From Lichenicola cladoniae (GTDB taxonomy: Bacteria > Pseudomonadota > Alphaproteobacteria > Acetobacterales > Acetobacteraceae), in assembly GCF_013201075.1 (NCBI RefSeq), contig NZ_CP053708.1, forward strand, positions 1,739,501 to 1,803,500: a stretch of 64,000 bases of DNA, in the 5' to 3' direction. Within the stretch, counting starts at the first letter, position 1; each line of letters starts with the position of its first letter. Made by a program: the position numbers and the translations under genes. Shown one piece after another: positions 1 to 64,000 of this stretch. A model generated the notes under the pieces. The model made no database searches, was not told the DNA's origin, and saw only the letters and a program-made list of their open reading frames with translations.

Positions 1-2
1 AG

Positions 3-974
3 GGAATATGGAGCAAGATCGGGGCACTTCAGCAGTCGGATGCCGATCGCCTGGTCGGTCGGTCGCTCGATGCCGGCATCAACTTTCTGGACACCGCCGA
101 CGTGTATTCCGATGGCGTGTCGGAACAGATCACCGGCCAGGCACTGCGCAACCTCAATATCGCGCGCGACGATGTCGTGGTGGCGACCAAGGCCTACGGC
201 AAGACCGGAAACGGCCCCAACGGCGGCGGCAACTCGCGGCTGCATATCCTGAGTGCGGTCAAGGCGAGTCTGAAGCGGCTGCAACTCGACCATATCGACC
301 TGTACCAGATCCATGGCTTCGATCCGGCGACGCCGATCGAGGAAACCGTGCGGGCACTCGATATTCTCGTGCAGCACGGCCACGTGCGCTATGTCGGGGT
401 GTCGAACTGGGCGGCGTGGCAGATCGTCAAGGCGCTGGGCATTTCCGAGCGTCATGGACTGGCCCGGTTCGAGAGCCTGCAGGCCTATTACACGGTTGCA
501 GGCCGGGATCTCGAGCGCGAGATCGTGCCGATGCTGCGCAGCGAGGATGTCGGGCTGATGGTCTGGAGTCCGCTCGCCGGCGGACTGCTGAGCGGCAAGT
601 ATGAGCGTGACGACAGGACGGCCGGCGAGGGCAGGCGGGTCGAGTTCGATTTCCCGCCGGTCGAGCGCGACCGGGCGTTCGACTGTATCGACGTGATGCG
701 GCCGATCGCCGAGCAGCGCGGCGTATCCGTGGCCCAGATTGCGTTGTCCTGGCTGCTGCACCGGCGCGTGGTCAGCAGCGTGATCATCGGCGCCAAGCGC
801 ATCGAGCAGCTCGACGACAATATCGCAGCGACCGCGATCGAGCTGACCGAGCCGGAAATGGACGCACTCGACAAGGTCAGCATCCTGCCCGCGGAGTATC
901 CAGGCTGGATGTTCGAGAGACAGGCTATGCGCGCCACGCAACTTGCCGGAGCCGGCCGCAAGACCGCCCGCTAG
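3..974 (+). CDS. Aldo/keto reductase, 5' end outside window
   Basis: Cytosolic NAD(P)H-dependent oxidoreductase of the aldo/keto reductase superfamily; the substrate cannot be told. The reading frame is open from the first base (translation GIWSKIGALQQSD...), so the N-terminus lies outside the window and the GTG at 102 is not the true start. The catalytic tetrad is visible: Asp and Tyr in LDTADVYSDG, Lys in VVVATKAYG, His in DLYQIHGFD. The C-terminal WLLHRRVVSSVIIGAKRIEQ is the cofactor-phosphate-binding strand typical of the family. About 323 residues are visible, close to a full-length enzyme, so only a short stretch is missing. Family assignment is firm, physiological role open. Confidence 0.9.
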   Translation, partial: GIWSKIGALQQSDADRLVGRSLDAGINFLDTADVYSDGVSEQITGQALRNLNIARDDVVVATKAYGKTGNGPNGGGNSRLHILSAVKASLKRLQLDHIDLYQIHGFDPATPIEETVRALDILVQHGHVRYVGVSNWAAWQIVKALGISERHGLARFESLQAYYTVAGRDLEREIVPMLRSEDVGLMVWSPLAGGLLSGKYERDDRTAGEGRRVEFDFPPVERDRAFDCIDVMRPIAEQRGVSVAQIALSWLLHRRVVSSVIIGAKRIEQLDDNIAATAIELTEPEMDALDKVSILPAEYPGWMFERQAMRATQLAGAGRKTAR

Positions 975-1334
975 CACGTGCAGTCCCGCCGATAGCCGGG
1001 AACGCGCCTGGCCGCAGGTCAGGCGCATCATGGCTCCGTTTCGGAGGGCGATCGTTCGGATCATGGCGACAAGCCAGCGTTTCGGGAGCGGTCGGCGATG
1101 TTCGGACAGCTTCGATAATCCGCCCGGGCCCGTATTCAGTTGCGTGGGCGGCTCATGAAGCGCCAACTGCGCGCCGAGCCGGGCATCGCTGCAGGCCTTC
1201 TACACGCGGCTTCGGACTGGCACTGACTGTCACTGGTCCGGGCCAGGGTATTTCGAACCGAAAATTGTGATTTCGTCGCCGCGTAGCAAAACCACCCGGC
1301 ACCACTTGCACATGCTGCCAACTGCGCCATTATC
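975..1334. other. Non-coding gap before the SDR gene
   Basis: No reading frame here has convincing protein-like composition. The only signal recognised is the palindrome at its right edge, annotated separately. Confidence 0.5.
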
Positions 1335-1348
1335 ATACCGATCGGTAT
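1335..1348. promoter_or_regulatory. Palindromic TetR-type operator
   Basis: ATACCGATCGGTAT is a perfect 14-bp inverted repeat. It lies just upstream of the AAGGAG ribosome-binding site (1352-1357) of the SDR gene, where a bound dimeric repressor would block transcription. Palindromes with a CGATCG core are typical of TetR-family operators. No TetR gene is adjacent; the only one in the window is 43 kb away. Sequence observation certain, protein identity inferred. Confidence 0.6.
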
Positions 1349-1362
1349 AATAAGGAGCTGAC

Positions 1363-2106
1363 ATGAGCAAGCTTGATGGTAGAGTGGCGATCGTCACCGG
1401 GGCGTCCAAAGGCATCGGCGCGGGGATCGCGCTGCGGCTGGCCGCCGACGGTGCGAGCGTCGTCGTCAATTACGCGCGGAGCGCGGATGCCGCCGAACGG
1501 ATCGTGACGACGATCACCGAAGCTGGCGGCCATGCCACGGCGATACAGGCCGACGTGTCCCAGCCGGACGAGATCAAGGCGCTGTTCGCCAAGGCGATCG
1601 CAGCGTTCGGACATGTCGACATTCTCGTCAACAATGCCGGCATCTACGAATTCGGCGATCTGGCCGGCATCACGCCGGACTCGATCGACAGGCAGTTCGG
1701 GCTGAACGTCAAAGGCCTGATCCTCGCCACGCAGGCTGCGGCGGAGGCTTTCCCGGCGACTGGCGGCGTCGTGGTCAACATATCGTCGGGCGCCGGCGTC
1801 ACGCCGATCGCGCAGGCGCAGGTCTACAGCGCGACCAAAGGCGCCGTCGACAGCCTGACGCGCTCGCTGGCGCTGGAGCTTGGGCCACGCAAGATCAGGG
1901 TGGTCGGGATTGCCCCTGGCCTCGTCGCCACGGAGGGCACAAGCGGCATGGGCGAGGAAGGGGCTGCCCCGTTCGTCGCCCGCACACCGCTCGGCCGTAT
2001 CGGCCAGCCCGCCGATATCGCTGCCACGGTCTCGTTCATCGTGTCCGAGGACGCCGGTTGGGTCACCGGCGAAACACTGCAGGTCGGCGGCGGCCTGCGG
2101 CTCTAG
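1363..2106 (+). CDS. Short-chain dehydrogenase/reductase (classical SDR)
   Basis: A 247-residue classical SDR, NAD(P)H-dependent and probably acting on a carbonyl or alcohol substrate. Seen: the Rossmann glycine motif TGASKGIG near residue 13, NNAG near residue 90, the catalytic serine in NISSGAG and the YSATK active-site Tyr-x3-Lys. The C-terminus (GETLQVGGGLRL) is the usual SDR ending. The ATG has an AAGGAG site 5 nt upstream. It is a single-gene unit closed by a strong hairpin and preceded by a TetR-type palindrome, so it is likely repressed until an inducer appears. Substrate unknown. Confidence 0.92.
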   Translation: MSKLDGRVAIVTGASKGIGAGIALRLAADGASVVVNYARSADAAERIVTTITEAGGHATAIQADVSQPDEIKALFAKAIAAFGHVDILVNNAGIYEFGDLAGITPDSIDRQFGLNVKGLILATQAAAEAFPATGGVVVNISSGAGVTPIAQAQVYSATKGAVDSLTRSLALELGPRKIRVVGIAPGLVATEGTSGMGEEGAAPFVARTPLGRIGQPADIAATVSFIVSEDAGWVTGETLQVGGGLRL

Positions 2107-2111
2107 CACGC

Positions 2112-2140
2112 CGATGGGCTCCGGCACCCGGAGCCCATCG
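2112..2140. terminator. Strong hairpin after the SDR gene
   Basis: A 13-bp perfect stem (2112-2124 with 2128-2140) around a CAC loop begins 6 nt after the SDR stop codon. No clear U-tract follows, but the stem lies between two convergent genes and probably serves as a bidirectional terminator. Confidence 0.6.
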
Positions 2141-2211
2141 CTCTACGGCTTTATCGGACTAAGAGGCTCGCCGGCATCATCCGGCCGGCCCCAACCCGAT
2201 CGCTTTGCCAG

Positions 2212-2679
2212 TCAGGCCCGGGCGACGACTTCGCCGCACGAGGCATGGATCCGCGTCTCGCCGCCATCGAATTCCAGGAACGGCGGCTCGAACCCGGCCT
2301 GAACCAGGGCGGCAACGGTCAGGTCGATGAAATGACGCTCTCCGGCCGGGCTGGCGATCACGATCCTGCCGTGGTGGTCGAGCGAGCGGATCGCCTGGTT
2401 GATCACCGGGTTTATGGTCGCCAGCGTCACGTGCGGCACCAGCACCAGGTCGGCGGACTGTGTCTCGGCATGCGCATCGGGTGTCCGGGCCTCGGCCTTG
2501 CGGCATTCGGTGTGCATCAGGGCACAGAGCGTGTCGGCAGCGGATGTTCCGAGAACCAGGACGCGCAACCCCTCCAGGTCGGACGTCTCGCCCACCAGGG
2601 CGATCGAGCATTGCCGGGATTGCAGGATCGTCCTTGCATAACGCAAACGGCGATCGCGAAGTGTACCACTCATTGCCAT
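2212..2679 (-). CDS. Unrecognised small protein with a Rossmann-like start
   Basis: A 155-residue protein I cannot place in a named family. The ATG has a GGAG site 4 nt upstream, and composition suits real coding. Predicted strands with a glycine turn (GLRVLVLGTSAAD) followed by ADLVLVPHVTLATINP and GRIVIASPAGERHFIDL resemble a reduced SAM-methyltransferase or Rossmann fold, but no methyltransferase motif is complete. It has no signal peptide or membrane segment, so is probably cytosolic. It is divergent from the porin and Kdp block, and the shared upstream region contains the TTTATGC elements. A member of an uncharacterised lineage family is the safest reading. Confidence 0.6.
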   Translation of the reverse strand: MAMSGTLRDRRLRYARTILQSRQCSIALVGETSDLEGLRVLVLGTSAADTLCALMHTECRKAEARTPDAHAETQSADLVLVPHVTLATINPVINQAIRSLDHHGRIVIASPAGERHFIDLTVAALVQAGFEPPFLEFDGGETRIHASCGEVVARA

Positions 2680-2806
2680 CGGTCTCCACCAGGGACATGG
2701 ACTGTCACCGGATGCCGAACAGTGAGCCGAACCCGCATAAAGGATCGATGCGTTTCAGGGGGCCGCGGGATAAAATCTAGCTAAATGCGGGTTCGCTGCA
2801 CCGGTC

Positions 2807-2856
2807 TTTATGCGGTTTTTATGCGTGCAGCTGATTTCGCCATCGAGACTTTATGC
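2807..2856 (+). promoter_or_regulatory. TTTATGC triad upstream of the porin (candidate KdpE site)
   Basis: Three copies of TTTATGC start at 2807, 2818 and 2850, spaced 11 and then 32 bp. The same geometry occurs before the kdp operon (4561, 4572, 4604). Direct repeats one helical turn apart are how OmpR/PhoB-class regulators such as KdpE bind. An inverted copy, GCATAAA, lies at 2735-2741. The third copy overlaps the first possible porin ATG (2853), which hints that the real start is further downstream. Motif and spacing are seen directly; KdpE binding is inferred. Confidence 0.55.
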
Positions 2857-4205
2857 CGGTCGTCTCCAGGGTGCCGCCGATACAGCTTGGATACCGTTCA
2901 GTGATCAGGACACGAGTTTCTATTTTCCTCGCAGGCGCCTCCTTGCTTGCGACGGGCGCGTCGGCGCGCGCCCAGACTGCCGCACAGGCCCTCTCGACCG
3001 GCACGCCCCCCGCCTCGGCGAGCGTGAACGGGACGGCCGCGACCGCCACTCCCGCCGCTGCGGCGCCGCCGAAGACCTGGGCCGAGGGCATCACCTATGG
3101 TGCGCAGGTCGAGGGTGGCGTCACAGGCAACTTCGACCGTCCCGCGGACGGGCTGAATTATGGCCGCCTGTTCGACGACAAGGCCAATACCGCGCTGCTG
3201 AACTCGGTGCAGCTGACCGCCACGCGCGCCATCGATCCCACGCTGTCGACCTTCGATTTCGGCTTCATGCTGCAGGGCACCTACGGTTCCGACGCCCGCT
3301 ACACCCACTATCTCGGCGAGTTCGGCCACGTCACCAACGATCGCAACCAGTTCAGCATCCTGCAGGCCAACGTCACCATGCATGCGCCGGTGCTGTTCAA
3401 GGGCGGCATCGACTTCAAGCTCGGCCAGTTCGCCACTCTGATCGGCTACGAGACCATCGATCCCAGCACCAACCCGTTCTACTCGCACTCGTACAACTTC
3501 AACTTCGGGCCGTTCGAGCATACCGGCCTGATCGCCGAGGCGCATATCAGCCCGACCGTGGACCTGTATGGCGAGATCGATACCGGCGAGAGCACCACCT
3601 TCGGCAGCGGCGACAACAATGCCGAGCCGGCTGGGCTGGTCGGCGTCGGGCTGAACAGCCTGGCCGGCGGCAAGCTGACCGTGCTGGCGTTCCTGCATCT
3701 CGGTCCGGAGGACGCCACCAACGCGATCGGCGGCGCGGCCAACAGCTCGATGCGCTACGAGGGCGACGTGGTCGCCACCTACAAGGCGACCGACAAGCTG
3801 ACCCTGGTGGCCGAAGCCCAGTGGCAGCACGACGATTTCTACGGCGCGGACTCCTATGGCCTCGCCGGCTACGCGTCCTACGCGCTGACCCCGACGCTCA
3901 CCGCCAACTTCCGCGGCGAGGTGTATCGCGACAATGCCGGCTTCTTCGTCGCGGCCTTCCCGGGCAACACCGATGCGTATCGCGGCCTGAACGGGCTGAG
4001 CACCACCGCGTTCGGCGCCGGGCGGCAGACCTACAGCGAGTGGACCTGGGGGGTCAGCTACAAGCCGGTGATCCCGCACGTGGCGCTGCTGGCGTTCCGG
4101 CCCGAGATCCGCTGGGACAAGTCGTTCAGCGGCGGCCACCCGTATAACGCCCTCACCAACACCGGAAACTTCACCCTCGCAGCCGACGTCATCCTCGGGT
4201 TCTAG
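2853..4205 (+). CDS. Outer-membrane beta-barrel porin (BBP2/OmpL-like)
   Basis: A 450-residue exported protein. A signal peptide (VSIFLAGASLLATGASARA, cut before QTAAQ) is followed by an Ala/Pro-rich linker and then alternating amphipathic strands through to the end. The C-terminus DVILGF ends in Phe, as required for barrel insertion by BAM. It resembles the putative beta-barrel porin-2 family, with FKLGQFATLIGYETIDPSTNPFYS-like segments cut by short turns. The ATG at 2853 lies inside a regulatory repeat; GTG at 2901 just before the signal peptide is an equally good start. It immediately precedes kdp and shares its upstream repeat geometry, suggesting passage of K+ or osmolytes across the outer membrane under potassium stress. 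Family fairly sure, substrate inferred. Confidence 0.82.
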   Translation: MPVVSRVPPIQLGYRSVIRTRVSIFLAGASLLATGASARAQTAAQALSTGTPPASASVNGTAATATPAAAAPPKTWAEGITYGAQVEGGVTGNFDRPADGLNYGRLFDDKANTALLNSVQLTATRAIDPTLSTFDFGFMLQGTYGSDARYTHYLGEFGHVTNDRNQFSILQANVTMHAPVLFKGGIDFKLGQFATLIGYETIDPSTNPFYSHSYNFNFGPFEHTGLIAEAHISPTVDLYGEIDTGESTTFGSGDNNAEPAGLVGVGLNSLAGGKLTVLAFLHLGPEDATNAIGGAANSSMRYEGDVVATYKATDKLTLVAEAQWQHDDFYGADSYGLAGYASYALTPTLTANFRGEVYRDNAGFFVAAFPGNTDAYRGLNGLSTTAFGAGRQTYSEWTWGVSYKPVIPHVALLAFRPEIRWDKSFSGGHPYNALTNTGNFTLAADVILGF

Positions 4206-4560
4206 AGGATAAAGTCTGCAGCTACTTTTTGCGGGTTGGTTGGTGAGGTTCCGGGTCGGGGTAGGCGGTGCCAAGGCGCCGCTACCACCGATCTTCCAGC
4301 AATGCATCGGACGACCTGCTTGGATCGTGTAGATCCGCGAATCACGCACCGATATGGTCGTGTTCCCTGAGTTATAGATCCTGTCAAAAACGTTTTGCGT
4401 GAGCGCCGCGTTCTCGACGCCGGTCGTCGTCCACTGCCTCCGGTGAGCCTTGGTGACGGTGATCGGCGCCTGCGACTGACAGCAGAACAACGCGATCCAT
4501 TATCGGCAGGCGGCCCGAGTTCGGGCGCGCGACTGGTCGCCATACGCCGCCACGGCATTT
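4206..4560. other. Non-coding gap between porin and kdp
   Basis: No convincing gene. A long antisense frame entering from the porin gene runs through it but looks like a GC-driven shadow. No repeat or RNA motif was recognised apart from the TTTATGC triad that follows. Confidence 0.45.
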
Positions 4561-4610
4561 TTTATGGCTTCTTTATGCCGGAGCACGAACCACGAATGTC
4601 TTCTTTATGC
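4561..4610 (+). promoter_or_regulatory. TTTATGC triad upstream of the kdp operon (candidate KdpE site)
   Basis: TTTATGG at 4561, TTTATGC at 4572 and TTTATGC at 4604 repeat the 11-bp and 32-bp spacing seen before the porin. The last element ends 41 nt before the first small kdp ORF. Position and spacing fit an OmpR-class activator site, with KdpE (encoded at the end of the same operon) the obvious candidate. The third element could instead be part of the -10 region. Confidence 0.6.
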
Positions 4611-4651
4611 GCACTCGCAGTAGATCGGCGCATCACGCAACGAGGCGTATC

Positions 4652-4735
4652 ATGCTTGACATTCTCCTGCTTTTCGCAGGCGTCGCGACCATCCTGATGA
4701 TGGATGGCTACGCCGCGCTGTGCGCACGGATCTAG
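4652..4735 (+). CDS. Tiny membrane peptide preceding kdpF
   Basis: A 27-residue ORF starting MLDILLLFAGVATILMM and ending CARI, with one hydrophobic segment and a GAGG site 6 nt upstream. Its stop is 3 nt before the kdpF start, so the two are probably translationally coupled. Small single-span ORFs at this place occur in other proteobacterial kdp operons. It may be a second accessory subunit or a leader peptide; function unknown. Too short for most gene callers. Confidence 0.55.
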   Translation: MLDILLLFAGVATILMMDGYAALCARI

Positions 4736-4738
4736 ACA

Positions 4739-4828
4739 ATGACGCTCGATCTGATCCTCGCCGGGGCCGTTTCGGTCGGCCTCCTGATCTATCTCGGATG
4801 GGCGCTGATTCGCCCTGAAGATTTCTGA
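4739..4828 (+). CDS. kdpF: KdpF, small subunit of the K+-transporting ATPase
   Basis: A 29-residue single-span membrane peptide, MTLDLILAGAVSVGLLIYLG... ending IRPEDF. It matches the KdpF pattern (hydrophobic helix, then Arg-Pro-Glu near the end), and KdpF is usually about 29 residues. KdpF stabilises the KdpABC complex in the inner membrane. The stop overlaps the GAGGAGG ribosome-binding site of kdpA, which starts 13 nt later. Confidence 0.85.
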   Translation: MTLDLILAGAVSVGLLIYLGWALIRPEDF

Positions 4829-4841
4829 GGAGGTATCCGCC

Positions 4842-6551
4842 ATGACCTCATTCGGCATCCTGGAAATCGTGCTCATCCTGGCTGCGACGTGCATCTTCGC
4901 CGTTCCGGTCGGGAATTATCTCGCCGCCGTGATGGAGGGCCGATCCACGCTCCTGGCACCCGTGCTTGCTCCGGTCGAGCGCGGCTTCTATCGCCTGTCC
5001 GGCATCGATCCGTTCCACGGCATGAGCTGGCGCAGTTATGCGACTGCATTGCTGCTGCTGAACGCGCTGCATTTCGCCATGCTGTACGCGATCCTGCGGC
5101 TGCAATTCTACCTGCCGTTCAATCCGCAGGCGGTCGTCGGCATGCCGCCGTCGATCGCCTTCAATACCGCGATCTCGTTCGTGACCAACACCAACTGGCA
5201 GGCGTACGTGCCGGAAAGCGGGATCTCGAACGGCGCGCAGATGTTCGGCCTGACCGTGCATAACTTCCTGTCCGCGGCGACCGGTATTGCCGTGGCGGTT
5301 GCCGTGATGCGGGCGCTGGCCGCCGGCGGTCTCAAGACGCTGGGCAATTTCTGGTCGGACCTGACGCGGGCGACGCTCTATGTGTTGCTGCCGCTCACCT
5401 GCGTGTTCACCATCCTGCTGATGGCGAGCGGTGTTCCGGACACGCTCCACGCCTTCGCTCAGGTGACCACTCTGGAGGGCATCAAACAGACCATTGCGCT
5501 TGGCCCGGTCGCCTTCCAGGAAGCGATCAAGGAACTCGGCACCAACGGCGGCGGCTTCTTCAACACCAACAGTTCCCACCCGTTCGAAAATCCAACCGCG
5601 CTCACCTGCGGGCTCGAGACGTTCATGCTTCTGCTGATCCCGTTCGCGCTGCCGATCGCCTTCGGGCGGATCGTCAAGGAGCCTGCTCAGGGCCGCGTGC
5701 TCCTGGCGACGATGGTCGGCATCCTGGTGATCGGCGTGTTTTGTGCGTATGGCGCGGAATCCGGCGGAAACCCGATCCTGCATGCGCTGGGCGTCAACCA
5801 GGCTCAGGGAAACCTGGAGGGCAAGGAAGTCCGGTTCGGTACCGCGCTGACCGCGCTGCTCAATGTCGGTGCCACGGGAACCTCGACCGGCGCCATCGCC
5901 GGTGCCACCGACAGCTTCATGCCGCTCGGCGGGCTGGTGCCGCTGTTTCTCATGCAGCTCGGAGAAGTCACTCCCGGCGGCATCGGCTCCGGGTTCTACT
6001 TCATCATCGTGTTCGCCCTGCTCTCGGTGTTCGTGGCCGGGCTGATGGTCGGCCGTACGCCGGAATATCTCGGCAAGAAGGTCCAGGCCCGGGAGATCAA
6101 GCTCGCCATGCTGGCGTTGCTGATCCTGACCCTGTGGATCCTGTGTGGCGCCGGGCTGGCACTCGTCCTTCCTGCCGGTCTGGCGGCTCTCGCCAATGCC
6201 GGTCCGCACGGTCTGACCGAGATGCTCTACGCCTGGACCTCGGCGACGCAAAATAACGGCAGCGCCATGGCCGGCATCACCGCCACCGGGCCGCTGATGG
6301 CCTACGGGCAGGGCTTTGCGATGCTGTTCGGTCGTTTCGCCGTGCTTATCCCGGTTCTCGCGATAGCCGGATCCCTGGCCGCCAAGCCGAAGCTCAAGAT
6401 GACGGCTGGCACCTTCCCGACCACCGGCCTGCTGTTCTGCGGCCTGCTGGCGGGGGTGATCGTCATCCTGGGCGGGCTGCAATTCCTGCCGGCCGATGCG
6501 CTCGGACCGATCGCTGAACATTTCGTGCTCCTTAGCGGCACGACATACTGA
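4842..6551 (+). CDS. kdpA: KdpA, K+-translocating channel subunit
   Basis: A 569-residue integral membrane protein with about ten hydrophobic segments, the potassium-selective pore of the high-affinity KdpFABC pump. The selectivity-filter loops are visible: [14 protein letters not shown] near residue 115, [19 protein letters not shown] near 230, [11 protein letters not shown] near 345 and [12 protein letters not shown] near 470. The strong GAGGAGG site lies 7 nt before the ATG. Length matches the family (about 560). It is second in kdpFABCDE and probably transcribed only at low potassium. Confidence 0.98.
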
Positions 6552-6559
6552 GGACCCTG

Positions 6560-8626
6560 ATGATGTCCGCAACAACCAACAACTCGGGTGAGGGCGCTTC
6601 GGCGCTCTCACTCTTCGACTCCCGGATTGCATCGCGCGCCGCCCGGGACGCCTTCACCAAGCTCAACCCGCGCCGGCTGATGCGCAATCCGGTCATCTTC
6701 GTGACCGAGATCGTCGCGATCCTGACCACGTTCATCGGCGTGGAAGACCTGTTCACGCATGGAGCCCACCCGGCCTTCGCACTCGCGATCGCGGTGTGGC
6801 TGTGGATGACCGTGCTGTTCGCGACCTTCGCCGAAGCCATGGCGGAAGGCCGCGGCCGTGCCCGCGCCGAAAGCCTGCGCCGCGCCCGCAACGAGATGAT
6901 GGCCAAGCGCGTGCCGAATCCCGACGACCCGGCGCTGTACGGCACCGTGTCCTCGACCGACCTGCGCCTCGGCGACGTGGTGCTGGTCGAGACCGGCGAC
7001 CTGGTCCCGCTCGACGGCGAGATCATCAAGGGCATCGCTTCGATCAACGAAAGCGCCATCACCGGTGAATCCGCACCGGTGATCCGCGAGGCCGGCGGCG
7101 ATCGCTCGGCCGTCACCGGCGGCACCATGGTGGTGTCCGACAGCCTGCTGGTCCGTATCACCGCCGAGCCCGGCCATACCTTCATCGACCGGATGATCGC
7201 GCTGGTCGAAGGTGCCTCACGCTCGAAAACCCCGAACGAGATCGCGCTCGACATCCTGCTCGCCGGCCTGACCATCATCTTCCTGGTCGCCGTCGCCACG
7301 CTGGTCGGCTTTGCGCACTACTCCGGCACGACGCTTTCGGTGCCGGTGCTGGCCGCCCTGCTGGTCACGCTGATCCCGACCACGATCGGCGGCCTGCTGT
7401 CGGCGATCGGCATCGCCGGCATGGACCGGTTGGTGCGCTTCAACGTGGTGGCCACGTCCGGCCGCGCGGTCGAGGCCGCCGGCGACGTCGATACGCTGCT
7501 GCTCGACAAGACCGGCACCATCACCTTCGGCAACCGCATGGCCGCCGCCTTCTACCCGGTGCCGGGCATCGACGAAGCCCGCCTGGCGGAGGCCGCCGCG
7601 ATGGCTTCGCTCGGCGACGAGACGCCCGAGGGTCGCTCGGTGCATGTGCTGGCACGCGAGAAGTTCGGCGTGCTGCCGGTGGCGCCCGCCGGTTCGATGC
7701 CGGTGCCGTTCTCGGCCAACACCCGCCTGTCCGGCCTCGATGCCGGCGAGCACTCGTGGCGCAAGGGCGCGGTGGATTCCCTGCTCGCCGCCGTCGGTGA
7801 AGCCAGGCCGCCGCTCGCCTTCACCGCCGCGGTGGAACGTATCGCCCGTTCCGGCGGCACCCCGCTGGCTGTGGCCGAGGATGGCCGCCTGCTCGGGGTG
7901 ATCGAGCTCAAGGACGTGGTCAAGCCGGGCATACGCGACCGGTTCGCCGCACTCCGTCGCATGGGCATCCGCACCGTCATGGTGACCGGCGACAACCGGA
8001 TCACCGCGGCGGCGATCGCCAGCGAGGCCGGCGTCGATGATTTCGTGGCCGAGGCCACGCCGCAGGACAAGCTCGACTATATCCGCGCCGCCCAGGCCGA
8101 GGGACGACTGGTGGCGATGTGCGGCGACGGCACCAACGATGCGCCGGCGCTGGCGCAGGCCGATGTCGGCGTGGCGATGCAGACCGGCACGCAGGCTGCA
8201 CGCGAAGCCGCTAACATGGTCGATCTGGACAGCGACCCGACCAAGCTGATCGAGATCGTCGAGATCGGCAAGCAACTGCTGATTACCCGTGGCGCACTCA
8301 CCACCTTTTCGATCGCCAACGACATTGCCAAGTATTTCGCGATCCTGCCGGCGATCTTCGTGGTGGCCTATCCCGGCCTGTCGGCGCTGAACGTCATGCA
8401 TCTGTCGACACCGCAGAGCGCCATTCTGTCGGCGGTGATCTTCAATGCCGTGGTGATCATCGCGCTGGTGCCGCTGGCACTGAAGGGCGTGGCCTTCAAG
8501 GCGATCAGCGCGGCCTCGCTGCTGCGCCGGAACCTGCTGATCTATGGCCTCGGTGGCATCCTGGTGCCGTTCGCCGGCATCAAGATCATCGACATGCTGC
8601 TCACCGCCTTCCACATCTTCGCGTAG
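6560..8626 (+). CDS. kdpB: KdpB, P-type ATPase catalytic subunit
   Basis: A 688-residue P-type ATPase that energises potassium import through KdpA. Seen: the actuator motif [11 protein letters not shown], the phosphorylation motif [22 protein letters not shown], and the hinge [19 protein letters not shown]. Membrane helices flank the cytosolic domains. The start has GAGGA 4 nt upstream and sits 8 nt after the kdpA stop. The serine of TGES, which in E. coli KdpB is phosphorylated to switch the pump off, is present. Length is normal for KdpB. Confidence 0.98.
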
Positions 8627-8638
8627 AGGAACCGCGTC

Positions 8639-9292
8639 ATGCTCACCCATCTGCGTCCCGCGTTTTCACTCGTCGTCCTGTTCACGCTGCTGCTCGGGCT
8701 GGTGTTCCCGCTCGGCTTCGTGGGTGTCGGTGCGGTCGTGTTCCCGTTCCAGGCGAACGGCAGCCTGATCGTGCGTGACGGCAAGCAGGTCGGCTCCGCC
8801 CTGATCGGCGAGAACTTTACCAGCGACCGCTTTTTCCACGGCCGGGAGTCGGCGATTTCCGGCACCGATCCGAAAGATGCATCCAAGACCGTGCCCACCC
8901 CCTACGATGCCAGCACGTCCACAGCGTCCAACCTCGCCCCGACCTCGAAGGCGCTGCATGATCGCGTTGCCGGCGATGTCGCGACGCTGGTGAAACAGGG
9001 CGCAACCGCAGGTACCATTCCCATGGATTCCGTCACCAGTTCCGGTTCGGGCCTCGATCCCGACATCTCGCCGGACTATGCCGCCCTGCAGGCGCCGGTG
9101 GTCGCGGCCGCGCGCCATGTGCCGGTCGAGACGGTGCGCCAGCTGCTCGCAGCCCACACGCAGGGCCGCATGCTCGGCGTGTTCGGCGAGCCGAGGGTCA
9201 ACGTGCTGCGGCTGAACCTGGCACTGGAATCACTGTCGCGCTCAGGCGCTGCGCCGGGCAGTGCCAACAAGGTGCAGACGAGCAGCAACTGA
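8639..9292 (+). CDS. kdpC: KdpC, K+-transporting ATPase subunit C
   Basis: A 217-residue protein with one N-terminal membrane helix (FSLVVLFTLLLGLVFPLGF) and a periplasmic domain. It holds KdpC signatures such as GSALIGENFTSDRFFHGR and GLDPDISPDYA. KdpC assembles with KdpA and KdpB. GAGGAA precedes the ATG, 12 nt after the kdpB stop. Its stop overlaps the kdpD ATG by one base. Residues 65-110 form a Ser/Thr/Ala-rich insert of little conservation. Confidence 0.96.
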   Translation: MLTHLRPAFSLVVLFTLLLGLVFPLGFVGVGAVVFPFQANGSLIVRDGKQVGSALIGENFTSDRFFHGRESAISGTDPKDASKTVPTPYDASTSTASNLAPTSKALHDRVAGDVATLVKQGATAGTIPMDSVTSSGSGLDPDISPDYAALQAPVVAAARHVPVETVRQLLAAHTQGRMLGVFGEPRVNVLRLNLALESLSRSGAAPGSANKVQTSSN

Positions 9293-12033
9293 TGCGAAAC
9301 GAGCCGGATCGTCGGCCTGATCCGGACGCACTTCTGGCGGCGCAGGCGAAGGCATCGCGTGCGCCGCTGAAGATATTCCTCGGCGCGGCGCCGGGTGTCG
9401 GCAAGACGTTCGAGATGCTGGCCCAGGCGCGCCGCCTGCAGGCCGAGGGCAAGACCGGCATCCTGGCCGGGCTGATCGAGACGCACGGGCGGGCCGAGAC
9501 CGAGGCTCAGCTCGGCGACCTGCCGGTGCTGCCGCGCCTGCAGATCCCGTATCGCGGGCAGATGCTGGAGGAGTTCGACCTCGAGGAGGCGCTGGCGCTG
9601 CGCCCGTCGCTGCTGCTGGTGGACGAACTGGCGCACAGCAACGCGCCCGGCAGCCGTCACGCCCGACGCTGGGAGGATGTGGCGGAGCTGCTGGTCGCCG
9701 GCATCCCGGTCTGGACCACGCTCAACGTCCAGCATCTGGAGAGCCTGAACGACACCGTGCTGCGCATCACCGGCATCCGGGTCAGCGAGACGCTGCCGGA
9801 CCATGTGCTGGAGCTGGCCGATGAGATCGAGCTGATCGACCTGTCGCCGAACGACCTGCGCGCCCGCCTGGTGCAGGGGCGGATCTACCGTCCCGACGTG
9901 GCGACCCGGGCGCTGGGCGGGTTCTTCCGCGAAGGCAACCTGCAGGCGTTGCGCGAGATCGCGCTGCGTCGTGCCGCCCAGCACGTCGATGCCGGCCTGC
10001 TCGACTACATGCGGCTGAACGCGATCGACGGACCCTGGCCGGCCGGCGACCGCGTGCTGGCCCTGGTTGGGCCGGAGGCCGGAGAACCGGTGCTCCGCGA
10101 GGCCAAGCGTCTTGCCGACGCGCTGCATGCGCCGTGGCTGGCGCTGCATGTGGAGCCGGCCGGCGAGGTACCGCAATCGACGCAGGCGGTGTCGCGCATC
10201 ATGGCGCTGGCAGCCGAGCTTGGCGCGGAGACCGAAATCCGCGCGGTCCGGAGCGCGCGGGAAGGGATCGTCGGCATCGCCCTGGACGTGGCGCACGACC
10301 GCAACGTGACGCAGATCGTGGTCGGCCGCATGCAGCAGCGCACCCTGCTGCGCCGGATGGTGGCTGGACGCTGCCTGCGTGGAAACCTCGCGGCCACGCT
10401 GCTGTCCCGGGCTCCCGAGCACGCGGTGCATGTGGTGCCGACCGGCGCACCCGCCCTGCGCCGTTTCGGCCTCCGGGCAAGCCTGCCGGACGGATGGCAG
10501 CCATGGGTGGTGTCCTCCCTGCTGGTGGCGTGCACCCTGGTTCTGGCCGAGATGCTGCGTGGCCTGATCGAGCCGGACGCGCTCGGGATGCTTTTCCTGG
10601 CCTCGGTGGTCGGCGCGGCGGCGCTCTATGGGCTGGCGGTGGCGCTCTGCACCGCGCTGGTGTCGTTCCTGGCGTGGAACTTCTTTTTCATCCGGCCCCT
10701 GTACCAGTTCACCATCGACGAGCCGCGCGACCTGATGGCGATCGTCGTGTTCGGTACGGTCGCCGGCGCCACCGGCCTGGTCGCCAGCCGCCTTGGCGCC
10801 TCGGCCCGCGCGGCGCAGGGCCGGATCGAGGGATTGCGGCGGATCGGGGCGTTCTCGCGTGCTCTCGGCGGTCCGGTCACCGAGAACGAGCTGCAGGACG
10901 AGATTGCGCGTCAGGCAGCCTCGATCGCGGCCCGCGCCATGGTCCTGGCCGGACGGGACATCGATGGCGAGCTGGATATCCGGGCCGCGGTACCGCCGGC
11001 GGACACCATGGACGAGGGGTCCTGGGCCGCGGCGCTCTGGGCCTGGCGCCATGGCGAACCGGCCGGCCGCGGCACCGCGACGCTGCCCTCGGCTCCCTGG
11101 CGTTTCCTGCCGATCGGGATCGCCGGTGCCGGCCCTGAAGCGGGCACCAGCGGATTGCGTGGATTGCTGGCGGTGCAGCCGGCCACGGCGCTCGATGCGC
11201 CGGCCCTCCAGGCGCTGCAGGCCCTGGCCGACCAGGCGGCGGTGGCGCTGGAGCGGGTGCGGCTGGTGCGTGGAGCCGCGGACGCGACGGCGCGCAACGA
11301 GACCCAGAAGCTACGGACCGCGCTGCTGAACTCGCTGTCGCACGACCTGCGCACCCCGCTGACCGGCATACGCGGCTCGGCCGAGACACTTCGCACCGCG
11401 TGGAGCCGTCTGACCCCCGACACGCGCGACGACCTGCTGCTGGCAATCGAGGAGGATACGCTGCGGATGACCCGCTTCCTGGCCAATATCACCGACATGA
11501 CCCGGCTCGAAAGCGGGGCCGTGGTGCCGAAGCTGGTTCGCGTGGACCCACAGGGCGTGGTGCAGGATGCGATCGCGCGCTTCGAAGGTCCGGGCCTGGT
11601 TGCGATCAGCAAGCTCGGCATGGTGCCGGCGGTGCTGGCCGATCCGCTGCTGCTGGAACAGGTCGTGTTCAACGTGCTGGACAACGCGCTGAAATATTCC
11701 CCTACGCCGGCGCCGGGGCCCGCACCGGGCACCGCCTCGGTCCAGGTCGTGCTGGCACTGGAGGCGGGCAACGTCGTCATCCGGATCGCCGACGCCGGGT
11801 CGGGTATTCCGGAAGCCGACCTGCCGAATGTATTCGACAGCTTCTACCGGTCCCAGCACGGCGACCGGGTGGTGCCGGGCACCGGGCTCGGGCTTGCGAT
11901 CGCGCGCGGCCTGATCGAGGTGATGGGCGGGAGCATCTCGGCAAGCAGCCCGGTGCCGGCGGGCGTGCCGGGCATCGTGTCCGGCATCGGGCGCGGCACG
12001 CTGGTCTCCATCGTCATGCCGGCGATACGATGA
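9292..12033 (+). CDS. kdpD: KdpD, osmosensitive K+ sensor histidine kinase
   Basis: A 913-residue inner-membrane sensor kinase for low potassium and osmotic or turgor stress. In order: N-terminal KdpD domain with the Walker-type GAAPGVGKT (about 32-40) and LLLVDELAHSN, a universal-stress-protein-like domain (about 255-375), four membrane helices (about 405-500), a GAF-like region, a HisKA domain with the phospho-acceptor His684 in SLSHDLRTPLTG, and an ATPase domain with N, G1 and G2 boxes (NVLDNALKYSP, ADAGSGIPEADL, GTGLGLAIARGL). Its stop overlaps the kdpE ATG as ATGA, so the pair is translationally coupled. Length matches E. coli KdpD (894). Confidence 0.97.
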   Translation: MRNEPDRRPDPDALLAAQAKASRAPLKIFLGAAPGVGKTFEMLAQARRLQAEGKTGILAGLIETHGRAETEAQLGDLPVLPRLQIPYRGQMLEEFDLEEALALRPSLLLVDELAHSNAPGSRHARRWEDVAELLVAGIPVWTTLNVQHLESLNDTVLRITGIRVSETLPDHVLELADEIELIDLSPNDLRARLVQGRIYRPDVATRALGGFFREGNLQALREIALRRAAQHVDAGLLDYMRLNAIDGPWPAGDRVLALVGPEAGEPVLREAKRLADALHAPWLALHVEPAGEVPQSTQAVSRIMALAAELGAETEIRAVRSAREGIVGIALDVAHDRNVTQIVVGRMQQRTLLRRMVAGRCLRGNLAATLLSRAPEHAVHVVPTGAPALRRFGLRASLPDGWQPWVVSSLLVACTLVLAEMLRGLIEPDALGMLFLASVVGAAALYGLAVALCTALVSFLAWNFFFIRPLYQFTIDEPRDLMAIVVFGTVAGATGLVASRLGASARAAQGRIEGLRRIGAFSRALGGPVTENELQDEIARQAASIAARAMVLAGRDIDGELDIRAAVPPADTMDEGSWAAALWAWRHGEPAGRGTATLPSAPWRFLPIGIAGAGPEAGTSGLRGLLAVQPATALDAPALQALQALADQAAVALERVRLVRGAADATARNETQKLRTALLNSLSHDLRTPLTGIRGSAETLRTAWSRLTPDTRDDLLLAIEEDTLRMTRFLANITDMTRLESGAVVPKLVRVDPQGVVQDAIARFEGPGLVAISKLGMVPAVLADPLLLEQVVFNVLDNALKYSPTPAPGPAPGTASVQVVLALEAGNVVIRIADAGSGIPEADLPNVFDSFYRSQHGDRVVPGTGLGLAIARGLIEVMGGSISASSPVPAGVPGIVSGIGRGTLVSIVMPAIR

Positions 12034-12731
12034 ACGCCAACGATACCGCGCTGGTGCTGATCGTCGATGACGAGAAGCAGATCCACCGCTTCCTGCGGCC
12101 TGCCCTCGAGGCGGTCGGCTATCGCACCCTGTCGGCATTCGACGGAGCGGAAGGGCTGCGTCTCGCAGCTTCGCAGACACCCGATATCGTCCTGCTCGAT
12201 CTCGGGCTGCCGGACATGGACGGCAGGATCTTGCTCGTCCGGCTACGCGCCTTCTCGCAGGTGCCGATCATCGTCCTGTCGGCGCGCGATCGCGAGGCGG
12301 AGAAGGTGGCATCGCTGGATGCGGGTGCCGACGACTATGTCGAAAAGCCGTTCGGCCTCGGAGAGCTGCTGGCGCGGCTGCGGGTGGTGCTGCGGCGGCA
12401 TGAACAGCCGCCGGATACCAGGCAGGACGAAACGCTCGCCTGCGGGCCCATCACGCTCGACCCGGGCCGTCACGAAGTGCGGGTGGATGGCGAGAAGGTC
12501 ACGCTCAGTCCGCGCGAATACCAATTGCTGGCGATGATGATGCGCCATGCCGACAAGGTGCTGACCCACCGGCAATTGCTGACCGCGTTATGGGGACCGG
12601 CGCACGGCGCCAACGTGCAGTATCTTCGCGTCTATATCGGCCAGCTCAGGCACAAGCTCGGATCGGCGGTCGCCAAGATGATCGCGACGGAACCCAATGT
12701 CGGCTACCGGCTGATCTGCGTGCCGGCCTGA
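12030..12731 (+). CDS. kdpE: KdpE, response regulator of the kdp operon
   Basis: A 233-residue OmpR/PhoB-class regulator. The receiver domain has acidic residues Asp13/Asp14, the phospho-acceptor Asp57 in VLLDLGLPDMDG and Lys106 in DYVEKPFG. A winged-helix domain follows (GEKVTLSPREYQLLAMM, HRQLLTALWG, YLRVYIGQLRHKL). Phosphorylated by KdpD, it should activate kdpFABC; the paired TTTATGC sites before kdp and the porin are its likely targets. The frame is open far upstream, but the ATG overlapping the kdpD stop is the natural start. Confidence 0.97.
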   Translation: MNANDTALVLIVDDEKQIHRFLRPALEAVGYRTLSAFDGAEGLRLAASQTPDIVLLDLGLPDMDGRILLVRLRAFSQVPIIVLSARDREAEKVASLDAGADDYVEKPFGLGELLARLRVVLRRHEQPPDTRQDETLACGPITLDPGRHEVRVDGEKVTLSPREYQLLAMMMRHADKVLTHRQLLTALWGPAHGANVQYLRVYIGQLRHKLGSAVAKMIATEPNVGYRLICVPA

Positions 12732-12766
12732 ACCAGGCGACGGGCACGACGGAGACTGTGCAGAGC

Positions 12767-14083
12767 CTATCGAGCGGTCTGTCCTCCGGCGCCGTCGATG
12801 CTGAACCGCGGGCGTCCCTTGTCGATCGACAGGCCCAGCCCGCGGTATCTGACCAGGTAGCGGATGCAGACCATCGCGGCGCCCAGCCCGGACGCGGCAC
12901 CGATTGCCAAAGCCCAGCGCGGACCGAAGCGGTCGGCCACCCAGCCGACGATCGGCGCCCCGATCGGTGTGCCGCCGAGTGCCACCGCAAGCAGGATCGC
13001 CATCACCCGGCCGCGCATGGCGGGTTCGGTCGCGAGCTGGACGGTGCTGCTCGCGGTGGTGGTGAGAGTTTGTGCGGATATCCCGATGATCAGCAAAGCG
13101 AGGCCGAACAGCCAGTAGCTCGGCATGCACGCGGCCAATACGAAACCGAGGCCGAACACCGCAGCGCCGACGAACAGGAACGCCACATGCGGTTGCGCGC
13201 GTTTCGCGGCGAGCAATGCGCCGATCACCGATCCGACCGCCATCATCGAGGTGAGCAGGCCGTAACGGCCGGCGCCGACATGAAACACCGTGACCGACAT
13301 CGTTGAAATGAAGATCGGAAAATTCAGCCCGAACGTTCCGATCAGGAACAGCATCAGCAGGATCGCGCGCAGATCGTGCCGTTTCCAGACGTAGCGGAAC
13401 CCCTCGGTGAAGCTCCCGGGCGTACGGGCCGCTCTGATGTTGGCGTGCAGGCCAGCGGTCCGGATGATGCCGAGCGACGCCAGCACGGCGATGTACGTGG
13501 CTGCGTTGATCACGAAGATCCAGCCGGAGCCGACGACCGCGATCAGCAGGCCGGCGATGGCCGGGCCGATCATTCGCGCCGCGTTGAACGACGTCGAGTT
13601 CAGCGCCACCGCGTTCGGCAGGTCGGTGTCGCCGACGAGCTCGGATACGAACGTCTGGCGCGCCGGCAGGTCGATCGCCGTCACGCAGCCGAGCAGGAAC
13701 GCGAAGACATACACGTGCCACAGCCGGACCAGCCCGGTCACGGTGAGGATGCCGAGCCCGAGTGCCAGCAGTCCCAGGGTCGCCTGGGTCACCATCAGCA
13801 GCCGTCGACGATCGAAATGATCGGCGGCGAACCCGGACAGCGGCAGCAGGAGCAGTTGCGGCCCGAACTGCAGCGCCATGACGATGCCGACCGCGGTCGC
13901 GTTCCTGTGCGTCAGCTGGGTGAGCACCAGCCAGTCCTGTGCGGTGCGCTGCATCCACGTCCCGATGTTGGACACCAGTGCGCCACCGGCCCAGACCCGG
14001 TAGTTGAAGCCCGCCAGCGAGCGGAACATGCCTGTCGGCGTCGTCTCCGGCGGGCCCTTCGCCTTTGCAGCCGGCGTGGTCAC
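12767..14083 (-). CDS. MFS efflux transporter (EntS-like MFS_3)
   Basis: A 438-residue major-facilitator protein with about twelve hydrophobic segments. The N-terminal FRSLAGFNYRVWAGGALVSNIGTWMQ and the ADHFDRRRLLM loop are typical of the EntS-like drug or siderophore exporter group. The GTG start overlaps the stop of the preceding isochorismatase-like gene (GTGA), so they are co-translated in a marR-hydrolase-MFS operon on the minus strand. It probably exports a toxic small molecule, or a product related to the hydrolase, under MarR control. Substrate unknown. Confidence 0.88.
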   Translation of the reverse strand: MTTPAAKAKGPPETTPTGMFRSLAGFNYRVWAGGALVSNIGTWMQRTAQDWLVLTQLTHRNATAVGIVMALQFGPQLLLLPLSGFAADHFDRRRLLMVTQATLGLLALGLGILTVTGLVRLWHVYVFAFLLGCVTAIDLPARQTFVSELVGDTDLPNAVALNSTSFNAARMIGPAIAGLLIAVVGSGWIFVINAATYIAVLASLGIIRTAGLHANIRAARTPGSFTEGFRYVWKRHDLRAILLMLFLIGTFGLNFPIFISTMSVTVFHVGAGRYGLLTSMMAVGSVIGALLAAKRAQPHVAFLFVGAAVFGLGFVLAACMPSYWLFGLALLIIGISAQTLTTTASSTVQLATEPAMRGRVMAILLAVALGGTPIGAPIVGWVADRFGPRWALAIGAASGLGAAMVCIRYLVRYRGLGLSIDKGRPRFSIDGAGGQTAR

Positions 14084-14661
14084 ACGGCAACCTTGTCGAG
14101 CAGGGCGATGATCTCGGCGGCGGTGCCGGTCTCGCCGAGCCGCGGGAAGATCCGGGTGACGCTGTTATCGTGCGCGTCGATGTTCCGGTCGGTCATCGCG
14201 TCGACCGCGAGCGTGACGTTGAAGCCGTTCTCGCTGGCATGACGTGCGGTCGATTCCACTCCGATGCTGGTGGCAACGCCGGCGATCACCAGTTGGGTGA
14301 CGCCGAGGCCGTTCAGGTAGTCGGCAAGTCCCGTGCCGGTAAAGGCACCCCAGGTCCGCTTGGTCACCAGGTGATCGCCCGGTTGCCGGTTCAGTTCCGG
14401 AACAAGCTCGGTCCACCCGGCCGGAAGCTGTCCGATCCGCGGCGGCTGTTCGGTGCGGCCCGGTGCCCCTCCGGCGACATTCACCAGTACGACCGGCCGG
14501 CCGTGACGGCGGAAAGCGGCAGCCAATGCGGCGGCCCGCTCGATGACCGGGCCGACCGGATGGGCCGCGGGAAGGCTGACGATGCCTGTCTGGAGGTCGA
14601 TGACGATCAGTGCGCAAGCGAGGTCGAGTGTCGTTACGGGCATCGGATGCTTGGCCTCCAT
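14080..14661 (-). CDS. Isochorismatase-fold hydrolase lacking the usual Cys
   Basis: A 193-residue isochorismatase-superfamily protein. The Asp of VIDLQTG and the Lys of TKRTWGAF match two members of the usual Asp-Lys-Cys triad. At the third position, where cysteine hydrolases read TDxCV, this protein has GVATSIGVESTAR, so Gly replaces the nucleophilic Cys. True isochorismatases such as EntB also lack that Cys, so chemistry by acid/base rather than thioester is possible. It lies between marR (15-nt gap) and the MFS gene (overlap). An alternative start is the ATG 18 nt downstream. Substrate unknown. Confidence 0.85.
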   Translation of the reverse strand: MEAKHPMPVTTLDLACALIVIDLQTGIVSLPAAHPVGPVIERAAALAAAFRRHGRPVVLVNVAGGAPGRTEQPPRIGQLPAGWTELVPELNRQPGDHLVTKRTWGAFTGTGLADYLNGLGVTQLVIAGVATSIGVESTARHASENGFNVTLAVDAMTDRNIDAHDNSVTRIFPRLGETGTAAEIIALLDKVAV

Positions 14662-14676
14662 TGGAACAACGGTCGA

Positions 14677-15129
14677 TCAGGAATCGACGATCCTGTTGAG
14701 CAGCACGACGACCTTTGCGAGGTCCTGCTGTTCGTGCGCGGTGAGGGTGTTCCGGATGGCGCCGGCGAGCCAGTCCTGCCGCGCCGCCCGGTCCGCCTCG
14801 ATCCACTCGATGCAGGCGGGCGTGGCGGACAGGATCGTCTGCCGGCGGTCATTCGGGTCCGGCGTTCCGCTGATCAGCCCCGCCACCTCCAGGACCGAGA
14901 TGTTGGCGCCCATCGATTGGGGCCGCATGCCCTCGGCTCGGGCGAGGGTGGTTACCGTTGCCGGGCCGTCACGTTCCAGTCGGCTGAGCACCAGCGCCTG
15001 CGAGACAGTCAGGTCGCCGAAATGCGTCTGCCCCCGCAGGCGCCGCTTCATCCGGCCGACCAGCACACGAAGCTCGGTCGCCAGCCTGCCGGCGCTCTGG
15101 ATGTCCGGATCGCCCGGCTGCTCGTTCAT
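14677..15129 (-). CDS. MarR-family transcriptional regulator
   Basis: A 150-residue winged-helix regulator. Seen: LTVSQALVLSRLERDGPATVTTLARAEG, the recognition helix MRPQSMGANISVLEVAGLI, and the wing GTPDPNDRRQTILS, the MarR signature. It is first in the minus-strand operon with the isochorismatase-like hydrolase and the MFS exporter. Regulators so placed usually repress their own operon and release it when a phenolic or other toxic ligand binds. I found no unambiguous operator in the 103 bp upstream. Confidence 0.92.
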   Translation of the reverse strand: MNEQPGDPDIQSAGRLATELRVLVGRMKRRLRGQTHFGDLTVSQALVLSRLERDGPATVTTLARAEGMRPQSMGANISVLEVAGLISGTPDPNDRRQTILSATPACIEWIEADRAARQDWLAGAIRNTLTAHEQQDLAKVVVLLNRIVDS

Positions 15130-15232
15130 GCACGCAGCCTAGCAGATCTGAAGGTGAACTACCAAGTCTTTCTTCGTATCTGGACGCGGGACTGTGCCGG
15201 TCGCGCCCTTGTTGCGGGGCCAGAGGCGCCGA

Positions 15233-16291
15233 TCAGGGAGCCGCTTCCCGCGTGATGAGGGCGCGCTTGCGCTCGATGCCCCACGCATAACCTGACAGGG
15301 CCCCATCGCTGCGCACCACCCGGTGGCAGGGAATGGCGACCGCGATGGCGTTTGCGGCACATGCGCCCGCCACTGCGCGGACGGACCCGGGCGATCCGAT
15401 CTTCGCAGCAAGTTCGGTGTAGGAGATCGTGCATCCCGCCGGGATCCCGCGCAGCGCCTGCCAGACACGCTGCTGAAAGGCGGTTCCTCGCACATCGAGC
15501 GGAAGACCGAGACCCAGGCTGGGCATTTCCACAAAGCCCACCACCTGCGCCACGAGCTGCTCGTAATCCCGGTCATCACCGATAAGGCGCGCATTGGGAA
15601 AGCGATCCTGCAGATTCTCGGCCAGCGCATCGGGTTCGTCCCCGAGCAGGATCGAGACGACGCCCTGTTTGCTGGACGCCACCAGGACGGCGCCGAGCGA
15701 GGACTGACCGATCGCGAAACAAATGTCCTCGTGCTGTCCTCCCGCTTTATAACGCGCCGGCGTCATGCCGATCATGCTCGTCGACTGCGCGTAGAACCGC
15801 CCGCTCGAGTTGAAGCCGGAACCATGGATCGCCTCGGTGATGCTGCGATCGCCGTGCAGCCCTTCGCGAACCCGGCTGGCCCGGTGGCCGACAGCATAGG
15901 CCTTGGGGGTCAGGCCGGTGAGCGTCTTGAAGAGCCGATGGAAATAGCCGGCGCTGAGGCCGACCGCGCCGGCCAGTTCTGTGAGCGAGGGAAGCTCGTC
16001 GCTCTGCTCGATCAGACGGCAGGCCTTGGCGACGATCGCCGCATTCCCCGCCTCGGCCGACGGGCCGTCGGGATTGCAGCGCCTGCAGGCACGACACCCG
16101 GTCGCGCGTGCGGCGTCGAGTGTGTCGTGCAAACCGACATTCTCGGGCTTGGCCGCACGCGACGGGCAGGACGGGCGGCAGTAGATGCCGGTGGTGGCCA
16201 CCGAATACCAGAACTCGCCATCGGCGGTCCTGTCGCGCGCCAGCACGCGTCGCCAGCGCGGGTCGGTCGTCGTTTCCACGGTCATGTCCAT
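15233..16291 (-). CDS. ada: Ada: methyl-DNA sensor/regulator and O6-methylguanine methyltransferase
   Basis: A 352-residue Ada, close to E. coli Ada (354). The N-terminal zinc domain has Cys38, Cys42, Cys66 and Cys69 (GIYCRPSC, GCRACRRC); Cys38 would take methyl groups from phosphotriesters and turn the protein into an activator. Two AraC-type helix-turn-helix segments follow (LTELAGAVGLSAGYFHRLF, ITEAIHGSGFNSSGRFYAQ). The C-terminal methyltransferase has AIPCHRVV with the acceptor at Cys322. The frame is open further upstream, but the ATG at 16291 has a GAGGGA site at the right distance and gives family length. A 17-bp palindrome lies 42 bp upstream. Confidence 0.95.
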   Translation of the reverse strand: MDMTVETTTDPRWRRVLARDRTADGEFWYSVATTGIYCRPSCPSRAAKPENVGLHDTLDAARATGCRACRRCNPDGPSAEAGNAAIVAKACRLIEQSDELPSLTELAGAVGLSAGYFHRLFKTLTGLTPKAYAVGHRASRVREGLHGDRSITEAIHGSGFNSSGRFYAQSTSMIGMTPARYKAGGQHEDICFAIGQSSLGAVLVASSKQGVVSILLGDEPDALAENLQDRFPNARLIGDDRDYEQLVAQVVGFVEMPSLGLGLPLDVRGTAFQQRVWQALRGIPAGCTISYTELAAKIGSPGSVRAVAGACAANAIAVAIPCHRVVRSDGALSGYAWGIERKRALITREAAP

Positions 16292-16333
16292 GATCGGTCC
16301 CTCATCGGCCAGCATGTCACGACCCTGGCCGAC

Positions 16334-16350
16334 ATGTCCTGACAGGACAT
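16334..16350. promoter_or_regulatory. 17-bp palindrome upstream of ada
   Basis: ATGTCCTG-A-CAGGACAT is a perfect inverted repeat with 8-bp arms and a one-base centre, beginning 42 bp before the ada start. It could be an operator for ada. It does not resemble the asymmetric E. coli Ada box (AAT...GCAA), so another dimeric regulator is more likely. Confidence 0.45.
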
Positions 16351-16712
16351 CCCGGTTCCTGCTTTCAAATCCAATTACCCCGGCGTGGAGACGATGGTGA
16401 ACGGACCGGCGGATAATCCGGTCGTCTATTTTGCAGAACATCGGCCGGCACACTGGATGATCGGATTGCCGACGGGGGATGGCGATTACGACGTCGATAC
16501 CTGAACATGACCATCATCCGGATCGATCCCGGCGGCGCTCCCAAAGCTGCTTTCGGCATCTTCCTGCCGGCAAAGCCGTTCCTGGCTCTGCGGGCCTTGA
16601 TGCGATCCTTACGTGAAGGTCCCCTGATCCATATCGAAGTTTTACGTGGCACGCGCGACGTTCGGCTGTGCGGCGTCCAGTCCGGACTCCGCACAGGCTA
16701 TCGAGGGTGCTC
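16351..16712. other. Mostly non-coding gap between ada and the methyltransferase gene
   Basis: No gene of recognisable family. A 36-codon ORF on the plus strand (16394-16504, MVNGPADNPVVYFAEHRP...) has a GGAG close to its start and ends 3 nt before another ATG, but nothing else supports it, so I do not call it. Divergent promoters for ada and the methyltransferase should lie here. Confidence 0.4.
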
Positions 16713-17696
16713 ATGCTCATTCAAGGCAAGTTTCGTCCGCCGGTCCCGCGTCCGGCCGTGTCTCCGGATGAAGCGGCCCACGCGTATGACGTGGCAGGGC
16801 GGAGCTACCGCGACTACGCCGACGGCGATACCGACGGACTCTTCGACTTCTCCAGCCGCTACAGCTTCGCCGACCGGCAGATCTGGCATCGTCTCGACGC
16901 CGTGCTGGTGGGCATGGCGGCCGAGGGGCGTCGGAGCGTCAGTATTCTGGATGTCGGCTGCGGGCCGGGAACCTGGCTGCAGCGGATCATCATCCGGGCC
17001 GGCAATCTCGGGTTTACGCGGATCACCGCCCGGGGCTTCGACATATCGCCGGCGATGATCGAACTGGCGCTCTCCGGGACTAGGGCCGCCGCATCGACCC
17101 TGGCACCGGGCCAGGTGCGCCTGTCGATCCAGCTCGGTGACGCGTGCCGGGAGCTGCAGGAGCCGGACCGTTCCGCCGATCTCTGCCTGTGCCTGTATGG
17201 CGTTCTCAATCACCTCCCGCGCGAGGCGCTGCCCGAGCTTGCATCCGAACTGGTCCGGGTCACGGCGCGCGAACTCTTCGTGACGGTGCGTGCAGCGGGC
17301 AGCCTGCCGACGATCTACGTCGACAGTCTCGATCGGGCCCGCGACTTCCGGCAGGACAACGACGCCGACCGCATGGAAATCGACCTGCTCGACGGGCGGC
17401 ATCTGAGTTTCCGCTCGCACCTGTTCCGGGCCGCCGACCTGCGGGCGCTGTTCGCACCGCATGTTCCGGCCCCGTGCCTGACCGGCCTGGACCTGTTCCA
17501 CAGCCGGTTTGCAACCGATCCGAGATGGAACCCCGACGCGCTGGCGACCGAGCCGGTGTTCGCGGAGCGACTCGCGCGGCTGGAGCAGTTCTGTTCGTCG
17601 GATCCGGGTTTCATCGACCGCGCCGCCCACATCATGCTGCAGGCGAGCATCGGGGCGGTTCAGCCCAGCAGCCGGCCGATGACGCGGGCGGTATAA
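16713..17696 (+). CDS. SAM-dependent class I methyltransferase
   Basis: A 327-residue protein. Motif I SILDVGCGPGTWLQR (about 75-90), the acidic loop GFDISPAMIELA and motif LCLCLYGVLNHL are those of class I SAM methyltransferases. It has no signal peptide or membrane helix. Substrate not predictable. The ATG has GAGGG 5 nt upstream; the frame continues 5' but without a better site. Its last 37 bp overlap the 3' end of hrcA on the other strand, so no terminator fits between them. Confidence 0.85.
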   Translation: MLIQGKFRPPVPRPAVSPDEAAHAYDVAGRSYRDYADGDTDGLFDFSSRYSFADRQIWHRLDAVLVGMAAEGRRSVSILDVGCGPGTWLQRIIIRAGNLGFTRITARGFDISPAMIELALSGTRAAASTLAPGQVRLSIQLGDACRELQEPDRSADLCLCLYGVLNHLPREALPELASELVRVTARELFVTVRAAGSLPTIYVDSLDRARDFRQDNDADRMEIDLLDGRHLSFRSHLFRAADLRALFAPHVPAPCLTGLDLFHSRFATDPRWNPDALATEPVFAERLARLEQFCSSDPGFIDRAAHIMLQASIGAVQPSSRPMTRAV

Positions 17697-18727
17697 TCAA
17701 CGACGGGGATGATCCGCCCGTAATTCAGCCGTTGCGGGCCGATCACCCCGATCGCACCGACGATGCGATTGGCCTCGTTGCGGGCAGGGGCCACCACCAT
17801 AGAGATGCCGGACGCACCGAACAGCCCGCTCTCGGCGCCGATGAAGATGCGCACCCCGTCGCTCTGCTCGGCGAGGTCCAGCAGCCGCAGCATGGTCTCC
17901 TGCGTCTCCAGCCGGTCGAACAGCGCCTGGATCGTCGAGAGCCGCTCGATCTGCGTCACGTCCGACAGCAGCTTGGACTGCCCGCGCAGGAACAGCGCGC
18001 CACCGCGACCCTCGCCGCCCCATATGGCGAGGCCGGATTCGACGACACCCGCGGCGACCTGGTCCAGCTCGGTCTGGTTGGCGGCCATCTCGTCATCGAC
18101 GTTCCGGCGCAACTCGGCGAGCGACAGCCCGCGCAGCCTGGCATTGAGGTAGTTGCCGGCTTCCACCAGCGACGAGGGCAGGATGCCGGCCGGGGTCTCG
18201 ATCACCCGGTTCTCGACTTGGCCGTCGGTGCCGACAAGGATCACCAGGGCACGCCCCGAACCCAGCGCCACGAACTCGATATGCTTGATCTGGCCGTCGC
18301 TCTTCGGCGCGAGCACCAGGCCGGCGGCCGAGGACAGGCCGGACAGCATCGCCGATGCATCGGCCAGCGTGTCCTGCAGCGAGCGACCGCGCGTTTCAAG
18401 CGTGCGGACGATCGTCTCGCGCTCGTCGTCGGTCAGGCTGCCGAACTGCAGCAGTCCGTCGACGAACAGGCGCATGCCCTTCTCGGTCGGCATCCGTCCG
18501 GCGGAGGTATGCGGCGCGAACAGCAGGCCCGCTTCGGTCAGGTCGGCCATCACGTTGCGGATGGTCGCCGGCGAGAGCGGCTGGGGCAGGCGCCGTGACA
18601 GGGTGCGGCTGCCGACCGGATCACCGGTCTCGACATATTGCTCGACGATCTCGCGCAGAATTGATGCCGCACGCGGGTCAAGTCCGGGTGGCAGCGGCGA
18701 CCGCGGCGGTATCAGTCGATCGATCAT
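17660..18727 (-). CDS. hrcA: HrcA, heat-inducible transcription repressor
   Basis: A 355-residue HrcA with N-terminal winged helix ([41 protein letters not shown], then [20 protein letters not shown]) and the long C-terminal GAF-like ligand domain ending [14 protein letters not shown]. HrcA represses groESL and dnaK-type operons by binding CIRCE elements and is stabilised by GroEL. The ATG at 18727 has a GTGGAG site 6 nt upstream. I see no CIRCE repeat in the hrcA-rph gap, so targets lie elsewhere. It is divergent from rph, a common alphaproteobacterial arrangement. Confidence 0.96.
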
Positions 18728-18856
18728 GCAAGCTCCACGCCGTACAAGGTAGGAACCTGGGTGCTGCAACACAACAGAAACCGGCTCCGGCCGGTCTGGC
18801 GCGTGCGAGGCCGGCCGGGCTATCAGCCGGCACCAGTTGAGAAGGACACCTCCCGC

Positions 18857-19597
18857 ATGCGCCCATCAGGCCGCGCACCCGACGCGATCCGCAGCGTCTC
18901 GATCGAGCCCGGTTTTTCATATCATGCCGAGGGCTCGGTGCTCATCCGGATGGGACGCACCGAGGTGCTGTGCGCAGCCAGTGTCGAATCACGCGTGCCG
19001 CCGTTCATGCGCGGCCAGGGGCTGGGCTGGGTCACCGCCGAATACGGCATGCTGCCGCGTGCCACCCATTCCCGTGGCGAGCGCGAGGCGGCGCGTGGCA
19101 AGCAGTCCGGCCGCACCCAGGAGATCCAGCGGCTGATCGGCCGGTCGTTGCGGGCGGTGGTCGACCGCAAGGCGATGGGCGAGATGAGCATCACCGTCGA
19201 TTGCGACGTCCTGAATGCCGATGGCGGCACACGCTGCGCCGCGATCACCGGCGCCTGGGTTGCCCTCAGCCTGGCCTTCAACACCCTGGTGGCCAAGCGC
19301 GTCATGGCGACGGTACCGCTCACCGGGCAGGTAGCGGGCATTTCCTGTGGCCTGACCGACCTGGGTGCCGTGCTCGACCTGGATTATGCCGAGGACCGCA
19401 ACGCCCATGCCGACGCCAACTTCGTGCTGACCGAGACCGGCGGCATCGTCGAGATCCAGGCCACCGCGGAGCAGGCGCCGTTCAGCGAAGCCCAGCTGCA
19501 CGAACTCATGCGCCTGGCCCGGCTTGGAACCGGGACGCTGTTCGAAGCTCAACGCGCTGCAATTAGCGGCGCCCTTGCGAAGGTTGCCAGCCGATGA
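18857..19597 (+). CDS. rph: RNase PH
   Basis: A 246-residue phosphorolytic 3'-5' exoribonuclease that trims tRNA 3' ends. Seen: [20 protein letters not shown] at the start, [21 protein letters not shown] and [17 protein letters not shown] (phosphate and RNA binding), and [20 protein letters not shown]. The open frame extends 32 codons upstream, but the ATG at 18857 fits family length and has AAGGA nearby. The stop overlaps the rdgB start (ATGA), making a two-gene operon. Confidence 0.96.
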
Positions 19598-20214
19598 ACG
19601 AGACCTTGCCGACACTCTCGAAGGGCGACCGGCTGGTGCTGGCCAGCCACAACCGGGGCAAGCTTGCCGAGTTCGACGCGATGCTCGCCGGCCACGGCAT
19701 TACCCTGGTGTCGGCGGCGGACCTGGACCTGCCCGAGCCGGAGGAGACCGAGGACAGCTTCGAGGGCAATGCGCGGCTCAAGGCCCATGCCGCCGCGCGT
19801 GCGTCGGGCCTGCCCGCCCTGGCGGACGATTCCGGCTTCTGCGTCACCGCCCTCGATGGCGCGCCCGGGATCTATTCCGCGCGCTGGGCCGGGCCGGCTA
19901 AGGATTTCGGGGTGGCGATGCAGCGGGTCCATGACGAGGGCGGTGCCGCCCTGCTCACCGATCCGCATGCCTGGTTCGTGTCGGTGCTGTGCCTGGCGAT
20001 GCCGGACGGGCGCGAGGCGGTGTTCGAGGGACACATCAACGGACAGTTCGTCTGGCCGCCGCGTGGCACCGGTGGGCATGGCTACGATCCGGTGTTCATG
20101 CCGAACGGCGATGGCCGCAGCTTCGCCGAGATGCTGGAGGCCGAAAAGAACGCGATCAGCCACCGTGCGCGGGCATTCGCGCTGTTCAGCGACGCCTGCC
20201 TCCCACCCGCCTGA
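19594..20214 (+). CDS. rdgB: RdgB/HAM1 family XTP/dITP pyrophosphatase
   Basis: A 206-residue house-cleaning enzyme that hydrolyses non-canonical purine nucleotides (XTP, dITP) to monophosphates. Seen: the substrate loop [24 protein letters not shown] with a catalytic acid, [24 protein letters not shown], and [15 protein letters not shown]. The ATG overlaps the rph stop by 4 nt, so it is translationally coupled. It ends at a hairpin facing the convergent flavin oxidoreductase gene. Confidence 0.95.
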
Positions 20215-20245
20215 ACGGGTGCTCGCCGGTCGCCTCAGCGACCGG
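20204..20245. terminator. Two adjacent hairpins between convergent genes
   Basis: CACCCG/CGGGTG (20204-20209 with 20216-20221) spans the rdgB stop. An 8-bp stem (20226-20233 with 20238-20245, loop CTCA) overlaps the stop codon of the minus-strand gene. Neither has a long T-run. Together they probably end transcription in both directions. Confidence 0.45.
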
Positions 20246-21647
20246 TGAGGATCCGCTCCATCAACTGCTTCACGGTCGGGATGAAGCCGTTCGAGTAGAA
20301 TGGGTCGGTGCCGAAGCGATAGGCATTGTGGCCGCTGAACATCAGGTTCTGCTCGGTCGCCTCGATGTCGTCGTCGGCGGCGTGGCTGATGCTCTGCAGC
20401 GTCTTCTGGATGCAGAACGAGCGCGGGTCGGCCTTGTGCCCGTTGCTGTAGCTCGGAGCCTTCTGGCTCCAGCTCGAGAACCGGCACTCGGACAGGCACC
20501 CCATGCAGGCCGCCTGGTCGGCGGTGATCTGCGCCGTCTGGGCCTTGGTATCGAAAACCAGGGTCGAGTCCGGTGTGCGGAGCGCCTCGACATAGCCTTC
20601 GTGCTCCCAGGCCTGGGCTCGGACCAGATCCGGCTGGGTCAGGTAGACCAGCCGGCGGCCACCGATATAGTAAGGCGCCACGTGATCGCCGACCGGGTCG
20701 GCACTGAACGCCACCTGGCGCTCGCTGCGGCCACGCAGCTCCCGCAGGAAGTCGTTGCTGACCGCGGACGAATAGAAACCGGTCGGGCTGAACTTGTTGA
20801 GGTAGATGTCGCCTTCCTGGAGATGCAGCAGCCGCTGCTTCCAGGCGCTCGGGATCGGGCTTTCCCGGGTCAGCAGCGGGCGGGTTCCGAACTGGAACGC
20901 GATCGGGCCGAGATCGGGATTGTCGATCCAGTCCTCCCACTCCTCGAGCCACCAGACGCCGCCCGCCATGATGATCGGGGTGTCGTTGAGGCCGAAGGTG
21001 CGCATCAGCCGGCGCAATTCGAGCACGCGGGCGAACGGCGCTTCCGGCTTGTCCGGCGATTCGCTGTTCGACAGGCCGTTATGGCCGCCGGCGAGCCAGG
21101 GATCCTCGTAGACGACGGCGCCGAGCAGTTCCGCGGTCTTGGAATAGGCCCGCTTCCACAACGCGCTGAAGGCGCGGGCGGAGGACACGATCGGGTAGTA
21201 GTGGATGCCGTAGCGCGCCGCGATGTCGGACAGGCGATAGGGCATGCCGGCGCCGCAGGTGAGGCCCTGGATCAGTCCGCGCGCTCCTTCGAGCACCCCG
21301 GTGATGACCCGTTCGGCGGCACCCATCTCCCACAGGATGTTGGCGTGTACCCGGCCCTGGCCGTCGGCGAGCTCGTGCGCCTGCTGGGCCTGGCTGATGC
21401 CGCCGGCGATGGCGAAGTTCACCATCTCTTCATGGCGGTCGCGACGCGTCCGGCCGGTATAGATCTGGGGGACGACACGGCCGTCGGAATCGTAGCTGTC
21501 GGCGTTGACGACGCTGATGGTGCCGGCACCTCCGGACGCCGCCCAGTGACCGGAACAGATCCCGGTGGAGACCGAAACGCCCTTGCCGCCTTCGACCAGT
21601 GGGAGGAGCTCGGTTCCGCCCATCCGGATCGCATTGATCGTCTTCAT
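20235..21647 (-). CDS. Nitronate monooxygenase-like flavin oxidoreductase
   Basis: A 470-residue FMN-dependent TIM-barrel protein of the nitronate monooxygenase / 2-nitropropane dioxygenase family. Seen: MGGTELLPLVEGGKGVSVS, the phosphate-binding region TPIIMAGGVWW and AFQFGTRPLLT. It is about 100 residues longer than typical nitronate monooxygenases. The extra C-terminal part holds Cys381, Cys384, Cys388 and Cys412 (CMGCLSEC...FC), a possible Fe-S or zinc site, suggesting an electron-transfer function distinct from plain nitronate oxidation. It stands alone between convergent rdgB and divergently placed DNA before pnp. Family confident, reaction unknown. Confidence 0.82.
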   Translation of the reverse strand: MKTINAIRMGGTELLPLVEGGKGVSVSTGICSGHWAASGGAGTISVVNADSYDSDGRVVPQIYTGRTRRDRHEEMVNFAIAGGISQAQQAHELADGQGRVHANILWEMGAAERVITGVLEGARGLIQGLTCGAGMPYRLSDIAARYGIHYYPIVSSARAFSALWKRAYSKTAELLGAVVYEDPWLAGGHNGLSNSESPDKPEAPFARVLELRRLMRTFGLNDTPIIMAGGVWWLEEWEDWIDNPDLGPIAFQFGTRPLLTRESPIPSAWKQRLLHLQEGDIYLNKFSPTGFYSSAVSNDFLRELRGRSERQVAFSADPVGDHVAPYYIGGRRLVYLTQPDLVRAQAWEHEGYVEALRTPDSTLVFDTKAQTAQITADQAACMGCLSECRFSSWSQKAPSYSNGHKADPRSFCIQKTLQSISHAADDDIEATEQNLMFSGHNAYRFGTDPFYSNGFIPTVKQLMERILTGR

Positions 21648-21756
21648 CGCCAGCCGTCGTCGCCTTCAACGCTTGATCCGGCACCAAGACGATGCCGTGT
21701 CGTTGCTCAGATTGCAGGCCCGGCCCGAACTCGCAAGAGCCGGACCGGTATGCTCG

Positions 21757-23976
<2,220 letters not shown>

Positions 23977-24117
23977 GAGCTGTTCCTTGTCTTATTCGGG
24001 GGTCTGGCCGGACAAGGCGGGCGGCAGCGTCTCGGACGGCATGGAGGGGGACCCCATGTGGCCTGAAACGCTGTGGACTGTCCCGCCGTTGCCGGCTTGG
24101 TGGTTCTGCGGAACGAG

Positions 24118-24144
24118 GAGGTCCGGAGCGTCGCCCCGGACCTC
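24118..24144. terminator. Hairpin between rpsO and pnp
   Basis: A 9-bp stem (24118-24126 with 24136-24144) and 9-nt loop begin 8 nt after the rpsO stop on the minus strand. There is no U-tract. In enterobacteria the rpsO-pnp spacer carries a terminator and an RNase III hairpin that controls pnp; this stem sits at the same place, but function here is inferred. Confidence 0.45.
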
Positions 24145-24151
24145 GCCCGGT

Positions 24152-24421
24152 TTAGCGACGGAGGCTGAGGCGACCGATCAGTGTCAGGTAGCGCGACTGG
24201 TCCTTGCGCTTCAGGTAGTCGAGCAGGCGGCGGCGGCGGCCGACCAGCATCAGCAATCCACGACGCGAATGGAAGTCCTTCGCGTGGATCTTGAGATGCT
24301 CGGTCAGGTTGGTGATCCGCTCGCTGAGCAGGGCCACCTGTACTTCGGGCGATCCGGTATCGGTTTCGGCGTTCTTGTAATCGCCGATGAGCGCGGTGCG
24401 GCGCTCTGCAGTAATCGACAT
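24152..24421 (-). CDS. rpsO: 30S ribosomal protein S15
   Basis: An 89-residue S15, exactly family length. Seen: [24 protein letters not shown] and [22 protein letters not shown], the 16S rRNA-binding helices. Located 22 nt after truB and 175 nt before pnp on the minus strand, the classical order. Confidence 0.98.
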
Positions 24422-24443
24422 CGTGGTTCTCCAGGAACGAGGG

Positions 24444-25364
24444 TTACAGAAGGCGTTCCGGACGCAGCCACCCGTCTTCGAGTCGGCAGAGCCCGATCAC
24501 GCGCCCCCCGTCCATGGCCCGTGCCACCCCGCCAGCGGGGTCTGCAGAGTCAGGAATCCGGCCCATCAACTCGACCAGGCTGATTGCCTGGCCGTGCGAG
24601 AGGCTTGCCGCTTCACTTGAGGTCAAGGCCAGCGCCGGGATGTCGGCCAGCGCGGTCGCAACCGGCAGCAGCAGCTCCGGTGAGGCAGGCGCGTTGTCCT
24701 CGCTCGACAGTATCTTGTCCAGGGAAATCGCGTCCTTCTCCAGGAACGGCCCCACCCGCAACCGCCGCAATGCCGACACATGCCCGACCGTGCCGCAGGC
24801 AACCGACAGGTCGCGGGCGAGCGAACGCATATAGACGCCCTTGCCGGACTGGACCTCGAATACCGCCGTATCGGCGTCGATCCGCTCGATCAGCTCGAAC
24901 CGGTCGACGCGGGCCGGCCTCGGCTCCAGCACCGGCGGGCGACCCTCGCGCGCCATGTCATAGGCCCGCTCGCCGGCCACCTTGATGGCGGAGAAGATCG
25001 GCGGGATCTGCATGATGTCGCCCTGGAACGCACTCAGCGCCGCACGGAACTGCTCGTCGGTCGGCCGCACCTCGGAGGTGGCGATCACCTGTCCGTCGGC
25101 ATCGTCGGTATCGCGTGCCTCGCCGATCCGCAGCGTGAAATGATACAGCTTGGTGCCGTCCATGATGTACGGGACCGTCTTGGTCGCCGCGCCGAACGCC
25201 ACCGGCAGCAGCCCGGTCGCCAGAGGGTCCAGCGTGCCGCCATGACCTGCCTTCTGCGCATCGAAGCCGCGCCGGACGCGGTTCACCACGTCGGTCGAGG
25301 TCATGCCGGCCGGCTTGTCGACGATCAGCCACCCGTCTAGGGCGCGTCCGCGCTTGCGTCGCAT
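24444..25364 (-). CDS. truB: tRNA pseudouridine(55) synthase
   Basis: A 306-residue TruB, which makes pseudouridine at position 55 of tRNAs. The catalytic Asp46 lies in [43 protein letters not shown] and the C-terminal PUA-like segment ([13 protein letters not shown]-type) are present. Heads the truB-rpsO-pnp group. Confidence 0.96.
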
Positions 25365-25466
25365 CAGTCCAGTCGCCTCAAAGTCTGCCCGTCCGCGGCC
25401 CGTCCGCGGGGGAGGCAGGCTTTAGACGAGGGGACCCGCCGGAGCAAACCGGCCCGTGCCGCTCCG

Positions 25467-26534
25467 CTAGAGAAAGTCGCGCAGCAGCGGCACCAGCGGC
25501 TTGTCGGCGTCCGGCATGCTGTAGCTGTCCAGCGCCTCCGAGGTCACCCAGGCCAGGGTCTGGCCCTCGTGCGCAACCGGCATGCCCTTCCAGCGACGGC
25601 ACACATACAGCGGCATCAGCAGATGGAAATCCTCGTAGGCGTGGCTGGCAAAGGCGAACGGCGCCAGGCAGGCCTCGGAGATATCGATGCCCAGTTCCTC
25701 CCGCAACTCGCGCACCAGCGCCATCTCGGGGGTCTCGTCCGCCTCGATCTTGCCGCCGGGGAACTCCCACAGCCCGGCCATCGCCTTGCCCTCCGGGCGT
25801 CGTGCGAGCAGCACGCGGCCATTGCTGTCGACCAGTGCGCAGGCGGCGACCAGCACGGTCCGCCGCCGCACCGGGCCCGGAACGACCGGCGGGGCCGTGA
25901 TTGCCGTACCGGCCGGCTCGGCCGGGCTGAAGAGGTCGCCGTGCCTCGCCTCGAACATCAGCACCGGATGCTCGCCGCCGCGCGCCAGGAAGGGCTGCTT
26001 GCCGACGCCGATCTCGCGGAAGCCGATCCGCCGCAGCACCGAGGCCGAGGCGGGATTGTCGGTTGCGACCTGCGCGGTCAGCCGTTCGATCTCGAGGTTG
26101 GCCAGCGCCCAGTGGGCCAGGCGCCTTGCCGCCTCGCCGGCGACGCCGCCGTTCCAGAAGCTGCGCCCGACCCAGTAGCCGAGATCGCCGCTGCGGGTGG
26201 CTGCCTCGATCCGGATGCCGAGGCAGCCGAGCAGGCGCTCCGGACCGGATTCCCGGTCGATGATCGCGAAGTGCCAGGCCCGGCCATCCTGCATCTGGGT
26301 CGCGGTGCTGGCGATCCACTCGTCGGTGAGCTGGCGTGGATACGGGAACGGCAGGCGGCTGAGCATCCGCACCACGCCCCAGTCGTTCACCAGCCTGTGG
26401 ATCGCCTCGGCATCGGTGCTCCGCAACGGGCGCAACGTGAATCGCGCCGTCGTCAGCACCGGGCCGGAGTCCGGCAGTCCATCGTGCGCGTCCGTCACCG
26501 TGTCCGGTGCCGGCGGCAGACTGTCCGCTACCAT
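25467..26534 (-). CDS. Fused GNAT acetyltransferase and MutT-type Nudix hydrolase
   Basis: A 355-residue two-domain protein. Residues about 25-200 are a RimJ/RimL-like GNAT domain (TARFTLRPLRSTD, LGYWVGRSFWNGGVAGEAARRL, NPASASVLRRIGFREIG). Residues about 225-355 are a Nudix domain with the full box GX5EX7REUXEEXGU at 261-283 (Gly261, Glu267, Arg275, Glu279, Glu280), closest to MutT (8-oxo-dGTP cleaning). No internal stop or frame change separates the two, so it is a true fusion. The linker, about 200-225, is Pro/Ala-rich. It lies 19 nt after the Rieske gene, probably in the same transcript. GNAT substrate unknown. Confidence 0.9.
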   Translation of the reverse strand: MVADSLPPAPDTVTDAHDGLPDSGPVLTTARFTLRPLRSTDAEAIHRLVNDWGVVRMLSRLPFPYPRQLTDEWIASTATQMQDGRAWHFAIIDRESGPERLLGCLGIRIEAATRSGDLGYWVGRSFWNGGVAGEAARRLAHWALANLEIERLTAQVATDNPASASVLRRIGFREIGVGKQPFLARGGEHPVLMFEARHGDLFSPAEPAGTAITAPPVVPGPVRRRTVLVAACALVDSNGRVLLARRPEGKAMAGLWEFPGGKIEADETPEMALVRELREELGIDISEACLAPFAFASHAYEDFHLLMPLYVCRRWKGMPVAHEGQTLAWVTSEALDSYSMPDADKPLVPLLRDFL

Positions 26535-26553
26535 GCCGTCGGCGAGGGGGCGG

Positions 26554-27645
26554 TCAGGAGACGGGGACGCTGCTGTCTACGCCACAGGACATCAGGAGCG
26601 AGCGCAGGGACCGGATCACCGGAAACACTTCCTGGTTCCAGTCATGGCCCTGCGCGTCGTGTGCGGCCTGCTCCATCTCGACGATCTCGCGGTCCTCGCG
26701 GAAGATCCGCTCGGTGAACAGCACCAGCAGCGGCCACGCGACATTGAGGATGCCGGGGATCTTCGGCTTCCTGACCGACAGCAGCCCGAACACCCGGTTG
26801 GTTTTCTGCTCGCGATCGAGCGGCACATAGACGATCCAGAGGTCCATCACCGGGTCCTCGTCGCCTGTCTGGATGCGCAGCGTCTGGTAGGGATATTCGG
26901 TGCGGATCGTCATGATGTCGCGCTCGGCGTGGTTCTGGTCGCCGCTGCGCCGTTCGCCGAAAATTACCGCCTCGCCGAGCGGCTGTTTCCCGCCGGTGCG
27001 CTTGAAGCTGTATTTCACCTCGACCCAGTCGTCGCCGCGGGCCTGGCCGAGCACGCGCGGCTTCATCTGGCCCATCTGCTTCGAGTGCATGAACTGATGG
27101 TTCATATCCATCAGGTTCTCATGCATGAAGCTGTAGTGGCAGCCGACGGTCTTGCCGAACCGGCGCGTCTTGTATTTCGGGTTGGCGACCGAGCCGAGGC
27201 CGGGGAACGCCACCGAGTCGGCCAGCGACGCGTCGCCCGGGAACACCAGGATCAGCCCGTCGGCCTCGCGGCACGGATAGGCACGCACCCCGTTCGGGAG
27301 CTTGTCCTTGCCGAGATACGGCACGTCGACGCACTTACCCGAAGCCTCGTACGCCCAGCCATGATAGCAGCAGCGCACCGCGCAGCCATCGACGGTGCCC
27401 TTGCTGAGCGGCACCTGGCGATGCGCGCAACGATCCTCGAGCGCGAACACCGGGCCTTCCTTCGGCCGCACCAGCACGATCGGCTCGCCGGCGAACGAGA
27501 CCGCCAGCGTGCCGCCGGGTTTCAGCTCGCGCGACCAGGCCATCGGATACCAGTGATCCGGATGCGCCTGGATGCGACGCAGGTCGGGAGAGGAAGGCAC
27601 GGACGGATCGGGCCGCAGGCTGTCCGGCGTGACGGTCTGGTTCAT
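26554..27645 (-). CDS. Rieske non-heme iron oxygenase, alpha-subunit type
   Basis: A 363-residue Rieske oxygenase. The N-terminal [2Fe-2S] ligands are Cys73, His75, Cys92 and His95 (CAHRQ ... CYHGWAYE). The catalytic iron-site region has NLMDMNHQFMH (Asp-x2-His-x3-His). No beta subunit, ferredoxin or reductase is nearby, so it must borrow electrons from elsewhere. The ATG at 27645 has GAGGA upstream; the frame continues 19 codons further without a better site. Substrate unknown; demethylation or ring hydroxylation is typical of the family. Confidence 0.9.
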   Translation of the reverse strand: MNQTVTPDSLRPDPSVPSSPDLRRIQAHPDHWYPMAWSRELKPGGTLAVSFAGEPIVLVRPKEGPVFALEDRCAHRQVPLSKGTVDGCAVRCCYHGWAYEASGKCVDVPYLGKDKLPNGVRAYPCREADGLILVFPGDASLADSVAFPGLGSVANPKYKTRRFGKTVGCHYSFMHENLMDMNHQFMHSKQMGQMKPRVLGQARGDDWVEVKYSFKRTGGKQPLGEAVIFGERRSGDQNHAERDIMTIRTEYPYQTLRIQTGDEDPVMDLWIVYVPLDREQKTNRVFGLLSVRKPKIPGILNVAWPLLVLFTERIFREDREIVEMEQAAHDAQGHDWNQEVFPVIRSLRSLLMSCGVDSSVPVS

Positions 27646-27773
27646 CGTTCCTCGGCTTGGCAGTGCGTCGCGTCCGTCCGGGCGCAACGAAACAATGTGC
27701 AATGAACGCTATAAGGCACCTTCGATGTGATGCCATGCAACACTCGAACCGTAACCTCGCAGGCCTGTGTGGC

Positions 27774-28370
27774 CTACAGCATCGGCGGCGGCTGGAAGGC
27801 GAATATGTCGTTCGGGCGCAGGTGCATCACCAGCGTGTCCGCCATCACGTCGTGCAGACCCTGCTTGCGCCGGGTCCACCCGACCATCAGGAAGCCGATC
27901 CCCAGGATGAAGGCCGAAACGAACTTGCCGAGATAGCGCCCGAGCGCCCTGGGAATACTGATGCGACGTCCATCGAGATCGGTTACGCGCAGCTTGCACA
28001 CCCGCTTGCCCACGGTCGCCTGCCAGTGCGACGATTCCATCAGGACGAAATAGCCGATGGTCAGGATCAGCCCGAGCAGCGATAGCCCGCCGCCATGCAG
28101 ATGCCAGGCCGACGGCGAGTAGTGGAAGCTGGTGTAGGCGATATCCGACACCTGACGAACCGACTGGTCGTCCTTGTCGATCGTGAGCCCTACATGCCGC
28201 AGCCCGGTGACGATCCCGAGCCCGAACTCGGCGGCGGCCAGCACCATCCAGTCCACCAGCCATGCCAGCACGCGCCACCAGAAGCCGGCGTAGCTCCAGA
28301 CCTGACCCGGCGCGGATGCCAGGGAAGGGCCGGGTCGAAACGCCGGCGGAAGGGCCATGGGATCCGGCAT
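27774..28370 (-). CDS. RDD-family membrane protein
   Basis: A 198-residue membrane protein with the RDD-family pattern: YAGFWWRVLAWLVDWMVL (Arg and Asp-Asp-type first helix with R and D conserved), a second helix GLILTIGYFVLMESSHWQATVGKRV and the GKRVCKLRVTDLDG turn. About three membrane segments. RDD proteins are poorly characterised; some take part in ion or solute transport. It ends 2 nt after the argJ stop region boundary, so it is probably co-transcribed with argJ. Confidence 0.85.
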   Translation of the reverse strand: MPDPMALPPAFRPGPSLASAPGQVWSYAGFWWRVLAWLVDWMVLAAAEFGLGIVTGLRHVGLTIDKDDQSVRQVSDIAYTSFHYSPSAWHLHGGGLSLLGLILTIGYFVLMESSHWQATVGKRVCKLRVTDLDGRRISIPRALGRYLGKFVSAFILGIGFLMVGWTRRKQGLHDVMADTLVMHLRPNDIFAFQPPPML

Positions 28371-28372
28371 GT

Positions 28373-29608
28373 TCAGCTCCGGTAGCTGCCGTTGATGTCG
28401 ATGTAGCCGTGCGTGAGGTCGCAGGTCCAGGCGCGCCCGGCGCCCTGGCCGAGGCCCAGGTCGATCGCGATGTCGAGCTCGCTGCCCTTCATGTGGGCAA
28501 CCACGGGCGCCTCGTCATAGCCCGGAACCACGGTCCCCTCGCGGGCCATCCAGGTCCCGCCGACGCCGATCGAGAGCGTGTCGCGGTCGGCCGGCTCGCC
28601 GCTCTTGCCGACCGCCATGACGATGCGGCCCCAGTTGGCGTCCTCGCCGGCGATCGCGGTTTTCACCAGCGGCGAGTTGGCGACGGCCAGCGCCACCTGG
28701 CGTGCCGACTGGTCCGAGACCGCGCCGGATACCTCGATGCGGACAAGCTTGGTGGCACCCTCGCCGTCCCGGACGACCAGCAGGGCGAGCTCCAGCAGCA
28801 GCGAATCGAGCGCCTCGGCGAAATCGGCCAGCGCCGGGTCCGCGTTCCCGGCGACCGGCGGGTTGCCGGCGGTCCCGGTCGCGAACAGCAGCACCGTGTC
28901 GCTGGTGGAGGTGTCGGAATCGACCGTGGTGCAGTTGAAGCTGCGGTCCACCGAAGCCGCCAGCAGCGTCTGCAGGACCGCCTGCGGCAGTGCCGCATCG
29001 GTCGCCACGAAGCACAGCATCGTCGCCATGTCGGGCGCGATCATGCCGCTGCCCTTGGCGATACCCTGGATCGTGACGGGCGTGCCCGCGATGGTCACCG
29101 TCCGGATGGCGCCCTTGGGGAAGGTATCGGTGGTCATGATCCCGCGCGCCGCGGCTTCCCAGCCGGTCGGCGTCAGGCCGGTGGCCAGGGCGGGGAGGGC
29201 GCGGGTGATGCGCTCGTGCGGCAGCACCTCGCCGATCACGCCGGTCGAGGCGAGAAAGATTTCCGATTGCCCGCACCCGAGCAGACTAGCGGCGGCGGCG
29301 GCAGTCGCGTGCGTCGTTTCGCGACCGGCACGACCGGTGAATACGTTGGCGTTGCCGGCATTGACCACCAGGCCACGCGCCGTACCGCCGGCCAGCGCCT
29401 CGCGGCACCAGTCGATCGGCGCGCCGGGACAGGTGTTGCGGGTGAAGACGCCGGCGACGCTGGTGCCGGCTACGAAATCCATCAGCACCAGGTCGGTGCG
29501 GCCCTGGTAGCGGATGCCGGCGGCAACCGTGGCCAGCCGTACACCGCCGATCTGGCCCATCGCCGGAAACGGAACGGCGAGTGGCGAGACGGCGAGCGGC
29601 TTGGCCAT
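28373..29608 (-). CDS. argJ: ArgJ, glutamate N-acetyltransferase / amino-acid acetyltransferase
   Basis: A 411-residue enzyme of cyclic arginine synthesis that moves the acetyl group from N-acetylornithine to glutamate. It self-cleaves at the conserved MATML motif, here between Ala195 and Thr196 (KGSGMIAPDMATML), and Thr196 becomes the nucleophile. GIMTTDTFPK and the C-terminal DLTHGYIDINGSYRS are also typical. ATG 29608 is preferred; GTG 29638 in frame is possible. It follows the parvulin gene by 62 bp and overlaps nothing. Confidence 0.96.
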   Translation of the reverse strand: MAKPLAVSPLAVPFPAMGQIGGVRLATVAAGIRYQGRTDLVLMDFVAGTSVAGVFTRNTCPGAPIDWCREALAGGTARGLVVNAGNANVFTGRAGRETTHATAAAAASLLGCGQSEIFLASTGVIGEVLPHERITRALPALATGLTPTGWEAAARGIMTTDTFPKGAIRTVTIAGTPVTIQGIAKGSGMIAPDMATMLCFVATDAALPQAVLQTLLAASVDRSFNCTTVDSDTSTSDTVLLFATGTAGNPPVAGNADPALADFAEALDSLLLELALLVVRDGEGATKLVRIEVSGAVSDQSARQVALAVANSPLVKTAIAGEDANWGRIVMAVGKSGEPADRDTLSIGVGGTWMAREGTVVPGYDEAPVVAHMKGSELDIAIDLGLGQGAGRAWTCDLTHGYIDINGSYRS

Positions 29609-29670
29609 GCGGGCGGATATTCCTGCAAGAGGAGGCACGGACGCCCGGCACGATCACCGGGCGCTGTCTT

Positions 29671-30684
29671 TTACTCGCCGGAGGGCGGGGTCGCGCCGGG
29701 AGTTGCAGGCGCCGCAGCCTGGGCCGGAACCGGCGATGCACCGGCTGCCGCGGCGGCGGCGGGCGGCGCCGGCTTGTCGGTCACCGGCGTGCCGTCCGGG
29801 TTGTAGCGGACCACCTTGACCTGGGCGACCGCCTTCTCGACGACGGCGCGGACATCCGTCTGGATCAGCTTCTGGCGGATCTGGTCATGCACGGTCGCGA
29901 ACGCGGGTGCGGTCGAGGTGCGGGTATCGAGCACCTGGATCACGTGCCAGCCGTAGCGGGTATGCACCGGCTTGTCCGAGACCTGGCCCTTGGTCATTGC
30001 GAAGGCGGCAGCGGAGAAATCGGGCAGCATGTCGCCCTTCTTGAACCAGCCGAGATCGCCATCGGCAGCAGCGGACCCCTTGTCGGTGGAGTCCTTCTTG
30101 GCAAGGGCTGCGAAATCGCCGCCGGCCTTGAGCTGCTTGATGATGTCGTTGGCGGTCTTCTCGTCGGCGACCAGGATGTGGCGCGCATGCACCTCCTTCT
30201 CGCCGGTCTTGCCCGCGTAGTCCTTGGCGTACGCCGCCTGGATTGCGTCGTCGGTGATCTGCGGCTCGACGGCGCGGCTCAGATAGACGTTCTGCAGCGC
30301 CTGGTCGGCCGCGGCCTGCATGGTCTTCTGGACCTCGGGGTCCTTCTGCAGGCCTTCCTTCTGTGCCTCGATCAGCAGCGCCTTCTGATCGACGAGCTGG
30401 TTCACGATCATCGGGAACAGCATCTGCGGCGGCATCCCGCGCATCTCGTCGGGCAGCGTCTGCGCGGTGGCGCGGACACGATCGAGGTGGATCGGGTCAC
30501 CGTTCACCGAGGCCACGATCGGGTTGGCGGGCTTGGCGTCGCCGGAAGCAGGGGCTGCGGCAGCCGGCGTGGTGGCAGCCTCCTTCTTGTGAGGGGCCGC
30601 ATAGGCCGAGAGCGGCGAAAGGGCGGAGGCAGAAGCAAGCAGGGTCGCTGCCGTGATGGCAGCAACCGGGCGGGAAAGCCGCAT
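29671..30684 (-). CDS. Periplasmic parvulin-type peptidyl-prolyl isomerase
   Basis: A 337-residue exported PpiC/SurA-class folding factor. Signal peptide ([16 protein letters not shown]... cut after LSAYA), a helical chaperone arm (about 55-165) and a parvulin domain (about 170-265: [52 protein letters not shown]). The tail is Pro/Ala-rich and probably disordered. Likely assists outer-membrane protein folding. Divergent from secA across 238 bp, which must hold both promoters. Confidence 0.92.
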
Positions 30685-30922
30685 TGGACGAAAACCTCGA
30701 ATGATCCGAGGCCCGACAATGCCAAAAGCCGGAGGTCCTCACAAGCAAGCGAGTTCGAGGCATGTTCGGACGTGCATTGACCGGTGGCGGCGGCGGTCCT
30801 ATCCCGGACCGGCGCGATGCCGGCTCACGCGGGGCCGAACCACCACCAGCGTGCCGAGCCTTGGTCGTATCCGGGGGCATGGCCATATCCGGTGGACGCA
30901 GAGCGCCATTCGGAAGGCCTTC

Positions 30923-33694
<2,772 letters not shown>

Positions 33695-33723
33695 TTCGCG
33701 CCGCGGCTGATTAGAGAAGCACC

Positions 33724-34473
33724 ATGGCGGGTCATTCCCAGTTCAAGAACATCATGCACCGCAAGGGCGCGCAGGACGCGCGCCGGGCGCGGTCGTTCGC
33801 CCGTGCCATCCGGGAGATCACCGTCGCGGCGCGCTCCGGCCTGCCGGACCCGAGCACGAACTCGCGTCTGCGTGCCGCGATCTCGGCCGCGCAGAAGGTG
33901 AACATGCCCAAGGACACCGTCGAGCGGGCGATCAAGAAGGCAGCCGGGTCCGGCGGTGGCGACGACTATGTCGAGGTCCGCTACGAGGGCTACGGACCGG
34001 CGGGAGTCGCGGTGATCGTCGAGACGCTCACCGATAATCGCAATCGTACCGCGTCCGACGTACGCACGGCGTTCTCCAAGCATGGCGGCAGCCTCGGAGA
34101 GACGAACTCGGTATCGTTCATGTTCACCAGGCTCGGCGTGGTGAACTACCTGCCCGGTGCCGGGTCCGAGGACGACATGCTGGAGGCGGCGATCGAGGCC
34201 GGCGCCGACAATGTCGAAAGCGGCATCGAAGGCCACGAAATCACCTGCGCCACCGAGGCGTTCTTCACCGTGCGCGATGCGCTGGAAGCCCGGTTCGGCC
34301 CACCGGACAGCGCCAAGCTCGACTGGCGACCGAGCATGGTGGTGACGCTCGACGAGGAAAAGGGCGCCACGCTGCTCAAGCTCATCGATGCGCTCGACGA
34401 GAATGACGATGTGCAGGCGGTCTATGCCAATTTCGACCTGCCCGATGCGGTGGCCGAACGCCTGTCGGCATGA
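33724..34473 (+). CDS. yebC: YebC/PmpR-family DNA-binding protein
   Basis: A 249-residue YebC-family protein: [18 protein letters not shown] at the start, [35 protein letters not shown] and the C-terminal [22 protein letters not shown]. Members act as transcription regulators or relieve ribosome stalling at proline stretches. Its stop overlaps the ruvC ATG by 4 nt, matching the conserved yebC-ruvC pairing. Confidence 0.97.
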
Positions 34474-34976
34474 CGCGCCTGCTGGGCATCGACCCCGGCT
34501 TGCGGTTCATGGGCTGGGGCATCCTGGAAATCGACGGCAACCGGCTGCGTCACATCGCCGACGGGGTGATCGCAACCGATGGCGAGCAGCCGGTGCCGCA
34601 ACGGCTCAAGACGCTGCATGACGGGCTGGTCCAGCTTTTCGAGGCCTACCGCCCCGAGGAAGCCGCGGTCGAGGAAACCTACGTCAATCGCAGCGGCTCA
34701 TCGACGCTGAAGCTCGGCTATGCTCGCGGCGTCGCTCTGCTGGCGCCGGCGCTGGCCGGGATCGCGGTGTCCGAGTACGGCGCGATGGAAGTGAAGCGCG
34801 CCGTGGTCGGCACCGGTGCCGCGACCAAGGACCAGGTCGAGATGATGGTGCGCCGCCTGCTCCCCGGCGCCACCATCCGCCGCGCCGATGCCGCCGACGC
34901 CCTCGCGGTGGCGATCTGCCACGCGCATCACCGCCAGAGCCGGTTGAGGGTCGCGGCCGGAACCCGGATGGCCTGA
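34470..34976 (+). CDS. ruvC: RuvC, Holliday-junction resolvase
   Basis: A 168-residue resolvase. Catalytic acids are in place: Asp8 ([13 protein letters not shown]), Glu68 (AAVEETYVN), Asp140 and Asp143 ([17 protein letters not shown]). ATGA overlap with yebC. It is normally followed directly by ruvA and ruvB; here those genes lie 14.3 kb further on, after an accessory segment. Confidence 0.97.
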
Positions 34977-35046
34977 AGCAGCCGCCTGTTCGGCCGCGGC
35001 CTTTCCCCCCGACATCTCAGGCGGCCGGCAGACCAACGCGCAAGGC

Positions 35047-35693
35047 TCAGAACCTGCCGAGAACGCCTGACAGAACCGCCCGATCTGTTTGAAACGGATG
35101 AAGGCAGCCGAGGATGTTGAAGGCCAGGAAGATGTCGGCACGGCGCGCGTAGCGCACGCTCAGGCATCGAAAGCGGTTCAGCCAGGCATGGGTGCGTTCC
35201 GCCACTTAGGAATAGCACCCGAGACGATGGCTGTTGTCCACGCCACGCCTGGCGATACAAGCGCGACGCCACATATACGACACTCCTGTCGACAGCCGCG
35301 GTAGTCGAAGCCTCTACCTGCGTGTCGCTTGTTGGGCCGTCGTCGTCGGCCGCGCTTCCCGTTCCTTCCGAAGAAAGAGTATCCAGCGTCGGCACCACCA
35401 TGCGGCCGTCATGCTGGCCAGCCACGATCAGTCGGATTTGGCCGGCTCGCATCATCCCCTTTTTTGCCTGAATAGACGCGCTGCCCAGCGCTGCACGGGG
35501 CCAGTCAAACTATCCTGCCGCGTGCAAACGCCCGAGCAGCACTCATGCAAAGCTGCCAGGACTTCCGCATCGTGCAAGTCGCGGAGACGTCGCTTGCTGC
35601 TCATGCCTGAGCGGCATCCCATCTCGGCTGCCACCATCCCCCAGGGCACACCCGATCCAGCACGAACAGGATGCCGCTCAGAGCCGCGCGGTC
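35047..35693 (-). pseudogene. Decayed IS5-family transposase
   Basis: Reading the minus strand from 35693 gives DRAALSGILFVLDRV, then after a frame change VPWGMVAAEMGCRSGMSSKRRLRDLHDAE, then RRACIARRGVDNSHRLG, an in-frame stop, and VAERTHAWLNRFRCLSVRYARRADIFLAFN. These are the N-terminal, middle and C-terminal landmarks of an IS5-family (IS427-like) DDE transposase in the right order, but broken by several frameshifts, a stop and a likely deletion. Not functional. Confidence 0.75.
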
Positions 35694-35919
35694 GATTAAG
35701 ATAATTCAGAACCGGGTAAGGTCGCTACAATCAAGACAAACGATTGCTGGCTACAGTCAAAAATCGATACGAACGGTTTCTGCAACAGCCACTGTAAGCC
35801 ACGACAAAGCTCATCCGACACGATACAGGAAATCAGATGCCTCACCTTAAGGCTGTCTCGTTGGTTTACGTTTCCAGCAGAGTATCCAGCTATGGCCTTG
35901 GAGCCTGTAGCCATCAGAA
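35694..35919. other. AT-richer spacer between two transposase remnants
   Basis: Base composition is visibly lower in G+C than the core regions. An 87-codon frame on the minus strand (35696-35959) has no recognisable feature and crosses into the next remnant. I see no supportable gene. Confidence 0.4.
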
Positions 35920-36289
35920 AATCACCGTCTAATAATAAAAATGTCATGATTGACAGCACGATCGTACGTGCTCATCAACATCGCACGTAAGGCCTAGAGA
36001 AATCTGGCTAGACCAGGCCGTCGAACGCTTCCAAGGAAGGCTGAGAATGGAAATCCATTCCAAGTTCTATGCCTTGCGCAATCCGGTGAGGCTCCTCCCG
36101 ACCGGAAGACAGGCTGACGATCTTATTGTTGCCAATCATCTGCTACCGCGCATGGACGCAGACATTACGATCCCTGACAAAGCTGCCAACGTCAACGAGT
36201 TACCAAAGATCATGATCCGGAATTCTCTATGGCAAGTGCCCTGGCCCAAGATTCTTTATCCGAACTCGAGCGGCCCCGGTCCCTACTAA
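35920..36289 (+). pseudogene. Second IS5-family transposase fragment
   Basis: The plus strand encodes NKNVMIDSTIVRAHQH, the region around the first catalytic Asp of IS427/IS1031-like transposases. After stops and a frame shift it continues as EIHSKFYALRNPVRLLPTG and RQADDLIVANHLLPRMDAD, the next conserved block. The C-terminal part is not recognisable. It is on the opposite strand to, and comes from a different part of the gene than, the remnant before it, so it is a separate insertion. Confidence 0.7.
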
Positions 36290-36691
36290 CCGACATGAAA
36301 AAATCGAAAGCGAAGATCGAACAAGATCCCCGAGCGCACGAAGGATTCGCGCTTCGCGATCCTCAAGATCACTGTCATCCGAAAGCCATGCGAAGCACCT
36401 AAATCTCCTTGTCATTGAGTAAATCGGCACATCAAGCTTGCAAACAAGATCTCACACGTGTCAAAGCCACCTATAGGTGGCACAATAGCACCGTGGACTT
36501 GGAAAAATACATTGATATGACAAGTAAAAGGCAAAGATGTTACTTCGCCCCCGGTCTTGCGATGCTGATGTGCGTCATTGGGACTTTTGACTGCGCACGA
36601 GCTCAGACCACAGCACCGCAGCAGTACGTGATTATCTACGGTGAACTGGCAGCAAAGCTCAATGCCCAGGGCGAGGGCGAGCTACTACTTA

Positions 36692-37792
36692 CTCAGCAGT
36701 CGGTGATATAAGCTACACTTGCCACTCTGAAGAATGAGCGCACCAGCTTGGGCATACGTTTGAGTTTGGCAAGCTGACCCTCGATCTTCTCGCCCAAGCT
36801 ATCGCCCTTCCGCAATGGTGTTCTGGCTACACCGGTACGCTTGATGTGGCTCCACACGAGCTCGTCCGGGTTAAGATCGGGAGCGTAGCCGGGAAGAAAG
36901 TGAAGCGTCAGCATCCCGTTGGTTGATTGGATGTAGGCGTTCACGAGCTTTGTCTTGTGGGCTGGAAGACCATCGACTACGAGATGAACAGGCTTGCGGC
37001 GGTTACGCATCATCATCTTCAGTAGGACGATAAACAGCTCCGCGTTGAGGCCGCCCTGGTAGGTGCAATACCAGAACGCACCGCGAGCGTTGACGGCTGA
37101 TGCCGCGCTGATCGACTGCCGTTGACCCGGGCGCTCGACAACCGGTGTTTGTCCCTTCTTGCCCCAGGTCTTCCCATGCACCGTATCGGCACGGAACCCC
37201 GATTCGTCCCAGAAGTAGATCTCGCCGCCCTCGCTTTTTGCTCTACTGGCAATAGAAGGAAACGTATCACGCTGCCACGTCTGGATGGCTTCAGGGTCGC
37301 GTTGATAAGCCCTCTGCAACGGCTTCTGCGGCGTGAGCTCCAGCCTCGCCAGTAGGGTGCCGACTGCCGTCAAGCCAATTTTGATGCCGAACTTCTCCTC
37401 GATCAAAGCGGAGATCATGGAGCGCGTCCAAAGACCGAAATCCAGACCATACTGACGAGGATCTTTCCCATTGACCCAAAGGAACACCTGCTGCTCCTGA
37501 CTTGGCGTCAGACTGCGCGGCGGGCCCAGAGACTTTGTCGAATGCAGCGCCTCATCTCCCAGTTCAGGCGTTGACGCTGCTCTGAGCCATTTGTAGATCG
37601 TGGTCCGGCAGAAGCCATACGACGCTACGACAGAGGACGGCCGTTCACCGTCGCGAACGCGTTCAACTGCCATCAGCCGTATGGCTTCCAGCGTCCCATG
37701 ATCAAAAGTTCGGCCATCTCTCTTCATGCCTGACCGTATCAAATGGCAGATACTAGTACAAGGGATTGTAGCCTATGTCACCGACTTGTGAG
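36692..37792. mobile_element. Complete IS630-family insertion sequence
   Basis: An 1101-bp element bounded by 25-bp inverted repeats (36692-36716 and 37768-37792, 21 of 25 positions matching) and flanked by the duplicated TA target (36690-36691 and 37793-37794) expected of this family. It carries one transposase gene on the minus strand. It lies inside the secreted ABM-type gene. The intact frame and clean ends suggest a fairly recent, possibly active insertion. Confidence 0.9.
36693..37727 (-). CDS. IS630-family transposase
   Basis: A 344-residue DDE transposase. An N-terminal helix-turn-helix (SSVVASYGFCRTTIYKWLR) precedes the catalytic core: first Asp in YFWDESGFRADT, second Asp in LVVDGLPAHKT, and Glu in GYAPDLNPDELVWSHIK. 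A TTG 15 nt upstream could add five residues. The stop codon lies within the left inverted repeat. The frame is undamaged, so the enzyme could be active. Confidence 0.92.
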   Translation of the reverse strand: MKRDGRTFDHGTLEAIRLMAVERVRDGERPSSVVASYGFCRTTIYKWLRAASTPELGDEALHSTKSLGPPRSLTPSQEQQVFLWVNGKDPRQYGLDFGLWTRSMISALIEEKFGIKIGLTAVGTLLARLELTPQKPLQRAYQRDPEAIQTWQRDTFPSIASRAKSEGGEIYFWDESGFRADTVHGKTWGKKGQTPVVERPGQRQSISAASAVNARGAFWYCTYQGGLNAELFIVLLKMMMRNRRKPVHLVVDGLPAHKTKLVNAYIQSTNGMLTLHFLPGYAPDLNPDELVWSHIKRTGVARTPLRKGDSLGEKIEGQLAKLKRMPKLVRSFFRVASVAYITDC

Positions 37793-38087
37793 TAAACAGC
37801 TAGCCGAAATAGCCAAGCACCGGTTCGGTGCGGAATATTTTACGGTTAATTTCGAACTTGGCCGGCCAAGTGCTTTCAACATTACTGAGGTCTGGAGAGA
37901 TGCCGAGGCATACGCTAACTTTTCCGGTTCTGGCAGCGTGCGGAAATTTACTACCATTTTGACCCCTATATTGCTCGCACCACTAGACGAGCGGGATGGA
38001 AACCCAGTCGCGCAATAAGACAGGAACTATCATTGGTAAGGTGATTTTATGATAAAAGTAATGTTCGTAGCGCTGATAGCATCGATC

Positions 38088-39200
38088 GGCGGATTCAAGT
38101 TCCGGAGCGAACACCCACGCCGAAGACTTTGTTTACACCAGCCTGCCCGGCCAGCAACATGCTGAATTGCTCGCTTGGCGTCGCGTAGTCGAGCGTCTTT
38201 CGAGGACGGCTATTCAGGCTGTCGGCAACGATGTCGAGATCGTCCTGATCCAAGCCCGACAGAGCCGTGCCTTTCGGGAAATACTGGCGCAGCAGACCAT
38301 TGGTGTTTTCGTTGGAGCCACGCTGCCAAGGTGAGTGAGGGTCGGCGAAGAAGATCCTCATGCCAGTGCTCAGCGCCACGCTTTCGTGCTGTGCCATTTC
38401 CTTGCCTTGGTCGTAGGTCAGCGTCTTGCGCAAAGATGCGGGAATGGCATTCAGCGCGCCGGAGAAAGCGCTCGCCACCACATCGGACTTGCGCGTAGGC
38501 ATGTGCACCAGCACCACAAAGCGGCTTGTCCGCTCGACCAACGTGCCGATGGCACTCGCTCCGCCGGTGCCCAGAATAAGATCGCCTTCCCAATGGCCCG
38601 GGACCAGCCGGCCCTCGATTTCCTCAGGTCGTTCCTTGATGTTGGTCATGTTGCAAAGTTTGCCGCGGCGTTCGCTGCCCTTTGGCTTGCGGCCGCGCAT
38701 TGGCTTGTCCTGTCGCAAATACGAGATCAGCTCACGGCGTAGTTCACCGCGCGGCAAGGCGTAAATCGCCGTGTAGATTGCCTCGTGCGATACCGACAGA
38801 CCAGGTGGCTGCTCCGTTCCCGCCTCCATCCGCTTACGCCTGCCCGATATCTGCTCGGGGGACCAACCCAGACGCAAAAGCCCCGCCACACGGCCGAACA
38901 GCTCACCATCATGCGCCAGAACAGGCCTGCGTCCAGTCAGGCGACGATCTGCCTCGGCCTGCGTCGCCGCAGCCTGCGCCCGGTAGGAGGTCGCGCCGCC
39001 ATGCCGATTGATCTCGTCCGAAATCATGCCCGCAGAGCGATCCAAGTCGCGTGCAATCGCCCGCACGCCCCAGCTATCACAAAGGCGAACCTCGATCATC
39101 GATCGATCAAACACCGTTAGCTTACGTCGTTGCCCTGCCATCCCACCACCCTACACCCGTTGGCCCGGCGTGGGTGTTCGCTCCGGAACTTGAATCCGCC
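38088..39200. mobile_element. Complete IS30-family insertion sequence
   Basis: A 1113-bp element with perfect 34-bp inverted repeats (38088-38121 and 39167-39200), flanked by a 3-bp direct repeat ATC (38085-38087 and 39201-39203). It carries one intact transposase gene on the minus strand. Identical ends and an undamaged gene point to recent arrival. It is inserted in the signal-peptide codons of the second ABM-type gene. Confidence 0.92.
38095..39141 (-). CDS. IS30-family transposase
   Basis: A 348-residue transposase. An N-terminal helix-turn-helix (VRAIARDLDRSAGMISDEINRH) is followed by the DDE core: GHWEGDLILGTGGASAIG with the first Asp, LTYDQGKEMAQH with the second, and PHSPWQRGSNENTNGLLRQY with the Glu, a hallmark of the IS30 family. 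The coding region ends inside the left inverted repeat. Confidence 0.94.
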   Translation of the reverse strand: MAGQRRKLTVFDRSMIEVRLCDSWGVRAIARDLDRSAGMISDEINRHGGATSYRAQAAATQAEADRRLTGRRPVLAHDGELFGRVAGLLRLGWSPEQISGRRKRMEAGTEQPPGLSVSHEAIYTAIYALPRGELRRELISYLRQDKPMRGRKPKGSERRGKLCNMTNIKERPEEIEGRLVPGHWEGDLILGTGGASAIGTLVERTSRFVVLVHMPTRKSDVVASAFSGALNAIPASLRKTLTYDQGKEMAQHESVALSTGMRIFFADPHSPWQRGSNENTNGLLRQYFPKGTALSGLDQDDLDIVADSLNSRPRKTLDYATPSEQFSMLLAGQAGVNKVFGVGVRSGT

Positions 39201-39691
39201 ATCATATTATCCAACCCCGCGCTTGCCGCGCCGGATGGACCAGTCCTGGTGGTCGCGCACGTGGATTTAACGCCGGATGGCCTAGCCCAGGGACTGCCTA
39301 TCCTCGAGCAATTCGCGCAGCAGAGCAAAGCCGACAGGGGCGTAGAGTCATTCGAGTTGATCACCTGGGCAAAAACAAACAATCATTTTCAAGTGATTCA
39401 AATTTACAGCTCACTCCAAGCCTTCGACAACCATGTTCGAGCTTCACATACTGTAAACTTTCGCAGTGCGCTGCAGCCGTTCATCGGTGCACCTTATGAC
39501 GAACGGCTTTATTTACCCTCGAATTCTGCATCGAGATAATAACAGGACGCGTGGTGACGTGGCGCCCGGCATGAACGAGGCTATTGGCAAAATCCTCCGG
39601 CGGCAGCGTGAGCTCCATAGCTTCCTCGAGCCGCTGGTTCTGCTGGTCCAGGCGTCTGGTTGCTAAACCAGGCGCCGATCTACCAAGTGCC

Positions 39692-40453
39692 TCAGATATG
39701 GATGCCGCCCGCGACCTCGATGCGCTGAGCATTGACCCACCGGAACTCGTCGGAGAGCAGGGCGGCAATGACCGGCCCGACATCCTCGGGGTGGCCGACG
39801 CGGCCAAGTGCCGTATTCGCGGCGAGCGCCTTCCCGACCTCAGGATTGTCCCGCACCATGCCGCCGCTGAAGTCGGTGGCGATCGGGCCGGGTGCGACGA
39901 CATTCACCGAAATCCTGCGTGGCCCGAGCTCGAGGGCCATGTAGCGCGACAACGCCTCGACCGCGGCCTTCATCGGGCCATAGACGGATCGTCCGGCGAA
40001 CGCGAAGCGTGCCAGGCCGGACGAGATGTTCACGATGCGGCCGCCATCCACCATCAACGGCAGCAGCTTCTGGCTCAGCAGGAACGGCCCCTTGAAGTGG
40101 ACGGCATACTGCTCGTCGAGCTGTGCTTCCGTGGCCTCGGTGAATGTCGCGGCCGATGAGGTGCCGGCGTTGTTCACCAGATAGTCGAAATGCTCGGCCC
40201 CCATTTCTGTAAGCGTATGACGCACGCTCGAAACGAAGCCGTCGAAGGATGCGGCTTTCCCGACATCGAGCTTCAACGCGACCGCCGGTGCGCCAGCCTC
40301 TCCGGCGAGGGAAACGACCTTGTCGGCTTCGGCGCGATTGGTGTTGTAGGTGAGGATCGAGCGAACGCCGCGCGCTGCAAGACGCAGGACGGTGTCGCGC
40401 CCGATGCCGCGGCTGCCGCCGGTGATGAGTGCGATAGAAGATTGCATGGGCAT
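39692..40453 (-). CDS. Short-chain dehydrogenase/reductase
   Basis: A 253-residue SDR. Seen: ITGGSRGIGRDTVLRLA (cofactor binding), LVNNAGTSSAATF, and NISSGLARFAF...VYGPMKAAVEAL with catalytic Ser, Tyr and Lys. The start is taken at 40453, which has GGAGG upstream; two other ATGs lie close by. It is divergent from a LysR-type regulator 101 bp away, the classic arrangement for LysR control of the neighbouring enzyme. Substrate unknown. Confidence 0.9.
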   Translation of the reverse strand: MPMQSSIALITGGSRGIGRDTVLRLAARGVRSILTYNTNRAEADKVVSLAGEAGAPAVALKLDVGKAASFDGFVSSVRHTLTEMGAEHFDYLVNNAGTSSAATFTEATEAQLDEQYAVHFKGPFLLSQKLLPLMVDGGRIVNISSGLARFAFAGRSVYGPMKAAVEALSRYMALELGPRRISVNVVAPGPIATDFSGGMVRDNPEVGKALAANTALGRVGHPEDVGPVIAALLSDEFRWVNAQRIEVAGGIHI

Positions 40454-40554
40454 GGGGCCCTCCATTCGTTGACGACAACCAGTTAAGGCGGTTCCACGAC
40501 CGGATTTAGAGGGGCATTGCCGTCATCACTGTTTTGCGGCACGGAACAATCATC

Positions 40555-41463
40555 ATGGATCGTTTCGACAGCCTCCGATTGTTCGTCCGCATCGTCGATC
40601 GGGGCAGCTTCAGCGCCGCGGCCGCCGACCTGGGCATCTCGCGCCCGGTCGCGACCGCGACGATCAAGGGGCTGGAAGAGCGGCTTGGCACGCGGCTGCT
40701 GCAGCGCTCCACGCGCCACGTCCAGCCGACCGTCGAGGGAGATGCCTACTACCGGCGCTGCATGGCGATCCTCGCCGACATCGAGGATGCCGACCGGGCG
40801 GCAAGCGGGGCAGTGACCGGGCTGCTGCGGGTCGACCTGGTCGGCTACGTCGCCCGCACGATTTTGCTCCCGGCGCTTCCCGGCTTCCTCGCGCAGCATC
40901 CGGCACTGGTCGTCCATCTTGGCGAGGGTGAACGCTTCGTCGACCTGGTCCGCGAGGGCGTCGATTGCGTGGTACGCGCAGGCGCCCTCGAGGATAGCGA
41001 TATGGTGGGGCGGCGGCTGGGGATCATGCATGAGGTCACCTGCGCCAGTCCCGCCTATCTCGCCCGGCATGGCGTCCCGACCGCGCCTGATCGGTTGGAC
41101 GGCCATGTCATGGTCGGCTTCGTGTCGTCGCGCACCGGACAGGTGATGCCTCTGGAATTCACCGTGGACGGGCGAATGGTGGAGGTGACGCTGCCAGCCC
41201 GGGTGCTGGTCAACTCCACCGATACGAGCGCGGCGGCGGCCCGGCTCGGGCTGGGCCTCCTTCAGGCGCCGCGCTACCGTTTCAGGAACGATCTCGCCTC
41301 GGGCGCCCTGGTGGAGGTGCTGGCCGAGTTCCCGCCGGCTCCGACTCCTCTCTCTGTCCTCTACCCGAGCAATCGCCAGCTTTCCCATCGTGTCAGGATA
41401 TTCGTCGACTGGCTGGTCGATACGCTCGAGCCGTTATTCACCGACGAAAAACCGAAGCGTTGA
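40555..41463 (+). CDS. LysR-family transcriptional regulator
   Basis: A 302-residue LysR protein. The N-terminal winged helix (MDRFDSLRLFVRIVDRGSFSAAAADLGISRP) is followed by the linker helix and a periplasmic-binding-like effector domain (LRVDLVGYVARTILLPALPGF, VDCVVRAGALEDSDMVGRRL). Divergent from the SDR gene. The spacer has AACC and GGTT half sites (40477-40493) that could form part of its binding site. The ligand is not predictable. Confidence 0.9.
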   Translation: MDRFDSLRLFVRIVDRGSFSAAAADLGISRPVATATIKGLEERLGTRLLQRSTRHVQPTVEGDAYYRRCMAILADIEDADRAASGAVTGLLRVDLVGYVARTILLPALPGFLAQHPALVVHLGEGERFVDLVREGVDCVVRAGALEDSDMVGRRLGIMHEVTCASPAYLARHGVPTAPDRLDGHVMVGFVSSRTGQVMPLEFTVDGRMVEVTLPARVLVNSTDTSAAAARLGLGLLQAPRYRFRNDLASGALVEVLAEFPPAPTPLSVLYPSNRQLSHRVRIFVDWLVDTLEPLFTDEKPKR

Positions 41464-41739
41464 CCCGAACATCTGCCGTGCCGGATCGTGCACGCTACTG
41501 TAATGTTGTATCGGCAATCTCGAACGATCCCGTCAGTCAGACCGGTTCCGACTGCGTAACGGAAGACACTTGTTTGAGTATCCACCGTCGCCGGCGTCCA
41601 CTGCTTGACCCGGACCAGCCTCGGGCGCCGCAGGATCGTTACGGATCGCCCGGCCATACGCCCGCCGCGGTTCCGGCATCCATTTGAAACCACCGCCGTC
41701 TGATGCAGGGCGGCTGGTTCGTCCCGGGGGGACCGCGCG

Positions 41740-42729
41740 ATGGCCGAGCCTATCATCGAGACCGCCCGGCTGCTGATGCGGCCACCCCGCGAGTGCGACC
41801 TCGATGGATGGGCGGCGTTCGGAGCTGACGAGGTCGCCACGCGGTATCTCGGCGGCGTGCAGGGTCGGCCCGAGGCCTGGCGCAGCCTGGCAGGTGCGGC
41901 CGGGAGCTGGTCGCTGCTGGGGTTCGGCGTCTTCTCGGTCATCCTCCGCGAGACCGGACAATGGATCGGGCGGGTCGGACCGCTACGACCGGAGGGCTGG
42001 CCGGCCGCCGAGATCGGCTGGGGCCTGCTGCCGGCGTTCTGGGGCAGGGGTTACGCGATCGAGGCCGCGACCGCCGCCGCATCGTTCGCCTTCGAGCAAC
42101 TCGGCTGGGATGCGATCGGCCACGTCATCGACCCGGCCAACCAGGCCTCGATCGTCGTGGCTCGCGCCCTCGGCTCGCACCTGATCGGCCGGACGCAACT
42201 GCCCGAGCCCTACACCAAGGACCATGTCGATCTCTGGGGCCAGAGCAGGGCGGAGTGGCGGGCGCGTCACGCCACGATACCGGCACGCCCGTCCGATGGC
42301 TCCGTGTTCACCGTGTCCAACTCGGTCGATGCCGAGACCGAGGCGGCGATCGAGCATGGGCTGGATGGCTACAACCAGTCGCAGGTCGGACCGGAGTCCC
42401 GCCGCCCGCTCTGGGTCACCTGCCGTGACGCCGGGGGCAGGGTCATCGGGGGCGCCCGATGCGTGGTGCTGTGGCAGTGGCTGCTGGTGAACTGGCTCTG
42501 GGTCGAGGAGGCCCATCGTCGGTCGGGCCTCGGGTCGGACCTGCTGCGCCGTGCCGAGCAGGCGGGTATCGCCGAAGGCTGCACCGGCGCGATGCTGAAC
42601 ACGTTCAGTTTCCAGGCACCGGATTTCTACCGAAGCCACGGCTACGCGGTATTCGGCAAGCTGGGCGACTTCCCGGTTCGCCACACGCGTTACTGGATGT
42701 CGAAAGCCCTGGCCCCGACCGTCGATTGA
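41740..42729 (+). CDS. Double-domain GNAT acetyltransferase
   Basis: A 329-residue protein with two GNAT-like halves. The first (about 1-180) is RimJ/RimL-like: ETARLLMRPPRECDLDG, GWGLLPAFWGRGYAIEAA, NQASIVVARALGSHLIG. The second (about 190-325) has LLVNWLWVEEAHRRSGLGSDLL, the acetyl-CoA-binding loop, and GAMLNTFSFQAPDFYRSHGYAVFG. Both acetyl-CoA loops look intact. A tandem acetyltransferase may modify one large or two different substrates, not identifiable here. A 276-bp gap with no recognised feature separates it from the LysR gene. Confidence 0.85.
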   Translation: MAEPIIETARLLMRPPRECDLDGWAAFGADEVATRYLGGVQGRPEAWRSLAGAAGSWSLLGFGVFSVILRETGQWIGRVGPLRPEGWPAAEIGWGLLPAFWGRGYAIEAATAAASFAFEQLGWDAIGHVIDPANQASIVVARALGSHLIGRTQLPEPYTKDHVDLWGQSRAEWRARHATIPARPSDGSVFTVSNSVDAETEAAIEHGLDGYNQSQVGPESRRPLWVTCRDAGGRVIGGARCVVLWQWLLVNWLWVEEAHRRSGLGSDLLRRAEQAGIAEGCTGAMLNTFSFQAPDFYRSHGYAVFGKLGDFPVRHTRYWMSKALAPTVD

Positions 42730-42845
42730 AAAAGCCCCGGATCGTGCTGCGACGGCCGACGTCGCCGAGGGGCCTGCAAAGCGGGGTGTGAACTGTCATG
42801 GTGGGGCGGACGGGCGCGACGGCGCCGGCAGCGAGGAGAACGACG

Positions 42846-43256
42846 ATGGACATCAAACGCAGCGGCTCGGTCCCGTCCGTGGCGGGACCCGCGGACTGGT
42901 TCACCGGCGCGGTCCGGATCGATGCCCGGTTCCAGGCCACCGAGCCGGCGCGCGTCGGCGGCGCGACCGTGACGTTCGAGCCCGGAGCCCGCACGGCCTG
43001 GCATACCCATCCGCTCGGCCAGACCTTGATCGTTCTGTCCGGGCTGGGCCTCGTGCAGCGCCAGGGCGGCGCGATCGAGGAGATCCGCCCCGGTGATATC
43101 GTCTGGTTTCCCCCGGGCGAGAAGCATTGGCACGGTGCGTCGTCCGCGGTCGCCATGAGCCATATCGCGATCGCCGAATCGCTGGACGGCAAGGCGGTCG
43201 ACTGGCTGGAGAAGGTGACCGACGACCAGTACGGCGCCGGCAGCACGATGTCGTAG
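42846..43256 (+). CDS. Cupin protein resembling manganese hydroxynitrile lyases
   Basis: A 136-residue single-domain cupin. The metal-binding set is His53, His55, Gln59 ([13 protein letters not shown]) and His94 (GEKHWHG). The His-x-His-x3-Gln...His pattern and the overall sequence ([38 protein letters not shown]) are those of the bacterial cupin (R)-hydroxynitrile lyases described from acidobacteria. Whether this one cleaves cyanohydrins is not known; many relatives are annotated simply as cupins. The ATG has GGAG upstream. It is 47 bp before the shikimate-dehydrogenase-like gene. Confidence 0.88.
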
Positions 43257-43303
43257 CGGACGGCCCCGCGGATATCCCTCCCGCCCCGGTCAGGAACCGA
43301 CGC

Positions 43304-44119
43304 ATGCGTACCATCAGCAAGGACACAAGGCTCTGCATGTCGTTGTCGGCACGGCCGGGCAATTTCGGGACGCGGTTCCAGAACCACCTCTACCAGGCGA
43401 TGGAGCTGGACTTCATCTACAAGGCCTTCACCACAACGGACCTGCCGGGTGCCGTCGGCGGGATCCGGGCACTCGGCATACGCGGCTGCGCGATCTCGAT
43501 GCCGTTCAAGGAAGCCTGCATCCCGATGCTCGATGGGCTCGATCCCTCGGCGGCGGCGATCGGTTCGGTCAACACCATCGTCAACGATGACGGCGTGCTG
43601 CGCGGCTTCAACACCGACTACATCGCCATCGACCGGCTGATCGACCGCCACGCCCTGTCCGCCGGAAGCACGCTGCTGCTGCGCGGCAGCGGCGGCATGG
43701 GCAAGGCGGTCGCGTCCGCCTTCCGCGACCGCGGCTTTGCGAACGGTACGATCGTGTCCCGCAACGAAAGCGCCGGCCGTGTCCTGGCCGAGAGTTGCGG
43801 CTGGGAGTGGCAAGCGGAGCCGGAAGGGTTGCAGGCGGACCTGCTGGTCAACGTGACCCCGCTCGGAATGGCCGGCGGCGCCGAAGCCGATACGCTGGCG
43901 TTCCCGGAGTCCGTGATCCAAACTACAACGATCGTGTTCGATGTCGTTGCAGCACCTGTCGAGACACCGCTGATCCGTGCCGCGAGGAGACTGGACATCC
44001 CGGTCATCACGGGCGATGCGGTCATGGTGCTGCAGGGCGTCGAGCAGTTTGTGCTCTACACGGGCGTGCGCCCGACCGATGCACAGCTCCAAGCAGCGTC
44101 CAAGGCGGCACTGCGCTAG
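43304..44119 (+). CDS. Shikimate 5-dehydrogenase-like protein
   Basis: A 271-residue AroE-family enzyme. The substrate-binding part has CAISMPFKEACIPMLD (catalytic Lys) and GSVNTIVNDDGVLRGFNTDY (Asn and Asp). The NADP-binding part has LLLRGSGGMGKAVASAF. It departs from housekeeping AroE at the start (MRTISKDTRLCMSLSARP instead of the usual GxPixhSxSP) so is probably a paralogue rather than the pathway enzyme. CAGGAA precedes the ATG. It follows the cupin gene in the same direction. Confidence 0.85.
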   Translation: MRTISKDTRLCMSLSARPGNFGTRFQNHLYQAMELDFIYKAFTTTDLPGAVGGIRALGIRGCAISMPFKEACIPMLDGLDPSAAAIGSVNTIVNDDGVLRGFNTDYIAIDRLIDRHALSAGSTLLLRGSGGMGKAVASAFRDRGFANGTIVSRNESAGRVLAESCGWEWQAEPEGLQADLLVNVTPLGMAGGAEADTLAFPESVIQTTTIVFDVVAAPVETPLIRAARRLDIPVITGDAVMVLQGVEQFVLYTGVRPTDAQLQAASKAALR

Positions 44120-44284
44120 TCGGCAAGTCTGGTGCTCGCTGCGTCTGCTGCAGGTCAGCTTGGTGTGGCCACCGGACGCACGTCCTCAACTCGTCAACAG
44201 CGGCTATGCGCCAGAACCAGAAGTTCCAGCGGCAATAACCGTCTCTCGTTAGCGGACATAGAAGCGACCAGCCGCAGAAAGTGT

Positions 44285-44905
44285 TTATCGCTCTAATGCT
44301 CCAGCCCAATTTGCATCCCAGGCCTTCAGGGCCTGAGTGATCGCTGCACCGAAGGCATCCGCCGCAACGCCGTCTCGGGCCTGGATCGAAAGTCCCACAA
44401 GAACCCCTTCGAAGAGGGTGGACAAACCCGTAACGTCCGTCTCTGGGCGCAACAATCCATCGGCGACACCGGCTTCGACGCAGGCGAAAATCGCCGCTCG
44501 GTTTGCAGCGCGTTCGGCGGCTGTCACTGCTCGCACCGACGTACCGCCCGTCGAGCAGATCGTCGAGGACAAGGTCACCATGCAACCCGCTGGGTGCGCA
44601 GCTCCGGTCTGCATCACTGCGGAACGGCGCAGCGCCTGCTCAAGACGCGCCCGTGGGGAAAGACTGGTATCGCGCAGAGCCTCGACCACCCGCCCGTGGA
44701 TGCTGAGGTAGCGGCTCAGAGCCTCCCGGTAGAGCGCCTCTTTAGCTCCGAACGCCGCATAGAAGCTCGCCGACGAAATCCCACCCATCGCCTGGCGAAG
44801 CTGATCCAGAGAGACCCCTTCGTAACCATGCTCCCAAAACAGGTGCATCGCCGTGCCGAGTGCCTCGTCACGATCGAAGTTTCGCGGCCGACCGGTGCGC
44901 GCCAT
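44285..44905 (-). CDS. TetR/AcrR-family regulator
   Basis: A 206-residue TetR protein: GRPRNFDRDEALGTAMHLFWEHGYEGVSLDQLRQAMGG and SSASFYAAFGAKEALYREAL form the DNA-binding domain, and the rest is a helical ligand domain. GAGGAG precedes the ATG. It is divergent from an MFS exporter, with two related operator-like sites between them, so it most likely represses both itself and the exporter. Confidence 0.93.
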   Translation of the reverse strand: MARTGRPRNFDRDEALGTAMHLFWEHGYEGVSLDQLRQAMGGISSASFYAAFGAKEALYREALSRYLSIHGRVVEALRDTSLSPRARLEQALRRSAVMQTGAAHPAGCMVTLSSTICSTGGTSVRAVTAAERAANRAAIFACVEAGVADGLLRPETDVTGLSTLFEGVLVGLSIQARDGVAADAFGAAITQALKAWDANWAGALER

Positions 44906-44924
44906 GTTCCTCTCCTCAAGTTAT

Positions 44925-44947
44925 TTATGAAGTAGTCGGTCCAGAAG
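44925..44947. promoter_or_regulatory. Candidate TetR operator, copy near the regulator
   Basis: This site matches the operator at 44975-44998 at 16 of 23 positions, sharing TTATG, the core TCGGTCC and AAG. It lies 20 bp upstream of the TetR start, suited to autorepression. Similarity is modest, so the call is tentative. Confidence 0.4.
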
Positions 44948-44950
44948 TCA

Positions 44951-44998
44951 TTGACAACGGCCCCTAGGAGGTAACTTATGGAACGATCGGTCCGTAAG
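44951..44998 (+). promoter_or_regulatory. Promoter and overlapping TetR operator for the MFS gene
   Basis: TTGACA at 44951-44956 is a consensus -35 box. A 24-bp imperfect palindrome (44975-44998, arms matching at 10 of 12 positions, core CGATCG) covers the expected -10 region and ends 11 bp before the MFS ATG. A repressor bound here would block RNA polymerase. Confidence 0.6.
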
Positions 44999-45009
44999 TG
45001 AGGCGCAGC

Positions 45010-46212
45010 ATGTCAGCAACTACATCGGTCGATATACATGACGAACGGGACGTCCTGCCGCTAGCGGCTCTCCTGGCGCTCGCAATGACCGGCTTCACGG
45101 CCATTCTGACCGAGACGTTGCCCGCTGGTCTGCTGCCACTGATGGCTCATGGTCTTAACGTTTCCGAAGCGCTGGCAGGCCAAAGTGTCACGGCTTACGC
45201 GGTAGGCACGCTGATCGCCGCGATTCCACTCACGGCCTGGACGCAAGCTCAACGACGCAAGCCGACCCTGCTGGCCGCGATCGCAGGCTTCCTGTTGTTC
45301 AACACGATCACCGCCGTCTCCGCGAACTTCTGGATGACGCTCGGAGCCCGGTTCTTCGCCGGCGTGGCCTCAGGTCTCGCCTGGGGCATCTTGGCAGGCT
45401 ATGCGCGGCGGATGGTGACCGGCCGTCTGAAGGGCCGCGCACTTGCGGTGGCCATGGTGGGAACGCCGATCGCCTTGTCGCTCGGAGTCCCGGTCGGCAC
45501 CTTCTTGGGCGCGGCACTCGGGTGGCGCGCGGCCTTCCTGGCGATGTCCGCCACCACGATCGTGCTGATCCTCTGGGTAATGTGGAAGGTGCCTGACTTT
45601 CCCGGGCAGGCCTCGCATCAGCGCATGTCGATCCACGCCGTGTTCGCGACGCCGGGCATCCGGCCAATCCTGGCGGTGATCTTCGCGTGGATGACCGCAC
45701 ACAACATCCTCTACACCTACATCGCACCTTTCGCGCGGCTGGCTGGATTGCAGGCGCGCGTCGACCTTCTCCTCCTCGGCTTTGGCCTGTCGGCGCTTGC
45801 CGGGATCTGGGTCACCGGCGTGCTCGTCGACCGCATGCTGCGCCGCTTGGCGCTCGTCAGCCTGATCGGCTTCGTCGTCGTCGCACTCGCGCTCAGCCTA
45901 TTTCCGACGAACCCTGTCGTCACGATCGCAGGCGTTCTCGTGTGGGGTCTGTCGTTCGGCGGCGCTGCGACTCAGCTCCAGACCGCGTCGGCCGACGCGG
46001 CCGGAAACGGCGTCGACCTCGCCAACGCGATGATCACCACCGTGTGGAACGGCGCCATCGCAGCGGGCGGCATCGTCGGCGGCCTGTTGCTTGAACATGC
46101 GGGTGCCAACAGCTTTCCCTGGGCGGTCCTCGCCCTGTCCGCCGTCGCCTTCTGCATCGCGTCGATCGCGCGCGGGCACGCCTTTAAGCCTGGCCCGCGC
46201 AGTCACGCCTGA
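45010..46212 (+). CDS. MFS transporter, DHA1 drug-efflux type
   Basis: A 400-residue, twelve-span exporter of the AraJ/YdhP-like DHA1 group. Seen: [42 protein letters not shown], the motif-C-like helix [25 protein letters not shown] at 44998 could add four residues, but the ATG at 45010 has GAGG upstream. Under the divergent TetR operator. It is followed 28 bp later by the exported hydrolase gene, probably co-transcribed. Confidence 0.9.
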
Positions 46213-46240
46213 ACCCATTCCTCCATCGAAGGACATCGTC

Positions 46241-47218
46241 ATGCTGACCTCCCTGCTGAAGCGAAGCGCCATCGCGCTCGCCCTGACGACCACACTTTCG
46301 GCACACGCAGCGCCTGCCGCTCACGCGCAGCCACCGCACGAGGAGTTTCCGATCCCGGCGGGCTTCTCGCCCAGCTATCGGGAGGTCGACGGCATTAGAC
46401 TGCACTACGTAAAGGGTGGCGCCGGCCCGCTCGTCCTGCTCGTCCACGGCTTCGGCCAGACCTGGTATGAGTGGCATCAACTCATGCCGCTGCTGGCAAA
46501 GAACCACAGCGTGATCGCGGTGGACCTTCCCGCACTTGGCTTGTCGGACGCACCACGTTCCTATGCCGGCCAGGACGTGGCACCTGTACTCTACGATTTC
46601 GCGAAAAGCTTCAGCCCGAAAGCGCCGTTCGACCTAGTCGCGCATGACATCGGCATCTGGAACACCTATCCAATGGCAGTCGCACACCAATCCGATATCC
46701 ACAGGCTGGTCTATATGGAAGCTCCAATCCCGGACGACAGGCTCTACCAGTTCCCCGCCTTCACGCCGCGGGGTGAATCACTCGTCTGGCACTTCAGCTT
46801 CTTCTCTGCGAACGACGATCTAGCCGATCGACTGGTGACTGGCCACGAACGCTTCTTCATCGAGCACTTCATCAAGGTGCACGCCACCAACAAAGACGTC
46901 TTCACGCCGAAGCTTCTCGACCTCTACGGCCACTCTTATGCGAAACCCCAGACACTGCACGGAAGTTTTGAATACTATCGCGCGCTGAACGAGACTGTGC
47001 GCCGCAACAAGCCGCTTGCGGCGACCAAGCTAACCATGCCGGTGCTCGCCATCGGCGGGGGCGGCAATGGGGGTCTGGGCAAGTTCGAAGGCGATCAGCT
47101 CCGCGACTACGCGACGAACGTGCAAGGGGAAGTTCTGCCCGGATGCGGTCACTGGTTACCGGAGGAATGTCCCGCCACACTTGACCCGATGGTCGTCAAC
47201 TTTCTGAACGCTCGATAA
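46241..47218 (+). CDS. Exported alpha/beta hydrolase, epoxide-hydrolase-like
   Basis: A 325-residue protein with signal peptide ([21 protein letters not shown]). The alpha/beta-hydrolase core shows [10 protein letters not shown] (oxyanion), the nucleophile elbow VAHDIGIW with Asp as nucleophile, and GCGHWLPEE with the catalytic His. An Asp nucleophile is the mark of epoxide hydrolases and haloalkane dehalogenases rather than esterases. GAAGGA precedes the ATG. It is probably in the TetR-controlled transcript with the MFS gene. Substrate unknown. Confidence 0.88.
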
Positions 47219-47274
47219 GAGCGGGATGATCAGAAGTCTGGTCGCGTTGAACATTGGCTCCTCACCCAATTTGC

Positions 47275-47299
47275 CCGAAAGCGGACCAGCCGCTTTCGG
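47275..47299. terminator. Perfect 10-bp hairpin after the exported hydrolase
   Basis: CCGAAAGCGG (47275-47284), loop ACCAG, CCGCTTTCGG (47290-47299). It starts 57 nt after the hydrolase stop. No T-run follows. A factor-independent terminator lacking the tract, or an mRNA-stabilising stem, are both possible. Confidence 0.4.
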
Positions 47300-47466
47300 C
47301 CAGTTGACGACACACCGACTTTTTGATTGCATTATCGTGTCGACCGGCTTCGCGTTTCAGGAGCGAAGCCTTCTGCAACGCTCGGAGACGTCGACGTGCT
47401 GGCAACCTCGAACCATTGGACTTGGCCTCGCTCGACTGCGGCGGAGCGTCTTCAACTGGGAAAGCC

Positions 47467-48366
47467 ATGAAGGTCGTTCACCGTGACCTGGCACGTCTTG
47501 CCGTCGCAAGCTTGGCGATACTGTCGGCCTGCGCCTTGCAACCGCCGGCTTGGCGTAGCGCCGCGCTGACGGTTTCCGCGAAGGACGATGACGGGTCGGC
47601 TGTTCAGCTCGTTGGAAAGGTCTGCCGACCAGCGGCAGATGCCAAGAGCCCGGTCGTGATCATCAACCACGGTTCTCCGCCCTCAGCGCGACAACGTCTC
47701 ACGGAGGCCATGGCGGCCTGCGACGACGAGGCGCTGACCTGGTTCTTGAGCCGAGGCTTCGTGGTTGTTCAGGTGCTCCGACGCGGCTATGGGGAGAGCG
47801 GTGGCACATGGGCCGAGGATTACGGCCGTTGTTCAAATCCTGACTTCGTGACCGCGGGCCTTGAGACGGCGAGCGATATCGACGCTGCGGTCAAGGCGGC
47901 CACAGCGCTCCCCTACGTCGATCCAAGCCATGTGGTTGTGCTTGGCCAATCCGCGGGCGCCTGGGGGACGCTGGCCTATGGCAGCCTCGGCCCCTCGGGC
48001 GTAGCCGCCCTTGTAGCCGTAGCGCCCGGTCGCGGCGGCCACAGGAGTGATATTCCTAACCGCAACTGTAACCCGGAGCATCTGGTCGCGGCGGCCGGAC
48101 GCTTTGGAAGCACCTCACCGATGGAAGTTCTGTGGCTGAACACAAGGAACGACAGGTATTTTGCACCCAAGCTCGTGTTGAATATGCAGCAGGCCTTCAC
48201 CCGGGCGGGTGGAAAAGTTACCGTAGTAAATCTCGGTTCTTACGACGATGACGGACATCAGATCTTTTTCGGCGACGGCGGCAGCGCGATGTGGGGGCCA
48301 GTGGTCGCGGCCTATCTCACCCAGAAGCACGTACCGATGGCGCTGCCCGGACCAGAAGTCCGCTGA
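47467..48366 (+). CDS. Lipoprotein alpha/beta hydrolase
   Basis: A 299-residue protein with a lipobox (LAVASLAILSAC) that predicts lipid attachment at the Cys and location in the envelope. The hydrolase core has VIINHGSPPSA (oxyanion), VVVLGQSAGAWGTLAY with the nucleophilic Ser, and DDDGHQIFFGDGG with the catalytic His, similar to dienelactone-hydrolase-type esterases. The frame runs further upstream, but the ATG at 47467 directly precedes the signal sequence. A 248-bp spacer with a hairpin separates it from the preceding hydrolase. Confidence 0.85.
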   Translation: MKVVHRDLARLAVASLAILSACALQPPAWRSAALTVSAKDDDGSAVQLVGKVCRPAADAKSPVVIINHGSPPSARQRLTEAMAACDDEALTWFLSRGFVVVQVLRRGYGESGGTWAEDYGRCSNPDFVTAGLETASDIDAAVKAATALPYVDPSHVVVLGQSAGAWGTLAYGSLGPSGVAALVAVAPGRGGHRSDIPNRNCNPEHLVAAAGRFGSTSPMEVLWLNTRNDRYFAPKLVLNMQQAFTRAGGKVTVVNLGSYDDDGHQIFFGDGGSAMWGPVVAAYLTQKHVPMALPGPEVR

Positions 48367-48578
48367 TCGAGGGCGTCGGTGCAGGAGCGTGGCCTCGGGC
48401 TGACTGAAAAAATTAGAACTTGCCTAAGCTCAGCGAGGTCGTTGAGCCGCTCGGAAGCGGAACAGCCGGTCCCGGGGAGATCCAGCCGGACGGATCGGCG
48501 CAGCAGGTGCCGGCTGGTCGAGAGGGCTATGCTGAGAGGTGTCGAGCATCGGATTAACCCGGAACGATCCGGCCCCTG

Positions 48579-49142
48579 TCATGAGGCCGGACGGGCCGGC
48601 CATTCCCGCGCGAGCATCGCGAACACAAATTCGCTGCCGTACGTGCCCTTGAAATAGACATGCTCGACGAAGTGCGCTTCCTGCCGAAAACCCAGTCGGC
48701 GGAACAGCCCGACTGCTGCATGATTATCTGCATCGGTAATCGCGAACACGCGATGCTTGCCGAGTTCGTCGAACAGATACACCAATACCCGTCGTACCGC
48801 TTCCGCGCCGTAGCCCTGTCGCTGATGCGACCGGGACAGGGTGATGCCGAGTTCCACCTGGTTCGTGTCGCTCTCCAGGAAATGCAGCCCGCAATCCCCG
48901 ACCATCATGTTCGACGCAGTCTCGATAAGCGCCAGTTGCAGCCAGGTGCCCGGAAGATCCGGTTCCAGATCCTCCTGTTCGGCAATCAGCGCGATCGCAT
49001 CCGCCTCGTCGAAACCGGTCCAGGACTGGTATCGTGCGACCTGCGGATCCGATCGGTAGCCGCACAGGCCGGCCGCGTCCGACGCGAGCAACGGCCGCAG
49101 GATCAGGCGTTGCGAGGTCAGGCCGGCGAACATTCGTGTCAT
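48579..49142 (-). CDS. GNAT acetyltransferase (RimJ/RimL type)
   Basis: A 187-residue acetyltransferase. Seen: LTSQRLILRPLLASDAAGL at the start, the acetyl-CoA loop ITLSRSHQRQGYGAEAVRRVLVYLF, and NHAAVGLFRRLGFRQEAHFVEHVYFKG. Substrate unknown. It is divergent from ruvA, 149 bp away, and is the last gene before the core order resumes; it may belong to the accessory segment or to the ancestral locus. The 212 bp before it hold nothing recognisable. Confidence 0.88.
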   Translation of the reverse strand: MTRMFAGLTSQRLILRPLLASDAAGLCGYRSDPQVARYQSWTGFDEADAIALIAEQEDLEPDLPGTWLQLALIETASNMMVGDCGLHFLESDTNQVELGITLSRSHQRQGYGAEAVRRVLVYLFDELGKHRVFAITDADNHAAVGLFRRLGFRQEAHFVEHVYFKGTYGSEFVFAMLAREWPARPAS

Positions 49143-49291
49143 CGCCCGAGCCTAGGCGTGTCCCGACGCCGGCCACAAGAACTCGCGCCAATGGCGTGCT
49201 ACCCTGGTTCGCGACAGCCACCCCTGCGGGAAATCCTCGTGTTGCTCCTGACCCATCCGTCTCGCCGCTGCCGCTCGCCGGCAGGCTCGCC

Positions 49292-49900
49292 TTGATCGCC
49301 CAGCTCACCGGCCTGATCGCCCATATCGACGGGGATCGCTGCATCGTCGACGTCAACGGCGTCGGATATCTGGTGCAGGCCTCCACCCGCACCCTGTCGG
49401 CGCTACCGCACCCGCCGGAGGTGGCGCGGGTGCTGGTCGAGACCGTGGTGCGGGAGGACGCGATCCTGCTCTACGGGTTCGCCGATACCGCCGAGCGCGA
49501 CTGGTTCCGGCTGCTCACCACCGTGCAGGGGGTCGGCGCCAAGGTGGCACTGGGCGTGCTGTCGGCGCTGTCGCCACGCGACCTGATCGCGGTCATCGCC
49601 GCCGGCGATCGCTCCAGCCTGACCAAGGCGCCCGGCGTCGGCGCCCGCCTCGCCGAGCGCATCCTGAGCGAACTCAAGGACAAGGCGGGCGGGATGCCGA
49701 GCAGCACGGCGGGCGGCGGCATCTCGGTGTCCGGATTGTCCAGCGGCGGCGTCGAGGGCGATGCGCTGGCGGCACTCGCCGGGCTCGGCTTCCGTCGCGT
49801 CGAGGCGCATCCGGTGGTGGTCCGCATCATCGACCGGCTGGGCAAGGATGCACGGCTCGACGTGGTCATCCGCGACAGCCTGAAGGAGCTCGCCCGATGA
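49292..49900 (+). CDS. ruvA: RuvA, Holliday-junction recognition subunit
   Basis: A 202-residue RuvA, normal length. It starts at a TTG (first residues read as [16 protein letters not shown]), the only start giving the family N-terminus; a weak AGG lies upstream. The OB-fold domain, two helix-hairpin-helix motifs ([41 protein letters not shown]) and the C-terminal RuvB-binding domain are present. ATGA overlap with ruvB. Separated from ruvC by the accessory segment, so its promoter must be new or within the 149-bp gap. Confidence 0.95.
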
Positions 49901-50949
49901 GCGATTCGCGGGACAGCCGCACCATAGACCCGAAGCGCGCGGACGAGGATGCCCCCGAGGCCTCGCTGCGGCCGCAGGTGCTCGCGGAGTTCGTCGGCCA
50001 GAAGGCAAGCCGGGAAAACCTGTCGATCTTCATCCAGGCGGCACGCGGCCGCGGCGAGGCGCTGGATCACGTGCTGCTGCATGGGCCGCCCGGCCTCGGC
50101 AAGACCACGCTGGCGCAGATCGTCGCGCGCGAACTCGGGGTCGGGTTCCGGGCCACCTCCGGGCCGGTGATCCAGCGATCGGGCGACCTTGCCGCGATCC
50201 TGACCAACCTGCAGCCGCGCGACGTGCTGTTCATCGACGAGATCCATCGCCTGCAGCCGGCGATCGAGGAAATCCTGTATCCGGCGATGGAGGATTTCCA
50301 GCTCGACCTGATCATCGGCGAGGGCCCTGCAGCGCGGTCCGTGCGGATCGACCTTTCGCCGTTCACCCTTGTCGCCGCCACCACCCGCGCCGGCCTGCTG
50401 GCGACCCCGCTCCGCGACCGCTTCGGCATCCCGCTGCGGCTGATTTTCTATACCCACGACGAGCTGCGGCTGATCGTCGCCCGCGGTGCCGAGAAGCTGC
50501 GGTTCGCGCTGACCGACGAGGGCGCGCAGGAGATCGCCATGCGGTCGCGCGGCACCCCACGCGTCGCCGGCCGGCTGCTGCGCCGGGTGCGGGATTTCGC
50601 ATCGGTCGGCCGCACCGGCAGCGGTCCGGTCGATCGCGCGCTGGCCGATGCGGCCCTGTCCCGGCTCGAGGTCGACGCGCTCGGGCTGGACGCGATGGAC
50701 CGGCGCTACCTGAAGCGCATCGCCGAGCATCATCACGGTGGTCCGGTGGGTGTCGAGACGCTGGCGGCGGCGCTGGCCGAGGCACGCGACACGCTCGAGG
50801 ACGTGGTCGAGCCGTTCCTGATCCAGGAAGGTCTGGTGCTGCGGACCAGCCGGGGCAGGGTGCTGGCCGATCGTGGCTGGAAGCATCTCGGCCTGAAGCC
50901 GCCACCGGCGGACCGGCTCGGCCAGTTCGACCTGCTAGCCGAGGATTAG
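49897..50949 (+). CDS. ruvB: RuvB, Holliday-junction branch-migration ATPase
   Basis: A 350-residue AAA+ motor. Walker [16 protein letters not shown], Walker [11 protein letters not shown], sensor 1 [10 protein letters not shown], and the arginine-finger region [15 protein letters not shown] are present, followed by the winged helix. Co-translated with ruvA. Confidence 0.98.
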
Positions 50950-50954
50950 ACGCG

Positions 50955-51383
50955 ATGGCGGCGCACCATGTGCAGTTCCGCGTCTATTACGAGGATACCG
51001 ACGCCGGCGGGGTGATGTACCACGCGCAGTATCTCGCCTTCGCCGAGCGCGGCCGCAGCGAGGCACTGCGCGATGCCGGAGCGTCGGCGGCGTCCCTGCT
51101 CGAGCAGCACGGCATTGCCTTCGTGGTCCGCCGGGCATCGCTCGAATATCTCCGGCCGCTGCGACTCGACGATCTCGTAACAATCACCACAGAGGTTGCC
51201 GAGTGTCGCTCCGCAAGCGTGCGTCTGCGACAGACTTTGTCACGCGACGGGGTGGTGCACGCCACGATCGACGTGACGCTCGCGACCATCCGGATGAGCG
51301 ATGGCCGACCCGTACGCATGCCCGAGCCATGGGCTGGGATAATGGCGTCGCTCGTCGCATCCGGCGAGACGGCCATCGCGTGA
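50955..51383 (+). CDS. ybgC: YbgC-type acyl-CoA thioesterase
   Basis: A 142-residue hot-dog-fold thioesterase. VYYEDTDAGGVMYHAQYLAFAER contains the family catalytic Asp. Members hydrolyse short-chain acyl-CoA or act on acyl-carrier-protein thioesters at the membrane, and the gene is the usual neighbour of tol-pal. It starts 5 bp after ruvB. Confidence 0.95.
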   Translation: MAAHHVQFRVYYEDTDAGGVMYHAQYLAFAERGRSEALRDAGASAASLLEQHGIAFVVRRASLEYLRPLRLDDLVTITTEVAECRSASVRLRQTLSRDGVVHATIDVTLATIRMSDGRPVRMPEPWAGIMASLVASGETAIA

Positions 51384-51493
51384 GCCGAAGCCTGCCCGCG
51401 CATTAAAACGTGGCCACATGCAACAGGCTACGGGACAAAGCTTCTGCTTCGGTTGAAAACCCTCTAGGTAGGCGCGGCGAAGTGGCAGCCTCA

Positions 51494-51518
51494 GGCACCG
51501 AAGTTCGATTTCGGTGCC
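51494..51518. promoter_or_regulatory. Hairpin in the ybgC-tolQ spacer
   Basis: GGCACCGAA and TTCGGTGCC form a perfect 9-bp stem (51494-51502, 51510-51518) with a 7-nt loop, 21 bp before the first tolQ start codon. No U-tract follows. It could be an attenuating leader structure or processing site. Confidence 0.35.
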
Positions 51519-51539
51519 CGATGCTGTCCGAACGGCGGA

Positions 51540-52271
51540 ATGGAGGCGCGTTTGGATCGGGCGGTTGATGCGGCGAATCTGGCTGCGGCCTCGGGTGGGG
51601 ATCTGTCGCTCTGGGGCCTGTTCGTGCAGGCTTCCTTCGTCGTCAAGCTGGTGATGCTCGGGCTGATTGCCGCCAGCATCTGGGTCTGGGCGATCATCTT
51701 CGAGAAGACCATCTCGGTTCGCCGCGCCAACAAGCAGGCGGCCGGCTTCGAGGATCGGTTCTGGTCCGGCGGCAGCCTGGACGATCTGTACGAGACCGAG
51801 GGCGCCAAGCCGTCGCATCCGATAGCCGCCGTGTTCGGTGCCGCGATGGGCGAATGGCGACGCAGCGCGCGTGTCGCGGGTGCGGACCTCAGCCGCGGCA
51901 GCGTCAGCGAGCGGGTCGATCGTGCCATGGCGATCACCGTCACGCGCGAGCTGGAACGGCTGGAGCGCTGGATGATCTTCCTCGCAACGGTCGGTTCGAC
52001 GGCGCCGTTCATCGGACTGTTCGGCACGGTCTGGGGCATCATGCATTCGTTCTCGGCGATCGCGGCGATGCACAACACCAATCTGAGCGTGGTCGCCCCG
52101 GGTATCGCGGAGGCACTGTTCGCCACCGCGATCGGCCTGGTCGCGGCGATCCCGGCGGTCATCGCCTACAACAAGATCAACAGCGACCTGGCGCGGTTCG
52201 CCGCCCGGCTCGAGGCGTTCGGCACCGAGTTCGGCGCGATCCTGTCGCGTCAGTCCGAAGAGAGGGCCTGA
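51540..52271 (+). CDS. tolQ: TolQ, inner-membrane energiser of the Tol-Pal system
   Basis: A 243-residue MotA/ExbB-type proton-channel protein. Three membrane segments: [22 protein letters not shown], then the pair around [22 protein letters not shown] and [20 protein letters not shown]. With TolR it converts proton motive force to move TolA. Its ATG is embedded in ATGGAGG, which itself looks like a ribosome-binding site for an in-frame TTG at 51552, so the real start may be four codons later. Confidence 0.97.
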
Positions 52272-52274
52272 ACC

Positions 52275-52715
52275 ATGGCGATGCAGCTTGGCGGCGGCGG
52301 ACGTGGTCGCGGACGCAGCCGGTACCGGCCGATGTCCGACATCAACGTGACCCCTCTGGTCGACGTCATGCTTGTGCTGCTCATCATCTTCATGGTGACG
52401 GCGCCGCTGATGACCAGCGGCGTGAATGTCGACCTGCCGAAGACCAATGCATCGCCGGTCAATGCCGATACCAAGCCGATCACCCTGACCATCAAGTCCG
52501 ACGGCTCCCTCTATCTGGGTGACGACGTGGTGACCAACGACGAGCTCGTGGCGAAGCTGCAGGCGGCGGCGCAGAACGATTCCGCCCATCGGATCTTCGT
52601 GCGCGGCGACCAGCACATCGACTACGGGCGCGTGATGCAGGTCATGGGCACGATCACGTCGGGCGGCTTCACCCATGTGGCACTGCTCGCCGAGCAGCCG
52701 ACCGGCGGCAAGTGA
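52275..52715 (+). CDS. tolR: TolR, Tol-Pal proton-channel subunit
   Basis: A 146-residue ExbD/TolR protein. The single membrane helix [23 protein letters not shown] carries the essential Asp in PLVD. A periplasmic domain follows ([34 protein letters not shown]). The N-terminal [17 protein letters not shown] is glycine/arginine-rich. It starts 3 bp after tolQ. Confidence 0.97.
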
Positions 52716-52746
52716 GACAGGCGGATCTCTCCTGAGCGTGGCGACC

Positions 52747-53721
52747 ATGGCCCGTACACGACGTGACGATAATCATGGACTGAAGCGGGCTGCCCTGATT
52801 TCGGGCGGCATCCACCTGCTGTTGCTGCTGGCGTTCATCATCGTGATCCCGCCGGTCACCAAGCCGCCCGAGCCGCCCGAGCAGCCGTCGGTCGAGATGG
52901 ACTTTGCCGGTCCGCCCGCCAAGGCGCGCAAGGGCGACCAGCCGACACCCAAGCCGGTGCCGGCTCCGTCGCAGGTGGCCAAGGAAGCCCCGGTCTCGCC
53001 GACCCCGCCCGAGCCGGTCCCGGTCGAGGAGCCGCCGCCGCCGCCGCCACCACCGACCCCGGTGCCGCCGCCGCCGGACGCGGTACAGACGCCGGTGCCG
53101 CCGATCGATATCCCGCCCAAGATCCAGGCGCCGTCGCCGGATCCGGTGAAGGCCCCGCCGCCGAAGCCGGCCCCGCCGGCGCCGAGCCATGCGGTGTCGC
53201 CGCCGGTGCCGCATCCGCAGCCCGAACTGCCGAAGATGACGATGCCGTCGCACATGACGCAGCCCAACAAGACCACCAACGCCACGCCGGACACGCATTC
53301 CCTGCTGGCGACATTGGAGAAGTTCAGGGCCGATCAGCCGCAGACCCATCCGCCGAAGTCGCGCGCTAACCCGGACCAGGGCGGCTCGCCGTCGCGGGCC
53401 GGCGACGTGACCGGGTCGCTCAGCGCCGGCGCGCAGAAGGCCATCGGCAGCTCGGTGCGTCGTTGCTATTCTGAAGACACCGAAGCCAAGAACTACGCGC
53501 AGTTCACCGCGCATCTGCTGGTGACGGTCGATGCGAGCGGCGAGGCGCGCCTCGTGAACTTCAAGCCGGATACCGCCGCGCGCATGGCAGCCGACCCGGG
53601 CTACCGGGCGTTGGCGGAACGCGCCCGCGACGCGGTGCTGAACCCGACCTGCTCGCATCTGCCCATCCCCGCCAACCTGCTGGGCAAGACCCAGCAGCTC
53701 AGTTTCGTCTTCCGCCCGTGA
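52747..53721 (+). CDS. tolA: TolA, envelope-spanning Tol-Pal protein
   Basis: A 324-residue protein: one N-terminal membrane helix ([21 protein letters not shown]), a long proline-rich periplasmic stretch (about 40-195, including runs of 8 and 4 prolines), and a compact C-terminal TonB-like domain (about 235-324) with the conserved pair of Cys ([17 protein letters not shown]). The bridge is proline-rich instead of the Ala/Lys helix of enterobacterial TolA. Start at ATG 52747; GTG 52738 is possible. Overlaps possible tolB starts. Confidence 0.93.
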
Positions 53722-53744
53722 CGGGCCAGAGCATGGAGAACGCG

Positions 53745-55136
53745 ATGTCGATCATCACGTCTGACACACACGGCCCGGCCCATCACGGCATGACCCGGCG
53801 TGGCCTGATCGGCGGCACGATCGCCGGCGGCATCATCGCATCCCCGCTGGCGGCATTGGCCCAGGACGCGCCGGGCGCTGCCCCGGCCGGGCCGGCCGGC
53901 AACCAGCCCGGCGAGGCGGAAATCACCGTCGACCAGGCGCGGACGGCGCCGATCCCGATCGCCATCCCGTCGTTCGGGCCCGGGATCGGCCAGCAGATGA
54001 CCCAGGTGATCAGCGACGATCTCGCCGGTTGCGGGTTGTTCCGGCCTCTGGGCGATGCGGCGTCGGCCGGCGGGCCGGGGGTGCCCAACTTCGACATGTA
54101 CAAGAGCATGGGCGCGCATGCTCTGGCGCAGGGCACCACCTCCGGCTCCGGCAGCAGCGTCCGTGTCGAGTTCCGGCTGTGGAACACGCTGAGCGGGCAG
54201 CAGCTGCAGGGCACCGCATACACCACCAGCGGCGGCAACTGGCGCCGGATCGCCCACATCATCGCGGACGTCATCTACGAGCGGATGCTGGGCGACAAAG
54301 GCTATTTCGACACCCGCCTTGCCTACATCGCGCGGTCGGGCCCGCGCTCGCACCAGATCACCCGGCTGGCGATCATGGACCAGGACGGCGCCAACAGCCG
54401 CAACCTGACCGGCGGCGAGTGGCTGGTGTTGACGCCGCGCTTCCATCCGACCCGCGACGAGATCGCGTTCATGAGCTACGCCAACGACCGGCCGCGCGTG
54501 TATCTGTTCGACCTGAGCAGCGGTCGCCAGCAGGTGCTGGGCGAGTTCGCCGGCATCAGCTTCGCACCGCGCTTCTCGCCGGACGGCAACTCGGTGGTGC
54601 TGTCGGCAACGCGGGGCGGCGGCTCGGATATCTACACCGTCGATCTCGGCAGCCGCAGCCCGCGCCGGCTGACCAATTCGGGCGCCATCGACACCAGCCC
54701 CTGCTACAGCCCGGATGGCTCGCAGATCGCGTTCAACTCCGACCGTGGTGGCAGCCCGCAGCTCTACATCATGGGCGCCGGCGGCGGCGGGGCCAGGCGG
54801 ATCAGCTACGGCTCCGGCCAGTACGGCTCGCCGGTCTGGAGCCCGCGCGGCGACCTGATCGCCTTCACCCGGATCGGCGCCGGCGGCTTCTCGATCGGGG
54901 TGATGGCGCCCGACGGCACCGGCGAGCGCATCCTGACCAAGGGCTTCACGGTTGAGAGCCCGACCTTCTGCCCGAACGGCCGGGTGCTGGCCTATTGCCG
55001 GCAGAGCTCCGGCGGATCGAACGGCTCCGGATTCTCGTCGGCCCTCGGACAGATCGATATTGCCGGGTTCAACGAGCGCGTCATCCACACGCCGGGGGGC
55101 GCCTCGGACCCGGCCTGGTCGCCGCTGAAGGGCTGA
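53745..55136 (+). CDS. tolB: TolB, periplasmic beta-propeller of Tol-Pal
   Basis: A 463-residue TolB. The leader has two arginines ([17 protein letters not shown]... cut after PLAALA), so it may use the Tat pathway rather than Sec. An N-terminal alpha/beta domain (about 60-190) is followed by a six-bladed propeller with repeated [10 protein letters not shown] / [14 protein letters not shown]-type blades. It binds Pal and TolA. ATG 53745 has GGAG 6 nt upstream; earlier GTG 53718 and ATG 53733 exist in frame. A 235-bp gap follows before pal. Confidence 0.95.
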
Positions 55137-55371
55137 CACCATCGAAAATGCTGGCAGTAATGCCGCGCCGGTCAGAAACTTTGGTCCGGACACGCATCGT
55201 AATGCCTCTGAACACGTTGTCAGCTTGACCGGAACCGAAACGACGCAGTAATCGGCGATTGGCTCTGACCGTTGGTTACCGCTGCGCTCGCGTTCTCTGC
55301 TTCGAAAATGGTCGGAATGAACCCCGGCCAGCTGCCTTGCCTTCACCCGAACCGTTTCCAGGAACGAAACC

Positions 55372-55857
55372 ATGAAATTGAAGCTTCTCGGGGCACTTGC
55401 CCTCGTCGCGGCCCTCGCCGCGTGTTCGGACGACAAGGCAGCCAACACCGGTTCCGCTTCCGGCCTCGGCGCCACTTCCGCACCGACCGGCAGCGCTGCT
55501 CCGGGTAGCGAAGCCGACCTGGTCGCCAATGTCGGCGACCGCGTCTATTTCGACCTGGCGCAGAACTCCCTGTCGAGCGAGGCCCAGGCCACTCTCGATC
55601 GCCAGGCTGCATGGCTCGCCCGCTATCCGCAGGTCACCATCCAGCTCGCCGGAAACTGCGACGATCGCGGCACCGAGGAATACAACATCGCGCTCGGCAA
55701 TCGCCGTGCGAACGCCGCACGCGACTACCTGGTCGCCAAGGGCGTCTCGGCCGAGCGTATCTCGACCATCAGCTACGGCAAGGATCGTCCGGCCGCGACG
55801 GGCGACGACGACCAGTCCTGGGCGCAGAACCGCAACGCGATCACCGCGGTTCGCTGA
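55372..55857 (+). CDS. pal: Pal, peptidoglycan-associated lipoprotein
   Basis: A 161-residue outer-membrane lipoprotein. The lipobox is LAAC (Cys18). An Ala/Ser/Gly linker precedes the OmpA-like domain with RVYFDLAQNSLSSEAQATLDRQA, GNCDDRGTEEYNIALGNRRANAARDYL and SYGKDRPAATG. It anchors the outer membrane to the cell wall. GGAA precedes the ATG. Followed by a strong terminator. Confidence 0.97.
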   Translation: MKLKLLGALALVAALAACSDDKAANTGSASGLGATSAPTGSAAPGSEADLVANVGDRVYFDLAQNSLSSEAQATLDRQAAWLARYPQVTIQLAGNCDDRGTEEYNIALGNRRANAARDYLVAKGVSAERISTISYGKDRPAATGDDDQSWAQNRNAITAVR

Positions 55858-55913
55858 TCAGGCGGCTTCGGGTCGCCCGCCTCGGACAGAGGCGGACACG
55901 AGGCAGCTTCGGC

Positions 55914-55947
55914 GCCCTGGGAGGAACACTCCCAGGGCGTTTTTTTG
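55914..55947 (+). terminator. Rho-independent terminator after pal
   Basis: A perfect 10-bp stem (55914-55923 with 55929-55938), loop GAACA, then GTTTTTTTT. It is the clearest terminator in the window and ends the tolQRAB-pal transcript before cpoB. Confidence 0.93.
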
Positions 55948-56018
55948 TTTGGGGCACCGCGGCTTTCAGCATGCCGGTCCATGCTCTAGCGTCCGTCCTG
56001 CTGATGTCGAGGATCACG

Positions 56019-56924
56019 ATGCGTCCTGTTGCTTTCCTATCCCTCCGTGCCGCGCTGCTGCTGGGCGTCGCCATGACCGTGGCGATGCCGGACCGCGCAT
56101 CGGCCCAGATGGCCAGCCGGGAAGGGATCTCGTTGCAGAACCAGATTCTCGAGCTTCGTCACGAGGTCGAGGCGCTCGGCGGCGGTAGCGGTGGCGGCGG
56201 CAATGGGTCGCCGGTCGCACCGCCGATCGGCGGCGGCCGGTTCCAGGGCAACACCGGCAGCGGCGACGGGAGCGGACTGACGCCGCAACTGCTCGACCGG
56301 GTGCAGACCCTGGAGGACGAGGTGCGGACCATGCGCGGCGAGCTCGACCAGCTTACCAACCAGGTCCAGCAACAGAACGCGACCGTCACCAAGCAGCTCG
56401 GCGACATGAACTTCGCGCTGCAGCAGGGGCATGGCGGTTCGCCGGCACCGGGTGGATCGTCGCCCGACGATGCAGGGCCGGGTCCGAACATGCCGGCAGC
56501 CAGTGCCGCCCCGCCTGCGGCACCGCCGGCGCAGGTCAAGCGGACGCCCGAAAGCTCGCTGGCGGCAGGCAACGCCGCCCTGGCACATCGCGACTATGCC
56601 GGCGCCCAGGCGGCAGCACGCGACGTGCTCGCGGGACCACGCAGCCCGAGGCAGGTGGACGCGCAGTATCTGCTCGCCCAGTCGCTGGCCGGCCAGAAAC
56701 AGTATCAGCAGGCTGCGGTCGCCTATTACGACACCTACAACCGCGCACCGCGATCCGCCCGCGCGCCGGACGCTCTGCTCGGCGTCAGCGCCTCGCTGAT
56801 CGCGCTCGGCGACAAGCCGTCCGCCTGCCAGGCCCTCAACAAGGTGCATGCCGAATTCCCGTCGCCGGCGCCGCGCGTGCGTGCCGCGACCACGGCGCTG
56901 CGCAGCCGTGCCGGTTGCCGCTGA
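56019..56924 (+). CDS. cpoB: CpoB/YbgF, Tol-Pal cell-division coordinator
   Basis: A 301-residue periplasmic protein: signal peptide (AALLLGVAMTVAMPDRASA), coiled coil (about 95-130, LLDRVQTLEDEVRTMRGELDQLTNQVQQQ), a Pro/Gly/Ala linker, and C-terminal TPR-like repeats (SLAAGNAALAHRDYAGAQ, AQYLLAQSLAGQKQYQQAAVAYYDTYNRAP, PDALLGVSASLIALG). Start 56019 has GAGGA upstream; ATG 56004 is in frame. It coordinates peptidoglycan synthesis with outer-membrane constriction. Confidence 0.92.
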   Translation: MRPVAFLSLRAALLLGVAMTVAMPDRASAQMASREGISLQNQILELRHEVEALGGGSGGGGNGSPVAPPIGGGRFQGNTGSGDGSGLTPQLLDRVQTLEDEVRTMRGELDQLTNQVQQQNATVTKQLGDMNFALQQGHGGSPAPGGSSPDDAGPGPNMPAASAAPPAAPPAQVKRTPESSLAAGNAALAHRDYAGAQAAARDVLAGPRSPRQVDAQYLLAQSLAGQKQYQQAAVAYYDTYNRAPRSARAPDALLGVSASLIALGDKPSACQALNKVHAEFPSPAPRVRAATTALRSRAGCR

Positions 56925-58221
56925 CGCAGTAGACGACGCAAGCCCGCTGAGCAGGCGGCGGCTGCAAGCGGACGAGTTCGCCGCACTGATGGCGCCGCTG
57001 GGTCCCTGGCCCGCAGCCGGGGCCGCGACGCCGATCGCGGTGGCGGTCTCGGGTGGAGCGGACAGCACGTCGCTCGCCCTGCTGGTCCGCGATTGGACGG
57101 CAGTGCGTGGGCTTCGCCTGCTCGCGCTGGTGGTCGATCACGGCCTGCGCGCCAGTTCCGCGCAGGAGGCGGCGGAGACCGTCGCCCGGCTTCAGGCCAC
57201 CAACATACCGGCACGCCTGCTCAGGGTGGATGGACTGCAGCCCGGCCCATCTGTCGCGGTGCGGGCGCGGATGGCTCGCTACGAGATCCTGAGCCGTGCC
57301 TGCAGGGAAGCCGGCGCGATCGACCTGCTGCTCGGGCATCACGCCGGCGACCAGGCCGAGACGGTGCTGATGCGCACACGGTCCGCCAGCGGCCCCGATG
57401 GGCTGGCGGGTATGGCCGCCCTCGTCGAGACCCGGGATGTGCGGCTGGTACGGCCGCTGCTGTCGGTCTCTCGGGACCGGCTCCGCGCAGTGGTCGAGGC
57501 CAGCGGGATCGGGTGGGTCGAGGACCCGTCGAACCACGATCCGCGCGCCATGCGGACACGGCTCCGCACCGAACTGCGCCAGTCGGATGCCGGCATGGCG
57601 CACAGGCTTCTCGACGGTGCGTTGGAGCATGGAGCCGGACGCATGGCGCGCCAGCAGGACGTTGCGTCGCTGCTCGCGATCGGCGGGTCGCTGCGTCCCG
57701 AGGGGTTCGCGTTGCTGCCGCCGGGCCTGCTGCCCGCACACGCGATGGTGGCGTTGATCCGCACGGTCGGGGGGGCCGCCTATCGGCCGCAGTCGTCCCC
57801 GATCGACGCCCTCTTGCGACGGCCGCACGCGATGACCCTGGCCGGGACACGGCTGATGCCGGCCGGGCGGCTTGGCCCCGGCTGGCTGCTGCTGCGCGAA
57901 GCCGCATCGATCGGACCGGACCGGGATGCAGTCGATGGTGCGATCTGGGACGGGCGCTATCGGCTTGATGTCGGTCGCAGTGCACCGGTGAGCCTGGCCG
58001 GCGTGGTCGTGTCGGCCCTGGGCGCCGGACCTGTGCCTCTGCATATCCGATCCCGGCTGCCGGCTGCGGTGCGGGCGACGCTGCCGGTCATTCGTTGCGG
58101 AGCAAGGCTGCTTGCGGTGCCGCATCTGTCCTGGTCGGCCGGGCCCGAGTGGGCCGGGGTGCGATTCCGGTTCCAGCCTGCATTGCCTGCGTCCGAGGCT
58201 GCGGTGTTCGCGCCTGCCTAA
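56908..58221 (+). CDS. tilS: TilS, tRNA(Ile)-lysidine synthetase
   Basis: A 437-residue enzyme that modifies the wobble cytidine of tRNA-Ile(CAU) to lysidine. PP-loop IAVAVSGGADSTSLALLVRDW, VVDHGLRASSAQEAA, LLLGHHAGDQAETVLMR and WVEDPSNHDPRAMRTRLR are characteristic. The start is doubtful: GTG 56908 would overlap the cpoB end by 17 nt; an ATG 60 nt further upstream is less likely. Probably coupled to cpoB. Confidence 0.9.
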   Translation: MPVAADAVDDASPLSRRRLQADEFAALMAPLGPWPAAGAATPIAVAVSGGADSTSLALLVRDWTAVRGLRLLALVVDHGLRASSAQEAAETVARLQATNIPARLLRVDGLQPGPSVAVRARMARYEILSRACREAGAIDLLLGHHAGDQAETVLMRTRSASGPDGLAGMAALVETRDVRLVRPLLSVSRDRLRAVVEASGIGWVEDPSNHDPRAMRTRLRTELRQSDAGMAHRLLDGALEHGAGRMARQQDVASLLAIGGSLRPEGFALLPPGLLPAHAMVALIRTVGGAAYRPQSSPIDALLRRPHAMTLAGTRLMPAGRLGPGWLLLREAASIGPDRDAVDGAIWDGRYRLDVGRSAPVSLAGVVVSALGAGPVPLHIRSRLPAAVRATLPVIRCGARLLAVPHLSWSAGPEWAGVRFRFQPALPASEAAVFAPA

Positions 58222-58383
58222 TTGCACCGGAGCAGGATGCCGGCACTTACTCCGGCGTTCGATCGTCCCAATCTAGTTGCGGAGTGTGGTGTTTTGGCAG
58301 CACGGTCGTCTATGGTTAGCGGAGCCGCAGGAATGCGGGAAAGTAGCCTCGATCGTGAGTCGAGCGTGGAATTGTAAGGCGAC

Positions 58384-60312
<1,929 letters not shown>

Positions 60313-60343
60313 CCGCCGCCGATAGTCTATGGCCGACCCGACC

Positions 60344-60377
60344 AACGAGCCCTGCGAAAGCGGGGCTCGTTTCGTTT
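60344..60377 (+). terminator. Terminator after ftsH
   Basis: A 9-bp stem (60344-60352 with 60363-60371) and a purine-rich loop, followed by TTCGTTT. It ends ftsH and faces the convergent Old Yellow Enzyme gene. Confidence 0.75.
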
Positions 60378-60388
60378 AGGGCCGGCGT

Positions 60389-61465
60389 TCAGGCGGCGGT
60401 GGGGTAGTCGATATAGCCCTCGGGACCCTGGCTGTACCAGGTGGCCATCACGTCCGCGTTCAGCGGCAGGTCGTGCTGCAGGCGGTGCGGCAGGTCCGGG
60501 TTGGCGATGAAGGGGCGCCCGAAGGCGATAGCGTCCGCGGTGCCGCTCTCGAGTGCACCGTGTGCCTTGGCCGTGTCGTAGTCGGAGTTCAGGACCAGGG
60601 GCGGGCTGAACACCTTGCGGATGAACGGGGCCACCGGTGCCACCTCGGCCGCGCCGAAGGTGCCGTTGAAGTCGGGCTCGCGAAGTTCCAGGAACGCGAT
60701 GTCGAGCGCCGAGAGGCCGGCCGCGGCGGCGGTGAACAGGCCGACGGCATCGCTGTCGTCGACACCCTGGGTATTGCCGTTCGGCGACAGGCGTACCGCG
60801 GTACGACCGGCGCCGGCGACCTCGATGACGGCTTGCGTGACCTCGGTCAGCAGCCGAATGCGGTTCCCGATCGGGCCGCCATACGCGTCATCGCGGAAAT
60901 TGCTGTTGTCGCGCAGGAACTGGTCGATCAGGTAGCCATTCGCGGCGTGGATCTGCACCCCGTCGAAGCCGGCGGCGAGCGCGTTGCGGGTGGCGATGCG
61001 ATAATCCTCGAGCAGCCCGGGGATCTCGTCGAGACGCAGGGGACGCGCTTCCTGGTAGCGCTGCTTGCCGTCGTAGGTATGTGCGTCACCCGGGCCCGTG
61101 GTGGTCGAGGATGAAACAGGTTGTGCGCCGCCGAGGAAGCTCGGATGCACCAGCCGTCCCATGTGCCAGAGCTGGACCATGATCCGCCCGCCGGCCTTAT
61201 GTACCGCGTCGGTCACCGGCTTCCAGGCCTCGACCTGCCCGCTGCTCCACAAGCCCGGCGCGTATGGCCAGCCAAGCCCCTGCTGGCTGATACCGGTGGC
61301 TTCGGTGATCAGCAGGCCGGCACTGGCCCGCTGGGCGTAATATTGCGCCATCATCGGCGTCGGCACGTGAGCGCGCGTGGCGCGACCGCGGGTGAGCGGC
61401 GCCATGAGGATACGGTTCGGCGCCTCGATGGCACCCAGTTGTATGGGGTCGAACAACGTTGGCAT
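60389..61465 (-). CDS. Old Yellow Enzyme-family alkene reductase
   Basis: A 358-residue FMN- and NADPH-dependent ene-reductase (NemA/OYE group). Seen: FDPIQLGAIEAPNRILMAPLTRGRA, VQLWHMGRLVHPSFL, FDGVQIHAANGYLIDQFLRD with the His-Asn substrate pair, and GTADAIAFGRPFIANPDLP. The ATG at 61465 has GGAG upstream; the frame is longer but the family length is met here. Convergent with ftsH and divergent from folP. Possible substrates are unsaturated carbonyls or nitro compounds. Confidence 0.93.
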   Translation of the reverse strand: MPTLFDPIQLGAIEAPNRILMAPLTRGRATRAHVPTPMMAQYYAQRASAGLLITEATGISQQGLGWPYAPGLWSSGQVEAWKPVTDAVHKAGGRIMVQLWHMGRLVHPSFLGGAQPVSSSTTTGPGDAHTYDGKQRYQEARPLRLDEIPGLLEDYRIATRNALAAGFDGVQIHAANGYLIDQFLRDNSNFRDDAYGGPIGNRIRLLTEVTQAVIEVAGAGRTAVRLSPNGNTQGVDDSDAVGLFTAAAAGLSALDIAFLELREPDFNGTFGAAEVAPVAPFIRKVFSPPLVLNSDYDTAKAHGALESGTADAIAFGRPFIANPDLPHRLQHDLPLNADVMATWYSQGPEGYIDYPTAA

Positions 61466-61525
61466 GAAGATCTCCAGATAGGGCGAGCCGGACCTGCCAG
61501 GCAGGCCGGGCTCCGAGAGGCGAAT

Positions 61526-62554
61526 ATGGTGACGATGACGGCGCGACTGATCGAACCTCTCGGCCTGCTCCACGGGATACAGGGCCGCTTCGCTTGCGAG
61601 GCGGGGTTGGCGCTGCCGCTTGCCGGGGGACCGGCCGCGTTCAGCCTCTGCGCGCTGATCGACGAGACCGGCCGGCGCATCGTCCCTGTGCATGACATCC
61701 CCGGCGACTGGGCCGAGCCATTGTCATGGATCACCACGCGCCTGCCGGAGGCAGGCCTGCCGCCAGGCGTGCTGGTGATGGGCATCCTGAACGTCACCCC
61801 CGACAGCTTCAGCGACGCCGGCCGCCACGAGCACGCTCCCGAGGCGCTCGCCGCCGGATACCGGATGCTGGACCAGGGCGCGACGCTGATCGATATCGGC
61901 GGCGAGAGCACCAGGCCTGGTGCCACCCCGGTCACGTCGGATGTCGAGCAGGCGCGCATCCTGCCGGTGGTGCGCGAACTGTCGGCGCGGGGTGCTGCGA
62001 TATCCATCGATACGAGGCATGCCGCGACGATGCACGCCGCACTCGGCGCGGGCGCGCTGGTCATCAACGATGTCTCGGCCCTGGCGCACGATCGGCTGGC
62101 GCGCGGCGTGGTAGCCCAGGCGGAGTGCCCGGTGGTGCTGATGCATATGCGCGGCACCCCGGACACCATGGCCGGGCTCACCGGCTACGGCGACGTCGCG
62201 GTCGATGTCGTGCGCGAGCTGGCCTGGTCGATCGAGCAGGCGACGCTGGCCGGGATTGCACGTGACCGGATCATCGTCGATCCGGGGATCGGCTTCGCCA
62301 AGACCGAGGCACAGAACCTGGAGCTGCTGCGACGGCTGCCGATCCTGGCCAATCTCGGCTGCCGCGTGCTGCTGGGCGTGTCCCGCAAGGGCTTCATCGG
62401 CAGGGTCGGCGGCGCATCGTCGCCCACCGATCGGCTGGCCGGCTCGATCGTGGCGGCGTTGCCCGGCCTGGCTTTCCCGGACACGATCCTGCGGGTGCAC
62501 GACGTCGCGGAGACGGTGCAGGCGGTGCGACTCTGGCAGGCCATCCATGGCTGA
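61526..62554 (+). CDS. folP: Dihydropteroate synthase with N-terminal extension
   Basis: A 342-residue DHPS of folate synthesis, joining p-aminobenzoate to the pterin. The core begins near residue 84 with VMGILNVTPDSFSDAG, followed by TLIDIGGESTRPGA, ISIDTRHAATMHAAL, INDVSAL, VVLMHMRG and LLGVSRKGFIG. About 80 residues precede the core; typical DHPS is some 280 long. The extension (LGLLHGIQGRFACEAG..., ALIDETGRRIVPVHDIPG) has its own beta-strand-like pattern. GAGAGG precedes the ATG. Confidence 0.95.
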   Translation: MVTMTARLIEPLGLLHGIQGRFACEAGLALPLAGGPAAFSLCALIDETGRRIVPVHDIPGDWAEPLSWITTRLPEAGLPPGVLVMGILNVTPDSFSDAGRHEHAPEALAAGYRMLDQGATLIDIGGESTRPGATPVTSDVEQARILPVVRELSARGAAISIDTRHAATMHAALGAGALVINDVSALAHDRLARGVVAQAECPVVLMHMRGTPDTMAGLTGYGDVAVDVVRELAWSIEQATLAGIARDRIIVDPGIGFAKTEAQNLELLRRLPILANLGCRVLLGVSRKGFIGRVGGASSPTDRLAGSIVAALPGLAFPDTILRVHDVAETVQAVRLWQAIHG

Positions 62555-62565
62555 GCTAGATCAAT

Positions 62566-62607
62566 GGGTTCGGGCAGACAGCCTGGGGGTTCGGGCAGAC
62601 AGCCCGG
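62566..62607 (+). repeat. 21-bp tandem duplication between folP and glmM
   Basis: Two head-to-tail copies (62566-62586 and 62587-62607) that differ at one position. The unit is exactly seven codons and stays in the glmM frame, reading GSGRQPG. It lies between the folP stop and the assigned glmM start. Confidence 0.85.
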
Positions 62608-62629
62608 CGACAAGCCGAAAGTACGTGCG

Positions 62630-63988
62630 ATGAGTGGTCCCAGGAAGCTGTTCGGAACCGATGGTATTCGGGGCACCGCCAATACCGACCCGATGACCGT
62701 CGAGGTGGCCCAGCGTCTCGGACAGGCCGCCGGCCTGCGCTTCATGCGCGGGACGCACCGGCACCGGGTGGTGCTGGGCAAGGACACGCGGCTGTCCGGC
62801 TACATGATCGAGTGCGCGCTGGTTTCGGGCTTCCTGGCGGCCGGCATCGACGTCACGCTGGTCGGCCCGTTGCCGACCCCGGCGATCGCCCTGCTGACCC
62901 GCAGCCTTCGGGCGGATCTCGGGGTCATGATCTCGGCATCGCACAATCCGTTCGAGGATAACGGCATCAAGCTGTTCGGACCGGACGGCTTCAAGCTGTC
63001 CGACGACGTGGAGGCCGAGATCGAGGCGCTGATGGCGTCGGACATGTCCAGCCGGCTGGCGAAGCCGGACATGATCGGCCGCGCCTCCCGGCTGACCGAC
63101 GCGGCCGGGCGCTACGTCGAGAGCGCCAAGGCGAGCTTTCCGCGCGGCCGCCGGCTCGACGGGCTCAGGATCGTGCTGGACTGCGCCAACGGCGCCGCAT
63201 ACCGGGTCGCACCGACGGCGCTGTGGGAACTCGGCGCCGAGGTGATCCGGATCGGCTGCACGCCGGATGGGCTGAACATCAACCACCAGTGCGGCTCGAC
63301 CAGCCCCCGGGCGCTGAGCACCGCGGTGCTCGAGCATCGCGCCGATCTCGGCATCGCGCTGGACGGCGACGCGGACCGGCTGCTGCTCTGCGACGAGCGC
63401 GGCCAGCTGATCGACGGCGACCAGATCCTGGCCCTGATCGCGCGATCCTGGGCGGCGAGCGGCCGGCTCGAAGGCGGCGGCGTGGTGGCGACGGTGATGT
63501 CCAACATGGGACTCGAGCGGCTGCTGGTCGGGGATGGACTGAAGCTGGAGCGGACGGCGGTCGGCGATCGCTACGTCGTCGAGCGGATGCGCGAGCTCGG
63601 CATGAATGTCGGTGGCGAGCAGTCGGGCCACATGGTGCTGTCCGATTTCGCCACCACCGGCGATGGCCTGATCGGCGCATTGCAGGTGCTGGCGGTGCTG
63701 GTCGAGCGCGGCCGGCCCGCCAGCGAGGCGCTGCGCATGTTCACGCCGTTCCCGCAGCTGCTCAGGAACGAGCGTTTCGTCGGTCCGTCGCCGCTGCTGA
63801 ACCCGGCGGTGCAGGAGGCCAGGCGCTGGGCCGAGGACGAACTCGGTACCACCGGCCGCCTGCTGCTGCGCGAAAGCGGCACCGAGCCGGTGGTCAGGGT
63901 GATGGCCGAGGCAGAGGACGAGGCCTTGGTGGCGCGCGTGGTCGCCGGGGTCTGCGACGCGATCAGGCGCGTGTCCGTGGCGGCCTGA
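62630..63988 (+). CDS. glmM: Phosphoglucosamine mutase
   Basis: A 452-residue enzyme that converts glucosamine-6-phosphate to glucosamine-1-phosphate for UDP-GlcNAc, cell wall and LPS. Seen: [13 protein letters not shown] at the start, the phosphoserine loop [15 protein letters not shown], the metal loop [21 protein letters not shown] and [12 protein letters not shown]. The assigned ATG (62630) gives family length. An in-frame ATG at 62564 would add 22 residues made of a tandem repeat. The stop is at 63988, so the gene is complete in the window. Confidence 0.97.
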
Positions 63989-64000
63989 GCGCCGCATCGT

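Follow-up and report, generated by a model that had tools for sequence, protein, structure and literature searches.

A probable third KdpE half-site at a near-fixed distance from the distal pair in kdp promoters of Lichenicola cladoniae and other proteobacteria

Introduction

The kdp promoter serves as a textbook example of two-component control, and the literature searched, which leaves out most subscription papers, gives it one KdpE site made of two half-sites. In Escherichia coli, according to the passages available from PMC3264566, this site is TTTATA-N5-TTTACA with half-sites 11 bp apart, binding is lost upon double changes in the TTTA core, the footprint at kdp extends from -72 to -50, and the KdpE DNA-binding domain occupies the half-sites independently. 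We analyzed a stretch of 64,000 nucleotides from Lichenicola cladoniae (contig NZ_CP053708.1, positions 1,739,501 to 1,803,500; hereafter the window), in which a first-pass annotation had noticed two sets of three TTTATGC-like words, one upstream of a porin gene and one upstream of kdp. It had proposed that one regulator, most likely KdpE, controls both units, the third word being either a third half-site or part of the -10 box. We asked what this third element is, and how far the array extends beyond kdp.

Results

Triads in the window and in the genome

The kdp cluster lies on the forward strand and comprises kdpA, kdpB and kdpC (positions 4842 to 9292) and kdpD (9292 to 12033), identified with Pfam, followed by kdpE (12030 to 12731), identified by reading and tblastn and 54-79% identical in those compared relatives that have kdpE. 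Ahead of kdpA we read from the sequence a probable kdpF of 29 aa (4739 to 4828, forward) and a further small ORF of 27 aa (4652 to 4735, forward) with no Pfam match. The 27-aa ORF is hydrophobic, its start lying 48 bp past that of the third half-site, and an ATG is seen at a similar place in several relatives.

Upstream of this cluster, the predicted distal KdpE pair TTTATGG-N4-TTTATGC (4561 to 4578, forward) is followed by the putative promoter-proximal half-site TTTATGC (4604 to 4610), 32 bp from the second half-site. Upstream of the porin, the predicted pair TTTATGC-N4-TTTATGC (2807 to 2824, forward), identified by sequence match, is followed by a putative third half-site TTTATGC (2850 to 2856), again at +32 and part of an exact triad match. 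The starts first reported for the two triads (2807/2818/2850 and 4561/4572/4604, including the TTTATGG at 4561) were confirmed, and their 11- and 32-bp steps are exactly identical. The word TTTATGC occurs 7 times in the window for 1.5 expected, a count reached by 0 of 100 shuffles. The two-element pattern with at most 3 mismatches is unremarkable on its own (2 matches in the window for 0.64 expected; 15 of 100 shuffles reach 2), and the pair pattern alone was dropped as evidence for this lack of significance.

We scanned the whole genome (6,061,304 bases in 8 contigs). TTTATG-N5-TTTATGC has four exact matches, half of them in the window and half on contig C5. The exact triad likewise has 4 forward matches, all of them the two window triads and their C5 copies, and its reversed control has 0. 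Contig C5 (149,789 bases; L013) carries a 97.5% identical 11-kb copy of window positions 1873 to 12871, running from within a dehydrogenase ORF (1363 to 2106) to beyond kdpE. The genome thus holds two copies of the block formed by the divergent ORF, the porin and kdpFABCDE, and hence two KdpDE systems with matching triads.

When at most 3 mismatches were allowed, triad scans of the whole genome found 12 matches with a spacing of 32, where the control had 4, and 6 with a spacing of 33, where the control had 0. The latter revealed a triad on the reverse strand of the window (2785 to 2735) that the first-pass annotation had overlooked, with 3 mismatches in the window copy and 2 in the C5 copy. 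Its distal pair is TTTAGCT (2785-2779)-N4-TTTATCC (2774-2768), found by the relaxed scan, and its putative third half-site TTTATGC (2741 to 2735) lies at +33 and is preceded by a CATCG block (2750-2746). This triad stands back to back with that of the porin, 21 bp apart, upstream of a 155-aa ORF on the reverse strand (2212 to 2679). A weak candidate triad with 2 mismatches (TTGATGC, CTTACGT and TTTACG with a CATATCG block; 16597 to 16646, forward) lies ahead of a methyltransferase ORF at 16713. A second weak triad of the same genome, at C1:1516508-1516556 on the reverse strand (L138), also has 2 mismatches and a CATATC block.

Among five searched genomes of the genus, the strict triad was found in the window's own genome only. 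Over 200 genomes, the triad pattern gave 67 matches against 23 in the reversed control, AT-rich genomes yielding chance matches. Matches away from kdpFABC included triads ahead of a Kup potassium transporter in the congener G002 (L105; Pfam K_trans, 1.6e-171), of a TorF-family porin (L104), of a porin-like ORF (L107; a weak assignment resting on a BLAST E-value of 3.7e-4 only) and, at L099-L101, of ORFs resembling the 155-aa ORF with a DapA-like ORF behind (named by reading). Two further triads from two genomes (L102, L103) precede kdpDE divergent from kdpFABC, and those at L106, L108 and L109, which have no sensible target, may be chance matches.

The distal pair as a KdpE site

The window pairs share the 11-bp step and the TTTA core with the E. 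coli KdpE site, which reads TTTATAC-TTTT-TTTACAC in the K-12 kdp upstream sequence, and the kdp pair lies upstream of kdpFABC with KdpD and KdpE encoded in the same cluster. In upstream regions from relatives, the kdp pair is kept in 17 of the 20 regions of a first set and exceeds the threshold in 53 of 57 family regions. The distal pair is accordingly one we predict to be a KdpE site of the known kind. For kdp, the proposal of KdpE control therefore stands on published half-site geometry, on kdpDE in the cluster and on the conservation of the pair.

Conservation and spacing of the third element

The first family set comprised 57 distinct kdpA upstream regions, in each of which the best pair was chosen without using the third element. 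Among the 53 that passed, a core-exact third element occurs at +33 in 36 and at +32 in 5, with at most 3 at any other offset. We then enlarged the set to 178 regions (the family, 80 named loci, 40 from other classes within the phylum, and E. coli), 175 of them non-redundant, and applied a stricter pair threshold, which 101 passed; the other 74 of the 175 have no strong pair and were left out of the count. With the pair choice again blind to the third element, a core-identical third element is found in 67 of these 101 kdp promoters, at +33 in 50 and at +32 in 17, while offsets 31 and 34 have 2 each and all other offsets from 18 to 94 at most 4 each. The array is conserved before kdp with near-rigid spacing. 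By set, the third element is present in 39/49 family promoters, 12/27 of the named loci and 16/25 of the phylum set. The spacing is 32 in the window and its congeners L050 and L051, and 33 at most family loci; in the phylum set, 10 promoters have 32 and 6 have 33.

The core of the third element is TTTG rather than TTTA in E. coli (TTTGCAG at +32), L283, L288 and L293, where the element may be weak or lost. No convincing triad was seen by eye at the loci of other phyla (L185, L199, L217, L222, L223, L226 and L231). Several sphingomonads (L169, L200, L218 and others) have no clear pair under the half-site types used; L169 and L200 have TTAATGC-like repeats, possibly reflecting another KdpE specificity.

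Position of the third element in the core promoter

In the 37 family promoters with spacing 33, counting from the third element as zero, a CATCG-like block spans -9 to -5, position -7 being T in 97%, and position +17 is A in 68%; the block T is present in 98% of all 50 loci with spacing 33. At the 17 loci with spacing 32 the block is less marked, with T and C at 47% each at the position of its T, and A at +17 is seen in 59% and T at +21 in 65%. Outside the family, 16 loci have spacing 33, and their A-rich stretch is shifted downstream by one base (A 56%, T 75%): counted from the second half-site, A is not enriched at +50, and the enriched positions are A at +51 and T at +55. If the A is read as -11, the third element would span about -28 to -22, the block would fall at -35 with a 17-bp spacer, and the pair would lie near -72/-61. 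The same reading applied to E. coli places its pair at about -71, which agrees with the footprint reported, and puts TTTGCAG where the third element would be.

On this reading, the probable -35 region of the porin promoter is a CATCG block (2841 to 2845, forward), with a putative -10 CAGGGT (2867 to 2872) placed by analogy with the family promoters. At kdp, AATGT occupies the place of the family CATCG block (4595 to 4599, forward) as the probable -35 region, and TAGATC (4621 to 4626) is a putative -10, placed by the A that is enriched at +49/+50 from the second half-site.

The suggestion that the third element forms part of the -10 box is the less well supported of the two, as family promoters have a separate -10-like A about 17-18 bp further on. 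That it is a third half-site gained support from its recurrence at +32/+33 and from its type, which tends to follow that of the pair and the KdpE helix (see below). We rejected a sigma70 -10 or -35 box as the leading reading of this element, whose sequence varies by clade with the KdpE type. In a broader form, the element would be a core-promoter word read by a sigma factor (a variant -35, spacer or -10 word) and not by KdpE. Its kept distance to the A-rich -10-like stretch is what such a word would show, the TTGA-type elements of L264, L274 and L287 resemble a -35 box, and several rhizobial third elements read CTGACC or TTGACC. We nevertheless consider this unlikely, because the letters (TTTA, CCTA, TATA, TTGA) differ according to the pair and the KdpE helix, and the spacing-33 loci have a separate constant block at the expected -35 place. 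The third element is probably a third KdpE half-site located between -35 and -10.

Half-site type and the KdpE recognition helix

The pairs fall into the types TTTATGC, CCTATGC, TATATGC and TTGATGC; the list of types was made after viewing the first relatives, so that type assignment is not blind. The first three letters of the third element match those of its own pair at 2.55 of 3 on average, against 1.85 (sd 0.07) when shuffled between loci, and 0 of 2000 shuffles reach the observed value. By type, we used 88 of the 101 loci, with the third element chosen without regard to its positions 1-3. The third element follows a TTTA pair in 41/54 loci, a CCTA pair in 15/23, a TATA pair in 7/9 and a TTGA pair in 2/2.

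We compared these types with KdpE residues 191 and 197 (E. coli numbering) at 42 of the 57 family loci, excluding loci without a KdpE match and L116, whose match is not KdpE. The array tends to match the helix: with Y/G the pair is TTTA in 19 of 20 loci and the third element TTTA in 17 of 20; with Y/S both are TTTA (2 of 2 each); with Q/R the pair is CCTA in all 14 and the third element CCTA in 12 of them; with Y/R both are TATA in 4 of 6. Triads away from kdp in the Q191/R197 genomes G112, G031 and G193 are likewise of the CCTA type (L312, L316 and L360). In the passages available from PMC3264566, Y191 stands at the position where PhoB T194 contacts bases, and G197 is not discussed. Discordant cases are the rhizobial L187, L188 and L197, with a CCTA pair and a TTTA third element, the non-kdp triad L314 (mixed CCTA/CCTA/TTTA in a Y/R genome) and L306, whose third element is TTGA in a Y/G genome. 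At L374 and L375 (G065 and G186) the KdpE helix reads YLRVSVWQLR and the triads are mixed (TTTATGC/TTGATGC/TTGACGC or TTGACGT), which is possibly a further specificity type.

We placed 76 of the 101 rows on a KdpE tree, with the helix columns kept in. It offers 4 to 6 independent contrasts, of which the third element follows the pair in about 2 and opposes it in 0, a number that cannot reach significance; this small number of independent type switches also leaves room for the sigma-factor reading. Counted by loci, the covariation of type is strong; counted by independent events, it is thin. The protein that reads the pair seems to read the third element as well.

The divergent 155-aa ORF

The 155-aa ORF has no Pfam or NCBIfam match; its structural model is of low confidence (mean pLDDT 62.6) and shows a weak, partial likeness to a class I methyltransferase fold (best E 4.3e-4, TM 0.37). 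Homologs occur in 14 of 200 family genomes, its own included. We scored the best triad upstream of each of the 16 loci from this search against a null built for somewhat shorter windows, whose 99% level is 23.4 and maximum 28.8. The two own copies score 29.0 (L303) and 30.0 (L317), and the closest homologs, in three other genomes, bear triads too: L304 (72% identical) 26.8, L305 (63%) 28.8 and L306 (54%) 26.8. CCTA-type triads are found at the distant homologs L312 (28.0) and L316 (32.6), and L308, L309, L310, L313 and L314 have intermediate scores of 24.8-27.0. L307 and L318, apparently one split homolog in G002, have no triad (21.0), and the scores of L311 (15.8) and L315 (17.6) are badly placed, the underlying matches being spurious (E 0.81 and 0.98). 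A single score of 25-28 is no more than suggestive; the CATCG-like block that precedes most of these triads lends them weight. The L099-L101 triads are no evidence of conservation, since these loci were found by the triad pattern itself. Some distant homologs (G145, G094 and G010) lie near kdp by coordinates. On these scores, the 155-aa gene is predicted to be a better conserved additional KdpE target than the porin.

The porin

The porin (2901 to 4205, forward, with an in-frame GTG start at 2901 proposed by eye) belongs to the BBP2 outer-membrane family (PF07642, E 1.2e-61; 209.3 bits for a cut-off of 26.2), with relatives in 77 of 200 family genomes, its own included. We scanned 51 porin upstream rows, the window included, and compared them with a null of 565 windows drawn from the coding sequence of kdp loci. 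The G002 and G055 places appear twice among these rows, G041 and G082 read alike, and L107, found through its own triad and so not independent, has no row. The window scores 33.0, against a null 99% level of 23.4 and a null mean of 19.9. Three other rows exceed the 99% level: L360 (27.5), L359 (25.5) and L320 (24.3); by eye, one of the three half-sites is poor in L359 and likewise in L320. Within these 51 rows, a clear porin triad was found in the window species only, and a probable one in G193 (L360). Porins lie near kdpA by coordinates in G013, G034, G041, G055, G082 and G176, and the corresponding loci (L351-L356 and L337) have triad scores of 18.8-22.3.

The claim that KdpE also controls the porin thus fared less well than its kdp part: the site here is strong, and it is absent from nearly all orthologs scanned and from a 96% identical paralog. 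Same-genus orthologs have no good triad (G002, 19.8; G004, 24.3 with a poor third element), and the third BBP2 copy of this genome, at C1:1406430 (96%), scores 18.8, below the null mean. For these reasons we rejected the porin as a conserved regulon member; KdpE control of it, if there is any, would have been acquired or retained in this lineage. These same orthologs and the paralog are what one would expect if the triad were inherited or chance sequence without effect and the porin no KdpE target. That reading appears quite improbable to us, given three half-sites matching at 7/7, exact 11/32 spacing and the CATCG block, the 0 reversed-control matches in the genome, and the CCTA-type triad of the G193 porin, whose score is reached by about 1 in 565 null windows.

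Discussion

We favour, with some reserve, the reading that each triad is a KdpE-dependent promoter activated by KdpE from two positions. A KdpE dimer would occupy the distal pair at about -72 and -61. A further protomer would bind the third half-site near -28, within the spacer that separates a weak -35 block (CATCG/TCGAA) from the -10. Upon potassium starvation, phospho-KdpE would activate from both sites, in the class I manner at the upstream pair and in the class II manner of PhoB at the core promoter. The same array would here drive kdpFABCDE, the outer-membrane porin and the small divergent gene. Binding, the transcription start and activation at the triads are what we infer from the arrays.

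PhoB class II arrays consist of contiguous 11-bp half-sites that continue down to about 17 bp before the -10. The triads resemble the Pho box in the family of the predicted regulator (OmpR/PhoB), the 11-bp register and a putative promoter-proximal half-site about 17 bp before the presumed -10. They differ in that the half-sites are not contiguous, one register remaining empty, and in that the register before the third half-site holds the CATCG block, which does not follow the KdpE type.

KdpE on the third half-site might instead act as a brake: at high KdpE-P, a protomer in the -35/-10 spacer would block RNA polymerase and cap expression. The element would lie inside the core promoter, and a lone half-site could be the last to fill, given that the E. 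coli DNA-binding domain binds half-sites independently in the passages available from PMC3264566. A pure operator, however, needs no fixed 32/33-bp distance to the pair, and yet this distance is kept. PhoB, moreover, activates from a place similar to that of the third half-site. We regard a brake as improbable and retain activation from both positions.

The arrays resemble the E. coli kdpFABC site in having two TTTA-core repeats 11 bp apart upstream of kdp, together with kdpDE, and on our reading the E. coli footprint (-72 to -50) fits the distal pair. The published E. coli site, in the passages available from PMC3264566, has two half-sites, whereas here a third of the same type lies 32/33 bp downstream; nothing is described there at the TTTGCAG at +32. 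Genome-wide KdpE targets were mapped in E. coli by ChIP-exo, with 31 peaks upstream of 37 genes and kdpFABC as the chief target; the passages available from PMC7657598 contain neither a third half-site nor a KdpE porin target. KdpE also activates kdpFABC in Mycobacterium smegmatis, from a different site, a single 22-bp motif of other sequence at a SigF promoter, and the available part of that 2017 paper counts only four species whose kdpF promoters had known KdpE sequences (PMC5401905). In Sinorhizobium fredii, also an alphaproteobacterium, KdpE binds the promoter of kdpFABC; the available text uses neither the term motif nor the term binding site, and KdpE did not bind kup there (PMC9239096). 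A same-genus relative of L. cladoniae has a triad before kup (L105), so that a KdpE-Kup link would be lineage-specific. We found no description of a third KdpE half-site, or of a KdpE-controlled porin, in the literature searched, most subscription papers being outside it.

KdpE sites as such are known already; what the searched literature does not describe is the putative third half-site at a near-fixed distance, and this is the part that merits testing. Whether the three-half-site array is general in proteobacterial kdp promoters (weakened in E. coli) and activates from upstream and from the core promoter, with residues 191/197 as a specificity code for all three half-sites, we regard as an even question. 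If a third half-site is retained at a near-fixed spacing across alphaproteobacteria and further classes of the phylum, the present model of the KdpE switch would need revision, and the correspondence between two helix residues and the half-site letters would allow KdpE targets to be predicted in genomes and specificity to be tested by a clean swap.
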